Part shown: positions 1 through 64,000 of the stretch, piece by piece
Layout: every line of letters begins with the position of its first letter
How positions within the stretch are numbered: position 1 is the stretch's first letter
NCBI GenBank assembly: GCA_024275315.1
Contig: JAJRZK010000017.1
Coordinates: 1 to 64,000 of the forward strand
DNA length: 64,000 bases
Direction of reading: 5' to 3'
Origin: Nitrospirota bacterium
GTDB lineage: Bacteria; Nitrospinota_A; UBA7883
The notes under the pieces: model-generated
The model's database searches: none
What the model saw: only the letters and a program-made list of their open reading frames with translations
What the model was told of the DNA's origin: nothing
Program-made: the position numbers and the translations under genes

Positions 1-385
1 CAAGGCTGAATATCCTGGACAAATCCACTTCCCGCACTATGGATGCGAACAGGTCGATATCAGGCTCCACCAGCAGGATGAAAGTTTGTGAGGATGTCCT
101 GTCCACTATCTCTGACAGCATCCTGCCGGAGCCGAAGCCAAGCGCTACAACCATTCTGGCCGAGGAGAACTCCCCGGCGACAGAGTCCAGCATCGGCCCG
201 CCGATATCCGGAATTTTCAGACTACTTTCCGCGTCCGGCCCGGCTACATTAAGAATTATTTTTCCTGACGAATCTACGACTCTCGATATCCTGGGTGATG
301 GAGAAACCTTTTCCAGGCGCTCCGCCAGCTGACGATCATGTTTTTTTATAGCGTCAATGTTTTTCCTGAATACACTTATGGCCAT
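1..385 (-). CDS. Maf-like (DUF115) motility-associated glycosyltransferase, N-terminal part, cut by window edge
   Basis: I translated this frame by hand. It starts at an ATG at 385 and stays open to the left edge, giving 128 residues of an unfinished protein. The N-terminus (MAISVFRKNIDAIKK) and the later segment VALGFGSGRM...ILLVEPD at about residues 90-118 look like the Rossmann-type region of Maf/DUF115 proteins. These transfer nonulosonic acid sugars to flagellin in polar flagellates. The start overlaps the stop of the upstream glycosyltransferase by 10 nt, so the two are co-transcribed and probably translationally coupled. The catalytic C-terminal half lies outside the window, so the family call is likely but incomplete. 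An MptE-like pterin kinase is the alternative for this fold. Confidence 0.65.
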   Translation of the reverse strand, partial: MAISVFRKNIDAIKKHDRQLAERLEKVSPSPRISRVVDSSGKIILNVAGPDAESSLKIPDIGGPMLDSVAGEFSSARMVVALGFGSGRMLSEIVDRTSSQTFILLVEPDIDLFASIVREVDLSRIFSL

Positions 386-1413
386 CTGTTTTCGTCCATC
401 GCAGGGGTCACCGAAGTTTTTGGCTTCTCACGGTATTTCCTTATCGCCGCACCGAAAGCCTTGTTCCAGCTGGTGATGAATTTTTCCATGGAAAACTCCC
501 GCCCGACCTTGCTTTTGCCTTTTGAGCCCAGGTTTGCGGCAAGCCACTGGTCATCAAGCAGTTGAGAGATTCTCCTCCGCAAATATCCAATGTCGGACGA
601 TATGAACCCCTCTACACCATCTGTGATTGGCGAGGAGGAGTTTGTGATCGACACAACCGGCATGCCGGTGGCCATGGCTTCGAGCATGGCCATGTTGTAT
701 CCGTCTTCATACGGTTCTATGGTTGTGTTCAGGTATAACCTGTGGCTGGCGTACATAGCCTTGAGATCATCGAAGCTTCGTGGTGTTTCGGATTTTTCTA
801 TTTGCGGATTGATCCCTATTAATGAATTTTCATGGCCTTCCAGGATCTCTTCCTGTGTATTATAACCGAGCATAAAATCCCTTTGCCTGATCGCATTCCC
901 CACCCGAAGCGCTTTTGGCGTGGCTCCGCTGTAGGTGTGCATCTCCCGGATATCCACACCGTGGCGTATAACCATGGCAGAACCGGTAAATCCCCAGTCT
1001 TCCTTTTTTGATTCGGAAACAAACACCAACAAATCAACATTATTTAGAAGAATTTCAATCTGCGACAGGTAATCGCTTCTTGTTACGGTGTCTGACCCCG
1101 CTTTAAGCTCGCAGGTCAGCTTGTTGTGTAGGACAAGGATAGTTGGAATGTCGACGTCTGCTACGCGCTTTAAGTCGGAGAAGTTATGCACAACCGCCAC
1201 GTCATACAGCCCCTTGTCCAGGTTTGCGATGAGGAGGGCGTCGGATACGATAGAAACATTTTCCGGAACAGGCCGGATTTTCGTGTTCCAGCTTCTTATA
1301 CCACGCCTGCCCCGGTCCGGCTCCACGATATCGAACCGATGGCCGGTCTTGGCAAGGTTCCAAAGATATGGCTCGTGCCAATTGAAACTTAATATGTTAA
1401 GCTCGCCTTCCAC
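376..1413 (-). CDS. glycosyltransferase family 4 (GT-B fold)
   Basis: This protein of about 345 residues has a GT-B layout: an N-terminal acceptor domain and a C-terminal donor-sugar domain. The C-terminal half carries IRHGVD, then TIEPYEDGYNMAMLEAMATGMPVV, in which the E-x7-E region binds the nucleotide-sugar in GT4 enzymes. No signal peptide or membrane segment is visible, so it acts in the cytoplasm. I prefer the GTG at 1413 because GGAG lies 5 nt upstream; an in-frame GTG at 1419 is possible. The stop overlaps the start of the downstream Maf-like gene. A role in flagellin or surface glycan decoration is therefore inferred from context. The acceptor and donor sugars cannot be read from sequence. 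Confidence 0.8.
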   Translation of the reverse strand: MEGELNILSFNWHEPYLWNLAKTGHRFDIVEPDRGRRGIRSWNTKIRPVPENVSIVSDALLIANLDKGLYDVAVVHNFSDLKRVADVDIPTILVLHNKLTCELKAGSDTVTRSDYLSQIEILLNNVDLLVFVSESKKEDWGFTGSAMVIRHGVDIREMHTYSGATPKALRVGNAIRQRDFMLGYNTQEEILEGHENSLIGINPQIEKSETPRSFDDLKAMYASHRLYLNTTIEPYEDGYNMAMLEAMATGMPVVSITNSSSPITDGVEGFISSDIGYLRRRISQLLDDQWLAANLGSKGKSKVGREFSMEKFITSWNKAFGAAIRKYREKPKTSVTPAMDENRWP

Positions 1414-1585
1414 AATCACTCCAGGTATATGTTCGACTGATAGTCAGATATTTGACGGAGCCGCGCACATCTGCTTTCAATTGAAAATGCAATGATTGTG
1501 CCGAATATTTTAACCATAATTGAGCGACAACCAACGCTTGCCCGATGGATAACAGGGCGCCATTGCCGTCCAAAGGTTTTTTGTA

Positions 1586-2167
1586 TCAATCCGAGGTGTC
1601 TCGAAGAATTTCTCTTTGGCGTTTAAAAATGTAGGTTATCAGGTCTTCCTGGTCGCTTTTGTTAATGGCGGTAAACTCCACCCTGGTCCGCCATTTGCTC
1701 TCGTCTTGCTCATCCCGGTGCGACGAGACCACAACACCGAGAGTCTCAACGAGAAATACGGGAAAAGTGGGGGGCGACATGCGTACATGAATTGTATCTC
1801 CCAGCGCCAGCTCTCTGCCGGTCTGGATACACGCCCCACCCGCGGACATGTCGACACAAACGCCCTGCTCCATATCCTTGTCTTCGAATGTTTCCTTGTG
1901 AGCCATCCACAGCAGGTGATCGATCTTGCGCTCTAAAGACATCCACATACTGAAAACGTGCGGTGAAGTCTCTTGGAATTCGGTCAGGTCAGTCAAGTCG
2001 GAGGGCATGTCGCTGAACGCCGACGGTGGAGCGCCGAACCTGTCGCAGGTACGATGGTTTGTTATGAGGTCCGCTAAATGGCCGGGGTCTGACGGTATCG
2101 TGAAATGGACAGGGAAACATACCGACACTCTTACGTTTCCGCGTTCTGAAATATTATCACGTTCCAT
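1586..2167 (-). CDS. PilZ-domain protein, putative c-di-GMP effector
   Basis: The protein has 193 residues. An RxxxR element (RGNVR) lies near residue 9, and the PilZ core DMSAGGACI lies near residue 107. The c-di-GMP signature R-x3-R ... (D/N)-x-S-x-x-G is therefore present, although separated by a long helical insert of about 90 residues that includes a Trp/Met-rich segment. This looks like a PilZ domain with an inserted or N-terminal partner region. An AAGGTG ribosome-binding site supports the ATG. It sits between the PAP2-GmhB gene and the glycosyltransferases, so a link to motility or surface polysaccharide control is plausible. The binding partner is unknown. Confidence 0.75.
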   Translation of the reverse strand: MERDNISERGNVRVSVCFPVHFTIPSDPGHLADLITNHRTCDRFGAPPSAFSDMPSDLTDLTEFQETSPHVFSMWMSLERKIDHLLWMAHKETFEDKDMEQGVCVDMSAGGACIQTGRELALGDTIHVRMSPPTFPVFLVETLGVVVSSHRDEQDESKWRTRVEFTAINKSDQEDLITYIFKRQREILRDTSD

Positions 2168-2218
2168 AACGCATCACCTTGATTTTCCTTTACCTGTCTT
2201 CATTCTACCTGAACCTTG

Positions 2219-3346
2219 TCATCGGGGCAAACGGGAGTCCTCCAGGATCCAGTCCACCGCCTGGCCTATGCCATCCGCTATATGATTCGGAGGGTTGGCT
2301 TCGCCTCTTTGTATTTTCACTTCTTCCCCGGCCCCAAAACCGGTCCGCACCAGCGCGGCTTTGGCGCCTGTAGCCGGGCCGAGTTTGATATCACTGATTT
2401 TATCCCCCACCACGTAGGAGCGGGTCAGGTCGATCCCGAGCTTTTCCGCCGCGTCCAGGAGCATGCCCGGCTCCGGTTTTCTGCAACCACATTTTATGGA
2501 GTAACGATCCACAGCCCCGTCCGGATGATGGGGGCAATAGCGTATATCGTCGATTCTCACCCCCGCGTCGTGGCACCATTTTAACAGTAGCTGGTGAACC
2601 TCGTTGACAAGCTCTTCGGTCATGTATCCCCTGGCCACGCCTGACTGATTCGTTATAATCACAACTAAAAAGCCGGCTTTGTTAAGTTTTCTTATCGATT
2701 CTATCGAGTCGGGGTAAAGACGAAACTGGGTTATGTCCCTTATGTGATTGTCCTCCACGTTGACACACCCGTCCCTGTCCAGAAACACCGCCTGTTTTTT
2801 GCCGCTTGTCCTGGTAAAAGCCGAAGGCAGGAGTTTTATGGACACAGCCGCCAAGCCCCATCCCAAACCAAACCCGAACACGCCTCCTGTAACGACATCG
2901 GAAGGGTAATGAACCCCGACCGCGATTCTCGATATCGCAACCGTGACCCCCACGGGCAATAATATCCATAACAGGGACCTGAATATATAACCAATGGCGC
3001 CGGCTATGGCAAAAGAATTTACCGCGTGATTCGAAGGGAATGAAAACGACTGTGTACATCCAACAAGCAGATGCACATCCTGCAAAGCGTTGCATGGCCT
3101 TATACGTCCGAAAAACGGCTTCAACAATTGACCCGAAAACGCATCGCCGATTCCCACAGCCGCCAGCGCCACCACGATAGCGATGATTCCCCGCTTTCTG
3201 TCCACCGCGACCATCGCGGCGCACAAAACCAGGACTGGCGCCGTCCACGAGTGCGGAGAAGTGGCTGTCGCCATGAACCAGTCCATAAAATCGCCCGCAA
3301 GACCGTCATTTATATAGCGGAACAAGGCTGTATCGAGGGACTTCAT
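2219..3346 (-). CDS. PAP2 phosphatase fused to GmhB-type heptose-bisphosphate phosphatase
   Basis: This 375-residue protein has two phosphatase modules. Residues 1-175 form a membrane PAP2 domain with the three motifs KPFFGRIRP (76-84), PSNH (104-107) and SRIAVGVHYPSD (139-150) among several hydrophobic helices. Residues 185-375 form a HAD phosphatase of the GmhB type: FLDRDG (188-193), TNQSG (232-236), the zinc-binding CPHH...CGC loop (271-288) and GDKISD (314-319). GmhB removes the C7 phosphate of D-glycero-D-manno-heptose-1,7-bisphosphate. PAP2 enzymes act on lipid phosphates such as undecaprenyl pyrophosphate or lipid A. The start overlaps the heptosyltransferase stop (ATGA), which fits an LPS inner-core role. 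The catalytic residues of both halves look intact. Confidence 0.9.
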   Translation of the reverse strand: MKSLDTALFRYINDGLAGDFMDWFMATATSPHSWTAPVLVLCAAMVAVDRKRGIIAIVVALAAVGIGDAFSGQLLKPFFGRIRPCNALQDVHLLVGCTQSFSFPSNHAVNSFAIAGAIGYIFRSLLWILLPVGVTVAISRIAVGVHYPSDVVTGGVFGFGLGWGLAAVSIKLLPSAFTRTSGKKQAVFLDRDGCVNVEDNHIRDITQFRLYPDSIESIRKLNKAGFLVVIITNQSGVARGYMTEELVNEVHQLLLKWCHDAGVRIDDIRYCPHHPDGAVDRYSIKCGCRKPEPGMLLDAAEKLGIDLTRSYVVGDKISDIKLGPATGAKAALVRTGFGAGEEVKIQRGEANPPNHIADGIGQAVDWILEDSRLPR

Positions 3347-4392
3347 GGCCTGCCCGATTCCGACAGGTTACGCCATGCTTGTTCAACCCTGGCGACCGGC
3401 AGACCGTCCATGCACTCATGGGCATATGGACATTTTCGTTTCAGACAGGGCGAGCAATCGACCTTGTTGGTGACCGTAAAATGGCCGTCACCGTACGGGC
3501 CCGTCATGGCCGGGTCTGTCGGCCCGAAAATCGAAACAGTCGGGACGCCCAACGCCACAGCGAGATGCAATGGGCCGGAGTCGTTTGTTATAATCCCGAC
3601 CGATTTGGCCAAAATAGCCGCCAGATGCGTAAGCCCGCCCTTTCCGGTTAGGTTCGTCACGCCATCCCCCGCAAGCTCGGCCATCCTTTCGCCCCGGTCC
3701 ATGTCCTGGCCGCCCCCGGTAATCACGCATCGCAAATCGTATTTCGTGTAAAGCTCCCTGGCCAGCGCCGCAAAACTCTCCGTCGGCCAACGCTTGGTTT
3801 TCCACCTGGAATTGGGGTTGATCACCACGTAGGGATCGTCTGGTGTGACCGTGTCAGCCCAGAGCATTTCCGCCGCCGGGAGTTTCAGGTCAAAACCATA
3901 TGGTTTTTCAGGAGTGATTTCCAGCGCTTTTAGAACAGCCATATATCTGTCTATGGCGTGTGTGGTGTCGTCTGGTGCGCTTGTTTTTATGTTGTAAAAT
4001 AGCGCCGCCCCCTCACGGGCGTAGCTAAACCCCACCTTTACCCTGGAACGCGCGATAAAAGTGACCAGCCCGGACCGTAGCAGACCCTGCAGATCGATAA
4101 TGGCCCCGAACTCGTTTTCACGGATCATACCGGCAAAATCCAGCAACCCTCTTATCGTGGAGAGCTTCCACCATCTGGCCCAATCGTCTCGCCTGATGGT
4201 GATTATTTCATCCACATGAGGGGATAGGCAAACCAGCTCCGCGTATTTATCCGCCACCACCCAGGTGATTGACACGGCGGGATGGGCCATTTTAATCGCC
4301 CGGACAACCGGAAACGTGTGGATAATATCTCCCAAGGCGGATGGTTTTACTATCAACACGCTCGGATTTGATCGAAAACTTTCTATCATCAT
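3343..4392 (-). CDS. GT9 heptosyltransferase (WaaC-like), LPS inner core
   Basis: The protein has 349 residues. The N-terminal motif KPSALGDIIHTFP and the C-terminal donor-binding segment TNDSGPLHLAVALGVP followed by FGPTDP are typical of ADP-heptose:LPS heptosyltransferases. The best resemblance is to WaaC (heptosyltransferase I), which adds the first L-glycero-D-manno-heptose to Kdo at the inner membrane's cytoplasmic face. The cysteines near the C-terminus (CSPCLKRKCPYAHEC) resemble a cluster seen in several family members. It leads the minus-strand envelope operon and is followed, with a 4-nt overlap, by the PAP2-GmhB fusion whose GmhB half would supply heptose precursor. Two adjacent ATG codons are possible starts. 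Confidence 0.87.
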   Translation of the reverse strand: MMIESFRSNPSVLIVKPSALGDIIHTFPVVRAIKMAHPAVSITWVVADKYAELVCLSPHVDEIITIRRDDWARWWKLSTIRGLLDFAGMIRENEFGAIIDLQGLLRSGLVTFIARSRVKVGFSYAREGAALFYNIKTSAPDDTTHAIDRYMAVLKALEITPEKPYGFDLKLPAAEMLWADTVTPDDPYVVINPNSRWKTKRWPTESFAALARELYTKYDLRCVITGGGQDMDRGERMAELAGDGVTNLTGKGGLTHLAAILAKSVGIITNDSGPLHLAVALGVPTVSIFGPTDPAMTGPYGDGHFTVTNKVDCSPCLKRKCPYAHECMDGLPVARVEQAWRNLSESGRP

Positions 4393-4482
4393 GCAAAGTA
4401 TGGTAGCAAACGGTAACCGTGGAGGTTTAATATTTCTTGCGACCAGGCCGAAATTGATGGCTGGCCTGGCTGGTCCGTTCTG

Positions 4483-4488
4483 TATAAT
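4483..4488 (+). promoter_or_regulatory. possible -10 element for pyrE
   Basis: A perfect TATAAT lies 45-50 nt before the preferred pyrE ATG. No good -35 is at 16-18 nt; the nearest TTGATG (4454-4459) is 23 nt away. If used, transcription would begin after the GTG at 4491, which supports the ATG at 4533 as the pyrE start. Confidence 0.35.
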
Positions 4489-4532
4489 ATGTGGTTAGCG
4501 GAATAATCACACAAACAGGAAAGCGCAGTCCC

Positions 4533-5102
4533 ATGTCCATCAGCGAAGAAACACGGATGAACCTGCTTAAAGCCATACGCGATAAAGCGTATCGCACCGG
4601 CGACTTTACCCTCGCCTCCGGTCGTAAATCGGATTATTACATAGATTTAAAGGAGCTGACCCTGGACGCGGCCGGATGCCTGCTGGCGGGCAGGGCCATT
4701 TACGATCGAATACGGGATATGGATATATCGGCCGTGGGTGGGATGGAACTGGGATCGGTCCCCATATCGACCTCTGTCTGCCTGGTCTCCGCCCTGGAGG
4801 GGGCACCGTTGAACAATTTTATTGTCCGCAAAGAAGCCAAGAGCCATGGCACCGGAAAACGGCTGGAGGGGAAAGTAAACCCGGGCGACAAAGTGGTGGT
4901 GGTAGAGGATGTGGTAAGCACCGGCGGATCGAGCGTGAAGGCGATAGAAGCGGTCGAGCAGGCCGGGGCGTTTGTTGAAGCTCTTGTGGCGATCGTGGAC
5001 CGGCAGATGGGCGGCGCTGAAACGTTTGAAAAACGAGGTGTAAGATATATACCCCTTTACACCGTCACAGACATCCGGGAGCTCACCTCCCGGGCGCGCT
5101 AG
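4533..5102 (+). CDS. pyrE: orotate phosphoribosyltransferase
   Basis: PyrE joins orotate and PRPP to give orotidine 5'-monophosphate in pyrimidine synthesis. The 189-residue product has the orotate-site segment FTLASGRKSDYYID and the type I PRTase PRPP-binding loop VVVVEDVVSTGGSS, and its length fits the family. I choose the ATG at 4533 because AGGAAAG lies about 9 nt upstream. An in-frame GTG at 4491 would add 14 residues and lacks a ribosome-binding site. The gene is monocistronic here and its 3' end overlaps the convergent feoB-like gene by 4 nt. pyrF, the next enzyme, is 7.5 kb away. Confidence 0.95.
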   Translation: MSISEETRMNLLKAIRDKAYRTGDFTLASGRKSDYYIDLKELTLDAAGCLLAGRAIYDRIRDMDISAVGGMELGSVPISTSVCLVSALEGAPLNNFIVRKEAKSHGTGKRLEGKVNPGDKVVVVEDVVSTGGSSVKAIEAVEQAGAFVEALVAIVDRQMGGAETFEKRGVRYIPLYTVTDIRELTSRAR

Positions 5103-7051
5103 AAAATCCTGACAACCAGGTTAAGCAATCCGCCGACCAATACGGCTATTACTATAATAGTCGCGTTTATCGCCGCCGCCCAACGCAGGCCCAGCTCTTT
5201 TATCATCATCATGGTGTTGGAAATGCATGGGATGAACAGGGTTATCACCACAAGCCCCACTATTATCTGGTAATAATCCACCTCCATGGCGTCTACCATG
5301 TTTTTGAAATAGACCGCGCCCAGCTCTCTTCTCGACAGGACGAGCATAAAGACCTCGGTGGTTTTATCCGGAAGTTCCAGGAAACCTGTGACAATTGGAT
5401 GGGCCATTTTTATCATCAGCGCCAGCAGGCCGGTTTTGTCCAGGCAGAACATCAGCACGGCCCCCAGCGCAAAAAGAGGTAGCGCCTCTTTTAAAAAGCT
5501 TTTAACCCGATAGTAGGTTTTGCGAACAACGTTTCTGGGATGGGGCCACTGAAAAGGGGGAAGTTCCATAATGAAATCCGAAGCCTTGTCTGATTTAAGC
5601 AACCTGCCCATCGACGCCCCTGCGGCGATTTGCGTGGCAAGAACCGTCGCCACAACGAAAACAAGCGCGGAAAACGGGGCGGTGGACAATATGGCTATCA
5701 TCACCCCCAACTGTACAGCGCACGGAACGCCCAGGGCGACCAGGGCCGAAGCTATGATCCGCTCTTTTTTTGTCTCCAGCATGCGGCTGGTCAAGGTTGC
5801 CATCGTATTGCATCCGAACCCTATGGACATCGATAACACCGCCTTGCCGGTAAGCCCGAAAAGCGAGAAGAGCCGGTTTAACAGGACGCTTAAATTGGGT
5901 AGATACCCCACGTCTTCCAAAAAATTTACGATCAGGAAAAATACGATCAGAATCGGCGTCACAGTGCCTATGGCGTTCATTACACCCAAGGTAAGAACGC
6001 CGAAATCCCCCACCAGAAACTCGTTGACGAACGGGTTTGCAATATGTGAGCTGATAAAGCCGGTGAGCGGAATGAAAATCTGATTGTCCAGATAGGAAGC
6101 CACCCACGTGGCGATCGACCCGATCCCAAGAAACGTCACCCACATGATAGCCAGCACAATAGGCCACCCGAAAACCGGATGACGAGACGCCCACGCGGCT
6201 TTCTGCGCGAAGCCGTGGGTTTTTCGTGTTGTGGCCGCCTGCGTTATTTCTTCGGCCAACTTGTCCGCCCAGGCCTCCCGCGCGTTAAAAGTGATCTGCA
6301 TGATGTTGGACAAGGGGGACTTGCGATAAAATCTGACCACGGCCTCCCTTGCATGGCTCGCCACGTCTTCGCCAGTTCCATGCAGGATTTTGGTGGCCTC
6401 TTTGTCGCCGGAAAGATACAAAATCGCCATTCCTCTCGAAACTGCTTTACCGACGCCCTGAAAACTGTCCCGGATTTCCTCGATCGCTTCTTCCACGGCT
6501 CTCGGGTATTTTATCAACCTGTCCGCCACACAGCTTTGGTTGATCGCCTCGACCACCGGATCAAGATCATGTTTGCGGAATAGAACAGCCTTGGCGACAG
6601 GAATTTTCAGCCTGGCCGATAACTTATCGATATTGATGGCTGTCCCGTTACGCAAAGTCTCGTCCGTTTTGGTTAAAGCCAGCGCCGCAGGTCTTCCGAG
6701 CTCGAGCACCTGGCACAACAGAACCAGCGAGCGCTTCAGGCGGGTCGAATCGGCCACAAAAAGGATGATGTCCGGGTTTTCTTTTATCAGCGCGTCCTTG
6801 GCGAAACTTTCATCCTCGGAACAGATATTCAGGGATATAAGCCCCGGCGTGTCCCATATGCAGAATTTCCGGCCTCCGATCACAGCCTCTTTACGTACCG
6901 GGTCGATGGTGGTTTGAGCGTAGTTGGCCACGACGGAATATGATTTGGAAAGCTTGTTGAAGATCTCGCTTTTACCGGAGTTGGATGGGCCAACTATGAC
7001 GATCACTTCCTGGTGTTTATCGCCGTTCACGCTTTTTTCCGAAACTTCCAA
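5099..7051 (-). CDS. FeoB-like ferrous iron transporter, divergent
   Basis: This protein of about 650 residues has an N-terminal G domain and a polytopic C-terminal half. Visible are the P-loop GPSNSGKS (21-28), the G3 motif DTPG (67-70) and the G4 motif TKTD (127-130). The membrane half has Gate-type repeats with GFGCNT and GVPCAV, and ends with FIPCISNT. FeoB imports Fe(II) with GTP hydrolysis. The P-loop and pore motifs differ from textbook FeoB (GNPNSGKT; GCNVPAI), so it belongs to a divergent branch. No feoA or feoC lies nearby. The start is uncertain: TTG at 7051 is the longest frame, and a GTG near 7031 is an alternative. Confidence 0.85.
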   Translation of the reverse strand: MEVSEKSVNGDKHQEVIVIVGPSNSGKSEIFNKLSKSYSVVANYAQTTIDPVRKEAVIGGRKFCIWDTPGLISLNICSEDESFAKDALIKENPDIILFVADSTRLKRSLVLLCQVLELGRPAALALTKTDETLRNGTAINIDKLSARLKIPVAKAVLFRKHDLDPVVEAINQSCVADRLIKYPRAVEEAIEEIRDSFQGVGKAVSRGMAILYLSGDKEATKILHGTGEDVASHAREAVVRFYRKSPLSNIMQITFNAREAWADKLAEEITQAATTRKTHGFAQKAAWASRHPVFGWPIVLAIMWVTFLGIGSIATWVASYLDNQIFIPLTGFISSHIANPFVNEFLVGDFGVLTLGVMNAIGTVTPILIVFFLIVNFLEDVGYLPNLSVLLNRLFSLFGLTGKAVLSMSIGFGCNTMATLTSRMLETKKERIIASALVALGVPCAVQLGVMIAILSTAPFSALVFVVATVLATQIAAGASMGRLLKSDKASDFIMELPPFQWPHPRNVVRKTYYRVKSFLKEALPLFALGAVLMFCLDKTGLLALMIKMAHPIVTGFLELPDKTTEVFMLVLSRRELGAVYFKNMVDAMEVDYYQIIVGLVVITLFIPCISNTMMMIKELGLRWAAAINATIIVIAVLVGGLLNLVVRIF

Positions 7052-7361
7052 CGCACCATCGCCAACCAGTCATTTATACAACATCCATTTCAACTCCGGG
7101 ATGACCCTGGAGATAATGGTTATGGTACTGGATTCGGGGTTTAAACGTTAATTTCTTTTGTTGAGCAGGTCTGCGCAAACGTTCATAGCCCTGATTTTGT
7201 CGTATACGACCCTTTATATGAATGCCTGACGGCTACCCGCGTTCGCACCCAGCCGTACACGACCACACACCGGGAGAATGAATAGATGTTTTGTGATTGA
7301 GTGTTCAGGCCGGGCAGTCGGAAACTGGCCAAAAACAAGGAGTTGCAACCCATTGAATTAG
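7052..7361. other. 310-nt gap between feoB-like gene and tRNA-Phe
   Basis: I see no convincing gene here. The gap contains a 12-bp perfect palindrome, GTCGTATACGAC (7199-7210), and two AAACGTT copies about 36 nt apart. It must hold the feoB-like promoter and the end of the tRNA transcript, but I cannot locate either firmly. Confidence 0.4.
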
Positions 7362-7437
<76 letters not shown>

Positions 7438-7453
7438 AACACGCAAACAAATA

Positions 7454-7529
7454 TGGCGTCCCCAGCGGGAGTCGAACCCGCGTTGCCGCCGTGAAAGGGC
7501 GGTGTCCTGGGCCACTAGACGATGGGGAC
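7454..7529 (-). tRNA. tRNA-Glu (TTC)
   Basis: A cloverleaf on the minus strand has the acceptor stem GTCCCCA pairing with TGGGGAC. The anticodon stem CCGCC/GGCGG encloses a loop with anticodon TTC. The encoded CCA follows discriminator G. It lies 16 nt upstream of tRNA-Phe and 33 nt downstream of tRNA-Lys. Confidence 0.97.
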
Positions 7530-7562
7530 GTTTTGTTCCATCTATTTACCTGTGTTTACACT

Positions 7563-7638
7563 TGGTGAGCCGCGTTGGACTCGAACCAACGACCCACTGC
7601 TTAAAAGGCAGTTGCTCTACCACCTGAGCTAGCGGCCC
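7563..7638 (-). tRNA. tRNA-Lys (TTT)
   Basis: A cloverleaf on the minus strand has the acceptor stem GGGCCGC, which pairs with GCGGCTC including one G-T wobble. The anticodon loop CTTTTAA gives TTT, and CCA is encoded. It is the first gene of the tRNA cluster. Confidence 0.97.
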
Positions 7639-7692
7639 ACACAATTGATTCTCAAAACAGAATTAGATACGGTAATTAACCGACCGCATGGT

Positions 7693-7698
7693 TGTCAA
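7693..7698 (-). promoter_or_regulatory. candidate -35 box for the tRNA cluster
   Basis: The minus strand reads TTGACA, a perfect -35, 55 nt upstream of tRNA-Lys. The best -10 at 18 nt spacing (TACCGT) is weak, so only the -35 half is well supported. Confidence 0.35.
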
Positions 7699-7789
7699 GG
7701 AATAAAAGACAAACTTCGCTTTTCCTTAAGTTCGAGTATATTATATATCCACATGATCTAATTGCAAAAGGAACAAAGAAGGAATAATA

Positions 7790-8713
7790 ATGAGTATTCA
7801 GATTATTGCGTCTGGCAGGAAGGCATTATATTTTGCGCTAATTTGCTTGGTGTCTGTTCCATGCCAGGCTTTGGGCGGGGATAACCCATTCAAGCCTGTC
7901 CTGCCGTTTAAAACAGCTATTATCCATTATGACGCATCCGGGACAGAGAAGGGAACCGAAACGCTTTACGCTCGCGGGTCGGGTGAAGAGATCGTCAGGG
8001 TTACAAAAACCAGCGGCAAGGTAATGTTTGTCCCCACATCCACGAATAGCGTGCAGATAATCAATCCCGACTGGATAATAACGGTGGACATGAATAAAAA
8101 AACCGGCGAGAAAATCACCAATCCACAAAAATATTACCTCGAGGAATACAATAAACTGTCCGCCAAGGACAAGGCTGTCGTAAGAAAAAACCTTAAGGAA
8201 ATAGGATTAAACATCGCCAAGCAACTGGGCGGCTCCGTAAAACATAACGCCACGGATTTCCTGGGGTTCAAGTGCGATGTTGTAACTATGATGGGGGTTA
8301 CCTCGTACCAGATATCAAACACTCCCGTGGTTTTGAAAATCGTAGGCTCGGTCATGGGTTTGAAGGTCAACACAGTCGCCACCAAAATCGAGAAAAATGT
8401 CGCCGTCCCGGATGAAATGTTCAAAGTCCCCGACGGAGTGGAGATATCTCACAACGTTGAGACTGATAACATGAGTAAAACCATGGCCGTCTCCATGATA
8501 GAGCGTCTCAAGGATCCGGATGCGCCCAACAAGCAGAATCGGATGATCGACGACATGAAAAAAGCGATGAAACAGGAAGAATCTGAGCGGGAGGCGGAGC
8601 AGGACGCAAATGACGAGCAAGAAGAGCAATCCGCGGAAAATGAAGACGAAGGCGGGATGCAGGATATCGTAAACAAGGGGTTGGGGGCCATCAAGGGGAT
8701 TTTTGGCGATTAA
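7790..8713 (+). CDS. secreted protein of unknown function
   Basis: The protein has 307 residues. An N-terminal signal peptide (hydrophobic YFALICLVSVPCQA, residues 14-27) predicts export to the periplasm. The middle part is rich in beta-strand-like segments (TAIIHYDASG, EIVRVTKTSG, VDMNKKTGEK) and resembles the general shape of DUF4412-type periplasmic proteins, but I cannot assign it with confidence. Residues 250-290 are a highly charged Glu/Lys-rich helix. The end (GLGAIKGIFGD) is amphipathic. A GAAGGA ribosome-binding site precedes the ATG. The gene stands alone between the divergent tRNA cluster and a convergent small lipoprotein gene. Function unknown. Confidence 0.75.
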   Translation: MSIQIIASGRKALYFALICLVSVPCQALGGDNPFKPVLPFKTAIIHYDASGTEKGTETLYARGSGEEIVRVTKTSGKVMFVPTSTNSVQIINPDWIITVDMNKKTGEKITNPQKYYLEEYNKLSAKDKAVVRKNLKEIGLNIAKQLGGSVKHNATDFLGFKCDVVTMMGVTSYQISNTPVVLKIVGSVMGLKVNTVATKIEKNVAVPDEMFKVPDGVEISHNVETDNMSKTMAVSMIERLKDPDAPNKQNRMIDDMKKAMKQEESEREAEQDANDEQEEQSAENEDEGGMQDIVNKGLGAIKGIFGD

Positions 8714-8813
8714 CCACCTGTGGCAAGTTCGGACTGTGCCGGATAGTGAAGGCGTCCAGCGCAGCCGAACGGCGATTCCAGCCTGGGATTGCCCAAAAGG
8801 AGCGGGGGAAGGA

Positions 8814-9038
8814 TCAGTCCTGCGCGGCTTCTTCGAGCTCTTTGGCGTGTTCGCCGGCGGAATCGACTACACCCACCAGATTTTTTTCGAGATTGGTCGT
8901 GTAGGTCTTGTCGCCCATCCTGCCCACAGCCCCGGCTTTTTCGCGCAATGTTTTCGGTTCCTGCGCTTTTTGCTCCGTACAGGCGGTCCCGGTAAACGCA
9001 ATAACCAGCGACAGGAATACCAGCTGGTATCTACTCAT
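8814..9038 (-). CDS. small putative lipoprotein
   Basis: The product has 74 residues. It begins with a signal peptide, MSRYQLVFLSLVIAFTGTAC, whose last four residues form a lipobox (G-T-A-C), so the mature chain would be lipidated at Cys20 and be about 55 residues long. The mature part is charged and helical, with KTLREKAGAVGRMGDKT and a Glu-rich tail. GGAG lies 8 nt upstream of the ATG and fixes the start. Its transcript diverges from the phosphofructokinase gene. No family is recognised, and the membrane in which it resides cannot be told. Confidence 0.7.
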   Translation of the reverse strand: MSRYQLVFLSLVIAFTGTACTEQKAQEPKTLREKAGAVGRMGDKTYTTNLEKNLVGVVDSAGEHAKELEEAAQD

Positions 9039-9223
9039 AGCATTTCTCCATGATATTGGTTTATTATGGTACTGCTTACGGTGCGATGTCCAGCCACTTG
9101 TTGGTTTGGAGGGTTGTCTGTCAAATCGCTTGCATCGTAATTTCCAGGTGGCTGGCTTGACAGGATTGCATGATAGGCGCGATGGTATGTGCATTTCGTC
9201 TTGATCTCCCACTGAAACCTTAA

Positions 9224-9242
9224 CCCTGCGGCATACGCAGGG
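9224..9242 (+). promoter_or_regulatory. hairpin in the phosphofructokinase leader
   Basis: A perfect 7-bp stem (CCCTGCG/CGCAGGG) with a 5-nt loop ends 46 nt before the pfk ATG. No T-tract follows, so it is more likely a leader structure or operator than a terminator. A TTGACA occurs upstream at 9157-9162 but lacks a clear -10. Confidence 0.4.
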
Positions 9243-9288
9243 ACAAGTAGTGACACGCGGGATAAAGCTTAACTGGAAGGATAATAGC

Positions 9289-10587
9289 ATGGCCAATTTA
9301 AACGTGGGTTTGCTGGTGGGCGGCGGACCCGCTCCCGGCATCAACGGCGTCATACGGGCGGCCACGATCAAGCTTCGCAACCATGGCGCCGACGTAATCG
9401 GCATATACGACGGATTCGCCCATATAATGAAAGGGGACATAACGAAAACAACTCCCCTGCACATAGAAAATGTCTCCGTAATTCATTTCGATGGAGGGTC
9501 GATCCTGCGGACGTCCCGCGCCAATCCCACGAAAAACGCGGAGGACACCAGGCAGGTTGTAAACTCGCTCCATAAACTTGGGATTAATTGCCTGATAACC
9601 ATCGGAGGCGACGACACATGCTTCTCCTCCCACAAAGTGGCAAAAGAGTCCGAAGGCAAGCTGCAGGTCATACACGTGCCCAAAACCATCGATAATGACA
9701 TAAACCTGCCGCACGGCATTCGAACTTTCGGTTTCGCTTCCGCCAGAAGCTTCGGAGTGAACATCCTCAAAAGCATAATGAACGACGCGAAGACCACCGG
9801 GCGCTGGTATTTAGTGATTGCCATGGGTCGAAAGGCGGGCCACCTGGCTCTCGGGATCGGGAGCCCCGTAGGCGCGACATTGACCGTTATCCCGGAAGAA
9901 TGCAAGGATCCGCTTCTTGACTTTAATTGGCTGGTGGATACGCTCATAGGGGCGATCATCAAAAGAAAATCGAAGGGGAGGAACTATGGCGTGGCGATCC
10001 TGGCGGAAGGGCTGGCGGAAAAACTGACAGAAGACCAGCTCGCCGCCATGGGCCAGCTCGAATATGACGAGCACGGCCACCCGCGTTTGTCCGAGATCGA
10101 TTTCGGGAAAGTCGTAAAACTTAAAATTCGCGAGGAACTGGGCAAGCTGGGGATAACAACCACCATCGTGGATAAGGATATCGGATACGAGCTCCGATGC
10201 TACAACCCCACCCCTTTTGAAATGGAATACACAAAACAGCTTGGCTTTGCCGCGGCGAAGCACGCTTTGCTCGGTGGATCCGGCGACATGGTGTCGATCC
10301 AGGACGGCTCTTTTGTCCCCATTCCCTTTTACGCCATAATGGACCCTTCCACCGGACGAACCAAGGTGCGAATGGTTGATATCAATTCAGAGTCATATGA
10401 AATGGCTTTGGAGTACATGATACGCCTCAAAACGGAAGATTTCCTGGACGAGAAAAAAGTCGAGCGTCTGGCGGAGCAGACAAACCTTTCACCGGATCAG
10501 TTTCGCGAGAGGTTTGGAAAGGTGGCCGTGAAGTTCGAAGGTCCCTCTGTCATCGTGCCCTACCAGCAACCTGGTGATAAAAGCTAA
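9289..10587 (+). CDS. 6-phosphofructokinase, pyrophosphate-dependent type
   Basis: This 432-residue enzyme phosphorylates fructose 6-phosphate in glycolysis. Residues 106-110 read GGDDT, and residues 131-137 read PKTIDND. In the PFK superfamily, the second Asp of GGDD and the Lys of PKTIDND mark PPi-using enzymes; ATP enzymes have GGDG and PGTIDND. The reaction would then be reversible. The first motif GGGPAPGINGV binds the phosphoryl donor. The length exceeds the ATP-type (about 320) and fits the long PPi-type clade. GGAAGGA 7 nt upstream selects the ATG at 9289 over earlier in-frame codons. No glycolytic gene adjoins. Confidence 0.92.
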   Translation: MANLNVGLLVGGGPAPGINGVIRAATIKLRNHGADVIGIYDGFAHIMKGDITKTTPLHIENVSVIHFDGGSILRTSRANPTKNAEDTRQVVNSLHKLGINCLITIGGDDTCFSSHKVAKESEGKLQVIHVPKTIDNDINLPHGIRTFGFASARSFGVNILKSIMNDAKTTGRWYLVIAMGRKAGHLALGIGSPVGATLTVIPEECKDPLLDFNWLVDTLIGAIIKRKSKGRNYGVAILAEGLAEKLTEDQLAAMGQLEYDEHGHPRLSEIDFGKVVKLKIREELGKLGITTTIVDKDIGYELRCYNPTPFEMEYTKQLGFAAAKHALLGGSGDMVSIQDGSFVPIPFYAIMDPSTGRTKVRMVDINSESYEMALEYMIRLKTEDFLDEKKVERLAEQTNLSPDQFRERFGKVAVKFEGPSVIVPYQQPGDKS

Positions 10588-10658
10588 ACTTTACTCGATT
10601 TTGGCCGATGACAAAGCAGGCGAGAGTGAGTTTACAGCCTTAACCGGAAGAGGGACAA

Positions 10659-10844
10659 ATGCCTGCCGTTGAAATACTGAACATGACCGGCAAGCATCCC
10701 GCGGTACCCATGAAAGGCCGCGGGGTAGTGTTTGATCAGGTGGAGAACCAGACCGGCGACGCGCAAAAACAAGCGCTTGCCGCCAGCGCTCGCGCGGGCC
10801 TGCCGCCAGCGCCACCTGGTGGAAAAGTAAATATCCTGGCTTGA
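10659..10844 (+). CDS. small hypothetical protein
   Basis: This 61-residue frame follows a good ribosome-binding site (GAGGG, 5 nt before ATG). Its third positions look like those of the surrounding genes. The sequence is Ala/Gly/Pro-rich toward its end (ALAASARAGLPPAPPGGK), with no signal peptide or known motif. A terminator-like hairpin follows 22 nt after the stop, which supports a transcription unit here. It could be a short real protein or a chance frame, since an opposing frame overlaps it. No function can be proposed. Confidence 0.42.
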   Translation: MPAVEILNMTGKHPAVPMKGRGVVFDQVENQTGDAQKQALAASARAGLPPAPPGGKVNILA

Positions 10845-10865
10845 TATTTCCGAGTGTCACCACTA

Positions 10866-10904
10866 TGGCCCTGCCCTCGTAATCCCTACCGGGCCATCTT
10901 TTTT
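10866..10904 (+). terminator. Rho-independent terminator candidate
   Basis: Arms TGGCCC and GGGCCA form a 6-bp stem around a 19-nt loop, followed at once by TCTTTTTT. It would end the pfk/small-protein transcript. Confidence 0.5.
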
Positions 10905-10950
10905 CCCCCGGTCTGATTATCCCGGCTGGAATTCTGGTAGTCTTGTCTTT

Positions 10951-11769
10951 ATGAACGATATCCCTAGTGACAGGAACATCAGGATCGGAACTTCCGGATA
11001 TTCATACGAAGACTGGGTAGGCCCGGTCTACCCGAAGAATATCAGGAAAAGCGAAATGCTCGGATATTACGCCAACGAACTGAAACTGGATTCTGTTGAG
11101 TTGAGCGACACCTATCATGCGATGCCCACCGTGCGCGGTGTCGAGGAAATGATAAAAGAGACTCCTGAAAATTTCATGTTTGCCGTCAAGGCCCACAGCT
11201 CCATCACCCACCGTATCCGTGACAAGGACGGATCGTACATTCGGGATGAGGGCGCTGTCGGGGCGTTTTTATCGGGCCTGGAGCCTATGGTTCAAAGCAA
11301 TCGGCTGATATGCGTGCTCGCGCAGTTTCCGATAAAATTCAGCCACTGCCGCGAAGCCGAGGAGCATCTCAAATGGCTTGCCGGGACGATGGTCCCCATT
11401 AGGCTGACAGTGGAGCTTCGCAACCGGAGTTGGGTTCGTCATTCGGTGTTTGACCTGCTCAAGAGTGTTGGGGCCGCATATTGTGTGGTAGACGGGCCAG
11501 ACCTGCCAAGGCTTGCGCCGTTTACGGCGGTGGCCACATCTTCTCCGGCCTATTTCAGATTTCACGGTCGCAACATGGAATGGTTTAATGTTTCGGCCAG
11601 CCAACGATATAATTATCTATATTCCGATATGGAGCTTCGACGAATGATTGGGCCTGTCAACAAGGTAATATCCGCTTCCGAGGAGACGGTGATATTTTTT
11701 AACAACCATCCCCGGGGCTCGGCTGTAAAAAACGCCACACGGATGAAACAGCTTCTCGGGATCGGGTAA
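10951..11769 (+). CDS. DUF72 (YecE) family protein
   Basis: The protein has 272 residues. The N-terminal motif IRIGTSGYSYEDWVGPVYP, the central FMFAVKAHSSITH and the C-terminal YFRFHGR...IFFNNHPRGSAVKNA define the DUF72/YecE family. These are TIM-barrel-like proteins with conserved His and Asn residues and no settled biochemical role; some are proposed to be metal-dependent hydrolases. It is cytosolic, without a signal peptide. It lies 82 nt upstream of tatC on the same strand. The family call is firm, the function is not. Confidence 0.88.
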   Translation: MNDIPSDRNIRIGTSGYSYEDWVGPVYPKNIRKSEMLGYYANELKLDSVELSDTYHAMPTVRGVEEMIKETPENFMFAVKAHSSITHRIRDKDGSYIRDEGAVGAFLSGLEPMVQSNRLICVLAQFPIKFSHCREAEEHLKWLAGTMVPIRLTVELRNRSWVRHSVFDLLKSVGAAYCVVDGPDLPRLAPFTAVATSSPAYFRFHGRNMEWFNVSASQRYNYLYSDMELRRMIGPVNKVISASEETVIFFNNHPRGSAVKNATRMKQLLGIG

Positions 11770-11850
11770 CGGCATGGGGTCTCCAAACGTTTGCGGGAGT
11801 TGCGAGGCGTTTGTACAAAATAAAATGAACATGGGAAAAATATAGGCTAA

Positions 11851-12654
11851 ATGAACGAAGATAAAACCGAAGAGCCTGTGGCCGCCGCCAAGGAGACGGG
11901 GAGCGTCCTGGCGCGAAAAAAAGTCCTGCGCAAGGTCAAGGAGGACGAGAAGCTTCCCCTTACCGTCCACCTGGAAGAACTGCGCTGGAGGATTATAAAT
12001 TGCGCTGTGACTGTCTCTGTCTGTTTTGTTGTCCTGTATGCGGTTTCAGACTACCTTTTCGAGTTGATTCGCAAACCCATAGGCATAGACCTGGTCTTTT
12101 TAGCGCCTGCGGAAGCGTTTTTTGTTTACCTGAAAATATCCGTATATATGGCGATTTTTGTTTCTGTGCCTATGATTTTATACCAGGCGTGGGAGTTCTT
12201 GGCACCCGGCCTGCTCCAGTCGGAGCGAAAATACACAGGCGCGTTTGTCCTGTCCGGGGTCATATTTTTCCTGATCGGAGCGACGTTTTGCTACACGATG
12301 GTATTGCCGTACGGGCTTTCATTCCTGATCGGATACGGTGGAGAGGGGCTGACGCCGATGATATCGGTGGGCAATTACATATCGTCTGTTTTCAAGCTGA
12401 CACTGGCGTTCGGAACCATATTCGAAATGCCGATAGTCATCGTTTTTCTTACAAAGCTCGGGTTCGTCGACCCGCATACACTTGGAGAAAAACGATCATA
12501 CTTCATCGTCGGAAGTTTCGTGGCGGCCTCCATACTCACACCACCAGATGTTTTTACGCAGATAATCATGGCCGTGCCGATGATCCTGCTGTTCGAGCTG
12601 AGCGTGATAGTGTCGAAGTTTTTTGTGAATGAGAAAAAGGGGGAGGACAATTAG
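11851..12654 (+). CDS. tatC: Sec-independent protein translocase TatC
   Basis: TatC is the twin-arginine signal receptor core of the Tat translocase in the inner membrane. The 267-residue product has the diagnostic HLEELRWRI motif near residue 37 and six hydrophobic segments. The periplasmic loop FLAPAEAFFVYLKIS and the later WEFLAPGL...SERKY match the family. A charged N-terminal extension of about 32 residues (Glu/Lys-rich) precedes the usual start and is uncommon in length. tatA/tatB are not in the window. pyrF follows after 1 nt, so the two are co-transcribed. Confidence 0.96.
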   Translation: MNEDKTEEPVAAAKETGSVLARKKVLRKVKEDEKLPLTVHLEELRWRIINCAVTVSVCFVVLYAVSDYLFELIRKPIGIDLVFLAPAEAFFVYLKISVYMAIFVSVPMILYQAWEFLAPGLLQSERKYTGAFVLSGVIFFLIGATFCYTMVLPYGLSFLIGYGGEGLTPMISVGNYISSVFKLTLAFGTIFEMPIVIVFLTKLGFVDPHTLGEKRSYFIVGSFVAASILTPPDVFTQIIMAVPMILLFELSVIVSKFFVNEKKGEDN

Positions 12655-12655
12655 A

Positions 12656-13378
12656 ATGGAAGATATCTCCAACCGTCTTATTGTGGCGTTGGATGTCCCC
12701 ACCCTCTACGAGGCTGTCCGTATCGTCGACAAACTTGCCGGAACAGTCAAATGGTTCAAGATAGGAAGCCAGCTGTATACCGCCGCCGGACCCGAAGCGG
12801 TCAAGCTTGTCACGGGATACGGCCTGAAAGTTTTTCTCGATCTTAAATTCCACGACATACCCGCCACGGTGTCCCTGGCGGGCAGGGCCGCAACGCAACT
12901 TGGTGTAAATATGTTCAACGTGCATTCATCAGGCGGAGAAGCCATGATGAGGGCCACGGTTAAAGGCGCCCGCGCAACCGCGGCCAATAACAAGTCACCT
13001 TGTCCGGTGATAATCGCCGTAACCATATTAACGAGCATGGATCAAAGCGACCTTCGCCAGGCGGGCTGTATAGACCCTGTCGACCGGGCGGTTATGAATC
13101 TTGCGAAGATGGCGCAGGAATGCGGCCTCGACGGGGTTGTGTCATCGGCGGAGGAGATAGGGGATATCAAGAAAAACCTGGGGCGTGATTTTTTGGTGGT
13201 GACGCCGGGGGTGCGCCCGGGTTGGGCGGCGGCGGATGACCAGAAACGGGTGAAAACGCCGGCCGAAGCTATTCGTGACGGGGCGGATTATCTTGTAATC
13301 GGCCGTCCGGTACTCAAGGCGGAAGACCCCACCGACGCGGCGAGAAGAATCCTCGATGAAATGGACTCCGCTCTTTAG
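12656..13378 (+). CDS. pyrF: orotidine 5'-phosphate decarboxylase
   Basis: PyrF decarboxylates OMP to UMP, the last step of de novo UMP synthesis. The 240-residue TIM barrel begins IVALDVPT. The catalytic K/D cluster FLDLKFHDIPATV is near residue 60, and the phosphate-binding end reads ADYLVIGRPV. GGGAGGA 8 nt upstream fixes the ATG at 12656; the ribosome-binding site lies inside the end of tatC. The length matches the bacterial short form. It is followed by a 215-nt convergent gap in which I see no gene or clear terminator. Confidence 0.96.
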   Translation: MEDISNRLIVALDVPTLYEAVRIVDKLAGTVKWFKIGSQLYTAAGPEAVKLVTGYGLKVFLDLKFHDIPATVSLAGRAATQLGVNMFNVHSSGGEAMMRATVKGARATAANNKSPCPVIIAVTILTSMDQSDLRQAGCIDPVDRAVMNLAKMAQECGLDGVVSSAEEIGDIKKNLGRDFLVVTPGVRPGWAAADDQKRVKTPAEAIRDGADYLVIGRPVLKAEDPTDAARRILDEMDSAL

Positions 13379-13593
13379 CAGGTGGACTCCATTCAAGGTG
13401 GCCTCTAATAATTGGTTTCGTCGCTAAAACAGGTAAAACCGTTACTTGGCGGGCGACGGGGCAAAATTAACCGCAGGCGCATGAAACACATACGCTAAGG
13501 ACAATTTGGGCCAGCCAACGAAGCCAAATCCCTGTTTCACCCGTTTGTATGGGCAATGAATTATCAGAGATTGTCTTAAGCCAGAAAGAGCGG

Positions 13594-13809
13594 TCAGGCG
13601 AATGACTTGACGCTATATCCGGCCTTTTCAATCGCCGATGTCATCATCTCCCTGGTTACAACCGTATCATCATAAACGACCACGGCGTTTTGGAATTCCA
13701 GTTTGACCTTGGCTTCGGACACCCCCTCGATTTTCCTCAGAGCCTCGCCGATCCACTGGATGCAGTGTCCGCAACTCATGCCATCTATGTTAATTGTTAT
13801 ATTCGCCAT
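13594..13809 (-). CDS. HMA-domain heavy-metal chaperone (CopZ-like)
   Basis: This 71-residue protein is a single heavy-metal-associated domain. The metal-binding loop GMSCGHC at residues 8-14 has the two cysteines, and the rest shows the beta-alpha-beta-beta-alpha-beta pattern (VSEAKVKLEF, AIEKAGYSV). Such proteins carry Cu(I) or other soft metals to P-type ATPases or regulators. AAGAGG 7 nt upstream supports the ATG. It lies 84 nt downstream of the PII-like gene on the same strand, with no metal ATPase nearby. The partner and the metal are unknown. Confidence 0.88.
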   Translation of the reverse strand: MANITINIDGMSCGHCIQWIGEALRKIEGVSEAKVKLEFQNAVVVYDDTVVTREMMTSAIEKAGYSVKSFA

Positions 13810-13893
13810 GCTATACCTCTTACGACAGTTCCATATTCCGCCAGCCAGGCCCGCCATGTGGCACACTCTGGGTATAAAGCCCGACTGGAGATC

Positions 13894-14226
13894 CTAGTCT
13901 TCATTTTCCATTATCGAAAGCTGGCTTTCCAGCCCCATAACCGCTTCTACAGGAAGAGCGAAACATATGCCGTTGCCCGGCTCCTTCATGGCGCCCGCAT
14001 TGTAGATTACGCTCATGATCTGTTCCGAATTAGGTTTCGGAACAAGCATGATCAGCGCCTCCTGGGGCCTGTCCAGGGTGAGGCCAAAAAAAGTTTTCGC
14101 CTCCTTGTGCCCTGTCCCCCTGACGGAGAGAATAGTGGCCCCGGTTGACCCGGCCTTCTTGGCCGCGTCAACTATCTCCTGCGCGTTGTCCGCCGGACAG
14201 ATCGTGAAAATCATATGAAATTGCAT
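13894..14226 (-). CDS. PII-like signalling protein linked to DUF1538 proteins
   Basis: The product has 110 residues with a ferredoxin-like PII fold pattern: MIFTICPADNAQEIVDAAKKAG, then ATILSVRGTG, ALIMLVPKPN and a C-terminal helix. It lacks the canonical GlnB T-loop Tyr and the RGAEY motif, so it belongs to the PII-like group rather than GlnB. A conserved GTGHKEAKTFFG segment occupies the T-loop region. It starts 1 nt after a DUF1538 membrane gene, with GAGGTGA as ribosome-binding site. PII-like proteins next to transporter genes often gate them in response to nucleotides or bicarbonate. That role is inferred here from position only. Confidence 0.8.
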   Translation of the reverse strand: MQFHMIFTICPADNAQEIVDAAKKAGSTGATILSVRGTGHKEAKTFFGLTLDRPQEALIMLVPKPNSEQIMSVIYNAGAMKEPGNGICFALPVEAVMGLESQLSIMENED

Positions 14227-14227
14227 T

Positions 14228-14956
14228 TTATTTCACCTCCCGCCTCCTGTTAATATGTTTAATCGCTATCGCATAGCTGAGCACCGAAACCATTGGAAAC
14301 ACCGAGGCGAACGCTATCAGGCCGAATCCGTCTATAAGCGGGTTGCGCCCCGGAATGTTGGAAGCCAGCCCGATCCCCAGCGCGGCGACCAGTGGGACCG
14401 TGATGGTGGAGGTTGTCACACCGCCAGAATCGTATGCAATCGGAACTATCTCCCGCGGGGCCATAAACGTCAGGATAATGGTCACAACATAACCGGCCAG
14501 AATATAAATCCACAACGGGTCACCGGAGAAAATCCGATACACACCCAGCGAAAGCCCAATGGCCACACCAACGGCCACCGCGTTACGCAGATAAAAACTG
14601 GGCAGGGCGCCTGATGATATTTCCTCCGCTTTCTGGGCCACCGCCAGAAGCGCAGGCTCTGCCATGGTGGTCGAATAGCCGATACAAAAAGCGAAAATAA
14701 TCGTCCATAGCCATTTATCCGGATGCGAGAATTTTTCCGCCATCGCCTCGCCGATCGGGAAAATTCCCATATCCAGCCCGATTAAAAACAGGTAAAGACC
14801 CACAACGGTTGATATAAACCCTATGATGATCAATTTCGTGTTCGGAAGACGCTGGCGCAATACGACAAACTGGAAAAACAGCACAACCATCAGCACGGGA
14901 GCGACATCCCGGACCACCACCAAAAAATCCATTCCTATTGTATATAACAGTTTCAT
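14228..14956 (-). CDS. DUF1538 membrane protein B
   Basis: The protein has about 242 residues and roughly seven hydrophobic segments. The family hallmarks are GLYLFLIGLDMGIFPIGEAMAE near residue 55 and GYSTTMAEPAL near residue 95. Others are SGGVTTSTITVPLV and NPLIDGFGLIAFAS toward the end. It is homologous to the upstream gene A, so the pair looks like a duplicated half-transporter. The substrate is unknown. The ATG at 14956 overlaps the stop of gene A (TGATG), which implies translational coupling. The PII-like gene follows after 1 nt. Confidence 0.82.
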   Translation of the reverse strand: MKLLYTIGMDFLVVVRDVAPVLMVVLFFQFVVLRQRLPNTKLIIIGFISTVVGLYLFLIGLDMGIFPIGEAMAEKFSHPDKWLWTIIFAFCIGYSTTMAEPALLAVAQKAEEISSGALPSFYLRNAVAVGVAIGLSLGVYRIFSGDPLWIYILAGYVVTIILTFMAPREIVPIAYDSGGVTTSTITVPLVAALGIGLASNIPGRNPLIDGFGLIAFASVFPMVSVLSYAIAIKHINRRREVK

Positions 14957-15648
14957 CACAACACTATCAGTCCATAGCCCATAACCGTTATCATCGGGGT
15001 TAACGAAGCGAAAGCAATCAGCCCGAACCCGTCCACCATCGGGTTCCTTCCACTTATGGAACCAGCCAACCCAACCCCGAGGGCGGTGACAAGCGGCACC
15101 GTGACGGTAGATGTGGTGACGCCACCTAAGTCATAGGCCAGCCCGATGATTTCGCCCGGAGCGAAAATCGTTATGATCATCACGATTACATACCCTGAGA
15201 TTATATAATAATGGATCGGGTGCCCCAGGACTATTCTGAGGGTGCCAACAGCTATACCCGCCGCCACACCCACCGCCACGGCGTTTCTTATGGAAAAGGA
15301 CGCAAGACGCCCGCCGGTGATCACCTCGGCCTTGTTAGCTATGGCGATCAGGGCCGGCTCGGCTATGGTGGTCGCATACCCTATCGCCGCGGCGAAAAAC
15401 ATGAGCCACCAGATATTCCCCTTGGACGCGAACGAATAGGCCATGGATTCACCCAACGGGAAAAAGCCCATTTCCAGCCCACGCATAAAAAGGAACAGGC
15501 CGAAAATTACGAGAGCAAGCCCGGCGATAAGTTTTAACGTTTCCGGGAAAGGCTCTCCTATCACCACCAGCTGGAAAAAAAAGATTACACAGATAAGAGG
15601 CGCGACATCCAGGAATGACTTGTATAACAGGTAAAAAAGATTTTTCAT
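14956..15648 (-). CDS. DUF1538 membrane protein A
   Basis: The protein has about 230 residues. Its motifs parallel those of gene B: GLFLFMRGLEMGFFPLGESMA, GYATTIAEPALIAI, GGVTTSTVTVPLVTALG and NPMVDGFGLIAFASLTP. It is a polytopic inner-membrane protein. I place the start at the ATG at 15648 because the protein then aligns with gene B. The frame stays open to a TTG at 15696. The stronger ribosome-binding site (AAGGAG, 15681-15686) serves a separate six-codon frame whose stop lies 7 nt before this ATG. It is the first gene of the module A-B-PII-like-HMA. Confidence 0.8.
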   Translation of the reverse strand: MKNLFYLLYKSFLDVAPLICVIFFFQLVVIGEPFPETLKLIAGLALVIFGLFLFMRGLEMGFFPLGESMAYSFASKGNIWWLMFFAAAIGYATTIAEPALIAIANKAEVITGGRLASFSIRNAVAVGVAAGIAVGTLRIVLGHPIHYYIISGYVIVMIITIFAPGEIIGLAYDLGGVTTSTVTVPLVTALGVGLAGSISGRNPMVDGFGLIAFASLTPMITVMGYGLIVL

Positions 15649-15815
15649 CAGATACTTAATTTCCGGCGTCGGCCATAAAACTCCTTGGCGTTGCAAACCA
15701 GAGCTAAAGTCTATTATCTACCACGAAGAATTAGAAGAGCTATTTAGGATCCGGTGATTTCTTTATCAATAACCTGGTTTGCTGTATTATCCTTTATTTC
15801 CATTTCCAAAACTGT

Positions 15816-17213
15816 ATGGATATAAAAGTGTCGGTTCTAATCCTAGTAGTTTACCTGACAATCCTTATTGGCGCCGCATACCTGGGCTGGCGCCAGACCA
15901 GAACATTGGACGATCATCTGATCGCCGACAGAAAAATGCCCGTGTGGCTGTCATCATTCACCATGGCCGCCAGCGTTATCGGATCAGGTATTGTCCTCGG
16001 CGTAAGCGAGCTGGCGTACAAGGTGGGGATATCAGCCATGCTTTATCCCGCTATTTTGGCGGTCGCCCTGGCTGTTTCTGTCCTTGTGGCCTCATACAGG
16101 TTTCGCCAAAGCGAGGCGGTGACCGTCTCAGAGCTCCTGGGCAGAAGCTACGGGCGCAACGTCAGGACGCTGGTAGCCACCGTATCGGCCATCAAGTGGC
16201 TGGGTCCGACGGCGGCGCAATACCTGGCGGTCGGAGCGATAATCAAAAGCGCGACCGGGCTAGATTACACTTACTCAATCATAATAGGCGCATTGATAAT
16301 AATAGCCTACGTGGTGATCGGGGGGACATGGGCTATAGCCTATACCGACACCACCCAGCTCATCATAGTGTACATAGGGCTTGTCCTCCTTTTCTCCAGC
16401 GGTTTTCCGGAGCATGGAGGTGTGCTCACACTGGCAGAGGAGCTGGGTCCACACTACCAGGGCTGGACAGAAGTGGGGACGTTCAGGCTTACCACCTGGA
16501 TAGGGGCTTTGATGGCGCTGAGCTTTGCCGATCAAGTGTGGCTCCAGCGATCCGCCTCTATGAAAACCCCGGCGGCCGCTGTCAGAGCGGGGTTGTGGGG
16601 ATCGCTCATGATCTTTCCAATCGGGTTCCTTACAGTGTACGCGGGGCTGGTGGCGGCAAAGACAATGCCCGGGCTCGATCCTAGGATCGCCGTGCCCTCC
16701 CTGGTGTTCAAAACCTTTGAGCCGACTGTGGCGGCGCTGTTTGTGGCGGCGATCGTGGCGGCGTCGATGAGCTCTGTCGATTCCTGGCTCCACTCGTCGG
16801 CGACGCTATTGGTAAAGGATGTCTATGTGGACAGGATCAACCCCGGCGCTACGGAGATGAAGATACGTCGGGCGATGAATGTCGCCACCGTGGCTTTAGG
16901 CGCCGGCGCGGTAGCGCTTGCGCTGATATGGAAAGGGGGTATTATCAACCTGGTGTTTCTTACAATGGTATGGGGCTCGTGCGTCTACATCGGGCCGTTG
17001 CTTGTCCTTTGGTACAGCCCCGTCCGGATATCCTCCAACAAGGCGCTGGGTATAATGATCGCAACGCTGGCCATGGGCACGGCTCTTTCCTTCAGCCCAC
17101 CTTACGAGATCAGCCCGCTGTTGATTTCCGCCATATTCGGGTATGCCCTTACCTTTGGCGCGTATCTATTGGCGCGAAAAAACGGCAATACGGACAACGG
17201 CCCCGACAGCTGA
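15816..17213 (+). CDS. sodium:solute symporter (SSS) family protein
   Basis: This 465-residue polytopic protein has about 12-13 transmembrane helices. The SSS-type start IGAAYLGWRQTRTLDDHLIADRKMPVW and SSFTMAASVIGSGIVLG match the LeuT-like SSS fold, with the Na2-site serines in the SSVDSWLHSSATLLVKD segment near residue 330. The substrate (proline, pantothenate, acetate or other) cannot be told. The gene stands alone, diverges from the DUF1538 module and its stop abuts the stop of the convergent ABC gene. Confidence 0.88.
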   Translation: MDIKVSVLILVVYLTILIGAAYLGWRQTRTLDDHLIADRKMPVWLSSFTMAASVIGSGIVLGVSELAYKVGISAMLYPAILAVALAVSVLVASYRFRQSEAVTVSELLGRSYGRNVRTLVATVSAIKWLGPTAAQYLAVGAIIKSATGLDYTYSIIIGALIIIAYVVIGGTWAIAYTDTTQLIIVYIGLVLLFSSGFPEHGGVLTLAEELGPHYQGWTEVGTFRLTTWIGALMALSFADQVWLQRSASMKTPAAAVRAGLWGSLMIFPIGFLTVYAGLVAAKTMPGLDPRIAVPSLVFKTFEPTVAALFVAAIVAASMSSVDSWLHSSATLLVKDVYVDRINPGATEMKIRRAMNVATVALGAGAVALALIWKGGIINLVFLTMVWGSCVYIGPLLVLWYSPVRISSNKALGIMIATLAMGTALSFSPPYEISPLLISAIFGYALTFGAYLLARKNGNTDNGPDS

Positions 17214-17945
17214 TTATTCCACGTTTTCGGTAAGCTGAAGGAAAATTGACTCCAGATTTTTCATATCGGAATCCACCATTCGCCGTAACTGTTCCATCGT
17301 GCCTATAGCGATGATCTTGCCCTTGTTCAGTATGGCGATCCTGTCGCACACCTCCTCGGCGACCGCCATGGTATGTGTCGAAAGCAGCACCGCCGTTCCG
17401 GTTTTGGCCACTTCCCTGAAAAGTTCCTTGACCTGTCGCATCCCCTTGGCGTCCAACCCAACCATCTGCTCGTCTATAATGATCGCCTTGGGATTGTGTA
17501 TCAGCGCGGCGGTGATAATGAGCTTTTGCCGCATGCCGTGGGAATAAGTCTCCACAAGTTCATCAAGCCAATCGGTCAGCAGGAACATTTGCAACAACCG
17601 CTCCTGCTTGGCCGACGCTTCACCATCATTACTGTAGCCGTACAAGTCCTTTATGAATTCGAGAAACTCACCGCCAGTAAGCTTTTCGTATATGAATGGC
17701 TTGTCGGGCACGAAACCGATTATCCTCTTGGCCTCGACGGGTTGGCGCTGTACGTCGTAACCGCCGATCGTCATGGATCCGAAGGTGGGGGCGAGAAGGC
17801 CCGCGAGCATCTTGAGGGTTGTGGTTTTTCCCGCTCCGTTTGGGCCGAGCAAACCGAAACATTCCCCTTTCTCGACATGCAGGTCAAGCTTGTCCACAGC
17901 TATGGTGGAGCCGTATATCTTCGTGATACTGTCAATATGGATCAT
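17214..17945 (-). CDS. ABC transporter ATP-binding protein, orphan
   Basis: This 243-residue ATPase subunit has Walker A GPNGAGKTTT (about 34-43) and the signature YSHGMRQK in place of LSGGQ. Walker B reads AIIIDEQMVGLD, keeping the catalytic Glu, and the switch His is in STHTM. The Y-S-H-G-M-R-Q signature is typical of the ABC-2/EcsA-like exporter ATPases. No permease gene adjoins, since both neighbours are unrelated, so its membrane partner must be encoded elsewhere. The 3' end is convergent with the symporter gene. Confidence 0.9.
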   Translation of the reverse strand: MIHIDSITKIYGSTIAVDKLDLHVEKGECFGLLGPNGAGKTTTLKMLAGLLAPTFGSMTIGGYDVQRQPVEAKRIIGFVPDKPFIYEKLTGGEFLEFIKDLYGYSNDGEASAKQERLLQMFLLTDWLDELVETYSHGMRQKLIITAALIHNPKAIIIDEQMVGLDAKGMRQVKELFREVAKTGTAVLLSTHTMAVAEEVCDRIAILNKGKIIAIGTMEQLRRMVDSDMKNLESIFLQLTENVE

Positions 17946-18037
17946 TTACGCATTTTAACTTAAATACGCCGGACTGAAGCGATAATATGGTAAAAAGCAG
18001 CCCGTTGGAATTTTTTGAAACAAAAAGAAGCAGAGAA

Positions 18038-18087
18038 AAAAGCCCGATCCGGCAAGGGGGGAAGGGTGGGAACCCGATCGGGCTTTT
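18038..18087 (-). terminator. bidirectional Rho-independent terminator after hsp20
   Basis: The 12-bp perfect arms AAAAGCCCGATC (18038-18049) and GATCGGGCTTTT (18076-18087) are separated by 26 nt. On the minus strand the stem ends in a U-run and lies 48 nt after the Hsp20 stop. The symmetry allows function in either direction. Confidence 0.8.
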
Positions 18088-18134
18088 CTCCAGTGTCATC
18101 ACCGCAGGCGCAAAGGAACGCCCCTGCGTCGCGG

Positions 18135-18569
18135 TTATTTAATGGCGATCTGCTTTGGCTTGATCGACTCCGCCTTGGCAACGGAAACTTCCAGAACGCC
18201 GTTTTTGTATGAGGCGGAAATTTTCTCGTTGTCGATATCGGCCAGGCGCAACCTTCTTGCAAACTTTCCGTAGGTTCGCTCTACGCGGAAATGTTTCTCG
18301 CCTTTGTCCACCGTCTCGTTTTTCTTCTCGCCCGAGATTGTGAGCATGTCATTTTCCAACTCAACCTTGATGTCTTCCTTCTGGATTCCGGGCACTTCCA
18401 GGCGTATCTTATATTCGTTCTCGGTTTCGCTTACGTCCATGGAAGGAACCCAATGATCGTTTCCCGTCAACGCCCCGTGTGGCCAGGCGGTGTTGAAAAA
18501 GGTCGAAAAATCAAAAGGAAGCAATTCCGGAAAAGTATCTTTGCTGACTTCACGATTTGCAAGTAACAT
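18135..18569 (-). CDS. Hsp20-family small heat shock protein
   Basis: This 144-residue chaperone holds unfolded proteins without ATP. The N-terminal arm is followed by an alpha-crystallin domain from about residue 37 (WVPSMDVSETENEYKIRLEVPG) with the family hallmark SYKNGVLEVSVAKAE. A C-terminal IAI (I-x-I) motif mediates oligomer assembly. AAGGAGGG before the ATG is a strong ribosome-binding site. A candidate minus-strand promoter (TTGACT at 18666-18671, TATCTC at 18643-18648, 17-nt spacer) looks sigma70-like; I see no sigma32 or CIRCE element. Confidence 0.94.
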   Translation of the reverse strand: MLLANREVSKDTFPELLPFDFSTFFNTAWPHGALTGNDHWVPSMDVSETENEYKIRLEVPGIQKEDIKVELENDMLTISGEKKNETVDKGEKHFRVERTYGKFARRLRLADIDNEKISASYKNGVLEVSVAKAESIKPKQIAIK

Positions 18570-18744
18570 GATCCATCCCTCCTTAAAAGTTATTAATGGC
18601 TAACTCAAATTTATTATTGGTATTTTTTTATCTTTCAGCCATGAGATAAAATCGGCTCTACAGGCAGTCAAGCTCCGAGAGCGGATATTTCACTGATTTG
18701 ACCCTGCCTTGCAAATGAATGTGTGTGGCATGTTGAATGATCCG

Positions 18745-18772
18745 TTTGACATCTGGTTTAATGTATGTACAA
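18745..18772 (+). promoter_or_regulatory. sigma70-type promoter for the TPR-aroQ-pepP operon
   Basis: TTGACA (18745-18750) and TACAAT (18767-18772) are separated by 16 nt, upstream of an AT-rich leader and the TPR start at 18817. Confidence 0.65.
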
Positions 18773-18816
18773 TATAGATATATTATATATAATTAATATT
18801 AATTTTGATGTAATTA

Positions 18817-19548
18817 ATGGGCAAATCGCATCCAGGACGATGGCGTGGAAGCGCTCCGTATTGGGAAAAACTGGCAAAAATATACGCCCTGAAACTAAAG
18901 ACCAATCGACGGTCTTACATTTATATATCCCTGGCGGATGCGCTCGTAAATCTTGGCCGTGTAGATGAAGCGATCGAGACCCTTGAGTATGGCCTTGCGC
19001 TGCTACCGGAAAGCAGGGCGGCGAAGGTGATGCTGGCCCAGCTCCATTATGATCTTGGCGCCGTGGAAAAAGCCAAAATCATCCTGGAAGAAGTTGTAAA
19101 CAAATGGCCCGATGTTCCAGCGGCTGTGTCCCTGCTGTGCAAGATTTATCAGAAACAAGGAGCGCATCACTCAGCCTGGCTGGTGTCTGAGAGTTTGTTG
19201 GATTACTATCCCGATTCCACGTTCGTGCAGAAACTGGCCAGCGACTGCAAAGCGGCCAACGGCCCGAGTGAAATGGCCTTTTCCATAAGCAAGATGGACA
19301 TCCCGCCGTTAAAAGTGGATACGGATCCAGACAACGCCGGTACAAGACGGGACAGCGACTACGCGAAACGCGGAGCCGACAACTATGCGAACACGAATTT
19401 GATGGCCGGAGCAGACAGCGGACATAGCGACACAAGCGGCTTGCGCATGAGGCGGAAAAAATCGGAAGATAAAAAACCGAGGCAGGAGACCCTGTTCGCT
19501 CTGGAGACGATGCTTTGCCAGATATCACGGCTTAAGGAGGAAAACTGA
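18817..19548 (+). CDS. TPR-repeat protein
   Basis: The product has 243 residues. About three to four tetratricopeptide repeats cover residues 20-150, for example YISLADALVNLGRVDEAIETLEYGLALLP and the following AKVMLAQLHYDLGAVEKAKIILEEVV. The C-terminal 90 residues are charged and low in hydrophobics, probably disordered, and end in a short amphipathic helix (LFALETMLCQISRLKEE). No signal peptide is visible, so a cytosolic scaffold is likely. It begins the operon with aroQ, whose TTG start follows the stop by 1 nt. No specific role can be assigned. Confidence 0.8.
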   Translation: MGKSHPGRWRGSAPYWEKLAKIYALKLKTNRRSYIYISLADALVNLGRVDEAIETLEYGLALLPESRAAKVMLAQLHYDLGAVEKAKIILEEVVNKWPDVPAAVSLLCKIYQKQGAHHSAWLVSESLLDYYPDSTFVQKLASDCKAANGPSEMAFSISKMDIPPLKVDTDPDNAGTRRDSDYAKRGADNYANTNLMAGADSGHSDTSGLRMRRKKSEDKKPRQETLFALETMLCQISRLKEEN

Positions 19549-19549
19549 T

Positions 19550-20002
19550 TTGAAAAAAATTCTGCTGTTGCACGGTCCCAACCTTAACATGCTGGGCAAA
19601 AGGGAGGTGTCCATATATGGCGACACCAACTATGCCTCCCTCAACGACGCCATAGAAAAAAGAGGGGCGGAACTGGATCTCGTCGTGGATATAAAACAAA
19701 GCAACCATGAAGGCGAACTGGTCGATTATATACAAAACGCCACAGGCGTGGCGGATGTAATCGTGATAAACCCCGGCGCGTACACGCATACGAGCATTGC
19801 CATACGCGATGCGTTGCTCGCGGTTGGCCTGCCGGTGATAGAAGTTCATATGTCCAACATATACAAGCGTGAACCGTTTCGGCGGCATTCATATGTGTCG
19901 GACATCGCGGCTGGATCGATTGTGGGATTCGGGCCGGACAGCTACATTATGGCCCTGGACCAGGCGGCGAAAATGGGAAAGAAACTGCCGGATGATTCTT
20001 GA
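19550..20002 (+). CDS. aroQ: 3-dehydroquinate dehydratase, type II
   Basis: AroQ converts 3-dehydroquinate to 3-dehydroshikimate in the shikimate pathway. The 150-residue product has the type II motifs LHGPNLNMLGKRE, the active-site Tyr (SIYG), QSNHEGELVDYIQ and INPGAYTHTSIAIRDAL, with the catalytic His in VIEVHMSNI. The start is TTG, with AGGAGG 10 nt upstream inside the TPR gene. pepP overlaps its last 11 nt. The aroQ-pepP pairing is common in bacteria. Confidence 0.96.
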   Translation: MKKILLLHGPNLNMLGKREVSIYGDTNYASLNDAIEKRGAELDLVVDIKQSNHEGELVDYIQNATGVADVIVINPGAYTHTSIAIRDALLAVGLPVIEVHMSNIYKREPFRRHSYVSDIAAGSIVGFGPDSYIMALDQAAKMGKKLPDDS

Positions 20003-21098
20003 CGACCCGGCCCGCGGCGCATCTTTTACGGAAGCCAGGCGCGCAAGGCTTCAGGATAAAATAGCTTCAGAAAAGCTGGACGCTCTTATAGTCACCGAAA
20101 TGGTGAACATCCGCTATTTGACCGGATTTACCGGCACAGCGGCGATATTTCTTCTCACACCTCGTGATAGCTGGTTTTTAACAGATTTCCGATATGCCCA
20201 GCAGGCGCAAGAGCAGGTGATCGGCCCTGAAATTTCGCAATACAAGGAAGCGTTGGACACCCTGGCGGAGGTGTTGCTGAAGCTCGGGTTGAAAAACGTG
20301 GGTTTCGAAGCTGAGAGCGTCTCCGCGGCAAAAGCGGATCAGATGGGCAAGAAGCTGAAAAACTGTACGCTGAAACCGACTGTCAAACTCGTGGAATCGG
20401 TGCGGGTGGTAAAAGATGAAGCCGAACTCGAGGCCATACGCGCCTTGGTCGGGATGCTAGAAGCGGCTCTTCCTGAGGCGATGAGTCTTATAAGTCCCGG
20501 AACGGTGGAGCGCGATGTGGCGATTGAACTGGAATACCGGCTCAGAAAACTGGGCGCCCAAGGTCCCGCGTTCGACTTTATCGTCGCTTCCGGATTCAGG
20601 TCGGCGTTGCCGCATGGGGTCGCGTCGGGCAAGATAATAGAGGATAATGAGCTTGTGATTCTCGACTGGGGCGCCATGGGCTGGGGGTATCACTCCGATA
20701 ACACGCGAACGTTCGCTACGGGCGCCGTGGAAAAGGAGCTTGAGAACATATATCATGTGGTCCTGGAGGCCAACCAGGCGGCGATTGGCTGTCTGGAGCC
20801 GGGGGTTCCGCTTGAGCAAGTAGACCGGGCCGCCAGAGAAATAGTGACAAAAGCGGGATACGGCGAAGCTTTTGGCCACGGTACCGGCCATGGTGTGGGG
20901 CTGTGCGTCCATGAAGAGCCGGTTGTGTCATGGCGTTCCGAATCGGTCGCACAACCCGGAATGGTGTTCACCATCGAGCCGGGCATATATCTCCCCGGTA
21001 AAGGTGGCGTGCGGATAGAGGATATGGTTCATGTCACCGCGGAAGGGACCGAAATCATAACTGACAAGCTTGCCAGGAGCTTTCGGGTTTTAAGCTGA
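19992..21098 (+). CDS. M24-family Xaa-Pro aminopeptidase
   Basis: This 368-residue cytosolic metallopeptidase removes N-terminal residues preceding proline. The pita-bread catalytic domain (from about residue 130) shows the metal ligands in order: LDWGAMGWGYHSDNTRT (two Asp), GHGTGHGVG (His), FTIEPGIY (Glu) and GVRIEDM (Glu). The N-terminal creatinase-like domain has MVNIRYLTGFTGTAAI. The ATG at 19992 lies within aroQ. elongation factor P (efp), often the next gene in such operons, is absent; a chemosensory operon follows instead. Confidence 0.92.
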   Translation: MILDDPARGASFTEARRARLQDKIASEKLDALIVTEMVNIRYLTGFTGTAAIFLLTPRDSWFLTDFRYAQQAQEQVIGPEISQYKEALDTLAEVLLKLGLKNVGFEAESVSAAKADQMGKKLKNCTLKPTVKLVESVRVVKDEAELEAIRALVGMLEAALPEAMSLISPGTVERDVAIELEYRLRKLGAQGPAFDFIVASGFRSALPHGVASGKIIEDNELVILDWGAMGWGYHSDNTRTFATGAVEKELENIYHVVLEANQAAIGCLEPGVPLEQVDRAAREIVTKAGYGEAFGHGTGHGVGLCVHEEPVVSWRSESVAQPGMVFTIEPGIYLPGKGGVRIEDMVHVTAEGTEIITDKLARSFRVLS

Positions 21099-21109
21099 GA
21101 ACCCATCTG

Positions 21110-21138
21110 TTTTCAGGCCGGCACTGTGACGGTATAAT
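21110..21138 (+). promoter_or_regulatory. candidate promoter of the chemosensory operon
   Basis: TTTTCA (21110-21115), a 17-nt spacer and a perfect TATAAT (21133-21138) lie 78 nt before cheA1. No sigma28 flagellar consensus is seen. Confidence 0.55.
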
Positions 21139-21150
21139 GCAATGCAAGAA

Positions 21151-21167
21151 TAGCATTTGATATGCTA
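21151..21167 (+). repeat. inverted repeat near the chemosensory operon start site
   Basis: TAGCAT and ATGCTA are 6-bp arms with a 5-nt spacer, about 13 nt after the TATAAT box. This is an operator-like position. A 14-nt piece overlapping it recurs inverted at 63852-63865. Confidence 0.4.
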
Positions 21168-21215
21168 ATATATTGCTTTGCCATAACGTTTGTGCAATGA
21201 ACTGGAGAGCTCAAA

Positions 21216-24104
21216 TTGTCGCTTGACGGTTTTCAAGAAATTCTGGACACGATTTCAGAAGCAACTTCCATCGTATCATCATTAACCCCTGACCTTTCCG
21301 ACAAGAAAAGCATCTCCGACGTTATGCTTGCGCTTGAAAAAATCACCCCTGAAATAGGCAAAGGCCTTACCGGGAAAATGGCTGGCCTTTGCGAGTTGCT
21401 GGCGCAACTGTACGAAAAGTTCCTTATGGAAATGGTTGACGACGGCTCCGTCGGGATCGAGATGACTCTCCAGGGTTTGTCAGTTCTACAAGAGTCGATC
21501 GAGGAATCCTCGAGCCAGGAGACCCTGGACGAAAAGACCGTAATGATATCGACCAGCCTGTTCACGGCTTATGGTGTTTCTGTGGCAGGACTTGAGACAG
21601 GACAAACCACAGACTCACAAGAGAAGCCCGATGATACTCTCGCTCAAGCCGGGACAGGCGATGGTGAAAACCCCGAACCCGAGGACGCGGTGGACGAGGA
21701 TGATGATTTTTTCGCGGGGATCGAAACCGGCATGGGTTCTGAAAACGCCGGGTATGGAACCGTGGAGGAGCATGAAGAAGAGACCGAACCTGTAAACCCG
21801 ATAGTCGAAAAACTGAGCCAGCTCGCCAACGATGTCACCATGCTCGACGCGGATATGACCGATAAAAAAGTGGTGTCGGACATTATGCTGGAGCTCGAAG
21901 AGATCACGACAGACATGAATAACGAAGGGTGTGACCCCCAAGTGACATCCCTTACAAGCACGCTCGGTCTTTTGTATGAAAAAAGCCTGATGAAAGGGCT
22001 GGAAAACGGTCAAAAAGCCATTGACTTAAGCGCCGATGCGATTATGATCCTTTCCGCCTACTTTGAGCAAACCCACTCCCAGGACCTTCCGGTGCAAGCG
22101 ATACAAGTCAAAAAAAGGATTGAAAATGAATTCGGGCTCGCAGCTGGTGATGAGTCCCACGAATCGCGGGAACCTGACGATAAAGCTCCGCCTGCCGCAG
22201 AATCCCCCCAGGAGCCGGATAACGCCCAGGGTATGGTCACAGAAGCCGGCTATGACACGGTAAAAGTAGCCTCTGACGAGGACCTTCTCATTTACTGTGA
22301 ATTTGTCCTGGAGGTTAACGATTCGGTCGCAGGCATAGAATCGGACCTGCTGGAGCTTGAAGAGAGCCCGACAAACGAGGAGTTGATAAACAGCACTTTC
22401 AGGGCTTTTCACAGCATGAAAGGCGCCGCCGGTTTTCTTGGCGTAAACACCGTGAACATCTTATGTCACGAGGCGGAGACCCTTCTGGACAAATTCCGCA
22501 AGAAAATACTGGTCTGCAACCAGGAAATGATGGACGCGCTGCTCAAGACGGTGGATGTGATCAAGCTTGTCAACGAAGGGCTGGACGCCGGGTGCCAGGG
22601 GATCAAAGCTAAGCTGCCAAACGCAGACCTGGAGATGCCTAAGTTTCATATCGATTCACTGGTGCAATTGCTGACCAGGCTCGGGTCGGAGGAGCAGACA
22701 AAGGTAGTGGAACAGGATGTAGAAAAGGCTGATGCCGAGGAAGAGGAAAGTGGTGACGAGGAAATTGAGCCCATAGGCGCGATGCTTGTAAATGAGCAAA
22801 AAATATCCCGGGACCAGCTTGAGACGGCTCTGGAATCTCAGCAGGCGAAACCGTTGGGCGAGATTCTCGTGGATATGGGAGCCATAGAAAAAAGCGAGGT
22901 TGAACAAGCCCTGAAATACCAGGCCGAGAAGAAAAAGAAAGTACAGGCTTCATCAATCAAGATTGACACTGAAAAGCTGGACAGCCTGCTTGAGCTGGTG
23001 GGCGAGCTTGTAATCTCCCAGTCCATTGTCGGGCAGGACGAGGCCCTTGCCAGTGAGAACAACCGGGTTCTTCTTAAAAACATTACAAACCTCGGGAAGA
23101 TTACCAAAAATATTCAGGACCGCGTGATGACCCTGCGCATGGTCCCGTTGAAGCAGACGTTTCAAAAAATGAACCGGCTGGTGCGCGATCTGGCAAAGAA
23201 AATGAAAAAACCTGTGCATTTCAACATTTCAGGGGCGGACACGGAAATCGATAAGACACTAATCGAAGAGTTGAACGATCCTCTGGTTCATTTATTGAGA
23301 AATTCCATGGATCATGGCCTGGAATCCGCCGAAGAGCGTGTGGCCAAAGGGAAGGACAAAACAGGCAACGTATGGTTATCGGCTTCTCACAAGGGCGGAA
23401 ACGTCCAGATAGAGGTGATAGATGATGGAAAAGGTTTGGACCGGGATAGGATCAAACAAAAGGCGATTGAAAAGGGCTTGATACCCGCCGATGCGGAGTT
23501 ATCGGAGCAGGAGCTGTACAGCCTGATATTACAGCCCGGTTTTTCCACACACGATGTGGCGACCGACATTTCGGGAAGGGGTGTCGGTATGGACGTGGTG
23601 AAATCCAACCTGGACAAGTTGGGAGGGCGCCTGGAAATAACAAGCAAGCCGGGCGAAGGCTCCACTTTCATGATCAAGCTCCCTCTGACTCTCGCCATTG
23701 TAGACGGCATGATAGTCCGCATCGGAAAGGACAGGTATGTTATTCCCACCATATCTATACGAGAGTCGGTACGCCCATCCAAGGATTCGATTTCGACGTA
23801 TAAAAAGAAGGGCGAAATGATCGATGTACGGGGCCACCTGCTTCCAATGGTCAGGCTCCACAGGCGTCTGGGTATAATGGATGCGATTCATGAAAATCCA
23901 TGGGAGGGCATCGTAATAATCGTGGAATCCGATGGCAGGGAGTTCGGGTTTCTCGTTGATGATCTGCTCGGTCAGCAGCAAGTTGTTATCAAGAGTCTTG
24001 ACAAACGTTTCAAGGGGCTTCCAGGCATATCCGGAGGCACTATACTGGGAGACGGCTGTGTAGGATTGATCCTGGATGTAAGCAGTGTCGCGGCGTCCAA
24101 TTAG
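21216..24104 (+). CDS. cheA: CheA-type histidine kinase 1 with duplicated N-terminal domain and MshEN-like linker
   Basis: This 962-residue protein is an unusually long CheA. Residues 5-105 and 195-307 are two related helical domains resembling Hpt bundles but lacking the His. The true Hpt is at about 355-460, with phospho-acceptor His399 in FHSMKGAAG. Residues 519-567 hold two LG-x2-L...L-x3-L-x2-Q repeats like the c-di-GMP-binding MshEN motif. The dimerization domain (about 583-650) and the HATPase follow (N box LLRNSMDHG, DDGKGLD, GRGVGMDVV), then a CheW-like domain from about 827. The TTG start has TGGAG upstream. It leads the chemosensory operon. Confidence 0.93.
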   Translation: MSLDGFQEILDTISEATSIVSSLTPDLSDKKSISDVMLALEKITPEIGKGLTGKMAGLCELLAQLYEKFLMEMVDDGSVGIEMTLQGLSVLQESIEESSSQETLDEKTVMISTSLFTAYGVSVAGLETGQTTDSQEKPDDTLAQAGTGDGENPEPEDAVDEDDDFFAGIETGMGSENAGYGTVEEHEEETEPVNPIVEKLSQLANDVTMLDADMTDKKVVSDIMLELEEITTDMNNEGCDPQVTSLTSTLGLLYEKSLMKGLENGQKAIDLSADAIMILSAYFEQTHSQDLPVQAIQVKKRIENEFGLAAGDESHESREPDDKAPPAAESPQEPDNAQGMVTEAGYDTVKVASDEDLLIYCEFVLEVNDSVAGIESDLLELEESPTNEELINSTFRAFHSMKGAAGFLGVNTVNILCHEAETLLDKFRKKILVCNQEMMDALLKTVDVIKLVNEGLDAGCQGIKAKLPNADLEMPKFHIDSLVQLLTRLGSEEQTKVVEQDVEKADAEEEESGDEEIEPIGAMLVNEQKISRDQLETALESQQAKPLGEILVDMGAIEKSEVEQALKYQAEKKKKVQASSIKIDTEKLDSLLELVGELVISQSIVGQDEALASENNRVLLKNITNLGKITKNIQDRVMTLRMVPLKQTFQKMNRLVRDLAKKMKKPVHFNISGADTEIDKTLIEELNDPLVHLLRNSMDHGLESAEERVAKGKDKTGNVWLSASHKGGNVQIEVIDDGKGLDRDRIKQKAIEKGLIPADAELSEQELYSLILQPGFSTHDVATDISGRGVGMDVVKSNLDKLGGRLEITSKPGEGSTFMIKLPLTLAIVDGMIVRIGKDRYVIPTISIRESVRPSKDSISTYKKKGEMIDVRGHLLPMVRLHRRLGIMDAIHENPWEGIVIIVESDGREFGFLVDDLLGQQQVVIKSLDKRFKGLPGISGGTILGDGCVGLILDVSSVAASN

Positions 24105-24164
24105 GCCCCGGCCTTTTTAAAGTTGTGGCCAGCCGTTTTACGACAGCATAAAAAGAGAAGACAA

Positions 24165-24599
24165 ATGAGCGTTAGTATAATGATCGTTGATGATGAAGAG
24201 GGGATCAGAACATCTCTCGCCGCATATCTAAAGCTTGAAGGTTACAAAGTCAGCGTCGCGGAAAGCGGCGAGGATGCGATCAAAAAACTGCGCGCATCGA
24301 AGCACAACATAATCTTGCTCGACATAAACATGCCCGGTATCGACGGGCTAGAGACGTTGCGCATTATCAAGTCAATCGACTTCTCGATTCAGGTTATCAT
24401 GATAACCGCGTACTCAACATTTGAAAAGACGATGAAATCGCTTGAATTCGGAGCTTCTGACTATATTCTCAAACCATTTGATGATTTATCGGAAATACTG
24501 AGGCTGGTGAAGATTTCAGAAGAAAAGCTGGAGCGATGGAAGCGCAACGTGGGAGCTTCGATTATAAAACAAAAAGAAAACTTATCAAAATTGGGATAA
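24165..24599 (+). CDS. single-domain response regulator 1
   Basis: This 144-residue receiver has acidic residues DDEE, phospho-acceptor Asp in LLLDINMPG (near residue 52), the Thr in MITAYST and the Lys in LKPFDD. No DNA-binding output follows. Instead it has a short C-terminal tail (KLERWKRNVGA...KQKENLSKLG). It is more like a diffusible receiver than CheY itself and resembles regulator 2 in the same operon. It sits between cheA1 and cheW, so CheA1 is the likely phosphodonor. Confidence 0.9.
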   Translation: MSVSIMIVDDEEGIRTSLAAYLKLEGYKVSVAESGEDAIKKLRASKHNIILLDINMPGIDGLETLRIIKSIDFSIQVIMITAYSTFEKTMKSLEFGASDYILKPFDDLSEILRLVKISEEKLERWKRNVGASIIKQKENLSKLG

Positions 24600-24622
24600 T
24601 AGCGTTATCAAGGAGCTTTGTT

Positions 24623-25138
24623 ATGGCGGCACAAACGGATCAGAGAGATATAACCCAGGCGACCGCACAAGGTCATGAAGGGAAATACCTCACTTTTGTT
24701 TTAGGTGATGAGGAGTATGGCGTCGAAATCCTCAAGGTACGGGAAATAATCGGCCTGATGGAGATTACCATTGTCCCTCAAACCCCCGAGTTTATAAAAG
24801 GTGTAATAAACCTGCGGGGAAAGGTTATCCCGGTTATCGACCTTCGCCTAAAATTTGGCATGGAAGAAGCGGAGCCAACGGAGGAGACGTGTGTCATAGT
24901 TGTCGATATCGTGGGGACACTGATGGGAATACTGGTCGACACCGTATCAGAAGTGCTGGACATTTCGGCCAGCGAAATAGAGCCGCCGCCCGCTTTCGAC
25001 AGCAATATCGGCACGGAGTTCATCCTTGGCATGGGAAAAATAAAGGGAAGGGTAAAGATCCTGCTGGCCATAAGCAGGGTGCTGTCCCAGGAAGAGCTTA
25101 CCCGCGTTATACAGTCAGGCGGCCCGGGTAAGGGATAA
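24623..25138 (+). CDS. cheW: CheW scaffold protein
   Basis: CheW couples CheA to receptors in signalling arrays. The 171-residue product is a single CheW domain, with LTFVLGDEEYGVEILKVREI at the start, the receptor/kinase interface NLRGKVIPVIDLRLKFG and LVDTVSEVL. A start at ATG 24623 is fixed by AAGGAG 7 nt upstream. Longer in-frame extensions overlap the preceding gene and are unlikely. A 161-nt gap to cheR follows, without a clear gene. Confidence 0.95.
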   Translation: MAAQTDQRDITQATAQGHEGKYLTFVLGDEEYGVEILKVREIIGLMEITIVPQTPEFIKGVINLRGKVIPVIDLRLKFGMEEAEPTEETCVIVVDIVGTLMGILVDTVSEVLDISASEIEPPPAFDSNIGTEFILGMGKIKGRVKILLAISRVLSQEELTRVIQSGGPGKG

Positions 25139-25299
25139 CCAACCTTTTTGTCGGCACAGATACCTGTGAAGGAAAAGCTTCTGTGCAAAATGATCATAGC
25201 ATGCCTGCAACGAGTGTGCGGTTGGCGGGGCGGAGCCATTTTGACCTTGTCAATGCACTTGGAAAGGATTGAACATGAGCGGAGCATCCATAGTATCCT

Positions 25300-26169
25300 A
25301 TGAATAAACTGGATCAAAACACTGTCGTGCCGGGAGCCTTGCCCCTTAATGACAGGGAGTTCAAGCTCTTCCGGGATCTTATTTTTCTAAAGAGTGGCAT
25401 AAACCTTCACGACGGCAAAAAGGAACTTTTGCGCACCAGGCTTGGCAGTCGCATCCGGTCCAAAGGGTTGCCATCTTTCGCCAGCTATTATGACCTGGTA
25501 AGACGAGACAAGACAGGGGTCGAGTTAATGGGTGTGCTGGACGCCATTTCGACCAACATCACAAGTTTTTTCAGGGAAATAAACCATTTCAATTTTCTTA
25601 ACGAAGTGGCGATACCCCAAATAGTGGACAGAAAAGCCAAATCGGGCGATAACTCCATACGATTCTGGAGCGCAGGATGCTCTTCGGGCGAGGAGCCGTA
25701 TTCCCTGGCGTTTACACTCCTTGAACACAAAAAAATATCCCGGTCGTTCGAGATAAAAGTTTTGGCGACGGATATATCGCTTGAAATGCTCGAAAGAGCC
25801 TCCACGGGTGTGTATAGCGAAGAAAAGCTAGTCTCCGTCTCGAAAGATATCAAGCGCGATTATTTCCAGAAAGGCTCCGGGGACAACGCCGGGATGTATC
25901 GCGTAAAGCCGGAAGTGCGGCAGATAATATACTTCAAAAGGTTCAACCTGATGATGAACATATTCCCTTTCAAGCACAAGTTCGACTGCATATTCTGCCG
26001 TAATGTGATGATATATTTTGACAAGCCCACGCAGGAAACGCTGGTAAACAAATATTACCAGTCGCTGGGCCCTGGCGGATATCTTTTGATAGGCCACTCC
26101 GAAAGCCTTACAGGTGTTAATCACAATTTCAAATACGTCCGACCTACAATCTACCAGAAACCATTGTAA
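25300..26169 (+). CDS. cheR: chemoreceptor methyltransferase CheR
   Basis: CheR uses S-adenosylmethionine to methylate receptor glutamates. The 289-residue product has the small N-terminal domain (FRDLIFLKSGINL...KKELLRTRL), the TSFFREINHF segment and the SAM-binding RFWSAGCSSGEEPYSLA. The sequence FDCIFCRNVMIYFDKPTQ is the family catalytic region, and SESL lies near the end. No receptor (MCP) gene is present in the window, so its substrates are encoded elsewhere. Its presence with cheB shows that the pathway has methylation-based adaptation. Confidence 0.95.
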   Translation: MNKLDQNTVVPGALPLNDREFKLFRDLIFLKSGINLHDGKKELLRTRLGSRIRSKGLPSFASYYDLVRRDKTGVELMGVLDAISTNITSFFREINHFNFLNEVAIPQIVDRKAKSGDNSIRFWSAGCSSGEEPYSLAFTLLEHKKISRSFEIKVLATDISLEMLERASTGVYSEEKLVSVSKDIKRDYFQKGSGDNAGMYRVKPEVRQIIYFKRFNLMMNIFPFKHKFDCIFCRNVMIYFDKPTQETLVNKYYQSLGPGGYLLIGHSESLTGVNHNFKYVRPTIYQKPL

Positions 26170-26193
26170 CCACCAGGATGGAAACAGGAGAAC

Positions 26194-26607
26194 ATGGAAG
26201 CCAAAATCCTAATCGTTGATGACGAAATAGGGATAACTGATTCCCTCACCAGGTATTTTCGCCTTATGGGCTATAACGTGGACAGTTCCAACGACCCGCA
26301 GGAAGCTCTTAACCTTGTCCTCAAGGAAAACTACATGATTGTCATATCAGATATCATGATGCCCGGCATGTCGGGTATAGAACTGCTAAAGAAAATTAAA
26401 AAGTACAATGGCATGATACAAGTGATAATGATGACCGGTGTCGTGACGATTGAGAATGTTTTGTCCTGTCTTGGAGCCGGGGCGAACGAATGCATGCTCA
26501 AGCCGCTGGACAACCTTGAGAAGATAAAATGCGCTGTAGATGAAGCTATAGCGAAACTTACCAGGTGGGAAGAGCTCATAAAAACCATGATAAAGCGTAA
26601 AGCCTAG
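26194..26607 (+). CDS. single-domain response regulator 2
   Basis: This 137-residue receiver has VDDE, phospho-acceptor Asp in VISDIMMPGMSG, the Thr in MMTGVVT and the Lys in LKPLDN. Like regulator 1 it has no output domain and ends in a short helical tail (KLTRWEELIKTMIKRKA). The shared K-L-x-R-W in both tails suggests duplication. ACAGGAG precedes the ATG. cheA2 follows after 3 nt, so CheA2 is the likely donor. Confidence 0.9.
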   Translation: MEAKILIVDDEIGITDSLTRYFRLMGYNVDSSNDPQEALNLVLKENYMIVISDIMMPGMSGIELLKKIKKYNGMIQVIMMTGVVTIENVLSCLGAGANECMLKPLDNLEKIKCAVDEAIAKLTRWEELIKTMIKRKA

Positions 26608-26610
26608 CCG

Positions 26611-28620
26611 ATGGAAGAAATAGACCGCGAAATCCTCGTTGAGTTCATCAAGGAGACCATTGAGGAGCTTGATGGGCTCGACGCGAAGTTTATAGAGCTG
26701 GAGAACAACCCCAGCGACTCTGAGACCATAAACGCCATATTTCGAACGATGCACTCGATCAAGGGGTCCGCTTCGTTTTTCAACCTGAACCACATACGCA
26801 ACTTTTCCCATAAACTGGAAAATCTCCTGGACGAGCTTCGCAAAGGCGCCAGGAAAGTGACCAAGGACATTATCAACATCCTCCTGGAAGGGAAGGATTA
26901 TCTGGATGGAATGTTTGATCGCCTCGTCAACGGCGACATGGGCGTGGAGTTGTTTGAAAACGAAACTTCGCTTCTTGAAAAGGTGGACGGTATTCTTGCA
27001 ACCGAGGAGGAAAAGGAAGAAGTCAAGCCACACCATCTTTTTCATGAGTTGGACAAGATGCGCCATGACCTAGACGCCGAGGAAGTGATCAACAAGCCTT
27101 CTGTCGCCGGCATGCTCGAAATAATTGAGCGGCTACGTGAAGTCGTGCTGGGCCCTGAAGCTAAAGGGGAAAAAGACGCTCCCCCACTTGGCCAGCTTCT
27201 CGTGGAAGAAGGCGTGGTCACCTCGGATGATGTTTCCAACGCGCTTTCAAAACAGAAGAGGATAGGCGAAATTCTCATAGAGGAAGGCAAGGCCACCCCG
27301 GACGCCATAGCCAGGGCCGCCCAATTACAGGAAAAACAAAACAAGGAAATAAGCGAAGCCAAACGCGCCAAACCTGTGCCATCCTCTGCGGTAATGGGGA
27401 TCAAGAAGTCGATGAGAATAGAGGAGGAAAAGATCGACAACTTCATGGACGCCGTGGGTGAGCTGATAATAAACGCCGAAGTCTTCAACTATCTGCAGAA
27501 AAAACTTGAAACAGGACATGAAATTGAAAAGCTGGTGGCAGAGTTCAAGAACGCCAGCGTGGATTTTAGCGAGCTTATTTTCAACCTCCAGAAGGGATTG
27601 GCCGAGGTTCGCAAGGTTTCACTCAAGGGCATTTTTCAGAAAGTGCCTCGAATGGTCCGCGACCTGGCGGAAAAGATCGGCAAGGAGGTGGACGTGCAGG
27701 TGTCCGGCGAAGAGTTGCTTGTGGATAAAAGTCTTTATGAGCAGCTTGAAAGCCCACTGAACCATATCATAAGAAACGCCATAGACCATGGCGTCGAGCT
27801 ACCTGATGACCGCAAGGCCTCGGGGAAAAATCCCACCGGCAAAATCATTGTGTCGGCGGAGGAGGTTTCCGGAGATTTCGTCATCAGCATAATCGACGAC
27901 GGCAAGGGCATGGACGCGGAGACTCTCAAAGCAAAAGCTTTGGAAAAAGGTATAATCACTCCCCAGATGGCGGAGGTAATGTCAGACAAGGAAGCCTACA
28001 AGCTTATATTCGCTCCCGGTTTTTCCACCGCCGAGAAAGTAACCGATGTATCGGGCCGCGGCGTGGGAATGGATGTCGTCATGACAGCGTTAAAGGAGAT
28101 CAAGGGCAAAATCGACATCAACACGGAAGTTGGCAGAGGCACGGAGCTAATGATCTCCGTCCCCATGTCCACAACCTTGATAACCATATCCGGTCTCGTG
28201 GTGGCTGTCGGCAAGGAGCATTACATCGTCCCGATGGAATGGGTGCGAGAATCGATCAAACCCAGCCGGGAGCAAATAACCTCTGTCAAGCATCAGGGAG
28301 ACATTATCCAGATCAGGGAGCAAATCTACCCCCTGTTCAAGCTGTTTGAAGTGTTCGGTATCGTTCCTGCCAGCAAGGAGCCATGGGAGTCCGTGGTCAT
28401 GGTGATTGAAAAGGAAGATCAACAATGTTGCCTTGTGGTGGATGAAATTATCGAAGAGACACAAGTGGTATTAAAAGACCTGGGGGATATATTCAGCGGA
28501 ATTCCCGGCATTCTCGGCGGGGCCATTCTGGGTGACGGGAAGATCGGCCTTGTGATAAACATAGAAGGCATTTTAAATTCGATGAAAAATCGCTTTAACA
28601 CCATAAATCAAGAGGGTTGA
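26611..28620 (+). CDS. cheA: CheA-type histidine kinase 2 with MshEN-like linker
   Basis: This 669-residue CheA has an N-terminal Hpt (1-105) with His48 in MHSIKGSASF. Residues 192-240 carry two MshEN-like repeats (PLGQLLVEEGVVT... and RIGEILIEEGKAT...). The dimerization domain is near 265-330, and the HATPase has IIRNAIDHG, DDGKGMD and GRGVGMDVV. A CheW-like domain forms the C-terminus from about 510. Unlike CheA1 it lacks the duplicated N-terminal domains. It follows regulator 2 by 3 nt. Two distinct full CheA kinases in one operon suggest branched or cross-phosphorylating signalling. Confidence 0.94.
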   Translation: MEEIDREILVEFIKETIEELDGLDAKFIELENNPSDSETINAIFRTMHSIKGSASFFNLNHIRNFSHKLENLLDELRKGARKVTKDIINILLEGKDYLDGMFDRLVNGDMGVELFENETSLLEKVDGILATEEEKEEVKPHHLFHELDKMRHDLDAEEVINKPSVAGMLEIIERLREVVLGPEAKGEKDAPPLGQLLVEEGVVTSDDVSNALSKQKRIGEILIEEGKATPDAIARAAQLQEKQNKEISEAKRAKPVPSSAVMGIKKSMRIEEEKIDNFMDAVGELIINAEVFNYLQKKLETGHEIEKLVAEFKNASVDFSELIFNLQKGLAEVRKVSLKGIFQKVPRMVRDLAEKIGKEVDVQVSGEELLVDKSLYEQLESPLNHIIRNAIDHGVELPDDRKASGKNPTGKIIVSAEEVSGDFVISIIDDGKGMDAETLKAKALEKGIITPQMAEVMSDKEAYKLIFAPGFSTAEKVTDVSGRGVGMDVVMTALKEIKGKIDINTEVGRGTELMISVPMSTTLITISGLVVAVGKEHYIVPMEWVRESIKPSREQITSVKHQGDIIQIREQIYPLFKLFEVFGIVPASKEPWESVVMVIEKEDQQCCLVVDEIIEETQVVLKDLGDIFSGIPGILGGAILGDGKIGLVINIEGILNSMKNRFNTINQEG

Positions 28621-28623
28621 CCT

Positions 28624-30628
<2,005 letters not shown>

Positions 30629-30632
30629 TCCG

Positions 30633-31007
30633 ATGGATAAAAACGCGGGCGACAAAGCCAGGCGTAAATGCGCAAGGGTCGGGTTCGAAACCACCATCAG
30701 CCTGGAAGTTGGAGATAAAACATACAATTATGACCGCACTTACGACGTCAGCATGAACGGGATATTCGTCTCCACCGCCCAGCCTCTCGACCTTGGCGTT
30801 ACGGCCAGGTTTGTGATGAAACTTGCCGTGGGAATGAGAAACGAAGAGATCAAGGGGTCGTGTCTTGTCGTTCGAACCATCTCTTTTGATGACGGGCTTT
30901 CCGGAGAAACTCCAGGTCCCGGCATGGCGTTGAAATTTACTGACCTGGATGACGACTCCGGCGCCATGCTCTACCAGATTATTCGCCACAACCAGCCCGT
31001 TGAATAA
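30633..31007 (+). CDS. PilZ-domain protein at the end of the chemosensory operon
   Basis: This 124-residue single PilZ domain has RKCAR near residue 12 and DVSMNGIFV near residue 37, which together give the c-di-GMP signature R-x3-R...D-x-S-x2-G. The ATG at 30633 lies 4 nt after the cheB stop, so it belongs to the operon. With the MshEN-like linkers in both CheA proteins it makes a second possible point where c-di-GMP meets this pathway. The output target is not evident; flagellar motor braking or type IV pilus control are the usual options. Confidence 0.85.
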   Translation: MDKNAGDKARRKCARVGFETTISLEVGDKTYNYDRTYDVSMNGIFVSTAQPLDLGVTARFVMKLAVGMRNEEIKGSCLVVRTISFDDGLSGETPGPGMALKFTDLDDDSGAMLYQIIRHNQPVE

Positions 31008-31051
31008 TCCCTGGATCATTTGCAACTGATATTGCTGGCCATGCCTGATTT

Positions 31052-31095
31052 GCCAGCGCCTGTCATGCGGCAATCGGGCTCCCACTTGCGCTGGC
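31052..31095. repeat. inverted repeat in the PilZ-coaD gap
   Basis: The arms GCCAGCGC (31052-31059) and GCGCTGGC (31088-31095) are perfect 8-bp complements separated by 28 nt. No T-run follows. It could be an RNA hairpin that ends or separates the chemosensory transcript. Confidence 0.35.
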
Positions 31096-31153
31096 GGTCG
31101 TGATAAAGTAGATTGCATAATTCAGGCTGTCTTTATCGGATTATACGTATCCT

Positions 31154-31639
31154 ATGAAAATAAAAGCTGTTTACCCCGGATCCTTTGATCCGGTAACCTG
31201 CGGACACATAGACCTCATTCGCCGGGGGTCCGTGATCTTCAGCGAACTGGTTGTCGGTGTCGCAGACAACCCCCGCAAGAACCATCTTTTTACAACGGAA
31301 GAAAGGTTGGAGTTGATTATCGAGGCGACACACGACATTCCAAATGTTACGGTGGTTTCGTTCAAATCTTTACTGGTGGATTTTGCGGCGGGATCCGGGG
31401 CGAAAGTGATTTTGAAAGGATTAAGAGCGGTTTCGGATTTCGATTATGAGCTTCAAATGTCCCTGACAAACAGGCGCCTGGCCAGCGACATCGAGACGGT
31501 GTTTATGATGGCCAGCGAGGAACATTCTTTCGTTTCGTCCACGCTGATAAAGGAGATAGCGGAGCTGGGCGGAGAATTAAGCTCCATGGTGCCGGGTTTT
31601 GTTGAGAGGGCCTTAAAAAAACGCCTGCCGGGGCGATAA
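31154..31639 (+). CDS. coaD: phosphopantetheine adenylyltransferase
   Basis: CoaD makes dephospho-CoA from 4'-phosphopantetheine and ATP, the penultimate CoA step. The 161-residue product has the nucleotidyltransferase motif YPGSFDPVTCGHIDLIRRG, in which T/H-x-G-H is present as TCGH. The ILKGLRAVSDFDYE loop and the C-terminal SFVSSTLIKEIA also match the family. Length and sequence are typical for the bacterial hexameric enzyme. It starts a new unit after a 146-nt gap and is followed by an aminotransferase gene 34 nt on. Confidence 0.96.
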   Translation: MKIKAVYPGSFDPVTCGHIDLIRRGSVIFSELVVGVADNPRKNHLFTTEERLELIIEATHDIPNVTVVSFKSLLVDFAAGSGAKVILKGLRAVSDFDYELQMSLTNRRLASDIETVFMMASEEHSFVSSTLIKEIAELGGELSSMVPGFVERALKKRLPGR

Positions 31640-31673
31640 TATCGTATATGACCTTAAACATATTAGCGGAAAA

Positions 31674-32867
31674 ATGAAATTAGCCGATCGATTATCCAAA
31701 ATCAAGCCATCCCAAACCATGGAAATCACCGCAAAGGCCAAGGCCTTGAAGGCCGAGGGAATCGACATAGTCGGTTTCGGCGCCGGAGAGCCTGATTTTG
31801 ACACGCCGGATTTTGTCAAGGATGCGGCAAAAAAGGCGCTTGACGAGGGCAAGACAAAATATACGGACGCACCGGGGCTCCCGGAGCTTCGCGACACTCT
31901 GGTGGAGTATTACAGGCGGACGGAAAATCTGGAATACAGCCGCAAGGAAGCCATTTTTTCCATGGGAGGAAAGCATTCGCTATACAACATTTTCCAGGCT
32001 CTTTTATCTGATGGCGACCAGGTGATTATTCCATCTCCATACTGGGTGTCATACCCCGACCAGGTCCTGCTCGCCGGAGGAACACCGGTAATTTTGAAAA
32101 CCAGGGAAGAAGATGGATTCCGGTTTAAGCCGGAGGCGATAGAAAAGCTGATCACTTCCGACACAAAGGCTATAGTGGTGAATTCTCCCAGCAACCCTTC
32201 GGGGGCGGTGTACGACAACGCCACCCTGGCCGGCATTTGTGAAGTGGCTGTTAAGAGAAAAATTTTCGTGATCTGGGACGAGGTGTACAAGGATATATAT
32301 TATGGATCCGGCAGGCTCCGCTCCCTGCCCCGCTATAATTCCGAAGTAAAACCTTACACTCTTATTTGCGGCGGATTATCCAAGAATTTTTCCATGACCG
32401 GTTGGCGAATCGGGTGGACCTTGGGTGATGAAGCCGTGGTTAAGGCCATGAGCATGATACAGGGCCAATCAACGTCGAACCCTGTTTCGTTCGCTCAATA
32501 TGGGGCCATGGCCGCTTTGAAGAGGGGCCCCACACATATTGACGGGTGGCTGACACAGTTTCGGGCTCGAAAAGACGCGTTGCTTGAAGCGTTCAAGCGA
32601 ATCGATGGCATGAGCTGTGTGGAGCCTGAGGGAGCGTTTTATGTCTTCCCGAACATATCCGGCTGGTACGGTAAAAGCTGGGAGGGAAAGAAGCTGGAAA
32701 ACTGTTATGACGTAACGAAGTTTCTGCTGGAAAAGGCTCGTGTGGCGGTGGTTCCCGGTGACCCGTTCGGGCATCCTGATAACATCAGGATATCATACGC
32801 CCTCGGAATGGACGAGCTGGTTAAGGGGATAAAGCGGATCGACGTTGCGGTCAGAGAGCTGCAATAA
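31674..32867 (+). CDS. class I pyridoxal-phosphate aminotransferase (aspartate type)
   Basis: This 397-residue enzyme is of the aspartate aminotransferase Ib kind. It has FGAGEPDFDTP near the N-terminus and the substrate/PLP contacts NSPSNPSGAVY. The Schiff-base Lys lies in GGLSKNFSMTGWRIGW, and the substrate-carboxylate Arg lies near the C-terminus in NIRISYAL. Such enzymes interconvert aspartate and oxaloacetate and may serve prephenate transamination. The narrow specificity cannot be read. The peroxiredoxin gene follows after 20 nt in the same orientation. Confidence 0.92.
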   Translation: MKLADRLSKIKPSQTMEITAKAKALKAEGIDIVGFGAGEPDFDTPDFVKDAAKKALDEGKTKYTDAPGLPELRDTLVEYYRRTENLEYSRKEAIFSMGGKHSLYNIFQALLSDGDQVIIPSPYWVSYPDQVLLAGGTPVILKTREEDGFRFKPEAIEKLITSDTKAIVVNSPSNPSGAVYDNATLAGICEVAVKRKIFVIWDEVYKDIYYGSGRLRSLPRYNSEVKPYTLICGGLSKNFSMTGWRIGWTLGDEAVVKAMSMIQGQSTSNPVSFAQYGAMAALKRGPTHIDGWLTQFRARKDALLEAFKRIDGMSCVEPEGAFYVFPNISGWYGKSWEGKKLENCYDVTKFLLEKARVAVVPGDPFGHPDNIRISYALGMDELVKGIKRIDVAVRELQ

Positions 32868-32887
32868 GAAATTTCAGGAGGTTGGAG

Positions 32888-33340
32888 ATGATAAAAGAAG
32901 GTAACAAAGCGCCAGCGTTTGCACTCCTGGACCAGGATGGGGCAAAGAGGACTCTTAAGGAATTTGGCGGCAGAAAAGTTATCCTGTTTTTCTATCCAAA
33001 AGCCAACACCAGCGGGTGAACGACCGAGGCTACCGAGTTTCGGTCCGCCATAAAAGAATTCAGCAAACATAATGCGGTGATAGTGGGTGTCAGTCGCGAC
33101 AAGCCGGAAACCCAGAAAAAATGGGCCGAAAAACTCGATATCGAGTTTCCACTGCTTTCCGACCCCGAAGAGGCCGTGCATTTAAAATACGGAGCCTGGG
33201 GCGAGAAAAACATGTACGGCAAAAAAGTAACGGGCCCGGTCCGGTCCACAATAATAATAGACGAAAACGGCAAGGTAGCCAGGATATATAGAAATGTGAA
33301 AGCCGAAGGCCATGCGGCCAAGGTTTTAGCAAACCTTTAA
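32888..33340 (+). CDS. Bcp/PrxQ-type peroxiredoxin with in-frame TGA (probable selenocysteine)
   Basis: This 150-residue thiol-peroxidase-like protein reduces peroxides. The reading frame from ATG 32888 (AGGAGG upstream) to the stop at 33340 is open except for TGA at 33017-33019, codon 44. The context is FFYPKANTSG-[TGA]-TTEATEF, which aligns with the Bcp active site P-G-C-T-T-E; the TGA replaces the peroxidatic Cys. The frame continues with conserved Bcp features (VGVSRDKPETQKKW, FPLLSDPE, RSTIIIDENG). The protein contains no Cys at all, so no resolving Cys exists. A bSECIS-like hairpin follows the TGA. A nonsense mutation is the alternative, made unlikely by position and the intact downstream frame. 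Confidence 0.88.
33028..33049 (+). promoter_or_regulatory. bSECIS-like hairpin after the TGA codon
   Basis: Downstream of the TGA the RNA can fold GGC-(bulged U)-ACCGA-GUU-UCGGU-CC-GCC. This gives a 5-bp upper stem, a GUU loop 18-20 nt after the UGA, and a U bulge below. Bacterial SECIS elements bound by SelB have a GU-containing apical loop and a bulged U at similar distance. A competing stem, GACCGA (33022-33027) with TCGGTC (33040-33045), is also possible. Confidence 0.65.
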
Positions 33341-33376
33341 ACCCTGGTTTTGGCGTTCCCGCTGTCAACCGCCTGA

Positions 33377-33667
33377 TTATTTATAGCGGTATGTTATTCT
33401 GCCACGTGTAAGATCGTATGGGCTCAGTTCAAGACGGACCTTGTCGCCCGGCAGAATGCGGATAAAAAATTTCCTCATTTTGCCTGACACATGGGCGAGC
33501 ACCTTGAAATCGTTCTCAAGCGCCACCTTGAACATGGCGTTTGGCAGCGATTCCAGCACTGTGCCTTCAACCTCGACAGCTTTATCGCTGTTGACCTTTG
33601 AAGGCTCCGGATCTTTTCTGGCGGGTCTGCCTTTTTTTGTTCTTCTTCTGTGTTGCGGTTTTTTCAC
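33377..33667 (-). CDS. infA: translation initiation factor IF-1 with basic N-terminal extension
   Basis: The C-terminal 68 residues are a clear IF-1 OB-fold: [36 protein letters not shown] and [19 protein letters not shown]-1 occupies the 30S A site during initiation. Ahead of it lie about 28 extra residues rich in Lys/Arg/Pro ([17 protein letters not shown]...), so the product has 96 residues instead of about 72. The start is GTG at 33667 with only a weak AGGCG upstream, and no internal Met offers a shorter start. It is monocistronic and convergent with the peroxiredoxin gene. Confidence 0.88.
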
Positions 33668-33902
33668 TATTGCGCCTGTTTAAATTTACGCCGCGCTTTT
33701 ATAGCTATCGGCTCAAAAGATGTTACCCTAAACCAAGACTGAAGTTAATTCAATGTTTATTAACAGCCACGAGATCCCGTGGATTGCCGCCTGGCTATTG
33801 ACGACACCAGGTTGAACAATATACGCGCATTGTCTTCAGTGTCAAAAACGCTGGAAGCGGCCGGTTAAATATAACAAACAAAGAGGGATACGATCTGGGC
33901 AT

Positions 33903-34268
33903 ATGATAATCAGCAAGTTTGTGACAGACGATGGTATAACGATTTTTCGCTTGAGCGGGAAGCTGATCTCATCATCGATTGAAAAACTAAAAGCCAGCCT
34001 CGACTCCGCCATGGACAACGAGGGCTTCAAGGTGGTTATAAATTGCAGAAACGTGAATATAGTTGACTCCAGCGTGGTTGGCTTGCTGATAAGCCGCGCC
34101 CGAATGATAAAAAAAAAGGGAGGTTATATCTGTTTCAGCGAACCGCAAGCCGCCATATCGAGACTGTTTGAGATTGTAGACATAGACAGGTGGCTGGACG
34201 TTTTCCCTTCAGAGGACGAGGCGATAGATTACATTCACTCCAAGTCCAACAGTAAAAACGAAAGTTGA
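33903..34268 (+). CDS. STAS-domain protein (anti-sigma antagonist type)
   Basis: This 121-residue STAS domain has GITIFRLSGKLISSSIEKL at the start and the phospho-acceptor region VNIVDSSVVGLLISRAR, where the Ser after Asp matches the SpoIIAA phosphorylation site. Such proteins bind or release an anti-sigma kinase partner. No RsbW-like kinase or PP2C phosphatase is next to it. Downstream is the convergent glnB. A role in a partner-switching pathway is inferred from the family only. Confidence 0.85.
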   Translation: MIISKFVTDDGITIFRLSGKLISSSIEKLKASLDSAMDNEGFKVVINCRNVNIVDSSVVGLLISRARMIKKKGGYICFSEPQAAISRLFEIVDIDRWLDVFPSEDEAIDYIHSKSNSKNES

Positions 34269-34303
34269 CAGGTCGCATGGCGACGCCATCGGAACATACC
34301 GGG

Positions 34304-34669
<366 letters not shown>

Positions 34670-34725
34670 TCAAGGGACATAGAATAACCGAAAGCAGGGT
34701 CGAGGTGAACGTTAATTTTGCATAT

Positions 34726-34802
34726 TGGCGCGCCCGGCAGGATTCGAACCTGCGGCCTTCGGAACCGGAATCCGACACTCTATCCAGCTGAGCTACGGGC
34801 GC
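34726..34802 (-). tRNA. tRNA-Arg (CCG)
   Basis: A cloverleaf on the minus strand has the acceptor stem GCGCCCG pairing with CGGGCGC. The anticodon stem TCGGA/TCCGA encloses a loop with CCG. A GTTCGAATC T-loop and encoded CCA are present. The tRNA reads CGG codons. Confidence 0.96.
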
Positions 34803-34847
34803 GCGACAATCCATCAATCATCCTCAGCACAGCGCCAGTTTGACACA

Positions 34848-34865
34848 ACAGCGCAATTGCGCTGT
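34848..34865. repeat. 18-bp perfect palindrome upstream of tRNA-Arg
   Basis: ACAGCGCAATTGCGCTGT is its own complement and lies 46 nt upstream of tRNA-Arg. Its right half extends to GCGCTGTGC, which is also complementary to a GCACAGCGC about 20 nt to the left (34828-34836). This makes nested inverted repeats. It could be an operator or a structured RNA after prmA. Confidence 0.5.
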
Positions 34866-35001
34866 GCGAGTCATCGGGATTACAGATTACAAGCCCGTAT
34901 GGCATGGTTAACAAAGGATTACAAAACCCATAACCGAAGCTTGAATCATATCAGCTTTTTTATGAATATTGAATCAATATCCCCTCCCCTGGAGGCGCTT
35001 T

Positions 35002-35862
35002 TTATTTCCGTTTGAGCGCCAGGGTAACCCACTCGTTTTCTGTAACTCTTTCAATCTCGTAAAAACCAGCGTTCCGATATGTGTCCAGGGCATGCCCGGC
35101 CTGGCGCAGTTGAAAACCGGATAGTATAATTGTTCCCCCCGCCACCAGCTTAGCTCCCAGCTCATCAGCCATTTGCGCCAGGCTGTCAAGGTATAGATTC
35201 GCCACGATGACATCGAAGAGCCCGTCAACACTTTCAACGCCACCGTTGAAAATCGAAACTATTGAGCCAACCTCGTTGAGCTCCACATTCCTAACGGCTG
35301 TGGGTACAACTGAAGGATCGATGTCAACGGCCACGATCTGCTCCGCCCCAAGCTTGGCGGAGACTATCGCCAATATTCCGGAGCCACAGCCGATATCGAG
35401 CGTTTTTGAGGCGTTATATTTTTCCAGCATCTGGACGCATCCGGCCGTGGTGGCGTGATGGCCGGAGCCAAACGCCATGCCGGGGTCCAGAATGACAGGG
35501 ATGCGACCCCGCGATGCGGCCGTTTTGCGCCACGTGGGTATTACCATAATTTTCTCTCCCAGGGGCTCCGGCTTGACAGACCTCCTCCATTTTGCCAGCC
35601 AGTCCGTGTCTGGCTCTATGGAGATGACGGGGCTGGCTATGGTCGTGAGCCTGAACATTAATCGAAGTTTTTGCAATACCGAATCGATCCTGTTGGCGGA
35701 AAACCTGGCTTGCTCGATATAGACCTGAAGGTCGGCGGACATATCGACGTTTTCCACAATTTCAACCGCCAGCCCCAACTCCTGCCCCAAAAGGCCCGCC
35801 ATATTTTCCAGTGTGACGCCGTCGGCTCTTTCGATACGAATGGCAACCTTAACCCAGTTCAT
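35002..35862 (-). CDS. prmA: ribosomal protein L11 methyltransferase
   Basis: PrmA trimethylates ribosomal protein L11 with S-adenosylmethionine. The 286-residue product has an N-terminal substrate domain and a Rossmann methyltransferase domain. The latter shows [14 protein letters not shown], the SAM-binding [23 protein letters not shown] and the active-site-like [13 protein letters not shown] here replaces the common N-I-L. Length and order match the family. The gene stands alone, transcribed toward tRNA-Arg, and diverges from the PRC-barrel gene. Confidence 0.93.
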
Positions 35863-35966
35863 CTGTTCGCCCCTGATTTTTCGCGTGAGTTTTATAGATC
35901 CTTTTTTAGTAGTTTGATTTACGTGCCCGCTTCAATTAAAATTTAGTGTGGCTAGTAAAGACCCCG

Positions 35967-35996
35967 AATGGTTTTTTGCGCAGTCTGTAAACCATT
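35967..35996. repeat. inverted repeat in the prmA-PRC divergent gap
   Basis: AATGGTTT (35967-35974) and AAACCATT (35989-35996) are perfect 8-bp arms with a 14-nt spacer. It lies 55 nt before the PRC-barrel start and could be an operator. Confidence 0.35.
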
Positions 35997-36050
35997 AAAC
36001 TGGGATCGGAAAATCTTCCACAATGGCGATGACTAAATAGTGACACAACC

Positions 36051-36515
36051 ATGAGCCTGATTACCGCCTCGAGTATAAAATATGATCTTCTCGCCGCATA
36101 CCGGGTTGTAGGTTATTATATTTACGATTGCATGGACAAGGATGTGGCCGATATAAGGGACCTGCTGATAGATGACATCACGCGGGTTCCGCGGTATGCG
36201 ATTATCGAAATCGGCGGGATGATGTCGATCAAGGGGAAAAAATTGCTGATCCCCTGGGGCGCCCTGGAAAAAGGGAGCATGTCACGAATGGACATGAAAT
36301 GGCCATTAGAGCAGATAATCGGCGCTCCGGCCCCGTTTGTCGCAGAAAAGCCCAGCCGGGCCGAGGAAGAGAGTATCCACAGTTACTTCGGTGTGGAGCC
36401 ATATTGGCTTTATGAAAAAAATGTGACAGACGGAAAAACCGAAACTGTGACAAAACCACTGTTGGACGGTAAGCAAATCGAAAATCTGGTATTGGACAAG
36501 GATGACAAGCAGTAG
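36051..36515 (+). CDS. PRC-barrel domain protein
   Basis: This 154-residue protein begins with a PRC-barrel: LLAAYRVVGYYIYDCMDKDVADIRDLLIDD, then YAIIEIGGMMSIKGKKLLIPW. The C-terminal half (EEESIHSYFGVEPYW...) resembles the second part of photosynthetic-reaction-centre H-like and stress PRC proteins, but without the transmembrane helix. Its function is unknown; PRC barrels bind RNA-processing or redox partners in other settings. The last 14 nt overlap the start of the VKOR-DsbA gene, so the two are made together. Confidence 0.85.
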   Translation: MSLITASSIKYDLLAAYRVVGYYIYDCMDKDVADIRDLLIDDITRVPRYAIIEIGGMMSIKGKKLLIPWGALEKGSMSRMDMKWPLEQIIGAPAPFVAEKPSRAEEESIHSYFGVEPYWLYEKNVTDGKTETVTKPLLDGKQIENLVLDKDDKQ

Positions 36516-37518
36516 CGCTTCCCCGGGCAAAGCATTGTCGACAGCCATCTTCGCGGTTGCGGGATTCGGAGTTGTATTGACAATCGTAACGGAGCTCAGC
36601 CACCACTTTCCCATTATCATGCAATTATGTGGTGGGGAAACCAGCGGATGCGCGGATGTGGCTCTGACCTCGTACTCGCGGATGTTCGGGGTGTCGGTCG
36701 CCTATTGGGGGTTGCTGAGTTATGTGGTTTTTATTTTCCTGATGATCTACAAACCCTCTTTGGCCCTGCCTCTCGCGGCGGCCCTGGTGGGGGCGGAGTT
36801 TTATTTTCTTTGGGTGATGTCGTCTGTGATAAAAATATATTGCACGCTTTGCCTCATCCAGTTTTGCACTGTGATGGTCCTGTTTCCGTTGACTGCCTTT
36901 TGGGCGTGGCGTAAAGGCGATTATTTCCTTCCTGGCAGGCTTTGGTCCACTCCCGTTATAGCGTTGCTGGTTTTTTCTGCGCTGGTGATTCCCGCCCGAT
37001 CCCGGATCGAGGCTACACCGCTGGGCACAGAGGGGCTCGTCACCTATGCCGGCAAACGGGACTCGCACATAAAGGTGGAGCTTTTCTCCGATTACCAGTG
37101 TGGACATTGCCGTCATATGGAGCCCGAGATAGACAAGCTGATCGAGAACCATCCTGATATATTGCTGATCTTCCGCGATGTAATTCTGCCTTCACACAAG
37201 ATTTCCCCGGTCGCCGCTTCGTACGCCAACGCCATTGCCTTCACGAAGGGTCCCGAGGAATTCGTAAAAATCAGGACGGAAATGTACAAAAACCAGGACA
37301 AGCTTTATGACTATCTAAAGGACCATCTGGACAAGGTGGAGTTCACCGATGAGCTGAAAAAGAAACTCCGGGCCAAGGTCAAGGCGGATATGGCAAGAGC
37401 GAAATCCCTGGGAATTTACCAAACCCCATCCATGGTAATTTACAGGGATAACAAAATCGTGCAGAAAATTTCCGGCTATAGAAAATATGAAAAATTCTCC
37501 CGATTCCTGAAGCCTTGA
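36502..37518 (+). CDS. VKOR-DsbA fusion, disulfide-bond formation protein
   Basis: This 338-residue protein fuses a VKOR membrane domain (1-155) to a DsbA-like thioredoxin domain (about 185-338). VKOR shows the loop cysteines C43 and C50 (LCGGETSGC) and the quinone-reactive CTLC (114-117). The Trx domain has FSDYQCGHC (C200/C203) and the cis-Pro in YQTPSMV. Such fusions oxidise periplasmic thiols and pass electrons to quinone, replacing DsbB plus DsbA. The organism makes menaquinone (mqn genes at 41.5 kb), a fitting acceptor. It overlaps the PRC gene upstream and uvrD downstream (4 nt). Confidence 0.93.
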   Translation: MTSSSASPGKALSTAIFAVAGFGVVLTIVTELSHHFPIIMQLCGGETSGCADVALTSYSRMFGVSVAYWGLLSYVVFIFLMIYKPSLALPLAAALVGAEFYFLWVMSSVIKIYCTLCLIQFCTVMVLFPLTAFWAWRKGDYFLPGRLWSTPVIALLVFSALVIPARSRIEATPLGTEGLVTYAGKRDSHIKVELFSDYQCGHCRHMEPEIDKLIENHPDILLIFRDVILPSHKISPVAASYANAIAFTKGPEEFVKIRTEMYKNQDKLYDYLKDHLDKVEFTDELKKKLRAKVKADMARAKSLGIYQTPSMVIYRDNKIVQKISGYRKYEKFSRFLKP

Positions 37519-39812
37519 GTTCCACCGCAAACCACCCCGACCCTGCCAGCATGGACCACTCTTTCCACCAATCGGCGGCCGATACAACTCTGGACCAGAA
37601 GAGATTGGCTCGTGAACTTAACGACCGTCAGCTTGAGGCGGTAGAAACACTCGACGGCCCGCTGTTGATCCTGGCCGGCGCGGGGTCCGGCAAAACAAGA
37701 GTCATCACCTACCGAATCGCCCGGCTGGTAAGCTCCGGAGTCAGCCCATATAACATTATCGCGCTCACTTTCACAAACAAGGCCGCCGCCGAAATGAAAA
37801 GCAGGACCATGTCGCTGTTGAACAGGGGTGGTATGGAACTGTGGATTTCAACATTTCATTCGGCTTGCCTGAGAATTTTAAGAACCAACGCGGACCGAAT
37901 CAGCTATCCGAAAGATTTTACCGTTCACGACGCGACAGACCAGGCCCGGCTCATCAAGGAGTGTTTAAAGGAGCTTGGCATACCGGAAAAGCTCTTCCCG
38001 GCCCGGCAGACAGCTTCGATGATCTCCAAATTCAAGAACAAGATGATGGGTCCCGAAGAGGCGGAAAAGGAGCTGTCCCACGGGCGGCACAGGGAGTTTT
38101 TGGAGACTTTCCATCTTTATGAAAAAAAACTGCGCCAGTCGCGCAGCATGGATTTTGACGATCTGCTGGGAAAAACCGTCGAGTTGCTATCGAAAGATGA
38201 GCAGGTGCGGAAGCGGTACCGCGCCAGGTTTTCTCATGTGATGGTGGACGAGTTCCAGGACACCAACGTAGTCCAGTATCGTCTCGTGCGAATCCTTGTC
38301 GGCGACGGAAAAAACATCTGTGTTGTCGGTGATGACGACCAGTCGATCTACCAGTGGAGGGGAGCGCATATCGGAAACATACTCAACTTCGAAAAGGATT
38401 TTCCAGAGGCGAAAATCATTTTACTGGAACAGAACTATAGATCTACCGGCAACATTCTCTCCGCGGCCGGGGCGGTGGTGTCTCGAAATCCAAACCGGAA
38501 GGAAAAGCGGCTGTGGACCCGAAACGACGATGGAGACAAGATAGTCCTGTATACCGCCGCGGAGGAAATGGATGAAGCCATGTTCGTGGCCGACACAATC
38601 AAAGAACATGTCAGAAAAGGTGGCGGGCTTGACGACGTGGCGATTTTTTACCGCACAAACTCCCAGTCACGGGTAATAGAAGACACCCTGCGGAGGGAGG
38701 GGTTCGCCTACCAGGTGTTCGGTGGGCTGAAGTTTTATGACAGAAAAGAGGTAAAAGACCTGCTGGCGTATTTCAGGGCAGCCATCAATCCACTGGACTT
38801 TATAAGTCTCAAGAGGATCATCAACACCCCGCCCAGGGGGATCGGACAGACGACCGTCGCCAAAATGGAAACCGCCGCCCGTGTGAACGGGACTTCGCTT
38901 GGCGCAACGCTGGACGATATCGGATCCATCGAAGGACTCAACGCGGGGACCGTGGCGAAGCTTGAAACATTTCGGGAGGCGCTGTCGAAAGTAAGAACCC
39001 TGGCGGCGACGGAAAGCGTGCCGGAAGCGTTATCCAGGGCTCTTGTGGAGACCGGCTATCTGAAATGGCTTGAAGAAGACAAGGCCAGCGAGTCGGTCTC
39101 GCGAATAGAAAACCTGAACGAGCTCGTTAACGCCGCCACCGATTTTTGCGAGCGGTCGGAGGATGTGTCTATGATCTCGTTTCTCGACCAGGCCGCCCTG
39201 ATCTCCGATTCGGACATGATCGACGAGGGTTCCGGCCCCGGGTCAGTAAAAATGATGACCGTACATATAAGCAAGGGGCTGGAGTTTCCCGTTGTGTTCG
39301 TAACAGGCCTTGAGGATAATCTTTTTCCGCACGCCAGATCAAAAGAAGACGAAAACCAGATGCAGGAGGAGCGAAGGCTCTTATACGTGGCCATGACACG
39401 CGCCCAAAAAAAGCTTTACCTCACACACACCATGACACGCAGGATTTTCGGTGTGTCACAGTCGAACATGCCATCCGGGTTTCTCGACGATCTGCCTCCG
39501 GAAATCATATCAACACAGATATCCGCAGGATCGTCGGTTGGCCATGGTGTAACCTACGCCCGGCGCCGCGCAGACGGCGGGTCGTTCGCCAACGCTACGC
39601 CGGCTCCGATTAAGCCATTCAAGCCCGCTCCATCCAAACGGTCGGTCGACGGTTGGGAGGTTGGCATGAAAGTTATCCATCCATCGTTTAAGGTGGGTGT
39701 CATCCGGGATATAGAGGGAAACGGGGACAAGAGCAAAATCACCGTTTATTTCCCAAAATTCGGATCGAAAAAACTGGTAAAAAAATATGCCAAACTCGAA
39801 AAGATCAACTGA
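37515..39812 (+). CDS. uvrD: UvrD/PcrA-type DNA helicase
   Basis: This 765-residue superfamily I 3'-5' helicase acts in repair and replication-fork processing. Motifs appear in order: Q-motif LNDRQLEAVE, I AGAGSGKT, Ia FTNKAAAEM, II VDEFQDTN, III GDDDQSIYQWRGA, IV QNYRST, V VHISKGLEFP and VI EERRLLYVAMTRAQ. The C-terminal end (MKVIHPSFKVGVIRDIEG...) is the PcrA-type tudor-like domain. The longest frame uses TTG at 37515, overlapping the VKOR stop; an ATG at 37551 is also possible. The family call is certain. Confidence 0.95.
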   Translation: MSSTANHPDPASMDHSFHQSAADTTLDQKRLARELNDRQLEAVETLDGPLLILAGAGSGKTRVITYRIARLVSSGVSPYNIIALTFTNKAAAEMKSRTMSLLNRGGMELWISTFHSACLRILRTNADRISYPKDFTVHDATDQARLIKECLKELGIPEKLFPARQTASMISKFKNKMMGPEEAEKELSHGRHREFLETFHLYEKKLRQSRSMDFDDLLGKTVELLSKDEQVRKRYRARFSHVMVDEFQDTNVVQYRLVRILVGDGKNICVVGDDDQSIYQWRGAHIGNILNFEKDFPEAKIILLEQNYRSTGNILSAAGAVVSRNPNRKEKRLWTRNDDGDKIVLYTAAEEMDEAMFVADTIKEHVRKGGGLDDVAIFYRTNSQSRVIEDTLRREGFAYQVFGGLKFYDRKEVKDLLAYFRAAINPLDFISLKRIINTPPRGIGQTTVAKMETAARVNGTSLGATLDDIGSIEGLNAGTVAKLETFREALSKVRTLAATESVPEALSRALVETGYLKWLEEDKASESVSRIENLNELVNAATDFCERSEDVSMISFLDQAALISDSDMIDEGSGPGSVKMMTVHISKGLEFPVVFVTGLEDNLFPHARSKEDENQMQEERRLLYVAMTRAQKKLYLTHTMTRRIFGVSQSNMPSGFLDDLPPEIISTQISAGSSVGHGVTYARRRADGGSFANATPAPIKPFKPAPSKRSVDGWEVGMKVIHPSFKVGVIRDIEGNGDKSKITVYFPKFGSKKLVKKYAKLEKIN

Positions 39813-39866
39813 CTGCAATCTGGCCGCACGCCGGTGTCGCAAGGCCCGGAAGGTCCACCGTCGATC

Positions 39867-40715
39867 ATGATTACGCATATTCTAAAGGATATAAAAATCC
39901 AGCACACCGTTTTTGCGCTTCCATTTGCTTTTATGAGCGCCTTTATGGCCGCAGGAGGATGGCCCGGTTTCCGGATTGTTTTCTGGATCACGCTTGGTAT
40001 GGTTTTCGCCAGATCCTCCGCCATGGCCTTCAACCGGCTGGTAGACGCCGGACTCGACAAGAACAACCCGCGCACAAAAAGCAGGGCCATCCCGGCGGGT
40101 CTTGCGACACGAATGGAATACGCGCTGTTCACGTTAGTCAGCGGCGCGGCTTTTGTCATGGTCTGCTGGATGATAAACGACCTTGCGTTCATTCTCTCCT
40201 TCCCTGCCCTTTTGATCATGTTTTTCTATTCGTTCACCAAAAGGTTTTCTCCATACTCCCACTTTTTCCTTGGACTGGCGCTGGCTCTCGCTCCTGTGGG
40301 GTCGTGGGTGGCGGTGCGCGAGGAGATAACGATCGTGCCTCTTGTCCTTGGCGGCGCGGTCATATTCTGGCTGGCCGGCCTGGACACTATATATTCATGC
40401 CAGGATGTCGATTTTGACAAGGATTGGGGGTTGAGGTCCATCCCGGTCCGTTTTGGTGTGGCAGGAGCGCTGAAGTTGGCCGCCGGATTTCATTGTGTGA
40501 TGGTGGGGCTGTTATTGCTTCTTTCATGGGTTGCGCCCGTGTCGTGGATTTACATTCTGGGAGTTGGTTTTGCCGCGATCATGCTGGCGTATGAGCACTC
40601 CTTAGTAAAACCGGACGACCTGACAAAAGTCAATGTGGCGTTTTTTAACGTAAACGGGATAATAAGCGTCGGTATCATGGGATTTACGATAATCGATGTG
40701 ATGACGCTATCCTGA
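39867..40715 (+). CDS. UbiA-family prenyltransferase, likely for menaquinone (MqnP-like)
   Basis: This 282-residue integral membrane prenyltransferase has about eight helices. The two Asp-rich metal sites are FNRLVDAGLDKNNPRTKSR and DTIYSCQDVDFDKD. The N-terminus IQHTVFALPFAFMSAF is typical of the UbiA clade found beside futalosine-pathway genes. It would attach the polyprenyl tail to the naphthoate ring. The ATG at 39867 gives the usual UbiA start; a GTG at 39834 would add 11 residues. It is followed by radC and then mqnE and mqnA, which supports the menaquinone role. 4-hydroxybenzoate as substrate is less likely here. Confidence 0.85.
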   Translation: MITHILKDIKIQHTVFALPFAFMSAFMAAGGWPGFRIVFWITLGMVFARSSAMAFNRLVDAGLDKNNPRTKSRAIPAGLATRMEYALFTLVSGAAFVMVCWMINDLAFILSFPALLIMFFYSFTKRFSPYSHFFLGLALALAPVGSWVAVREEITIVPLVLGGAVIFWLAGLDTIYSCQDVDFDKDWGLRSIPVRFGVAGALKLAAGFHCVMVGLLLLLSWVAPVSWIYILGVGFAAIMLAYEHSLVKPDDLTKVNVAFFNVNGIISVGIMGFTIIDVMTLS

Positions 40716-40752
40716 CAACCGCCGGAAAGAGGGCCAATAACAAGGAAACACC

Positions 40753-41472
40753 GTGAGAAACACAGACGGGCACAGAAGACGCCTTCGGGAAAAGTTCCTG
40801 GAGTTCGGACTGGGAAAATTCACGGACGACGAGATCGTGGAAATGCTCCTGACCCTCGCCACTCCCAGGAAAGACTGCAAACTGATGGCCCGTGAAGCGT
40901 TGAAACGGTTCGGCAACCTTGCCGGAGTGCTGGAGGCTTCTCCGGAGGAGCTTCAAAAAGTTGACGGAATCGGGCCCAGCAACGCTTTTGGCGTCCACCT
41001 GATCCACTCCATAGCGCGAAAATTTCTCCGGCAAAAAATCATCAGTGAAAACTACGTAAACTCCTTCGACGAGGCGCTGGATTATCTCACTCACGCCTTG
41101 CGCGAGCTCAGGCATGAAGTGTTCCACATACTTTTTCTTAATTCGCAGAACGCCATTTTGCACGAAGAGAGGGTTTCGTCAGGGACAACGACCCACGTCG
41201 TGTTATACCCTCGGCAGGTGCTGGAAACGGCTTTTGCCCACGCCGCGACAAACATGGTGCTGGCCCACAACCATCCCGGCGGATCCGCCCAGCCTTCGGA
41301 GCAGGACGTCAGGATGACCCGTCAGCTATATTTCGCCGCCCGGGGTGTGGAGCTTACGGTGCGCGAGCATATAATAATATCGGCGGATGGATATTATTCC
41401 TTCATGCGTGAAGGGGTGATAGCCAGCTTCGAAAAGGAGTACCAGAAACACCACAAGAAACTGTGGCGATAG
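40753..41472 (+). CDS. radC: RadC family protein
   Basis: This 239-residue protein has a helix-hairpin-helix region (LQKVDGIGPSNAFGVHLI) and a C-terminal MPN/JAMM domain with the metal motif LAHNHPGGSAQPSEQD. The name RadC comes from an early DNA-repair assignment that has since been withdrawn; the true activity remains unclear. The start is GTG with AAGGAA 6 nt upstream. It sits between the prenyltransferase and mqnE and probably shares their transcript. Confidence 0.93.
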   Translation: MRNTDGHRRRLREKFLEFGLGKFTDDEIVEMLLTLATPRKDCKLMAREALKRFGNLAGVLEASPEELQKVDGIGPSNAFGVHLIHSIARKFLRQKIISENYVNSFDEALDYLTHALRELRHEVFHILFLNSQNAILHEERVSSGTTTHVVLYPRQVLETAFAHAATNMVLAHNHPGGSAQPSEQDVRMTRQLYFAARGVELTVREHIIISADGYYSFMREGVIASFEKEYQKHHKKLWR

Positions 41473-41526
41473 CGATAGTGGAAGGGTAGAATCAATGGTA
41501 ATCATAAACCAAGGTCGAAAACAGCC

Positions 41527-42615
41527 ATGATAACAGTCGCCGATCCCGCGTTGCGGGCCATAGCCGAAAAGGTGGAGACGGGTGAGCGTCTCTCGTTCGA
41601 CGACGGTCTTGCGCTGGATTCGACAAAAGACGTTTTGGGGCTTGGACGCCTGGCCAATGTCGTGCGAGAGAGAATAAACGGCGACAACGCGTTTTATATA
41701 TCCAACAGGCATATCAACCATACGAATGTATGCGTAAACTCTTGCAGGTTCTGCGCGTTTTCCCGGAAGGGAAAAGACCCCGGAGCCTATACTATGGACA
41801 TTGAAGGAGTCCTAAAAGAGGCGCACAAATATGACGGTGAACGATATTCCGAGTTCCATATCGTAGGCGGGCTCCATCCGGATTTGCCATACAAATATTA
41901 CCTGGAAATGATCAGGCGGCTCGCTTTCGAGTTCGGGCATATTCATCTTCAGGCGTTCACCGCCGTGGAGATAGCCTATTTCGCCCAGATCTCCGGCAAG
42001 ACACTCCACGACGTTTTGACGGAACTAAAGGAGGCGGGGCTGGGTTCGTTGCCCGGCGGAGGAGCGGAAATTTTCGCCGAGCGGATAAGGAAAAAAATCT
42101 GTCCTGAAAAAATCGACGCGGACACCTGGCTTGCGACCCACAAGACAGCCCACGAAGTGGGGCTTCGAACCAACGCCACCATGTTATACGGTCACATAGA
42201 ATCGGCGGAAGACAGGGTCGACCACCTGATCCGTCTGCGCAAACTACAGGATGAAACCGGCGGGTTTCTGACCTTTATCCCGCTTGCGTTTCATCCCGGC
42301 AACACAGGCTTCAGCAGGCTTCCCCGCACCAGCGGCCAGATGGACCTGCGTATGATCGCCATGTCCAGGCTCATGCTGGACAATTTCCCCCACATCAAGG
42401 CGTTCTGGATAATGATCGGCCCAAAACTGGCCCAGATATCCCTGTCCTTCGGAGCCGATGACATGGATGGAACAGTGGTGGAGGAAAAAATCACGCACGC
42501 CGCCGGCGCCGGGACGGACCAGGCGATAACCAAAATATCGCTTAAGCGGATGATTACCGAAGCGGGCCGCATACCTGTGGAACGCGACACCATTTATAAC
42601 GTAGTCAGCGCATAA
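41527..42615 (+). CDS. mqnE: aminofutalosine synthase (radical SAM)
   Basis: MqnE joins 3-[(1-carboxyvinyl)oxy]benzoate to S-adenosylmethionine to make aminofutalosine in the alternative menaquinone pathway. The 362-residue radical SAM enzyme has the cluster motif C-x3-C-x2-C at C69, C73 and C76 (TNVCVNSCRFCAF). The segment TFIPLAFHPGNT and the end FGADDMDGTVVEEKITHAAGA match MqnE. The sister enzyme MqnC usually has a different segment at the first of these. mqnA follows after 3 nt. Confidence 0.9.
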   Translation: MITVADPALRAIAEKVETGERLSFDDGLALDSTKDVLGLGRLANVVRERINGDNAFYISNRHINHTNVCVNSCRFCAFSRKGKDPGAYTMDIEGVLKEAHKYDGERYSEFHIVGGLHPDLPYKYYLEMIRRLAFEFGHIHLQAFTAVEIAYFAQISGKTLHDVLTELKEAGLGSLPGGGAEIFAERIRKKICPEKIDADTWLATHKTAHEVGLRTNATMLYGHIESAEDRVDHLIRLRKLQDETGGFLTFIPLAFHPGNTGFSRLPRTSGQMDLRMIAMSRLMLDNFPHIKAFWIMIGPKLAQISLSFGADDMDGTVVEEKITHAAGAGTDQAITKISLKRMITEAGRIPVERDTIYNVVSA

Positions 42616-42618
42616 CAC

Positions 42619-43440
42619 GTGGAAATGTCTGCCAAACCACGAGTCGGATTTCACGACTTTTTGAACTCCCGCCCGTTGCTCCACCCGTTCCTTCGCGGCC
42701 TGGTGGAGGCTCCTTTCGAAATGGTGATTGACACACCTTCAGCTTTGGCGGAGCGTTTTGGCGCGGGGGACCTGGATATTGCTCTGATCCCTTCCATAGA
42801 ATACGGGCGAATACCAGACGCGCTGATCGCGCCGGTGGTCTGCATCGCGTCGCTGGGCAAGGTGGAGACAGTGCTTCTTTTTTCAGAAATGGGACTCGAG
42901 GATATCAGGTCGGTCGCCGTCGATCCCAAGTCGAAGACTTCAGTGGCGATGCTTCAGATACTATTCAGAAAAACGCTTGGCATAGACCCGCAGATGACAC
43001 ATGGAGGCGAGGACCCGGAGGATATGCTCGACTCCGCCGACGCGGGGCTGGTTATAGGTGACCGGGCGTTTACCGTGGACAGAAAAAAGTACGTTGTCCA
43101 TGACTTAGGAGAGCTCTGGTACAAATATTCCGGCAGACCGTTTGTGCACGCCGTGCTGTGCGTAAGGGAGGGCAAACGGTGGGACGCGGCGCTCGAGGCG
43201 ATAGCCGAGGCCAAACTGGTCGGGTTACGGCATCGAAGACTGATCGCCAAGCGGGAGACGAACTCCCCTAACGAAGCTGATAAGCTCTACGACTACCTGA
43301 CGAGCAGGATTTTTTACGATCTGGGGGAATACGAGATCGAAGGCCTCCAGCATTTTCTTCAAATCGCAAAATCCATGGGGCTGGCCGGCAGAGACGATCT
43401 CAAGTTCTATCGACAGTCGACGCCGGACCTTCGCGGATAA
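42619..43440 (+). CDS. mqnA: chorismate dehydratase
   Basis: MqnA removes water from chorismate to give 3-[(1-carboxyvinyl)oxy]benzoate, the first step of the futalosine route. The 273-residue product has the family start VGFHDFLNSRPLLHPFL, the periplasmic-binding-protein-like core (DIALIPSIEYGRI, DPKSKTSVAMLQILF) and LVIGDRAF. It starts at GTG 42619 or ATG 42625. Together with mqnE and the UbiA-like gene it gives three of the pathway enzymes; mqnB, mqnC and mqnD are not in the window. Confidence 0.9.
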   Translation: MEMSAKPRVGFHDFLNSRPLLHPFLRGLVEAPFEMVIDTPSALAERFGAGDLDIALIPSIEYGRIPDALIAPVVCIASLGKVETVLLFSEMGLEDIRSVAVDPKSKTSVAMLQILFRKTLGIDPQMTHGGEDPEDMLDSADAGLVIGDRAFTVDRKKYVVHDLGELWYKYSGRPFVHAVLCVREGKRWDAALEAIAEAKLVGLRHRRLIAKRETNSPNEADKLYDYLTSRIFYDLGEYEIEGLQHFLQIAKSMGLAGRDDLKFYRQSTPDLRG

Positions 43441-43568
43441 TTCGGGAACATCGGCCTTCGACCAGGAGGTTTTGATATCATTGACAACCGCCCAAGCTAT
43501 CCAGCATCATGTAGCACTTACTGTTGTAAGTTGTAACTGGTGACTATTAAGTTTCGGACCATAGACAG

Positions 43569-44831
43569 ATGCATCATTTTGAATACAGGAACGGAGAATA
43601 TTGCTGCGAAGAGGTCCCCCTGTCCAGGATCGCCGAAGAGGTGGGAACACCATTTTATTGCTACAGCCACGCCACGCTGTTGCGTCATTTTACCGTGTTT
43701 GACGAGGCGTTCGGCGCCATACCCCATATTATCTGCTTTGCCGTCAAGGCCAACTCCAGCCTGGCGGTGTTGCGTATTTTTTCCAAGGCGGGAGGCGGAG
43801 CGGACGTTGTGTCCGGGGGTGAGCTTTACCGGGCGCTAAAGGCGGGCATCCCTCCTGAAAAAATTGTCTACGCAGGTGTCGGCAAGACCCGAAACGAGAT
43901 CAGACAGGCCCTTGAGGCCGGTATACTGATGTTCAACGTGGAGTCGTCACAGGAGTTGATAGCCATAGACTCCGTCGCGGGAGAAATGGGTGTCAAAGCT
44001 CCGGTGGCGTTGCGGGTCAATCCGGATGTGGACCCGCAGACACATCCATATATATCCACGGGGCTGAAGGAAAACAAGTTCGGCATGAGTTACAACACGG
44101 TACTGAAGGAATATCACCACGCCGTCAGGTTTGACAATATAGACGTTATAGGTGTCCACAAGCACATCGGATCGCAAATAACGCTGATTTCCCCTTTTGT
44201 CGACGCGCTGGAAAAAACCCTTGATCTTGTCAGGCAACTGAGGTCGGAGGGGATAGACATAAAGTACATCGACATGGGAGGAGGCCTGGGCATAACATAC
44301 AAAGACGAGGCGCCGCCCCATCCCAAAGAGTTGGCCCAAAGCATCGCGCCGATGCTGGCCGAGACGGGGTGCACCATCATCTTCGAGCCTGGCAGGGTGA
44401 TTGTAGGCAACGCCGGAGCGTTGATCAGCCGTGTTCTTTATACAAAGGTGAACGAGGAAAAGACTTTTCTCATAGTCGATGCGGCGATGAACGACCTGGC
44501 CAGGCCGAGCCTGTACGGCAGTTACCAGCATATCGTCCCTGTCGAGGAGGATGCGGTGTCAAGGAAAAAGGTTTCCGCCGATGTTGTCGGTCCCATCTGC
44601 GAATCGGGCGACTTTTTGGCGAAAGACCGTGTGATGCCGGAGCTTAGGAGAGGGGAGCTGATAGCGGTAATGAGCGCTGGCGCTTACGGGTTTACCATGT
44701 CGTCCAACTACAATTCCCGCCCCAGGGTCCCGGAAGTGCTGGTCAAAGGCTCCGACTATGACATAATCCGCGAGCGGGAGACGTATGAGGACCTGATAAA
44801 GGGTGAACGTCTGCCCTCTTATCTCGCCTAG
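43569..44831 (+). CDS. lysA: diaminopimelate decarboxylase
   Basis: LysA makes L-lysine from meso-diaminopimelate, the last step of lysine synthesis. The 420-residue PLP enzyme has the Schiff-base Lys60 in CFAVKANSS and the HKHIGSQI motif. The glycine-rich phosphate-binding GGGLGITY and the dimer-interface Cys loop GPICESGDFLAKDR are also present. It starts the cluster lysA-dapF-dapA-dapB, with dapF 4 nt away. There is a 128-nt gap before it without a clear gene. Confidence 0.96.
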   Translation: MHHFEYRNGEYCCEEVPLSRIAEEVGTPFYCYSHATLLRHFTVFDEAFGAIPHIICFAVKANSSLAVLRIFSKAGGGADVVSGGELYRALKAGIPPEKIVYAGVGKTRNEIRQALEAGILMFNVESSQELIAIDSVAGEMGVKAPVALRVNPDVDPQTHPYISTGLKENKFGMSYNTVLKEYHHAVRFDNIDVIGVHKHIGSQITLISPFVDALEKTLDLVRQLRSEGIDIKYIDMGGGLGITYKDEAPPHPKELAQSIAPMLAETGCTIIFEPGRVIVGNAGALISRVLYTKVNEEKTFLIVDAAMNDLARPSLYGSYQHIVPVEEDAVSRKKVSADVVGPICESGDFLAKDRVMPELRRGELIAVMSAGAYGFTMSSNYNSRPRVPEVLVKGSDYDIIRERETYEDLIKGERLPSYLA

Positions 44832-44835
44832 GAAA

Positions 44836-45669
44836 ATGGGACAAATAGAATTTACGAAAATGCACGGGCTGGGCAACGATTTCGTGGTGATCGACCGCCG
44901 CAAAAAAAGGACGCCCGGTTTGCGGAAAAAAGCCGCCGCCATTTGCCACAGGCGTTTTGGGGTGGGTTGCGACCAGATAATTGTCATCGATCCATCACGC
45001 AAGGCGGACTACCGGATGAGGATTTATAACGCAGACGGATCGGAAGTGGAGATGTGCGGCAATGGCGTACGTTGCTTTGCAAAATACCTCTGGGACAGGA
45101 AGGACCGTGTAATACGCAGGAAAAGAGAGATAGAGGTCGAAACCCTCGCCGGGATTATTCGCCCAAGAATTGTCGAGGATGGCCTTGTGGAGGTGGACAT
45201 GGGCGAACCTGTGCTGGACGGAGAGTCGGTTCCCACCACGATCAGGGGGAAAGTCATCGACAGGGCGTTGCGGGTTGGCGGAAAATCGTACCGAATCACG
45301 GCTGTGTCCATGGGCAACCCCCATTGCGTGATTTTTGTCGACGACGTGGACAAGGTGGACCTGTGGAAAGAAGGTCCCGCGCTGGAGACTCACAAGGTGT
45401 TTCCAAATCGCGCCAATGTGGGGTTCGTCCAGCCGCTTTCCAGAAGCAGGATTAAAACACGCGTTTGGGAGCGTGGTTCCGGAGCCACGCTTGCTTGCGG
45501 CACAGGGGCCTGCGCCGCCGCGGTGGCTTGCGTCCTGAACGGGAAAACTGGGCGCTCTGTCCGGGTGGATTTACCGGGCGGGACATTGCGTATAAAATGG
45601 GACAAGTCGAACCGGGTCCTCATGACCGGCCCGGCTACGGAGGTCTTTTCCGGCCAAATGAAAATATAA
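44836..45669 (+). CDS. dapF: diaminopimelate epimerase
   Basis: DapF converts LL- to meso-diaminopimelate, which supplies both lysine and peptidoglycan. The 277-residue product has both catalytic Cys motifs, EMCGNGVRCF and LACGTGACAAAVA, and the FTKMHGLGNDFVVID start. The ATG at 44836 is 4 nt after lysA. A longer frame within lysA is not needed because the family starts at MxxIxFTKMHG. Confidence 0.97.
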   Translation: MGQIEFTKMHGLGNDFVVIDRRKKRTPGLRKKAAAICHRRFGVGCDQIIVIDPSRKADYRMRIYNADGSEVEMCGNGVRCFAKYLWDRKDRVIRRKREIEVETLAGIIRPRIVEDGLVEVDMGEPVLDGESVPTTIRGKVIDRALRVGGKSYRITAVSMGNPHCVIFVDDVDKVDLWKEGPALETHKVFPNRANVGFVQPLSRSRIKTRVWERGSGATLACGTGACAAAVACVLNGKTGRSVRVDLPGGTLRIKWDKSNRVLMTGPATEVFSGQMKI

Positions 45670-45683
45670 CCGCGGAGACGTAA

Positions 45684-46556
45684 ATGCTTAGTGGATCAAT
45701 AGTTGCTCTGGTCACGCCGTTCGCTGACGGCGCAATCGACGAAGAGAAGTTCACAGACCTTGTAAACTGGCACATAGAACAGGGGACACGGGGAATTGTA
45801 GCCTGCGGCACTACAGGTGAGTCGGCGACATTGTCCCATGAGGAGCACGCGAGGGTGATCGATCTGTGCGTGGAGGTGGTTGCCGGCCGGATCCCCGTGA
45901 TCGCCGGAGCCGGGTCGAATTCCACATCGGAGGCCATTTCCCTGACTATGCACGCCGCCGAAGCGGGGGCGGACGCGGCCCTGCTTGTCACCCCGTACTA
46001 CAACAAGCCGTCCCAGGAGGGGTTGTATCAACATTACAAAGCGATAGCCGACGCCGTCGATATCCCCCAGATTGTCTATAACGTCCCGGGCAGAACCGCT
46101 TCGGAGGTCTCGCCGGAAACGATGGCGCGGCTTGCCAGGCATAAAAACATAATAGGGGTTAAAGACGCGGGTGGATCCCTTGTAAAGACGGCGGATATGA
46201 TCGGGCTTTGTGAGCCTGATTTCATTGTGCTGTCCGGCGACGATTTTCTCACGGTACCAATGATGTCCATCGGGGCCAGAGGTGTGATTTCGGTGACGGC
46301 CAATATTGTCCCCGACAAGATCGCCGCCATGGTGGACGCCGCCGACAGCGGAGACTTTGCCAGGGCCCGGCAGTTGCACTATGAAACCAGGGATCTCTCC
46401 AACGCGATGTTTTTCGAGTCCAACCCGACGCCGGTCAAAACCGCGCTTGCGATGATGGGAAAAATCAGGGAGGAATTCCGGTTGCCGCTGTGCCAGGTGT
46501 CACAAATGAACCGGGAGAAGATTTACAGTGTCATGGAGAGGATGGAGCTTATTTAG
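45684..46556 (+). CDS. dapA: 4-hydroxy-tetrahydrodipicolinate synthase
   Basis: DapA condenses pyruvate with aspartate semialdehyde at the branch to lysine and DAP. The 290-residue TIM barrel has GTTGESATLSHEEH, the catalytic Tyr in IVYNVPGRT and the Schiff-base Lys in IIGVKDAGGS. It lies 14 nt after dapF. Length is standard. Lysine feedback sensitivity cannot be told from the sequence alone. Confidence 0.97.
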   Translation: MLSGSIVALVTPFADGAIDEEKFTDLVNWHIEQGTRGIVACGTTGESATLSHEEHARVIDLCVEVVAGRIPVIAGAGSNSTSEAISLTMHAAEAGADAALLVTPYYNKPSQEGLYQHYKAIADAVDIPQIVYNVPGRTASEVSPETMARLARHKNIIGVKDAGGSLVKTADMIGLCEPDFIVLSGDDFLTVPMMSIGARGVISVTANIVPDKIAAMVDAADSGDFARARQLHYETRDLSNAMFFESNPTPVKTALAMMGKIREEFRLPLCQVSQMNREKIYSVMERMELI

Positions 46557-46620
46557 GAAAGCGGGTGTGGAGCGATTCAGCGATTTTCGCACATGTTTCG
46601 GCGAATGAAGGAGAGCGGCC

Positions 46621-47424
46621 GTGATTAAAGCCATAGTGACAGGTTGCGCCGGCAGAATGGGACGCAGCATCGTAAATGTTATTGAAAGAACCGAAGGGAT
46701 CGAAATAAGCGGCGCAACAGACCTGCCGGATGGACCATTTACCGGAAGGGACATCGGCGAAGTGGCCGGGATCGGCGCCAAGGGGGTGGCCATCAGCTCC
46801 GAGCTGGGAAACATCATAAGCCAGTGTGATGTAATAATAGACTTCTCCGTTCCATCGGCCTCCTTGGAGCATTTTGTAAAGGCCGTTGAGGCTGGCAAGG
46901 CCATTGTTATCGGCACCACGGGGTTTAGCGGGGAGCATTGGAAAACTTTTGACGCCATGCGCAACAGTGTCAGCGCCGTTATCGCGCCTAATATGAGTGT
47001 CGGTGTCAACGCGCTTTTCAAGCTCGCCAGGGAAGCCGCGCAGATACTGGGGGATGGATACGACGTGGAGATCGTCGAGATGCATCACAACCAGAAGGTG
47101 GACGCCCCGTCGGGCACCGGTGCGAGGCTGGCCGAAATAGTGGCCGAAACCCTTAATCGGGACCTGGCCAAAACAGCCAACTATGGAAGACATGGCCAAA
47201 TTGGGAAAAGACCCAAAGACGAAATAGGGGTGATGACGCTAAGAGGCGGGGATGTGGTGGGCGATCACACCGTTATTTTCGCCGGGCCGGGGGAGAGGCT
47301 GGAGCTTGTCCACAGGGCCGGTTCCCGGGATAATTTCGCGATGGGGGCTGTTCGGGCGGCAAAATGGATCGTCGGGAAACCTAACGGCATTTACGACATG
47401 CAGGACGTACTGGGCCTTAAATGA
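46621..47424 (+). CDS. dapB: 4-hydroxy-tetrahydrodipicolinate reductase
   Basis: DapB reduces the DapA product with NAD(P)H. The 267-residue protein has the nucleotide-binding GCAGRMGRSI and the catalytic EMHHNQKVDAPSGT region (His/Lys), plus the C-terminal VHRAGSRDNFAMGAV. The start is GTG with GGAGAG upstream. It is the last gene of the cluster; a GC-rich hairpin lies 10 nt past the stop. Confidence 0.97.
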   Translation: MIKAIVTGCAGRMGRSIVNVIERTEGIEISGATDLPDGPFTGRDIGEVAGIGAKGVAISSELGNIISQCDVIIDFSVPSASLEHFVKAVEAGKAIVIGTTGFSGEHWKTFDAMRNSVSAVIAPNMSVGVNALFKLAREAAQILGDGYDVEIVEMHHNQKVDAPSGTGARLAEIVAETLNRDLAKTANYGRHGQIGKRPKDEIGVMTLRGGDVVGDHTVIFAGPGERLELVHRAGSRDNFAMGAVRAAKWIVGKPNGIYDMQDVLGLK

Positions 47425-47433
47425 CAAATCTGC

Positions 47434-47455
47434 GCGGAGCGGCTCGCCGCTCCGC
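47434..47455. terminator. GC-rich hairpin between dapB and the OsmC gene
   Basis: A perfect inverted repeat GCGGAGCGGC/GCCGCTCCGC with a 2-nt centre lies between two convergent genes. There is no T-run on either side, so termination is inferred from stability and position. Confidence 0.45.
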
Positions 47456-47468
47456 ACCGGGCTGACTT

Positions 47469-47990
47469 CTACGCTTTCGATCCGTTGATATAAACGTCTC
47501 CTGTCACGCCTATCGGCCTGTTTAGAGTGTCCATCACCGGGCAGTGCGATTCCACTGTTTTTATGAGTGTCCGCAAGGTTTCATCATCCGCCGGGCTTTT
47601 GATCCTGGTTTCATATTTTATGCTGGTGTATCCGGAGGGAACAGACTCATCCATGCCGAACAACCCGCGAAGATCCAAATAGCCTTTGACATCAACTTTC
47701 ACTTCGTCCAGCGGCACGCCCATAACAGCGGCGTAAGCGCCATACATGATTTCCTGGCATGTCCCCAGCGCCGCAAGGAGCAGTTCCACCGGGTTCATGC
47801 CGGCGTCTGCGCCGCCCAGCGTTGGTGGCTCGTCTATGGTGAGCGGATCGAAGTCACGAACCTTGGCTGTGCAACGCAGGTTTTCCACCAACTCGGTCTC
47901 GGCTCTGAAAACGACTTTTGCGGTTTCAGGTTTGTTCGATATAGCTTCTATGGTCTGTTGAAGAGTAGATTTCAAGCTTTCCTGGGACAT
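47469..47990 (-). CDS. OsmC/Ohr family protein
   Basis: This 173-residue protein has the two OsmC Cys positions: ALGTCQEIMYGAYA near residue 92 and SHCPVMDTLN near residue 152. The N-terminal Glu/Arg environment (VDEP-like IDEPPTLGGADAG) also fits. OsmC-type enzymes reduce organic hydroperoxides in the cytosol using the two thiols. The ATG at 47990 is chosen from AGGTGA upstream; a GTG at 47996 would add two residues. It is convergent with dapB and stands near the AhpC and Pcm genes. Confidence 0.85.
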   Translation of the reverse strand: MSQESLKSTLQQTIEAISNKPETAKVVFRAETELVENLRCTAKVRDFDPLTIDEPPTLGGADAGMNPVELLLAALGTCQEIMYGAYAAVMGVPLDEVKVDVKGYLDLRGLFGMDESVPSGYTSIKYETRIKSPADDETLRTLIKTVESHCPVMDTLNRPIGVTGDVYINGSKA

Positions 47991-48087
47991 AATCACCTCG
48001 TCCTGTTAAATGGATAATGTTGCATCCGACGATAATACTATATCAGCCCAAGTTAAATAAATGGATAATTGTGTGTCAGTCGTACCG

Positions 48088-48753
48088 TTACAGCGCCTGT
48101 GCAGACCCGGTCATGGGGACAAACCGCACAGACGCCACGAAATGATACTCCACACGGCCGGAGGATTTTACGCCCAGCATCAGGTCCTGATAATTCAACC
48201 CTCCAATGGGAAGAATTATCATCCCTCCCTCAGCCAACTGGTCCTCCAGCGGTTTTGGGGCTTTCCTGCTAGAAGCGGCGGCTATTATCTTGTCAAACGG
48301 GGCGTGTTGCGCCAGGCCCAGGGAGCCATCGGCGTGTTTTACTGTTACATTTAAATAACCGATACGCTTTAACCTCTCGGCCGACTCATCGGCCAGCTCC
48401 TTGATTATCTCGGTTGTGTATACATGACCTGCCAGAAGCGACAGCGCCGCCGCCTGGTATCCGGACCCCGCGCCTACCTCCAGCACGTTATCCTTTTTAG
48501 TCAGGCGCAATTTCTGAAGCATCAACGCAACTATGTATGGCTGGCTTATGGTCTGCCCCGCGCCGATGGAGAGCGGGTTGTCGTCATAGGCGAATTCTAT
48601 CAACGCCGGTGAGATGAACTTTTCCCGGGGGACAGAAGCCATGGCTTTGAGCACGTCGGCGTCCGTGATGTCACGGCCTTTCAAATGGCGCTCCACCATG
48701 TTTCGCCTTGCGCGATCCAGATCGCCCGCGTCTGTGGTCAAAAGAGGGAACAT
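48088..48753 (-). CDS. pcm: protein-L-isoaspartate O-methyltransferase
   Basis: Pcm methylates isoaspartyl residues and so starts repair of aged proteins. The 221-residue product has the family pattern VPREKFISP...AYDDNPLSIGAGQTISQPYIVALM, the SAM-binding LEVGAGSGYQAAALSLL and the ITAAA-like IIAAAS. The C-terminus LPIGGLNYQDLM also fits. It is transcribed with the neighbouring minus-strand hypothetical gene upstream (57-nt gap). Confidence 0.95.
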   Translation of the reverse strand: MFPLLTTDAGDLDRARRNMVERHLKGRDITDADVLKAMASVPREKFISPALIEFAYDDNPLSIGAGQTISQPYIVALMLQKLRLTKKDNVLEVGAGSGYQAAALSLLAGHVYTTEIIKELADESAERLKRIGYLNVTVKHADGSLGLAQHAPFDKIIAAASSRKAPKPLEDQLAEGGMIILPIGGLNYQDLMLGVKSSGRVEYHFVASVRFVPMTGSAQAL

Positions 48754-48810
48754 CCACTCCCCTAATAGATGTTACGCCGATCCCAGAAACCGGACAGGAG
48801 AAAGTGGTGT

Positions 48811-49203
48811 TTATTCGAGAGTAAGACCGTTTTTCCTGAGCCAGTCTTCCTGGTCGAACTTGCTCGCCAAAAACTCCCTGAAAGCTATTTCACTGCTCGA
48901 TTCCCGCTTTCCGTCCACGAAGTTTTTGAATTCGTTTTTTTTGGTCCTGGGTTGGGTCAAACCGGATATATCCGAGCCAATATTGAAGTTCTTGACCTGT
49001 TCCTGGTCGCCTTTATCCAGATCGATAGAATCGGCGAGGTTCTGCAGTTTCAGCATCAGCACCATGAAGGATTTTGAATAGCTGTCATCTGTTTCCGAGA
49101 TTTTTCTCATGGCCTTTCGCACATCCCTGGAATTGATAATCGCATCCACTATGGCCCTGGAAAGGCTCTCCATTTCATCATCGGGACGCTTGTTTTCAGC
49201 CAT
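48811..49203 (-). CDS. hypothetical protein, charged and helical
   Basis: The product has 130 residues. It begins MAENKRPDDEMESLSRAIVDAIINSRDVRKA and is predominantly charged helix with no signal peptide, membrane segment or Cys. The segment KNEFKNFVDGKRESSSEIAFREFL is the most distinctive part. It lies between nfo and pcm on the same strand and may share their transcript. I do not recognise the family. Confidence 0.65.
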   Translation of the reverse strand: MAENKRPDDEMESLSRAIVDAIINSRDVRKAMRKISETDDSYSKSFMVLMLKLQNLADSIDLDKGDQEQVKNFNIGSDISGLTQPRTKKNEFKNFVDGKRESSSEIAFREFLASKFDQEDWLRKNGLTLE

Positions 49204-49286
49204 TCATCCATCTCCATGGCAACGGAAATTGTTACATTTGCATTGTAGCATACGCCAAGTTCAAGTCAAGCTGGCCAGGACCTGCC

Positions 49287-50201
49287 TCACCCATCTATAG
49301 CGCTGTTTTTTTCACCTGCAAGGGCGTTGAGGAAGCCGAGGTTGACTATATCCTCGACCCCGTCGGGCCCTTTAGGCGTCTCGAGTATCATGGGAATATT
49401 CAAAAACCTGGGGTCGTTGACGAGAAGCCTGAACCCTTCTGCGCCTATATGTCCCTTGCCGATATGCTCATGCCTGTCCACACGGGAACCCAGCTCTTTT
49501 TTTGAATCGTTCAGGTGGAACATCGCTATTTTATCAAGACCGATTACCTTATCGAACTGGTTGAACGTCTCATAATATCCATCCCGATGATTTATGGCGT
49601 ATCCAGCGGCGAAGACATGGCATGTATCGACACAGACAGCCAGGCGGTCACTCTCTTCGACGTTATCCATTATCGCGGCGATCTGCTCGAACCTGTGGCC
49701 TATCGAGGTGCCCTGCCCGGCGGTGGTTTCCAGCGTGAGAGTGACATCGCTACCGGGCCTGCTCGACAGGGCCCAGTTCAACGATTCCGCGACACGTTTG
49801 ACACTCTCCGATTCAGGAGAGCCTTTTCCCGCTCCCGGATGAAACACCAGACACGGTATTTTCAACGTATCGGCACGATCTATCTCGTCCAGAAACGCGG
49901 AACGCGATTTTTTTAACAAGGTTTTGTCCGGGGAGGCGAGGTTGATCAGATAGCAATCATGGGATGCGAAAACTTCTATATCAAACTTTTTCGAGTTTTC
50001 AAGAAACTTTTCTATTTCTGTGTTTTGGAGGGGTTTTGCGGCCCATTGGTTATTGTTTTTTGTAAAAACCTGTATCGACCTGGCGCCAGCAGCGTCGGCT
50101 CTGGTCAACGCTGTGGATACCCCTCCCGCTATGGACATATGGGCTCCGAAGCGGCGTCGGGATTTTGGATTCGATGTTTTTTCCATAGGTCGATGATTCA
50201 A
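49287..50201 (-). CDS. nfo: endonuclease IV (AP endonuclease)
   Basis: Nfo cuts DNA at abasic sites using a trinuclear Zn centre. The 304-residue TIM barrel shows the metal-ligand motifs: HMSIAGGV near the start, VFHPGAGKG, LETTAGQGTSIG, CVDTCHVFAAGYAI, FHLNDSKKELGSRVDRHEHIGKG and ILETPKGPDG. The length fits. The start is TTG at 50201 or ATG at 50186; neither has a strong ribosome-binding site. Confidence 0.95.
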   Translation of the reverse strand: MNHRPMEKTSNPKSRRRFGAHMSIAGGVSTALTRADAAGARSIQVFTKNNNQWAAKPLQNTEIEKFLENSKKFDIEVFASHDCYLINLASPDKTLLKKSRSAFLDEIDRADTLKIPCLVFHPGAGKGSPESESVKRVAESLNWALSSRPGSDVTLTLETTAGQGTSIGHRFEQIAAIMDNVEESDRLAVCVDTCHVFAAGYAINHRDGYYETFNQFDKVIGLDKIAMFHLNDSKKELGSRVDRHEHIGKGHIGAEGFRLLVNDPRFLNIPMILETPKGPDGVEDIVNLGFLNALAGEKNSAIDG

Positions 50202-50273
50202 GCCGGACCGCCTGATGATAAAATCAATATGGCCCGTTCACACTGCCAGTTATCGCTCTTTTCGAATTGTAAT

Positions 50274-50309
50274 AAAAAAAAAGCGGTCCGCGAAAGGGGT
50301 GCGGACCGC
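50274..50309 (-). terminator. Rho-independent terminator of the AhpC-type gene
   Basis: On the minus strand the arms GCGGTCCGC/GCGGACCGC form a 9-bp stem with a 9-nt loop, followed by nine T. It lies 38 nt after the peroxiredoxin stop. Confidence 0.9.
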
Positions 50310-50346
50310 CAAGCCGGCTTTTGCGGGGGAGGCAGGAGCCGGTTAC

Positions 50347-50931
50347 TTACTTTACTTTGGCAAAATATTCCTGTGATTCGGTCGGGCTGGGCTTCATGGT
50401 GTCTGCCCCCGGGGTCCATCCGGCCGGGCATACCTCACCGGTTTCGTCCACACTCTGAATGGCGCTTAGCACCCTTAGCACCTCATCCACGTTTCGGCCA
50501 ATACCAAGATCGTGAACCAGCTTATAGCGGATATTTCCTTCCGGGCCTATGATATATAAACCACGCAACGTGATGCCGCTTTCCAGCAGAACGTCGTAAT
50601 CCTGCCCGATTTTTTTCGTCATGTCCGCCAGCAGGGGGAATTTGATGTCTCCAAGTCCGCCTTTGTTCCGTGGAGTTTCCTTCCACGCCAGGTGGGAGAA
50701 CTGGCTATCGACAGAGCATCCCACTATTTCAGCGCCAAGCTTTGTAAAATCTTCTACCCTGTCTGAAAAAGCGGTGATTTCTGTAGGGCAAACAAATGTA
50801 AAATCAAGAGGATAAAAGAAAAGCACCAGCCATTTGCCTTTGTAATCAGAGAGGCTTACTTCCTTAAACTCCTTGTCTACGACGGCGGTCGCTGAAAAAT
50901 CAGGCGCAGCTGATTGAACCTGTGCGGACAT
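50347..50931 (-). CDS. 2-Cys peroxiredoxin (AhpC/Prx1 type)
   Basis: This 194-residue thiol peroxidase reduces H2O2 and organic peroxides. The peroxidatic Cys is in [14 protein letters not shown] near residue 50 and the resolving Cys in [11 protein letters not shown] near residue 169. In contrast to the Bcp-type protein at 32.9 kb, its catalytic residue is an ordinary Cys and both cysteines are kept. It is monocistronic with a strong terminator. No ahpF adjoins. Confidence 0.95.
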
Positions 50932-51051
50932 ATTTTGGATCTCCTATTAGCATATAAATTAACATCAAGATAATACTTGCTCGATTGCTTAGACTTATTA
51001 TAAAACTCTGCTCCGAAATGTCAAATGGAAAATGTATGTAATTTGAAAAAA

Positions 51052-51897
51052 TTACATTTCCCGACAAGAGCAGACAGCATCCAGATCACAGGTCAGGCAA
51101 CGTGACGGGTCTATTTTTTTCACACAATATCCCAGTTTGCCATATGAACATATGGCAAAATCGTATTTAACCGGGTCGGCGGGGTCGAGTAGTTTCAAAA
51201 ATTCAGTAAGCTCGACCGCCGCTTTCCAATCGTCTGCTTTCCTTTTCAGCATATTCAGTTGTCGCGCGATTCTACCGACATGCGTATCCAGCGGCATTAC
51301 AAGACGCGATTTTGACACAACCCCGGACCATGGGCCGGGGTCCACCCGGTCTTTCCGCACCATCCATCTAAGAAAAAGGTTCCATCTTTTTGACGCCCCT
51401 CCCGCCAAAGGGTCTGATACAAGAGAGTTAAACGCCCTTGAATCGGCGCGGGAATACGTCCGAAGAGCGGCGGCCAGTCCTGCAAGCCCCGGCAGGATTG
51501 TTTCCTCCGCCCGGTTGTCATGACGCAAAAAAAGATCCCGTATCGATCCGTGTTTCCTGCGGGCCTCTCCCACCGCGCGTACGAGCGCCACCAGGTCGTC
51601 CCGTTTGTGAAACCTGTAGGAGAAACCTTTCATCCAGCTCCGGTTATTTCCGCTCCGGAAAGTCTCACAAAATCCGGCGGGAGAAGATCCCATGGAGCCG
51701 ATGATGGTGGCGACGTTTTTTTGGATCAGATCGGCCCTCCCATAAGCGAACATGGCCGCAAACAAACAGGCCGTTTCCAGGTCATCTGCTGAAGTAAAAT
51801 GGTTGACCGCGGCCAAGGGGTCTGGCTCGAGGTACGTCTTGTCAAACCGGGCGAGGAGCCGGTCCAGGTGTGGTTTTATACTTTCAGGGGTGACCAT
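51052..51897 (-). CDS. TIGR02757/DUF2400 family protein
   Basis: This 281-residue protein has the family features: LFAAMFAYGRADLIQKNV, FSYRFHKRDDLVAL, RWNLFLRWMVRKD, MPLDTHVGRIARQL and PVKYDFAICSYGKLGYC. The end has a cysteine group (C-x6-C-x2-C-x4-C-x-C) reminiscent of the Fe-S loop of HhH-GPD DNA glycosylases, to which the family is related. The biochemical role is unknown. It overlaps no neighbour and is followed downstream by the AhpC-type gene region. Confidence 0.85.
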   Translation of the reverse strand: MVTPESIKPHLDRLLARFDKTYLEPDPLAAVNHFTSADDLETACLFAAMFAYGRADLIQKNVATIIGSMGSSPAGFCETFRSGNNRSWMKGFSYRFHKRDDLVALVRAVGEARRKHGSIRDLFLRHDNRAEETILPGLAGLAAALRTYSRADSRAFNSLVSDPLAGGASKRWNLFLRWMVRKDRVDPGPWSGVVSKSRLVMPLDTHVGRIARQLNMLKRKADDWKAAVELTEFLKLLDPADPVKYDFAICSYGKLGYCVKKIDPSRCLTCDLDAVCSCREM

Positions 51898-51950
51898 CCT
51901 TGCAAGTCGCCAAAAAAACCTGGGAGAAGAGGGCGACGAAACCTCTATCC

Positions 51951-52256
51951 CTAATCGCCCTGCTCCGCCTGGCTTGTCGCCTCGGACTCCAGCGCCGCAT
52001 CCTCGGAAGCTTTTTGCTTGGCCAACTTCTCATCCGCTTTCTGGATATTTTTCAACCGGTTGGCTTCAACCGTTTCGAGCCAGGCTTTTTTGGCTTTTTC
52101 AACCTTCAACTTGCGTTGCGCCCTTTTGACCTTTTTCACCGCTTTGCGCAGACTGGCCCTCTTTTCCGGGTCGAGCGTCTGCCCATCTTTGGATCCCTTG
52201 AGCGATTCAAGTTTTCTGATCGCCGATTCAAGCTTTTGCTGTACTGTTACCGCCAT
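51951..52256 (-). CDS. small Lys/Ala-rich coiled-coil protein
   Basis: The product has 101 residues, about a quarter Lys plus Arg, and a heptad-like pattern over residues 5-85 (QQKLESAIRKLESLKG, RKAVKKVKRAQRKLKVEK). The C-terminus is acidic (EDAALESEATSQAEQGD). There is no signal peptide, Cys or membrane segment. This composition fits a nucleic-acid-associated or ribosome-associated small protein, but no family is recognised. It diverges from the FmdB-like gene and is followed by the TIGR02757 gene. Confidence 0.65.
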   Translation of the reverse strand: MAVTVQQKLESAIRKLESLKGSKDGQTLDPEKRASLRKAVKKVKRAQRKLKVEKAKKAWLETVEANRLKNIQKADEKLAKQKASEDAALESEATSQAEQGD

Positions 52257-52336
52257 TATCCCTGCCGTTATATGTAAAATAAGCCAAACTGATTACAACC
52301 ACTGTAAATAAGGAAACCTGATAATATCATCATAGA

Positions 52337-52365
52337 TTGAAAACGCAATATTTTTTACATATAAT
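52337..52365 (+). promoter_or_regulatory. strong sigma70-type promoter upstream of the FmdB-like gene
   Basis: TTGAAA (52337-52342), a 17-nt spacer and a perfect TATAAT (52360-52365) form a near-consensus promoter facing the 52461 gene. Confidence 0.7.
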
Positions 52366-52376
52366 TCCACCATACC

Positions 52377-52400
52377 AATTAACCAAAACTCTGGTTAATT
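52377..52400 (+). repeat. 9-bp inverted repeat just after the promoter
   Basis: AATTAACCA and TGGTTAATT are perfect arms with a 6-nt spacer, at about +5 to +28 of the predicted transcript. This is a typical repressor-operator position; a 5' hairpin is the alternative. Confidence 0.5.
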
Positions 52401-52460
52401 ATTGCAAAACCAGCTGCGTCGACATTGCCACATTTATTTTGCGATAAAAGACGAGGATTT

Positions 52461-52706
52461 ATGCCTATTTACGAGTACAAATGCGCCGATTGCGGCCGCC
52501 TTTTTGAGCAGGCCCACTTTACAAGTGAATCATATGACAACCTCAGGTGCCCCGGATGCGGAGGCTCCTCGGTCTCCAAAAAATTTTCCACATTCGCCGT
52601 TTCCGCATCATCGACTGGCTCTTCGGTCCCGCCCAGATGTGAGACAGAAGGGCCATGCGCCACCCCAAACCTGCCAGGATGCTCTTCTGGTGTCTGCGGA
52701 ATCTGA
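52461..52706 (+). CDS. FmdB-family zinc-ribbon protein
   Basis: This 81-residue protein opens with the FmdB motif MPIYEYKCADCGRLFE followed by RCPGCG, so a CxxC...CxxC zinc ribbon is present in residues 8-40. A Ser-rich region and a second set of cysteines follow (PPRCETEGPCATPNLPGCSSGVCG). GAGGATTT precedes the ATG. FmdB proteins are proposed regulators or metal proteins with no firm role. A promoter and an inverted repeat sit upstream. A hypothetical gene follows after 5 nt. Confidence 0.88.
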   Translation: MPIYEYKCADCGRLFEQAHFTSESYDNLRCPGCGGSSVSKKFSTFAVSASSTGSSVPPRCETEGPCATPNLPGCSSGVCGI

Positions 52707-52711
52707 CGATT

Positions 52712-53050
52712 ATGAGCGAGCTTTCAGATATAAACATCAAGTTGCGGATCGAGGCGATCTCCTTGGCGTTAAGAAATCATCCGGACCTGCTGACGGAAAT
52801 CCTGAACCATGACAGAGACGGTATCAACCCCGACTCCACCCCGGACAATCTCGATTGCGCCGAACCTTTCAATACGCTGATCCGAGTGGCCTGGGATATA
52901 TGGAACGGTACCGGGGAGACAGAGTTCGACATGGTGCTGGAGCTTTTGCCGGCGGAGGATTTTTACGCATTCGTGGAGGCTATGAAAAAATTTAGCCAGT
53001 TGCGTGACAAGATATATCATTCCTACGCTTCCGGCTCGGAGAACGACTGA
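52712..53050 (+). CDS. hypothetical protein
   Basis: This 112-residue acidic protein starts MSELSDINIKLRIEAISLALRNHP. It contains a helical second half (MVLELLPAEDFYAFVEAMKKFSQLRDKIYHSY). There is no signal peptide or membrane span. It is 5 nt downstream of the FmdB-like gene and probably cotranscribed. I chose the ATG at 52712; a longer frame would overlap FmdB. The family is not recognised. Confidence 0.6.
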   Translation: MSELSDINIKLRIEAISLALRNHPDLLTEILNHDRDGINPDSTPDNLDCAEPFNTLIRVAWDIWNGTGETEFDMVLELLPAEDFYAFVEAMKKFSQLRDKIYHSYASGSEND

Positions 53051-53088
53051 ACGCACAGGCTGATTTCGGTCCTTTAATTCCGAAGTTG

Positions 53089-53097
53089 TGATATAAT
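53089..53097 (+). promoter_or_regulatory. extended -10 promoter element
   Basis: TGATATAAT matches the TGn-TATAAT extended -10 consensus, 46 nt before the cNMP-fold gene. No clear -35 is visible, as is usual for this promoter type. Confidence 0.5.
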
Positions 53098-53142
53098 TTT
53101 GCCGGTGGTCAAATAATTTATGATATTCGGATCAACATAATC

Positions 53143-54090
53143 ATGAATAGACCCGACGACAGGGCCGGCGACATACACGAAAGCGAAGCCGCCACGATCG
53201 AAGTTGTCAGCCTCATGGCGAGAATGCCGGAGTTTCATTGTGTAAAACGCGAGGCCCTTGTATATCTGGCCAAGCTCAAACCACGCGCCTACAAACCTGG
53301 CGAGGTCGTGATCGACGGCAGTGAAGGGTCGAACAAGAACCTTGTCATAATCCTGGCAGGCTCCTGTGATATAGAAAAATCGATCCTGATAGGGGAAACC
53401 AGGGTTTGGGAAAAAATCGGCAGGGTGCACGCCCCTGCCGTGGTCGGCGAAGTAAGGGTGTTTTCACCAAAACCACCCATCGCCGCGGTCGTATCCGCCC
53501 AAAGGTCGCTGGCGCTTGTCGTTTCACACGAAGCGATAATAGAGCTGTTCAGGCAGTCGGAAGTGACGTTGCCTGTAATGACGGAGAACTTCGCCAGGTT
53601 GAGCGTGGCCCGGTGCAAAAACACGGCAGGCTGTTATTTGCAAGCTGTAAACGAACTATTTGGCGAGAATATCCTGGATACCAAGGAGTTGCTGGCCAAA
53701 CTGGCCCAGCTTGAAGCCGTGGTGGAAAGCGGAGCTAAAAACCTGGATCTTGACGGTGAGGTATTCAACGACCTGAGCAATTACCTGGAGTGGCTGGATC
53801 ATACGCTGGCTTTGATCACCCATATTAAAATGACACAAGATTTTGCCATACCACAGCTGAGCCAATCTGAGATCCCGGAGGGCATAACGTTGTCCGCAAC
53901 CGCCATTGAAGCGCTGAATCTGGGAAGGAACAGGGAAATTTCCATCAGCCAGGCCTTGACGGAAACCGTCTCGCGACAGGTTACAGGCCAGCTGAAAATG
54001 GAGAATCATATAGGATTTTTCCTGGATATCATAGAATGCATAGAGGAACTGCAAAGCCTGATTCCCTACGCGCATGAGCCTGATATCTGA
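53143..54090 (+). CDS. cyclic-nucleotide-binding-fold protein without DNA-binding domain
   Basis: This 315-residue protein has an N-terminal cNMP-binding-like beta-roll (about 20-135: MPEFHCVKREALVYLAKLKPRAYKPGEVVI, VIILAGSCDIEKSI, VGEVRVFSPKPPIAAVVSAQRSLAL). The GEVR of the phosphate-binding cassette region is only partly conserved. The remaining 180 residues are helical, with no helix-turn-helix typical of CRP/FNR, so it is not a classical transcription factor. The ligand may be absent or different. It precedes a sensor-kinase gene by 181 nt, with its own promoter between them. Confidence 0.75.
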   Translation: MNRPDDRAGDIHESEAATIEVVSLMARMPEFHCVKREALVYLAKLKPRAYKPGEVVIDGSEGSNKNLVIILAGSCDIEKSILIGETRVWEKIGRVHAPAVVGEVRVFSPKPPIAAVVSAQRSLALVVSHEAIIELFRQSEVTLPVMTENFARLSVARCKNTAGCYLQAVNELFGENILDTKELLAKLAQLEAVVESGAKNLDLDGEVFNDLSNYLEWLDHTLALITHIKMTQDFAIPQLSQSEIPEGITLSATAIEALNLGRNREISISQALTETVSRQVTGQLKMENHIGFFLDIIECIEELQSLIPYAHEPDI

Positions 54091-54164
54091 AATATCTACC
54101 ATCCGCCCGGCGCTCATGCTTAGCCGTTATACGCCATATGTTCAGCGGTTTTCCACGATTTTGG

Positions 54165-54193
54165 TTTTCAATCCTTTCGCAGACAGATAAAAT
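54165..54193 (+). promoter_or_regulatory. candidate promoter of the sensor kinase gene
   Basis: TTTTCA (54165-54170), a 17-nt spacer and TAAAAT (54188-54193) lie 79 nt before the kinase start. The -35 box is identical to that of the cheA1 promoter candidate. Confidence 0.45.
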
Positions 54194-54271
54194 ACAACCC
54201 GACTACGCCCGGCGACCTGGTTCGATTTCGAGGCGCGCTGGCCTCCTTTTTCCTTGATTTCGGAGCCTCTG

Positions 54272-56392
54272 ATGAAACCCTATTCACTTAAGGTCAAGCT
54301 GTTGGCCCCGGTGATTTTGATGGCGTTCGTATCCATCGCATACTTCGGGTATATATCCTTGTCATACGCCGGTGACAGACTAAGGGAAGGAGCCGCATCG
54401 AAATTAACCGCGCTGGCAAATTTTCACAAAATGGAAATAGAGCGGTATTTTCATAAAATTGAGCATTCCGTATCCACGCTTGCGTCCAGTGTAACTTCGA
54501 TCCAGGCTATGCACGATTTTGAAGAGGCCGTATATTTCGTGGATTCTTCCCTGGCGATGGCTATGGAGATATTGAAATCCCGGGACTCAAATGTGGACGC
54601 TGTGACAGACGCCCGGGGGCTGTATATCCAGGCTCGCAACAAGTACCATACTTTTTTCGCCAGCTTCATGACGGAAAACAGGCTCGGCGACATGATGCTG
54701 ATCGAACCGGAGAGCGGGTACATAATTTATTCGGCAAACAAAGTCCCGGAATTCGGCCAATACGTCATTCATGGTCCATTGCGAAAAACGGGTATCGGCC
54801 TCAGCGTGTACCGGGCGCTCGCGGACCAAAAGGCGTTGTACCCTCCGACCGAATTCTCGTCATACCAATATCGAAAAGGGACACGCTCGTCTTTCCTGAC
54901 ACGGCCCATAGTGGATGGGGGCGATGTGGCGGGGGTTATGACTGTCCGCATCTCCATGGAGCAGGTAAAGGCGTTGCTGGAGAAACGGCTGGGGATGGAT
55001 GGGAGCTTTATTATATGGTTGGCGAGCAAAGACGGAAGCAAGATAGCGGCTTCGGGTCCATGGCGAGAAGAGTTGCCGGCGATCGAACCGGGACGCGAGG
55101 GGGTGTTCGGGGGGCTTGATGGCGCCGGTGGTGTGCAATACCTGAGGGCGCAAACGCCCCTTGATATCGACGGGATGGATTATACACTGATAGTAGACAC
55201 CCCTTTGGACCTGGCGCTTGCGCCGCTGGGAAGCCTTAAACTTTCAATACTGTTTTTTGTCCTGTTATCCCTGGTTGTCCTGGGCGGCGCTCATCTTATG
55301 CTTGGCGCGTCTGTTATCGGGCCGCTGAAAATCCTGGGGGAGGCCATGAAACAGACCGCCAGAAGCGGACGGAGCCCGGAAAAAGCTCTTCCCGAAAACT
55401 CGAGTGATGAAATCGGGTCGCTTTACCACCTGTTCAACGATCTGGGCCGAAAACTCGAGCAGATGGAGCTGGAGGGAGGGTCTAAAAACAGGTCGCTGAA
55501 CCTCTACACCGACTCGCTGTCAGAAAAAATCGAGCGGCTGGAGGAGGAGCTGGATTCTACAACGGCGGCTTTGGAGCAAAGCCACGCCGCTTCCACAAAA
55601 ATGGAAAATGTGATCAGAAGACAGGAAAAATCGCTGGAAACACAGAGGAAAAAGCTGAACGCCACCAGAAAATACCTGGAGGAGCTAGACGAAACCAGGG
55701 ACAGGTTTCTGGAAATAGCGGGACATGAACTCAAGGAAAAGGCCAGCCTGCTTTCCAGGAGTGTTGCGGCGGAGTCAGATGGTTCGGGCAACGACAACCT
55801 GCTGATGATTCTAAATGAAACCAGGGCGCTGGAAAGGTTGATCGACAAGGCCCTGGCCAGTTTTTCCCTGGAACTGCACGACAGACCTCTTTTGGCCGAC
55901 ACTTTCGATATGGCCGAACTGGCCAGAGACACCACCGAAGGCATGACCGATCTGGCCTCACGGCGCAATGTGAAACTGGTATTCAAATCCGGCGCGGACA
56001 GCATACCTGTCCAAGCGGAAAAGGAAAGCATACGTATAACAATGGAAAACCTGCTGGAAAACGCGCTGAAGAACACACTGTCACGAGGAACCGTGATGGT
56101 GTCTGTGAATGAAACCGGCTCCATGGCGCGGTTCGAGGTTTGCGACACGGGCAAGGGTATAGAAAAAAAGCTTCTGGGCAAGATTTTCAACCGCTATTTC
56201 AGGATTGAAAGTAGTTCGGCGGACGATCCAGGCGGGATGGGGCTGGGGCTTTTCATATGCCTGATGATCATACGCCGTCATGATGGCAAAATAGGCGCTG
56301 AAAGCGAGCAGGGCAAGGGAAGCGTCTTCTTTTTCGAACTGCCGAAACAACCGATAGCCACCCAGAACGTTATCCCCGGCCTGGAAATATGA
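54272..56392 (+). CDS. membrane sensor histidine kinase
   Basis: This 706-residue kinase has a first membrane helix near residues 8-28 and a periplasmic sensor region of about 280 residues. The sensor region looks like a dCACHE fold (GLYIQARNKYHTFF, IEPESGYIIYSANK, GVMTVRISMEQVKALLEK). A second helix follows near 325-350, then HAMP and a long coiled coil. The H box is modified to EIAGHELKEK (His485), replacing the usual SHELRTP. The HATPase is intact: NLLENALKN, DTGKGIEKK and MGLGLFICLM. The ATG at 54272 has GGAG 7 nt upstream. No adjacent response regulator is present. Confidence 0.9.
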   Translation: MKPYSLKVKLLAPVILMAFVSIAYFGYISLSYAGDRLREGAASKLTALANFHKMEIERYFHKIEHSVSTLASSVTSIQAMHDFEEAVYFVDSSLAMAMEILKSRDSNVDAVTDARGLYIQARNKYHTFFASFMTENRLGDMMLIEPESGYIIYSANKVPEFGQYVIHGPLRKTGIGLSVYRALADQKALYPPTEFSSYQYRKGTRSSFLTRPIVDGGDVAGVMTVRISMEQVKALLEKRLGMDGSFIIWLASKDGSKIAASGPWREELPAIEPGREGVFGGLDGAGGVQYLRAQTPLDIDGMDYTLIVDTPLDLALAPLGSLKLSILFFVLLSLVVLGGAHLMLGASVIGPLKILGEAMKQTARSGRSPEKALPENSSDEIGSLYHLFNDLGRKLEQMELEGGSKNRSLNLYTDSLSEKIERLEEELDSTTAALEQSHAASTKMENVIRRQEKSLETQRKKLNATRKYLEELDETRDRFLEIAGHELKEKASLLSRSVAAESDGSGNDNLLMILNETRALERLIDKALASFSLELHDRPLLADTFDMAELARDTTEGMTDLASRRNVKLVFKSGADSIPVQAEKESIRITMENLLENALKNTLSRGTVMVSVNETGSMARFEVCDTGKGIEKKLLGKIFNRYFRIESSSADDPGGMGLGLFICLMIIRRHDGKIGAESEQGKGSVFFFELPKQPIATQNVIPGLEI

Positions 56393-56424
56393 AAAAAACG
56401 CCAGGACAAAACAGGCCCGCCGAA

Positions 56425-57237
56425 CTATATCGACGTTGCCAGCGAGCTCAAGCCTTTGGAGATATCCAGCAGTTTTTTCGAAATGTCACCATCAAACGCG
56501 GGAGCAAGCTCTTCTAAGGCGGCTGATTGCTTGGACAGATCGATCTGTATTTGAGCGCGTTTGATATCGCTGACCCTGGCTTCCAGGTCGGCGATGGAGC
56601 CCTGGTTGTCGAAAATTACCTCCTGGTTGTATTGGATCCCGTCTTTGACAGCCGCTAATTCTGATTTAAACGCGTTGGAAGTTTCCAGCGCCTTGGTGAC
56701 ACCAGCGGAGTTTTGCAGAATACCGGCGGAGTTATCGGAAATATTCGAGGAAATGGTGAGCAAGGCGAGCAGGGCGATGGCCGCCGTTCCAAGCGCAAGA
56801 TAAGATATGATGGATGCGCCGCCGGGCTTTTTCTCTGAAACCGTGGCGGCGGGAGCCGCAGGTGGCGGCGCGGGTTTGGGCTCGACCGAATCCTTCTCGT
56901 CGTCGGCCTGTTCCGGGGATTCACTTTTTACAGATTGCAAAGGAGGCACCAGGGCAAGCTTCGACTTTTCCTTTTCCTCACCGGAAGGCTGTGGCGTTAT
57001 CGACTTCATCTTTGATTCCGCCACCTTCTCCGCAAAATCGAGCACCTTTTCCGACCCCACATCCTTTTCCTCCGCAGGGGCGCCGGTGATCGATTCGAGC
57101 AACTCGTTGAAATTTTCCTCCGAAATCGAAGCTATGGGGCTTTTGATGACAACTCCCCTGTCGTTAAGAAGTTTCATCAACTCCTTCGTTTCCATGTTCA
57201 TCTTCTTAGCGGCTTCGTAAACCCGGATATTGCTCAT
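56425..57237 (-). CDS. membrane protein with N-terminal IF-2 N domain and coiled coil
   Basis: This 270-residue protein opens with MSNIRVYEAAKKMNMETKEL, then LMKLLNDRGVVIKSPIASIS, the IF2_N helical domain normally found at the start of translation initiation factor IF-2. A disordered acidic/Pro-rich stretch follows (residues 55-145). One strong membrane helix is at about 147-170 (IISYLALGTAAIALLALLTI). A C-terminal helical coiled coil follows (QGSIADLEARVSDIKRAQIQIDL...). No GTPase is present. The topology suggests a cytosolic IF2N domain anchored to the membrane. The function is unknown. A longer frame to 57417 has no family support. Confidence 0.8.
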   Translation of the reverse strand: MSNIRVYEAAKKMNMETKELMKLLNDRGVVIKSPIASISEENFNELLESITGAPAEEKDVGSEKVLDFAEKVAESKMKSITPQPSGEEKEKSKLALVPPLQSVKSESPEQADDEKDSVEPKPAPPPAAPAATVSEKKPGGASIISYLALGTAAIALLALLTISSNISDNSAGILQNSAGVTKALETSNAFKSELAAVKDGIQYNQEVIFDNQGSIADLEARVSDIKRAQIQIDLSKQSAALEELAPAFDGDISKKLLDISKGLSSLATSI

Positions 57238-57571
57238 GGTAAAATGTGGCAAAACGCCTGTGGTTGCATGATACACCGATAGTAGCCCATGACCAGGCCA
57301 AAACGCAAGGAGCTTAGCAACGAAGCCGCTCCTGCCCCCGGGTCGAATACTCCACATCAAACGGCTCTGTGGGATTGTTAATACCATGTCGCCCAATAGC
57401 CGTCGCCAACCAGACACGGATACAAATGTGGAAGTCGTATCGAAACAGCTATCCCGGCCTTATTTATTATTATTGTTGACAATCCGGGGCAGAGTGGTGT
57501 AAAAAAATGAACGCTCGTTTTATGTCGTGGGCGGAGTTAACCAGTTATCCATATGCATGAATGATGTATGA
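57238..57571. other. 334-nt gap holding the efflux operon promoter
   Basis: The left 180 nt continue the open frame of the IF2N gene but look non-coding. The right part contains the tetR promoter candidate and an AACG/CGTT repeat, described separately. I see no RNA gene. Confidence 0.4.
57476..57519 (+). promoter_or_regulatory. promoter with possible TetR operator
   Basis: TTGACA (57476-57481) with TAAAAA (57500-57505) at an 18-nt spacer forms a candidate promoter. Overlapping its start region is AACG-CT-CGTT (57510-57519), a short palindrome of the kind seen in TetR-family operators. Autoregulation is inferred. Confidence 0.4.
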
Positions 57572-58180
57572 ATGCCAAAAATTAACAAAGCGCATTATGA
57601 CGCCAGAAAAAAACAGATTATCAGCGCGGCGGATACATGTTTTTCCAACAAGGGAATCCATCAAACCACCATGCACGATATTTGCCGACAGGCGCAACTC
57701 AGTATCGGCGCCGTTTACAGCTATTTTGACAGCAAAGAACAGATTATCGCCCAGATAGCCCAGGAGGCCCTGAAAAGAAACCTTGAAATGATTTCCGGCG
57801 TTGACAAGCTTACAAACTCAAGGGAAAAACTTTTTGAATTGGCGGATGTTTTCTTCGGCATGCTCGAGGAGACCGGAGATCACTCTGTCCGCATGGATAT
57901 AGGGTTGTGGAGCGCGGCTTTGATAAATGACGAGGTGCATAAGGCGGTGCTTGAGATCATGAAGCGCCATACTGAGGTTTTTACGAAAATTGTGCGCGCA
58001 GGCCAGGACAAGGGCGAAATTGACAAAAGCGTAAAACCGGAATCGGTCGCCATGGTAATGATATCCACCTTCAAGGGCCTTGTGCTTCAAAAAGGGATTT
58101 ACGGCAAGGTCGATGTCCAGGGATATGTGGATACCATTAAAAAAATGATGAAAGGTCTGCTTAATGAACCGCAGGTTTAA
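57572..58180 (+). CDS. TetR-family transcriptional regulator
   Basis: This 202-residue repressor-type protein has the N-terminal TetR helix-turn-helix: DARKKQIISAADTCFSNKGIHQTTMHDICRQ then SIGAVYSYFDSKEQIIAQIA (residues 7-60). The C-terminal ligand domain is variable and helical. It is the first gene of the operon with the TolC, adaptor and RND genes, and overlaps the TolC gene by 17 nt. It is therefore likely to control this pump in response to a pump substrate. The inducer is unknown. Confidence 0.92.
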   Translation: MPKINKAHYDARKKQIISAADTCFSNKGIHQTTMHDICRQAQLSIGAVYSYFDSKEQIIAQIAQEALKRNLEMISGVDKLTNSREKLFELADVFFGMLEETGDHSVRMDIGLWSAALINDEVHKAVLEIMKRHTEVFTKIVRAGQDKGEIDKSVKPESVAMVMISTFKGLVLQKGIYGKVDVQGYVDTIKKMMKGLLNEPQV

Positions 58181-59483
58181 TCCATCCCTGGCGCTGGTTG
58201 GCGTAACGCTTCTTCTTGCCGCCCAAAGCGCCCTGGCCGCAGAGCCTTCACTGCTGACCCTGGAGGAATGTCTGCGTATTGCGCTTGAAAGCAACACGAA
58301 GATATCCATCGCCCGCCAGGAGCTCTTAAAAGCGCGCCATGGCAGGCATGAAGCTTTTGGCGTAGCCCTGCCCGACCTGGACTTGTCCGCCGACTACAAG
58401 CAGGAGTTAAGGAACCCCGAAGTGGAGTTTTTCGGCGAAACCTTCAAACTGAAGCCAGACGAAATGTATTCGATGAACGCCAGGTTGAACCAGTATCTGT
58501 ATTCCGGCTCGGTCATGCCGGCATACCGGGCGGCCAACCATATGCTCGCGAAAGCCGGGCTTAACGTTGCGGCTCAGATAAACAACATCATCGCCGATGT
58601 CAGGATAAAGTTTTATGAAGCCCTGTACGCGCGCGAGCTGGTCAAGGTAAACGAAGAATCCGTAAAACAGCTCAAATCCCACCTGGCCGACTCTAAAAAA
58701 CGCGAAAAGGCGGGGCTTAACACTCCCTACGATACACTGCGTTTTGAAACCAGGCTGGCCGAGGCGGAGCCTTCGCTGATCCAGGCCAAGAACAATCTGG
58801 CTCATGCTGTCGTGGGACTGCTCGATGTTATGGGGCTTGATCCCTTGAGCGAAGTTGTCCTGGACGGAAAGCTGTCCTACGTTCCCGTCGCCCGCGACCT
58901 GCAGGACGCGATTGCAAAGGCGAGAGAGAACAGGCCGGAGCTGAAAGCGTCCACTGAGTGGACCCTGGCCTCGGAAGAGGCGGCTCGCGCCGCGCGAAGC
59001 GAGCTGTATCCGTCGCTCAAGGCTTTCGTCAACTACAACCTGGCCAACTCTCCCGGTCTCGGCGATCAGACAGCCTGGACAGACGATTTTTCCGTGGGGA
59101 TTGTAATGGAGTTTAACCTGTTCGATGGAGCCGAGCGCTCTTCGAGAACCAAAAGGAAGATCGTAGAGTCGAACATAGCCAGGTTGCAGGGCGAAAGCCT
59201 GGCCCGGCAGGTCATAATAGAAGTGAAAACATCGTTCGACGAGCTTGCGCGCGCGGACGAATTCGTGCAGTCGCAATCGAAAAGTGTCGACTACGCGCAG
59301 GAGTCATACCGAATAGCCAAGGTAAGCCACGATGCGGGTGTGTTGACGCAACTGGAGCTTCTCGACGCACAGCTCGCCCTTACCAGGGCAAAGATCAACT
59401 TCAGCAAATCGTTGTACGAATATTCAGTCGCAAGGACAAGGCTGGAGCATGCCATGGGCGTAATTGATGAATCCGGAAAATAA
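58164..59483 (+). CDS. TolC-family outer membrane channel
   Basis: This 439-residue exported protein has a signal peptide (SLALVGVTLLLAAQSALA). Two TolC repeats of coiled-coil helices are present, with LTLEECLRIALESNTKISIARQEL at the start and the corresponding second repeat near residue 245. It would form a trimeric outer-membrane barrel and periplasmic tunnel for the adjacent RND pump. The length is normal for the family. The start overlaps the tetR end; the MFP gene follows. Confidence 0.93.
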   Translation: MNRRFNPSLALVGVTLLLAAQSALAAEPSLLTLEECLRIALESNTKISIARQELLKARHGRHEAFGVALPDLDLSADYKQELRNPEVEFFGETFKLKPDEMYSMNARLNQYLYSGSVMPAYRAANHMLAKAGLNVAAQINNIIADVRIKFYEALYARELVKVNEESVKQLKSHLADSKKREKAGLNTPYDTLRFETRLAEAEPSLIQAKNNLAHAVVGLLDVMGLDPLSEVVLDGKLSYVPVARDLQDAIAKARENRPELKASTEWTLASEEAARAARSELYPSLKAFVNYNLANSPGLGDQTAWTDDFSVGIVMEFNLFDGAERSSRTKRKIVESNIARLQGESLARQVIIEVKTSFDELARADEFVQSQSKSVDYAQESYRIAKVSHDAGVLTQLELLDAQLALTRAKINFSKSLYEYSVARTRLEHAMGVIDESGK

Positions 59484-59487
59484 AAAG

Positions 59488-60537
59488 ATGAAAACAAAAA
59501 TGCGCAAAATAACCTTGATTGTGTTAATCAGCCTTGCGACAGGAGCCTGCTCTAACGGCGTCGCGGACACCGCCAAAGCGATGCCTGAGAAAAAAATTAT
59601 ACGTGTGCGGGTCTGGAGAGTGGAGCCGGAAACCTTTGTCCAGAAACTGACTCTGACCGCCTCGGCCAAAGCCGGAAGGGAGGTCACCATCGCTTCGGAA
59701 TCTCCCGGCAGGGTTGTGGAGGTGAACTTCGACAAGGGAGACAAGGTGATAAGGGGGCAGATTTTGATCCGGCTCGACGATGCGACCCTGAAAGCCAAAA
59801 TCGCCATGGCTACCGTGGACAAGGATCTGGCGGAACTGGAATACCGGAAGCAAAAGACATTGTCTGACCAGGGCGGGGGCATATCCGAATTTCAACTGGA
59901 GCAGTCCCGCCTTCGTCTGGAAGCCGCGAAAGCGCGGTTGAGAGAGCTTGATGTCGAGCTTGACAAGCTGACGATCAAGTCGCCAATCACCGGCATGATA
60001 CTTTCCCGTGAAACCGAGCCGGGCGAAATCGTATCTCCGGGGGCGCCACTTGCCAGGTCGGCTGAATTGCGGCCGATCAAGGTGGTGACCGGAGCCCCGG
60101 AACTTGCCATTGCCGATTTTCATATCGGCAAGGAGGCGCTTATAACCTTCGACGCGTATCCCGGCAAAAATTTTGTCGGAAAAGTCACGTTCCTGTCCCT
60201 CGAAGTCAACCCCAGAGCGCGCACGTTCGATTGCGAAATAGAGCTTGCCAACGATCAGATGATGATCCTGCCGGAAATGAGCGCCAAAGTGTCCTTCACC
60301 CGCAAGACCCTTCCCGGCTCGATACTGATACCTCAAACATCAGTGCTCGAGCTTGCCGACGGCCACGCGGTGTTTGTCGTGGACGCAAACAACATCGCCC
60401 ATCAGAGGAGGGTCAAGCTGATCGACTCCGCGGACGAGAAAGCTCTTGTAAGCTCCGGGTTGGCCGAGGGCGATATACTTGTGACCCTGGGGCACCGCAA
60501 TCTGATAGATGGCGACACCGTGCGGATAGAAAAGTAG
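59488..60537 (+). CDS. RND efflux periplasmic adaptor (HlyD/MFP) lipoprotein
   Basis: This 349-residue adaptor links the RND pump to TolC. It begins with a lipoprotein signal ending in LATGAC. It then has the lipoyl-type halves (GRVVEVNFDKGDKVIRGQIL, LTIKSPITGMIL), a helical hairpin in between and beta-barrel/membrane-proximal domains (AKVSFTRKTLPGSILIPQTSV). I choose ATG 59488 because it gives a standard lipoprotein signal. Upstream in-frame starts at 59467 (ATG) and 59464 (TTG) overlap TolC. The pump gene follows after 6 nt. Confidence 0.92.
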   Translation: MKTKMRKITLIVLISLATGACSNGVADTAKAMPEKKIIRVRVWRVEPETFVQKLTLTASAKAGREVTIASESPGRVVEVNFDKGDKVIRGQILIRLDDATLKAKIAMATVDKDLAELEYRKQKTLSDQGGGISEFQLEQSRLRLEAAKARLRELDVELDKLTIKSPITGMILSRETEPGEIVSPGAPLARSAELRPIKVVTGAPELAIADFHIGKEALITFDAYPGKNFVGKVTFLSLEVNPRARTFDCEIELANDQMMILPEMSAKVSFTRKTLPGSILIPQTSVLELADGHAVFVVDANNIAHQRRVKLIDSADEKALVSSGLAEGDILVTLGHRNLIDGDTVRIEK

Positions 60538-60543
60538 GCTGGT

Positions 60544-63500
60544 TTGAACATAACCGATTTTTCCATAAAAAACTACATGGCGGTCTACGCCCTGGTTGTC
60601 ATCATAACCATCGCGGGCCTGTATTCATACATCACCCTTCCCCGTGAGGCCAACCCGGACATCACCATACCTTTTGTCATCATCGCCACCACATACACGG
60701 GCGTGGCCCCCGGAGATATGGAGACCCTTGTCACGCAGAAGCTGGAAAAGGAACTGAAAAACCTGGAAAACGTGAAGGAGATGCGGTCTTCCTCGAAAGA
60801 AGGTGTCTCTATCATATCGGTGGAATTCGATCCGAACATCGATATCGACGAGGCTGTCCAGAAAACCAGGGACAAGGTGAACATAGCAAAACCGGAACTG
60901 CCGCCCGACGCAGACGAACCGGTTGTAACGGAGATAAATTTTTCCAACATCCCGATTATGATGGTGAACATATCCGGGAAATACGGCCTCGTCCGGCTCA
61001 AAAAGATCGCCGAAGATTTGCAGGACGAGATAGAGCAGGTCCCAGGTGTTTTAAGCGTGGACCTGGTTGGAGGGCTGGAGCGTGAGGTGAAGGTCGATAT
61101 CGATCCGGAGCGGTTGCGCTATTACGGGTTGAGCCTTAAGGATATTGTGGAGGTGATAGAGAAGGAAAACGTCACCATCCCAGGCGGTTCCATAGACGTG
61201 GGCGACTACAAGTACCTGGTGAGAATACCCGGGGAAATTGACGATCCTTCCGAAATCGGGGATCTGGTTGTGATGACCAGCGACCTGAAATCTGTCTATA
61301 TGCGGGATCTGGCCGATGTAAGTTTCGGTTTCAAGGATGTCTCGACATACGCAAGGCTCGGCGGCAACGATTGCATCAGCCTTTCGATCACCAAACGGTC
61401 GGGAGGAAATATCATAGAGGTGACAGACGCCGTCAAGGCGCTCATAGACAGGAAGTTGCAGGAACTGCCTCGCACCACCGAGATTTCCATCACCGCCGAT
61501 CAGAGCGAGATGACACGCAACCTGATCGACGACCTGGAGAACAACATCATATCCGGCCTTATCCTCGTGGTGGGGGTTCTGTTTTTTGTCCTCGGTCTGA
61601 AAGTGGCGGTGTTTGTGGCGCTGTCGATTCCCTTCTCCATGCTGATCTCCTTTATCGTCCTGTCGGCGCTGGGATTTTCGCTGAACATGGTGGTGCTGTT
61701 TTCCCTGATACTGGCCCTCGGCATGCTGGTCGACAACGCCATCGTCATAGTGGAAAACATCTACCGTCACGCGGAGGAGGGTTCGCCCCCGTTTAAGGCC
61801 GCGATAGAAGCCACCAGGGAGGTCGCCAAGCCAGTCATAGCTTCTACCGTAACGACTCTATGCGCCTTTTTTCCCATGGTGTTCTGGCCCGGGATAATGG
61901 GGGAGTTTATGGTGTATCTTCCATACACCCTCAGCATAACCCTGACTGCTTCACTTTTCGTGGCGCTGGTCATCAATCCCACCCTTTGCGCCACGCTCCT
62001 GGTTGTGAAATCCCGCAAAAAAAGCCTGGACAAAACCAAGGACTCCGAGCTGAGCGCGCCAATGCGCCTATACAAACACAGCCTGCAAACGGCCCTTGAG
62101 TGGAAATGGCTCACTTTTATTGGCGCCGTGGGATCGCTGTTGCTTGTGATGTTTCTTTACGGCGTCCTGGGGCAGGGCATAGAGTTTTTTCCACAGGTGG
62201 AGCCCAGCAAGATTTTTGTGGATATAGAAACCCCGACCGGTACCAACGTGAAGGCTTCTGACAGGCTGGCCAGACGAATGGAACAGGCGGTGAAGGTCCA
62301 CAAGGACGTGGAAGTGTATGTCACAAACGTCGGCGTGTCCATAGGTCAATTCGACTTTACCGGCTCCGGCGAGGCGGGGCCCAGCCACAAAAGCAGGATC
62401 GCGGTGGATTTTATAGACAGAAAGCTCCGTCACCAATCCACCAACATAGCCCGGGAACAGATACGGCAGGCCGCCGCCAGGATAGTCGGCGCGGACGTTA
62501 AAATCAACGCTGAAGAAATGGGTCCCCCTACCGGGCCGCCGATAAACATAGAGATTTCGGGGAAGGATTACAACGTCCTGGCGGAGTTGAGCCAGCAGGT
62601 GGAAAAAATTCTTCGATCCATTCCGGGTCTTGTCGATTTTGAAAATGACTATTCACTGGGCCGGCCGGAGCTTGTAATACGGATAGATCGTGAGCAGGCG
62701 GCCAGGTATGGCCTGCGGACCCGCGAAATCGCCAATGCCATAAGAACCGCCATATATGGAGCCAAGGCGTCCACCTTTCGCCAGGGAAAGGACGAATACG
62801 ATATCCGTGTCAGGTTCCGGTTTGAAAGAAGAGACAGGATAGAAAAGCTCAAGGAGCTTTTCATACGGCATGAAGGGAAAATCATACCCCTTACTTCGTT
62901 CGCGAAAATCTCCACCTCGTCCGGATATGGCGATATCTCGCACATAAACCAGAAAAAAGTCGTAACTGTTTCGTCCAAGGTTCAAAGCGGCCTGAACGAC
63001 AATGTAATGCTGGAAAAAGCCAGGCAGGCCATCTCGGCCGCGGTCAAAACACCAGAGGGGTACAGGATAGATTATACCGGCCAGAACAAGGAACAAAAAG
63101 AATCGGAGGTCTTTCTCACAAAGGCGTTTATCGGCGCGATTTTTCTCATGGCTTTTGTTCTGATACTGCAGTTCAATTCCGTGTCTATACCACTGATAAT
63201 CCTGTCTTCGGTCATTTTGTCGATGATAGGGGTGCTGATCGGGCTTATGGTTACATACACCCCGTTCGGCGTGATTATGACAGGTGTGGGTGTTATCAGC
63301 CTGGCGGGAGTTGTGGTAAATAATTCCATTGTGTTGCTGGACTACGTGATCCAGCTTCGGGAGCGGGGGATGGACAAGATAGCGGCCATTGTCACCGCCG
63401 GCATGACCCGTCTTCGTCCGGTGCTTCTTACAGCCATAACAACCATACTGGGGCTTGTTCCCATGGCCACGGGCGTCAGCTTCGATTTTAAAACCTTTGA

Positions 63501-63735
63501 ATGGATCACAAGCTCCGATTCCGCGGACTGGTGGGGGCCCATGGCCGTAGCCGTGGTGTTTGGCCTGGCGTTCGCCACGGCGTTGACTCTTATCGTGGCC
63601 CCAACTCTTTACTCGATCATAGATTCAATGGTCAAACGATTAACCGGCGCTTCGCTGACCCATAACGGCACTGGCGATGGCAAACACGGTTTAAGTGAAA
63701 AAATGGAAACGGAGGTTGTGCCAGAAGAGATTTGA
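60544..63735 (+). CDS. RND-family efflux pump (HAE1-like)
   Basis: This 1063-residue inner-membrane proton-driven pump has twelve membrane helices and two large periplasmic loops. The start NITDFSIKNYMAVYALVVII and the proton-relay helix 4 (FSLILALGMLVDNAIVIVEN, with the paired Asp of the L-V-D-N-A motif) are typical. Helix 10-11 carries GVVVNNSIVLLDYV. The start is TTG. The full set TetR-TolC-MFP-RND is complete and contiguous. Substrates cannot be predicted; heavy-metal RND signatures are not evident. Confidence 0.94.
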   Translation: MNITDFSIKNYMAVYALVVIITIAGLYSYITLPREANPDITIPFVIIATTYTGVAPGDMETLVTQKLEKELKNLENVKEMRSSSKEGVSIISVEFDPNIDIDEAVQKTRDKVNIAKPELPPDADEPVVTEINFSNIPIMMVNISGKYGLVRLKKIAEDLQDEIEQVPGVLSVDLVGGLEREVKVDIDPERLRYYGLSLKDIVEVIEKENVTIPGGSIDVGDYKYLVRIPGEIDDPSEIGDLVVMTSDLKSVYMRDLADVSFGFKDVSTYARLGGNDCISLSITKRSGGNIIEVTDAVKALIDRKLQELPRTTEISITADQSEMTRNLIDDLENNIISGLILVVGVLFFVLGLKVAVFVALSIPFSMLISFIVLSALGFSLNMVVLFSLILALGMLVDNAIVIVENIYRHAEEGSPPFKAAIEATREVAKPVIASTVTTLCAFFPMVFWPGIMGEFMVYLPYTLSITLTASLFVALVINPTLCATLLVVKSRKKSLDKTKDSELSAPMRLYKHSLQTALEWKWLTFIGAVGSLLLVMFLYGVLGQGIEFFPQVEPSKIFVDIETPTGTNVKASDRLARRMEQAVKVHKDVEVYVTNVGVSIGQFDFTGSGEAGPSHKSRIAVDFIDRKLRHQSTNIAREQIRQAAARIVGADVKINAEEMGPPTGPPINIEISGKDYNVLAELSQQVEKILRSIPGLVDFENDYSLGRPELVIRIDREQAARYGLRTREIANAIRTAIYGAKASTFRQGKDEYDIRVRFRFERRDRIEKLKELFIRHEGKIIPLTSFAKISTSSGYGDISHINQKKVVTVSSKVQSGLNDNVMLEKARQAISAAVKTPEGYRIDYTGQNKEQKESEVFLTKAFIGAIFLMAFVLILQFNSVSIPLIILSSVILSMIGVLIGLMVTYTPFGVIMTGVGVISLAGVVVNNSIVLLDYVIQLRERGMDKIAAIVTAGMTRLRPVLLTAITTILGLVPMATGVSFDFKTFEWITSSDSADWWGPMAVAVVFGLAFATALTLIVAPTLYSIIDSMVKRLTGASLTHNGTGDGKHGLSEKMETEVVPEEI

Positions 63736-63842
63736 TAAAATAATATCAGTCTGTAATAGCTGATGAGACAGTTTCATTCCTTTACTGAAAATCGTTTATT
63801 GCCCCCTTCCCGCCACAACAAACAGCCGAAACCTGAAAATAC

Positions 63843-63870
63843 TTGACATATATATATTAGCATATATTCT
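63843..63870 (+). promoter_or_regulatory. promoter candidate for the right-edge gene
   Basis: TTGACA (63843-63848) and TATTCT (63865-63870) have a 16-nt spacer. The leader of about 80 nt holds a hairpin with the arms GCCGA/TCGGC at 63899-63912. Confidence 0.5.
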
Positions 63871-63958
63871 AATTAGCATTAGGTTCTTTGCGCCGGAGCC
63901 GACACGTCGGCTGGCGAAGGAAATATTTCAAGAATATTAATCGACCGGGTTGTTGCAG

Positions 63959-64000
63959 ATGACTGATATATTGAACGCGGTTTTGACTGTCGCCCTGGCG
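63959..64000 (+). CDS. start of an unidentified gene, cut by window edge
   Basis: An ATG at 63959 opens MTDILNAVLTVALA, 14 codons to the window end, with a hydrophobic look as of a membrane protein N-terminus. A promoter lies upstream. Too short to assign. Confidence 0.35.
   Translation, partial: MTDILNAVLTVALA

Follow-up and report, generated by a model that had tools for sequence, protein, structure and literature searches.

The window (the whole stretch of DNA that was analysed, 64,000 nucleotides) contains a chemotaxis operon of the order cheA1-REC-cheW-cheR-REC-cheA2-Hpt.CheW-cheB-PilZ, all of it on the forward strand. It opens with cheA1 (21216-24104), which the list of open reading frames and the domain matches define as a protein of 962 aa with a TTG start, followed by a stand-alone, CheY-like receiver protein (24165-24599, PF00072), cheW (24623-25138, PF01584), cheR (25300-26169, PF01739) and a second receiver protein (26194-26607, PF00072). 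A second kinase of 669 aa is encoded by cheA2 (26611-28620); behind it lie the genes for an Hpt-CheW fusion protein (28624-29583) and for cheB (29597-30628). The last gene of the operon encodes a PilZ-domain protein (30633-31007; PF07238, 34 bits with a cut-off of 22.5) in which both c-di-GMP motifs, RxxxR (RKCAR) and DxSxxG (DVSMNG), are intact, and seven other genomes of the order (L056, L057, L058, L059, L060, L071 and L072) also have a PilZ gene in this cluster. Profile searches of the genome further gave 15 matches to GGDEF, 12 matches to MCP, and FlhA.

Both kinases have what defines the CheA class, namely P1 with its histidine (His399 in CheA1, His48 in CheA2), P3, P4 with N and G boxes and P5, and the histidines and kinase boxes are intact. 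CheA1 consists of a duplicated N-terminal helical region, P1, an MshEN_N-like module, the P3 dimerization domain, the P4 kinase and a CheW-like P5. The N-terminus (21216-22160) is a tandem duplication of an apparently helical unit of about 115 residues, whose two copies (residues 9-122 and approximately 196-310; 29% identity, E=1e-15) belong to no Pfam family; CheA1 orthologs from another family of the class do not align until about residue 194, as though they possessed a single copy.

The module of CheA1 is made up of motif I (PIGAMLVNEQKISRDQLETALESQ; 22770-22841, residues 519-542), a spacer of 3 residues, QAK (22842-22850), and motif II (PLGEILVDMGAIEKSEVEQALKYQ; 22851-22922, residues 546-569). 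The original prediction had placed two tandem MshEN-type units of 24 residues at 22770-22916 (residues 519-567) with 2 residues between them; the two units and their start are confirmed, whereas the end lies two residues further on, at residue 569 (position 22922), and the spacer was counted one residue too short. Residues 519-569 score 51.6 bits (E=5.9e-14) over model positions 1-53 of 53 in NF053729, a curated NCBIfam model of the MshE-related c-di-GMP motif with a curated cut-off of 38 bits. A module in CheA2 (27184-27330, residues 192-240, spacer of 1 residue), which the original prediction did not include despite its location in the same operon, also exceeds this cut-off with 47.8 bits, and all 30 of the 30 CheA-borne module sequences are matched by the same model.

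The consensus RLGxxLVxxGLIxxxxLxxxLxxQ is found twice in CheA1 with several deviations (in MshE numbering, Arg to Pro in both motifs, L10I, G18Q and L54V). In motif I, the Leu of position 2 is replaced by Ile and the turn Gly by Gln; this last substitution had been seen before, and it affects the turn glycine (G18 of MshE) and not a ligand contact. Motif II, which had been taken to fit the consensus throughout, deviates as well, with Val at the position of MshE L54, and the CheA2 module has Ala at that of MshE Leu58. CheA1 and CheA2 alike have, in both motifs, the contact Gly of position 3 (G521 and G548 in CheA1) and the contact Gln of position 24. The stacking Arg of position 1 is missing from CheA1, both motifs having Pro in its place. 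The spacers of 3 (CheA1) and 1 (CheA2) are shorter than the 5 residues of the MshEN definition; this length is not absolute, since the c-di-GMP binder PilF GSPII-C has a spacer of 7, and among CheA-borne motif pairs it measures 1-4 residues in 41 of 56 cases (full range 1 to 17).

The Pfam family named 'MshEN' (PF05157) does not match CheA1 or CheA2, because it covers mainly the C-subdomain, which is absent from both CheAs. The PF05157 matches in the secretion and pilus ATPases of this genome start immediately downstream of the NF053729 matches without overlapping them (for example, PF05157 at 46281-46529 after NF053729 at 46119-46277 in the ATPase of contig C17, and the same arrangement on the minus strand of C24). 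Judged from their sequences, CheA1 and CheA2 carry the MshEN_N subdomain only, without the C-subdomain.

MshEN or MshEN-like motifs also occur in other proteins of the genome. A response regulator of 247 aa (L009:1117-1860, G000:C22), in which a receiver domain precedes the motifs, is encoded on a small contig beside transposase-like genes. A protein of 220 aa with several MshEN-like motifs (L017:1150-1812, G000:C10) is encoded beside and divergently from a motA-like gene, and flhA lies about 10 kb away. Additionally, a PilB/GspE-type ATPase (L010, G000:C24) has several MshEN motif pairs ahead of the ATPase domain, an array at least the size of that of PilF (comparable or larger).

A ligand-free AlphaFold model of the module fragment, built from 30 CheA-borne modules, shows four helices arranged as a four-helix bundle (pLDDT 89.8). 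The best PDB match of this model in Foldseek is 5htl, MshE with c-di-GMP (0.8 A, TMq 0.81, probability 1.00), and the runner-up is PilF GSPII-B with c-di-GMP; the top 13 matches all belong to the MshEN/PilF/PilB family, and the E value of only 0.037 is explained by the short chain. A single-sequence search of the PDB gave PilF GSPII-C (6f8l 305-358, E=1.4e-11) as the closest solved chain, and a profile-based search gave 5htl at 1.1e-11. The original prediction had staked its MshEN-type assignment on the likeness of predicted models to MshEN, and here the curated profile, the PDB sequence search and the fold comparison agree on it. A second model, of CheA1 residues 352-962, has the kinase core as expected and an unreliable domain arrangement (pTM 0.59).

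A short repeat in a variable, acidic linker might resemble MshEN by chance or through low complexity, and weak cross-matches to other families could be read in this way; this was refuted by the NF053729 score (E=5.9e-14), the conservation across the class, the confident four-helix model and the Foldseek matches, which leave a chance likeness with a negligible probability. The cross-matches concern DUF4388, seen with 28 of the 30 module sequences, and the C-terminal domain of fumarase, seen with 10 of them, a fumarase also being listed by Foldseek; they possibly reflect a common helical hairpin, and both families were rejected as the identity of the module on account of the weakness of these matches.

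The ligand contacts of MshE are described by Wang et al. (2016; PMC5013675): the position-3 glycines hold the guanine by their backbone amides and the position-24 glutamines hold ribose and phosphate. The same text reports that a bulky residue in place of Gly abolishes c-di-GMP binding, that mutants of Arg9, Asp12 and Gln32 from earlier work changed the affinity by at most fivefold, and that XpsE, a degenerate MshEN that does not bind, has lost contacts through G11V, G40L and Q61V (PMC5013675). CheA1 shares with the N-terminal domain of Vibrio cholerae MshE (5htl) the two 24-residue motifs, the four-helix bundle and, in both motifs, the guanine-binding Gly and the ribose/phosphate-binding Gln, and differs from it in the spacer (3 instead of 5), in Pro for the first Arg of both motifs, in having no C-terminal alpha/beta subdomain and in its fusion to a histidine kinase instead of an ATPase. 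With PilF GSPII-C of Thermus thermophilus the contact residues of motif II are identical (P, L, G, V, L, Q), whereas two contacts of motif I differ (Arg to Pro and Leu to Ile, the GSPII-C motif beginning with RLG) and GSPII-C has the longer spacer, a third motif and a C-subdomain.

In alignments of 13 CheA1 and 15 CheA2 orthologs, the position-3 Gly of both motifs and the Gln of motif II are invariant, as they are in 30 modules from many lineages, a set that was partly selected by pattern. Since the selection pattern demanded Gly at position 3 and hydrophobic residues at positions 2, 6, 7, 17 and 21, these six positions were judged from the ortholog alignments and not from the per-position counts. 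The first Arg is not conserved across CheA modules (Pro, Lys, Arg and others are found), the Gln of motif I is replaced by Lys or Arg in one clade of CheA1 orthologs, and the turn Gly of motif I is variable in CheA1 orthologs.

These data bear on the possibility that the module keeps an MshEN_N-like fold that does not bind nucleotide and replaces P2 as a structural or protein-docking element, for example by recruiting the two stand-alone receivers. The module does occupy the P2 site, and no P2 family was matched in 28 MshEN-bearing CheAs; moreover, degenerate MshEN domains without binding exist, XpsE (PMC5013675) and PilF GSPII-A (PMC12002112) among them, and the first Arg is gone from both CheA1 motifs. 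This double Pro is the main doubt about binding, because Ser for the motif II Arg abolished binding in an engineered PilF GSPII-A, in which a Leu-to-Ile exchange within LxxxLxxQ of motif II caused only an approximately 2.4-fold loss (PMC12002112). The documented binder with Pro at the Arg position has it in motif II only, while CheA1 has it in both motifs. By analogy with PilF, loss of the first Arg is tolerated elsewhere: GSPII-C, with Pro335 at the motif II Arg position, binds c-di-GMP with a KD of 324-460 nM, and GSPII-B, with Lys and Leu for the two Arg, binds it at 6 nM (PMC11731258). Placed directly ahead of helix 1, Pro may also be of help, by preventing an extension of the N-terminal helix like the one that covers the ligand site of XpsE and of GSPII-A. 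Against a module devoid of ligand, the invariant residues include ligand contacts of just the kind that XpsE has lost, and the turn Gly of CheA1 motif I is free to vary; a purely structural or docking role appears unlikely.

Binding by so small a module has a parallel in PilF9-65, an N-subdomain engineered to the consensus, which binds c-di-GMP at 695 nM, is dynamic without ligand and undergoes ligand-induced folding (PMC12002112); by this analogy, the N-subdomain alone suffices for binding. The conservation of the contact residues, together with the published binders that have similar substitutions, makes it quite likely that the modules of CheA1 and CheA2 bind c-di-GMP.

Among the 60 relatives searched, all CheA1 orthologs of the class with a readable linker carry the module, and so do all CheA2 orthologs but one (L062:335-2311), whose neighbouring CheA1 retains it. 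CheAs with an MshEN pair are also found in at least seven other lineages (Planctomycetota, Desulfobacterota-type bacteria including Desulfovibrio, Desulfobulbaceae and Desulfuromonas, Nitrospirota, Magnetococcales, Methylococcaceae, Nitrosomonadales, Auribacterota and Spirochaetes). One carrier of this architecture, Desulfovibrio sp. DV (L120), is a cultured organism. One CheA from a distant genome (L044:1291-2385, G057) contains four MshEN motifs, apparently two modules in series. In the CheA1 orthologs measured, 24-26 residues separate the motif II Gln from VGELV of P3, and 102-136 separate the P1 His from motif I; the module is thus tied to the dimerization domain, and not to P1, because the first distance is constant and the second variable. 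It lies about 10 residues from the dimerization helices of P3 in CheA1. The stretch between the motif II Gln and VGELV is longer in CheA2 and in the other lineages and varies more (23-51 residues), which makes the tight tie to P3 a feature of CheA1.

It could also be supposed that the PilZ protein of the operon docks on the module, and that c-di-GMP acts through this protein and not on CheA itself. The N-terminal domain of Xanthomonas citri PilB docks PilZ, the complex of the two (7lkm) is among the fold-search matches, and the PilZ gene, which comes immediately after cheB in this operon, is also present in the cluster of the seven genomes named above. The predicted fold is, however, far nearer to c-di-GMP-bound MshE (0.8 A, TM 0.81) than to the PilB of 7lkm (2.7 A, TM 0.60), and the module is kept in CheAs of the other family of the class and of other phyla in which no PilZ-like gene was detected in the stretch read. 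Docking of PilZ is regarded as quite improbable. A point against the explanation favoured below is that, in the wider set, regular expressions alone revealed no enrichment of PilZ genes near MshEN-CheA genes (PilZ was found only in the Nitrospinaceae locus) and none of GGDEF genes, which were present at 2 of the 28 loci and at 4 of 52 control loci.

The identity of the module, its predicted fold, its position, its conservation and its operon are established here. The explanation that we favour, with somewhat better than even confidence for the reading as a whole, is that the compact MshEN_N module binds c-di-GMP and sets the activity of CheA. It would be a domain with a single c-di-GMP site formed from two 24-residue motifs, in the usual place of P2. 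Binding of c-di-GMP would order and rigidify the four-helix bundle at the P1-P3 junction, making rigid what is otherwise a loose tether a few residues ahead of P3 and altering the delivery of P1 to the P4 active site. Stiffening of the tether is proposed because the isolated N-subdomain of PilF folds on its ligand and the CheAs have only this subdomain; the reach of P1 to P4 would change because the bundle is closely tied to P3 by its last helix and joins the P1 tether at the opposite end. If binding occurs, an effect on kinase output is likely. High c-di-GMP usually goes with reduced motility and, for this reason, would most likely lower CheA autophosphorylation; an inhibitory direction is moderately favoured. 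CheA1 and CheA2 would be gated together, with the PilZ protein of the operon as a second c-di-GMP input.

Whether bacteria swim or settle is controlled by c-di-GMP, and to our knowledge its known links to chemotaxis run through receptors, methylation or response regulators. Further inputs of this kind, indirect and not on the kinase, are Tlp1 and the CheY-like Cle proteins. MapZ of Pseudomonas feeds c-di-GMP into chemotaxis through receptor methylation and not through the kinase (PMC6370697), and Cbp1 of Azorhizobium is a PilZ-bearing chemoreceptor, with its input at the receptor and not the kinase (PMC6454048). The architecture itself is already known, since Wang et al. (2016; PMC5013675) listed MshEN as associated with CheA and CheX, among others. 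The domain pairing is identical to the one studied here, but it is given there in one sentence and a supplementary table, and the main text contains no binding test, mechanism, compact variant or operon with both kinases (PMC5013675). In the open-licence literature, a search for MshEN-controlled CheA yielded this sentence only, and no test of the pairing came up. The original prediction, which knew of no such mechanism, thus holds for the action of c-di-GMP on CheA through MshEN, for which no report was found, and not for the architecture. What is added here is that both kinases of one operon carry the module in a compact form, free of the C-subdomain and of the Arg, together with the depth of its conservation and its coupling to P3.

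On the evidence of sequence and model, c-di-GMP probably acts directly on a chemotaxis kinase here. The broader proposition, that it directly gates chemotaxis kinases in a large and phylogenetically broad set of bacteria via a compact MshEN switch at the P2 position, with both kinases of this operon controlled alike, stands at about even chances. If true, a ligand site that lies within the kinase itself, only a few residues ahead of its dimerization domain, and is kept across phyla would be the shortest link between c-di-GMP and chemotaxis, and it would account for the way in which flagellated Nitrospinota and many sulfate reducers couple them.

Follow-up and report, generated by a model that had tools for sequence, protein, structure and literature searches.

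Among the closest described systems is the MshEN domain of MshE from V. cholerae (5HTL), in which two 24-residue units, both with Gly3 and Gln24, are joined by a five-residue spacer into a 53-residue domain that folds as a four-helix bundle. According to the accessible text of Wang et al. 2016 (PMC5013675), MshEN_N binds c-di-GMP alone and MshEN_C is not needed for binding, the spacer residues between the units are non-conserved, and the L58A substitution causes a tenfold loss of affinity with biofilm formation still supported. One sentence of that text states that MshEN occurs combined with CheA, the same domain combination as the one described here, and within that text no CheA is tested. 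The MshEN-CheA fusion is already known in outline (Wang et al. 2016), and the motif itself is catalogued as NF053729. Our literature searches, with most subscription papers outside their reach, found no functional test of an MshEN-type CheA.

The GSPII-B and GSPII-C domains of Thermus thermophilus PilF share this fold in the context of an ATPase, and the available parts of two papers report that both bind c-di-GMP (PMC12002112), that one motif of the binder GSPII-C has Pro at position 1 and that the GSPII-B motifs have Lys or Leu there (PMC11731258). In GSPII-A the fold is kept without binding and a role as a landing pad is proposed; an N-terminal extension of helix alpha1 helps to block it, and in derivatives of this domain Leu to Ile changes at matching positions had little effect and Gly3 mattered (same parts of PMC12002112). 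The complex of the PilB N-terminal domain with PilZ from Xanthomonas citri (7LKM) contains an MshEN-like bundle that lacks the c-di-GMP motif residues and is linked to PilZ. Elsewhere c-di-GMP has been connected with chemotaxis, in the accessible text of the reports, through a PilZ-domain chemoreceptor (PMC6454048), through CheY-like proteins (PMC5677366) and through an adaptor acting on a methyltransferase.

The window, which is the whole 64,000-nucleotide stretch of DNA that was analysed, contains a chemotaxis operon in the order cheA1-cheY-cheW-cheR-cheY-cheA2-hpt/cheW-cheB-pilZ. Four relatives from the same order were compared, and three of them keep this arrangement; in L192, the remaining one, all operon genes were matched except CheW, none being listed at that place. 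CheA2 (26611-28620, forward strand, as are all features located below) has 669 residues with Hpt at 7-106, H-kinase_dim at 266-329, HATPase at 380-519 and CheW at 528-657. CheA1 (21216-24104) has 962 residues with Hpt at 363-447, H-kinase_dim at 579-639, HATPase at 688-825 and CheW at 831-959, and in both proteins the four domains each score above the Pfam cut-offs. At its N-terminus (residues 1-345, 21216-22250) CheA1 has a domain of about 120 residues, helical in appearance, in duplicate; the two copies are 29% identical (E 3e-15) and belong to no Pfam family at cut-off. In enteric CheA a P2 domain sits between P1 and P3. Pfam P2 (PF07194) has no match between P1 and P3 in CheA1 or CheA2, and the sole P2 match of the genome is in another frame of CheA size.

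The gene after cheA2 (28624-29583) encodes an Hpt-CheW protein, consisting of P1 to P5 without the kinase core, which is possibly an extra phosphate acceptor for CheA1 and CheA2. It is kept in all six of the related cheA2-carrying regions that were examined (L192-L195, L198 and L199). A sequence-only reading of the window had ended the operon in a PilZ gene, and this is borne out by the canonical RKCAR and DVSMNG motifs of the last gene (30633-31007), whose start was set at 30633 because a longer reading overlaps cheB. RxxxR and DxSxxG are found in this PilZ protein and in those of the four order relatives; two regions of family f6, from the same class as the window, keep the operon core and the element and gave no match to the PilZ protein. 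The genome itself has 15 GGDEF matches and a FliG.

The same reading had placed a tandem MshEN-like element at 27184-27330, between P1 and the dimerisation domain. Translation and the Pfam borders agree: the segment reads PLGQLLVEEGVVTSDDVSNALSKQ-K-RIGEILIEEGKATPDAIARAAQLQ, residues 192-240 of CheA2, and comprises two tandem 24-residue units between Hpt and H-kinase_dim. Unit 1 (PLGQLLVEEGVVTSDDVSNALSKQ, residues 192-215, 27184-27255) covers predicted helices alpha1 and alpha2, a single residue, Lys216 (27256-27258), forms the spacer, whose shortness the sequence-only reading had passed over, and unit 2 (RIGEILIEEGKATPDAIARAAQLQ, residues 217-240, 27259-27330) covers predicted helices alpha3 and alpha4. 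Unit 1 had been said to match all consensus positions; it has Pro rather than Arg at position 1, Val17 and Leu21, and what holds is its compatibility with the relaxed motif as published. The consensus Arg that had been noted at the start of unit 2 is there; this unit also has Lys at position 11, Ile17 and Ala21, and it falls outside the relaxed motif because of Lys11. CheA1 was said to carry a copy as well, and its own pair of units is found at residues 519-569 (22770-22922), separated by a three-residue spacer. Both proteins have the tandem pattern of core positions, which none of 20,000 shuffles of each reproduced; for the published relaxed single motif, the shuffles with a match numbered 17 and 18 of 20,000 for the two CheAs.

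NCBIfam model NF053729, a cyclic di-GMP-binding domain related to MshE, spans the two units and has a curated cut-off of 38 bits; CheA2 scores 47.8 bits and CheA1 51.6 bits. By sequence, the elements of both proteins belong to this catalogued domain. In a scan of the whole genome NF053729 matched 17 stretches and split CheA2 into two half matches, which fits its missing spacer residues. A profile built from nine CheA2 elements found PilF, PilB and MshE chains as its top 14 matches among PDB sequences (E 4.5e-24 to 0.054), followed by a chain at 0.2; the best stretch was residues 335-387 of PilF, within GSPII-C. At E-values up to 1, the MshEN family of Pfam (PF05157) matches neither CheA1 nor CheA2. 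This silence is uninformative because PF05157 covers only the MshEN_C half, as seen in the PilB-like protein L002 of the same genome, where its match follows the two units, at residues 81-163. Surveys using PF05157 would miss receptors of the CheA type. Weak Pfam matches to DUF4388 were obtained in the CheAs (E 0.04-0.09), and weak DUF4388 matches also occur on the ATPase units.

CheA2 residues 104-293 were modelled with AlphaFold2 together with 20 relatives (model residue n is CheA2 n+103), with moderate confidence (mean pLDDT 71.7, pTM 0.33). The model has helices at 90-97, 102-110, 115-121 and 127-150, corresponding to alpha1-alpha4 of the element, and alpha1 begins at position 2, without an N-terminal extension. 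The ten best Foldseek matches in the PDB were all MshE or PilF GSPII structures, with rmsd of 0.9 to 2.0 Å and probabilities of 0.99-1.00, no E-value being below 0.001. With VIA-align, model residues 87-140 superposed on residues 7-64 of c-di-GMP-bound MshE (5HTL) over 54 residues (Z 9.2, rmsd 1.5 Å), the first unrelated chain being a fumarase (Z 5.0); the CheA1 model (residue n is CheA1 n+499) gave 0.9 Å in Foldseek and Z 10.9 with rmsd 1.9 Å over 57 residues in VIA-align, and Z values of 8 to 11 carry limited weight alone for small helical bundles, the sequence profiles here agreeing with them. An MshEN_N-type four-helix bundle is a well-supported prediction for CheA2, and the MshEN-like identity proposed from the DNA is upheld by NF053729, by the PDB profile search and by the predicted fold. 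In the CheA1 model alpha4 is continuous with the first P3 helix, the two making up one helix (model 60-106), with pLDDT of about 61-68 at the junction. With both CheA models, a resemblance of the bundle to the fumarase C-terminal domain was seen (VIA Z 4.7-6.2).

The CheA2 element shares with MshE the two 24-residue units, the four-helix bundle (predicted for CheA2) and Gly3 and Gln24 in both units. It differs from MshE in lacking MshEN_C, in Pro1 of unit 1 and Ala21 of unit 2, and in its histidine kinase host. Between their units the aligned stretches of PilF are four residues longer than CheA2, and GSPII-C resembles CheA2 in having a motif that starts with Pro. The spacer is five residues in MshE, one in CheA2 and three in CheA1, and we file the CheA elements as a short-spacer variant of the MshEN/NF053729 domain because the spacer residues are described as non-conserved and NF053729 still accepts the CheAs. 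To this earlier knowledge the present analysis adds where in CheA the element sits, that its spacer length is free and that MshEN_C and P2 are missing, together with a test of its conservation and the differences between lineages in its site.

Conservation was examined in the order of the window, where 12 genomes were searched and 11 gave CheA2 matches. Ten complete orthologues, including that of the window, were obtained, without selection for the motif, as was also the case for the CheA1 set; an eleventh (L018) is truncated and was left out. Both units are kept in nine of the ten, the exception being L017, from a 73% complete genome, which is without the element; L017 and L018 were dropped prior to the identity figures and residue counts. 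Among the nine CheA2 sequences the pairwise identity of the element, without gaps, is 53.2%, compared with 35.8% for the linker before it and 28.3% for the linker after it (P1 71.9%, P3 78.4%). Free drift of the linker among orthologues, which had been named as the observation that would speak against the element, was not seen. A single Lys makes up the spacer in each of the nine CheA2 sequences, and the spacers of CheA1-type proteins range from 1 to 4 residues. Neither Gly3 nor Gln24 varies in either unit of the nine CheA2 sequences or of the 11 CheA1 or third-type sequences, and the mean entropy of non-contact positions in the two sets is 1.6-1.9 bits.

Position 21 of unit 2 is the counterpart of Leu58 in MshE. 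It is Ala, Gly or Thr in seven of nine CheA2 sequences and Leu in 11 of 11 CheA1-type sequences. CheA2 is therefore expected to bind c-di-GMP more weakly than CheA1, and may do so because this pocket Leu is lost.

Matches covering the fused module were found well beyond the order, in counts that lean towards sequences with Gly3 and Gln24, since such sequences were the ones used to construct model A4 and the unit scoring matrix. The phylum of the window gave 44 match rows from 24 genomes, of which 39, in 20 of the 24 genomes, cover the element and five begin behind its start, at model position at least 35. In the phylum of the uncultured deltaproteobacterium L044 there were 59 rows in 45 of 99 genomes, all starting at model positions 2-5; 30 sequences were fetched (L137 was not scored) and 29 have two units, with spacers of 1-2 or 5-8 residues in 28 and of 10 in one. 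Residue counts leave out L137 and L104, in which the CheA pattern yielded no frame, as well as L110, which has a single unit at a contig end. The phylum of Nitrospirae bacterium Glo_13 has 34 rows covering the module in 23 of 61 genomes. The phylum of Paraglaciecola (G033) was considered as a clean negative control and ruled out, since 28 of its 100 genomes have matches over the full length (29 rows, spanning model positions 2-3 to 132-134); its remaining rows are P3-only or element-only. When 20 of 63 rows were inspected by eye, 14 from the Paraglaciecola phylum and six from that of Glo_13, all 20 had two units, poorly so in L219.

The putative ligand site differs between lineages. In family f6, all eight members counted, of both CheA types (L103, L105-L109, L111 and L121), have Lys or Arg in place of Gln24 of unit 1 and keep Gln24 of unit 2. 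Eight of the 14 CheAs inspected from the Paraglaciecola phylum (L202, L204, L205, L207, L208, L209, L211 and L213) lack positions 22-24 of unit 1, so that this unit is without its Gln and unit 2 adjoins almost directly. These two lineages suggest that the fold can persist with an altered site; by sequence, the fused module is widespread and its site is altered in some lineages. ATPases were also compared: those of the genome itself have spacers of 4-6 in the unit scan, and of the 27 best-scoring ATPases of the phylum 26 had no scored unit pair, so that the spacer comparison gave little.

We consider it somewhat probable that the element provides CheA with a built-in c-di-GMP input, the binding and its effect on the kinase being the inferred parts. 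A self-standing MshEN_N-type bundle would be inserted between P1 and P3, at the place of P2, and would most likely bind one c-di-GMP molecule between its two units. Binding could change how rigid the bundle is, or where it lies with respect to P1 and the dimer helices of P3, with a change in the access of P1 to P4 or in the seating of the P3 helices. Autophosphorylation or phosphotransfer of CheA would then be raised or lowered, the direction being equally conjectural, and CheA1, encoded in the same operon, has a second and better preserved copy. The NF053729 scores, the PDB profile search, the fold, the invariant Gly3 and Gln24, the PilF precedents for Pro, Lys or Leu at position 1, the binding by MshEN_N alone, the lack in the model of an alpha1 extension like that of GSPII-A, the GGDEF matches and the PilZ gene all point to this reading. 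Against it stand the spacer of one residue compared with five, the change at position 21 of unit 2, the one orthologue without the element, the altered sites of f6 and of eight of the 14 CheAs inspected from the Paraglaciecola phylum, the non-binding GSPII-A and the moderate confidence of the model.

Several of these points would suit a bundle that binds no nucleotide and whose role is that of a rigid spacer or of a P2 substitute with CheY, CheB or some other protein as its docking partner. The element stands at the place of P2 and neither CheA has a Pfam P2 domain, GSPII-A of PilF keeps the fold without binding and may be a landing pad, unit 2 of CheA2 lacks Leu21, and the ends of unit 1 are altered in f6 and in many CheAs of the Paraglaciecola phylum. 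This explanation is weakened because a docking surface would not predict Gly3 and Gln24 in particular, and these ligand-contact residues are less variable than the remaining non-core positions, being constant in the 9 and 11 sequences of the order; we regard it as rather unlikely, with a chance that still deserves attention. Docking of the operon's PilZ protein on the element, suggested by the PilB-PilZ complex, was considered as a separate candidate and lowered, since the PilZ-binding surface of 7LKM is on ND1, which corresponds to MshEN_C and is missing from the CheAs, and since the f6 regions keep the element without a PilZ match.

The MshEN pocket might instead hold another nucleotide or small ligand, and the altered Gua2 side (position 21) together with the short spacer could change its specificity. 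We think this improbable: no MshEN-type domain with a different physiological ligand was met in the literature consulted, the genome encodes c-di-GMP enzymes, and a second receptor of c-di-GMP type, PilZ, closes the operon. A chance likeness of a helical linker to the motif, which the looseness of the motif, the commonness of helical linkers and the silence of Pfam MshEN might suggest, is already refuted by the absence of the tandem pattern from the shuffles, by NF053729 scores above cut-off, by conservation in nine of ten orthologues and by the restriction of PF05157 to MshEN_C, and we give it hardly any probability.

If the element does bind c-di-GMP, chemotaxis may read this messenger directly, and a receptor inside CheA would let the sessile or motile signal enter at the first enzymatic step. 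Since the module is present in several phyla, a positive result for one CheA would be informative about many others. A broader and more tentative proposal, to which we give slightly less than an even chance, is that several phyla built a c-di-GMP receptor into CheA in replacement of P2, as a compact MshEN_N variant with a free spacer whose alpha4, in the modelled CheA1 type, continues into the P3 dimer helix, and that c-di-GMP would set kinase output there without an adaptor.

Tandem units are also found in other proteins of the same genome. Two short frames, C22:2126-2452 and C10:48703-49188 (250 and 222 residues), contain several NF053729 stretches beside parts of no recognised kind. The first 250 residues of L005 (contig C24), a T2SSE-type ATPase, contain more tandem units than the usual two, and Pfam FumaraseC_C matches this protein with an E-value of 0.00025.

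Follow-up and report, generated by a model that had tools for sequence, protein, structure and literature searches.

A peroxiredoxin from a Nitrospinota-like lineage that very probably reads an internal UGA as selenocysteine at its catalytic position

The locus

The window, the entire 64,000-nucleotide stretch of DNA analysed here, carries a forward-strand gene whose product resembles Bcp/PrxQ peroxiredoxins once TGA is translated as selenocysteine (Sec, U) (Table 1). The frame spans 150 codons, just one of them TGA, and specifies no Cys, bearing out two claims of the preliminary description. By base composition alone, the 106 open codons that follow the TGA have a chance probability of about 0.005. 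The list of open reading frames under translation table 11 holds only a C-terminal piece of 87 aa with a GTG start (33077-33340), in keeping with the expectation that standard gene callers would split or truncate the gene. Because a code-11 reading either ends at residue 43 or keeps the C-terminal half only, this peroxide-defence enzyme is easily overlooked across a whole order. The peroxiredoxin very probably reads its internal UGA as Sec at the catalytic position, as judged from the sequence comparisons below.

Table 1. Features of the Sec-Bcp locus, with selD from elsewhere in the same genome
Feature	Position	Strand	Remarks
Class I/II aminotransferase, directly upstream of Sec-Bcp	31674..32867	+	Same neighbour in G004, G007, G008
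Shine-Dalgarno-like AGGAGG	32876..32881	+	6 nt before ATG
Probable Sec-containing Bcp/PrxQ peroxiredoxin gene	32888..33340	+	150 aa, then TAA
In-frame TGA, codon 44, peroxidatic position	33017..33019	+	PxxxTxxU motif: P37, T41, U44
Putative bacterial SECIS hairpin, GGCTACCGA-GTT-TCGGTCCGCC	33028..33049	+	GUU loop 33037-33039, 17 nt after UGA
Thr49 codon, CP+5 resolving-Cys position of classical Bcp, non-Cys here	33032..33034	+	Alignment of relatives and homologues
Ala80 codon, helix-3 resolving-Cys position (Cys84 of Xanthomonas PrxQ), non-Cys here	33125..33127	+	Alignment
selD of the same genome	L008:1501-2454 (G000:C19:57095-58048)		In-frame TGA at Sec-like site SGGUGAKL

An IF-1 gene faces the Sec-Bcp gene, an arrangement also seen in two of the three relatives that share the upstream aminotransferase. 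Elsewhere in the window, a typical 2-Cys peroxiredoxin (FVCPTE, VCPAGW) is encoded at 50347-50931 (-), which gives the genome a conventional Cys peroxiredoxin in addition to the Sec form. A further gene at 36502-37518 (+) combines VKOR and DsbA/thioredoxin-like domains in a single chain.

Conservation of the TGA codon and reading frame

All eight Sec-type Bcp genes of the order (the present genome together with G001 and G004-G009) carry TGA at exactly the same codon, and the position is Cys in other homologues. The seven relatives are 59-68% identical to the window protein over the whole frame, on both sides of the TGA. Differences at codon positions 1/2/3 run at 0.25/0.23/0.59 downstream of the TGA versus 0.24/0.20/0.60 upstream, a protein-like, amino-acid-preserving pattern before and after the codon. 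The downstream frame is thus intact and conserved, as originally proposed.

These data bear directly on the idea that the TGA is a plain stop, left either by decay of a peroxiredoxin gene or by an assembly error turning TGC or TGT into TGA. Bcp enzymes usually rely on Cys and, as a matter of sequence logic, one base change from TGC to TGA would be enough, yet the same TGA and an open downstream frame persist in seven relatives down to 59% identity, with selection on the protein sequence about equal on either side. Conservation of the TGA in independently assembled genomes refutes both versions, pseudogene and assembly error alike, and makes a plain stop highly improbable; the relatives keep the TGA with the frame open behind it, the opposite of the decayed downstream frame that the preliminary description had named as evidence against Sec.

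Selenocysteine machinery and its distribution

The host genome (2.90 Mb, 100% complete) encodes selA, selB and selD together with a tRNA-Sec gene (selC) scoring 77.5 bits with anticodon TCA (UCA), so the search of the whole genome suggested earlier recovers all four components, whose absence would have spoken against Sec decoding. The selD gene is likely a selenoprotein gene in its own right, judging by its in-frame TGA.

In the phylum, surveyed in 24 genomes, Sec-type Bcp genes track selA and selB. Every Sec-Bcp genome (8/8) has selA and/or selB; three relatives, 81-90% complete, yielded only one of the two. Neither gene was found in G010 (73% complete), the sole genome of the order with a Cys-type Bcp, and the sister family f6 lacks both in each of its 11 genomes.

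A second alternative, that the UGA is read as another amino acid or that UGA is generally recoded in the organism, draws on the fact that sequence analysis leaves the residue inserted at UGA 44 to be deduced. This alternative is very hard to credit against a complete Sec system, tRNA-Sec included, in the same genome, a TGA placed where other homologues have Cys, and the shared distribution of Sec-type genes and selA/selB; general UGA recoding is rejected on the same three grounds.

A SECIS-like hairpin downstream of the UGA

In all eight Sec-Bcp genes of the order, a putative bacterial SECIS (bSECIS) hairpin follows the UGA; its loop is invariably GUU, at a distance of 17 nt. Across the eight genes, 89% of the cells of the hairpin alignment pair and three pairs are changed on both sides; shifting the register lowers pairing to 17-47%. 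The bSECIS model of PMC13188914 describes a loop of 3-9 nt with G in the first two positions, a distance of 16-37 nt from the UGA and a minimum free energy of at most -7.5. The window gene agrees with this model in its GUU loop, its spacing of 17 nt and its energy (between -8.1 and -9.6 kcal/mol for different choices of end points), while three relatives keep the hairpin and fall short of the energy limit.

Folding energy is weak evidence for a SECIS element here. Compared with synonymous-codon shuffles, the hairpin has only a modest stability advantage (fraction 0.03-0.17 for individual genes of the order), and a loose SECIS filter is passed by 28 of 31 Sec genes versus 35 of 105 Cys genes among the homologues. 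Since this filter separates Sec from Cys genes poorly, the case for a SECIS rests on conservation and covariation. The GUU loop recurs in the Acidobacteria Sec-Bcp genes L073 and L075. Both Acidobacteria genomes also contain another match, a distant one interrupted by an in-frame TGA (L127, G062:C86:158274-158654; L128, G063:C199:22109-22492), possibly a further selenoprotein.

Fold and active site

The TGA=U translation matches the Pfam AhpC-TSA domain (PF00578) at 133.7 bits and falls just short of the NF006960 cut-off (139.9 bits against 140). By sequence, the nearest family appears to be the thioredoxin-dependent thiol peroxidases Bcp/PrxQ (COG1225), to which the protein can be assigned by its AhpC-TSA domain, PxxxTxxC/U motif and distal Arg; its closest sequences among structures are likewise of Bcp/PrxQ type. 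The predicted structure points to the PrxQ fold as well: the AlphaFold model has a pLDDT of 96.5, and its ten best PDB matches are all Bcp/PrxQ-type peroxiredoxins with TM scores (query) of 0.91-0.97.

P37, T41, position 44 and R119 are conserved among homologues, and T41, residue 44 and R119 are invariant. The peroxidatic position named in the preliminary description therefore stands; its wording of the motif as P-G-C-T-T-E does not, as the protein reads S-G-U-T-T-E with Ser42 in place of the usual Pro. With Thr49 at CP+5, Ala80 in helix 3 and no Cys in the protein, the enzyme falls outside the atypical 2-Cys Bcp group. Loss of both known resolving-Cys positions is the less ordinary feature of this protein.

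Proposed catalytic cycle

As a whole, the observations are in all likelihood best explained by a Sec-decoded Bcp/PrxQ enzyme acting as a 1-Sec peroxidase with an external thiol. We infer Sec insertion, peroxidase activity and the identity of the reductant. UGA codon 44 would be decoded as Sec by SelB and tRNA-Sec, guided by the hairpin beginning 8 nt downstream of that codon. Seated in the usual peroxiredoxin pocket with Thr41 and Arg119, the selenol of residue 44 would reduce a hydroperoxide and pass to a selenenic acid. An external thiol would then resolve the selenenic acid to a mixed selenenyl-sulfide, whose reduction would complete a 1-Sec cycle like that of glutathione peroxidase (GPx), with thioredoxin or glutaredoxin as the thiol source. 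Candidate reductants in the genome are a thioredoxin with the motif WCAPC and a glutaredoxin-like protein with CPDC.

With the CP+5 and helix-3 positions vacant and Cys missing elsewhere too, the resolving thiol must be supplied from outside the polypeptide. The two vacant positions lend support to the 1-Sec mechanism with an external thiol put forward at the outset, and the reductant may be either of the two candidates.

A third alternative accepts Sec decoding and competes with the mechanistic part of this explanation only: the selenoprotein might be resolved by a dedicated partner or by a second Sec-Prx subunit through a diselenide, or might serve outside peroxide reduction, for example in redox sensing. 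Its appeal lies in the lack of any Cys for an intramolecular bond and of a redox partner encoded immediately beside the Sec-Bcp gene. The catalytic P/T/R pattern is nonetheless intact, and there is precedent in GPx, whose Sec is proposed to have made a resolving Cys unnecessary (PMC8614756). This alternative is unlikely, though it fares better than the two that deny Sec, and the 1-Sec peroxidase with an external thiol is preferred.

Cys-free Sec forms among homologues

A survey of 136 distinct homologues, chosen for their similarity to the window protein and hence biased towards forms like it, contains 31 Sec forms and 105 Cys forms. The CP+5 Cys is missing in 14 of the 31 Sec forms, and all 14 are wholly Cys-free; a single Cys is found in only 7 of the 105 Cys forms. 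The Sec forms of the order make up one supported clade (98). On the tree, Anaeromyxobacter-type forms that lack Cys occupy as many as three positions (L016/L129/L134/L135, L141 and L155). These several positions indicate that the Cys-free state probably arose more than once. A possible association between Sec and loss of the resolving Cys counts two independent pairs on well-supported branches of the tree and four when all branches are taken, too few to establish it statistically.

It is about an even chance that gain of Sec frees PrxQ of its resolving Cys, and that the enzyme thereby turned into a Cys-free, GPx-like 1-Sec peroxidase in no fewer than two phyla, those of the Nitrospinota-type and Anaeromyxobacter-type lineages, with as many as three origins possible in the second. 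Sec forms with and without the resolving Cys offer a natural series for testing how dispensable the resolving thiol is.

Among the Sec-type Bcp genes of Myxococcota lies a small nested group of Cys-type genes (L132, L136 and L140, from G106, G108 and G107), which suggests reversion from Sec to Cys.

Comparison with known peroxiredoxins and selenoproteins

Sec-containing peroxiredoxins of COG1225 (Bcp) with the motif PxxxTxxU are a published family, listed among prokaryotic selenoproteins in the table of PMC9312934 and described in passages of PMC13188914 and PMC1088965. The premise that Sec-containing Bcp-like peroxiredoxins are established therefore holds, and Sec by itself lowers the novelty of the window gene. 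Sec-Prx is the second most abundant selenoprotein family in Sargasso Sea data (43 genes). Three Sec peroxiredoxins were listed for A. dehalogenans in 2006 (PMC1794560). The window gene shares with the published family its COG and Pfam assignment, Sec at the peroxidatic position, the TxxU motif and a downstream SECIS; its protein differs in Ser42 and in having no Cys, and Nitrospinota go unmentioned in the available passages on the published family. Within the literature searched, Nitrospinota selenoproteins did not come up; no paper names both Nitrospinota and selenocysteine, and three name Nitrospinae and mention selenocysteine once each. The lineage of this Sec-Bcp is Nitrospinota-like rather than deltaproteobacterial, and the gene would add a Nitrospinota-type lineage to the users of Sec.

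The Sec-Prx of Anaeromyxobacter (L016, L129, L134 and L135) are likewise Cys-free Sec Bcp proteins (SGUTQEASDF) and are 51-52% identical to the window protein. Their hairpin is a different one, with a CGGGAC or CGUGAC loop at 21 nt where the window gene has GUU at 17 nt. In the phylum of Anaeromyxobacter, the CP+5 Cys is retained by most of the other Sec members. PrxQ of Xanthomonas campestris and other Cys-type Bcp enzymes (PDB 5iiz, 9a4d) are alike in fold (TM 0.92-0.97) and active-site position but have Cys in place of Sec, and Cys84 of the Xanthomonas enzyme has its counterpart in Ala80.

Within the thioredoxin fold, GPx is a different family from Bcp/PrxQ. By analogy, Sec glutathione peroxidases of the GPx4 type would be a functional parallel, with a Sec peroxidatic residue, no resolving Cys and an external thiol. 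If Sec did free PrxQ of its resolving Cys, the Cys-free Bcp forms would have converged on what has been proposed for animal GPx, repeating it in a separate family.
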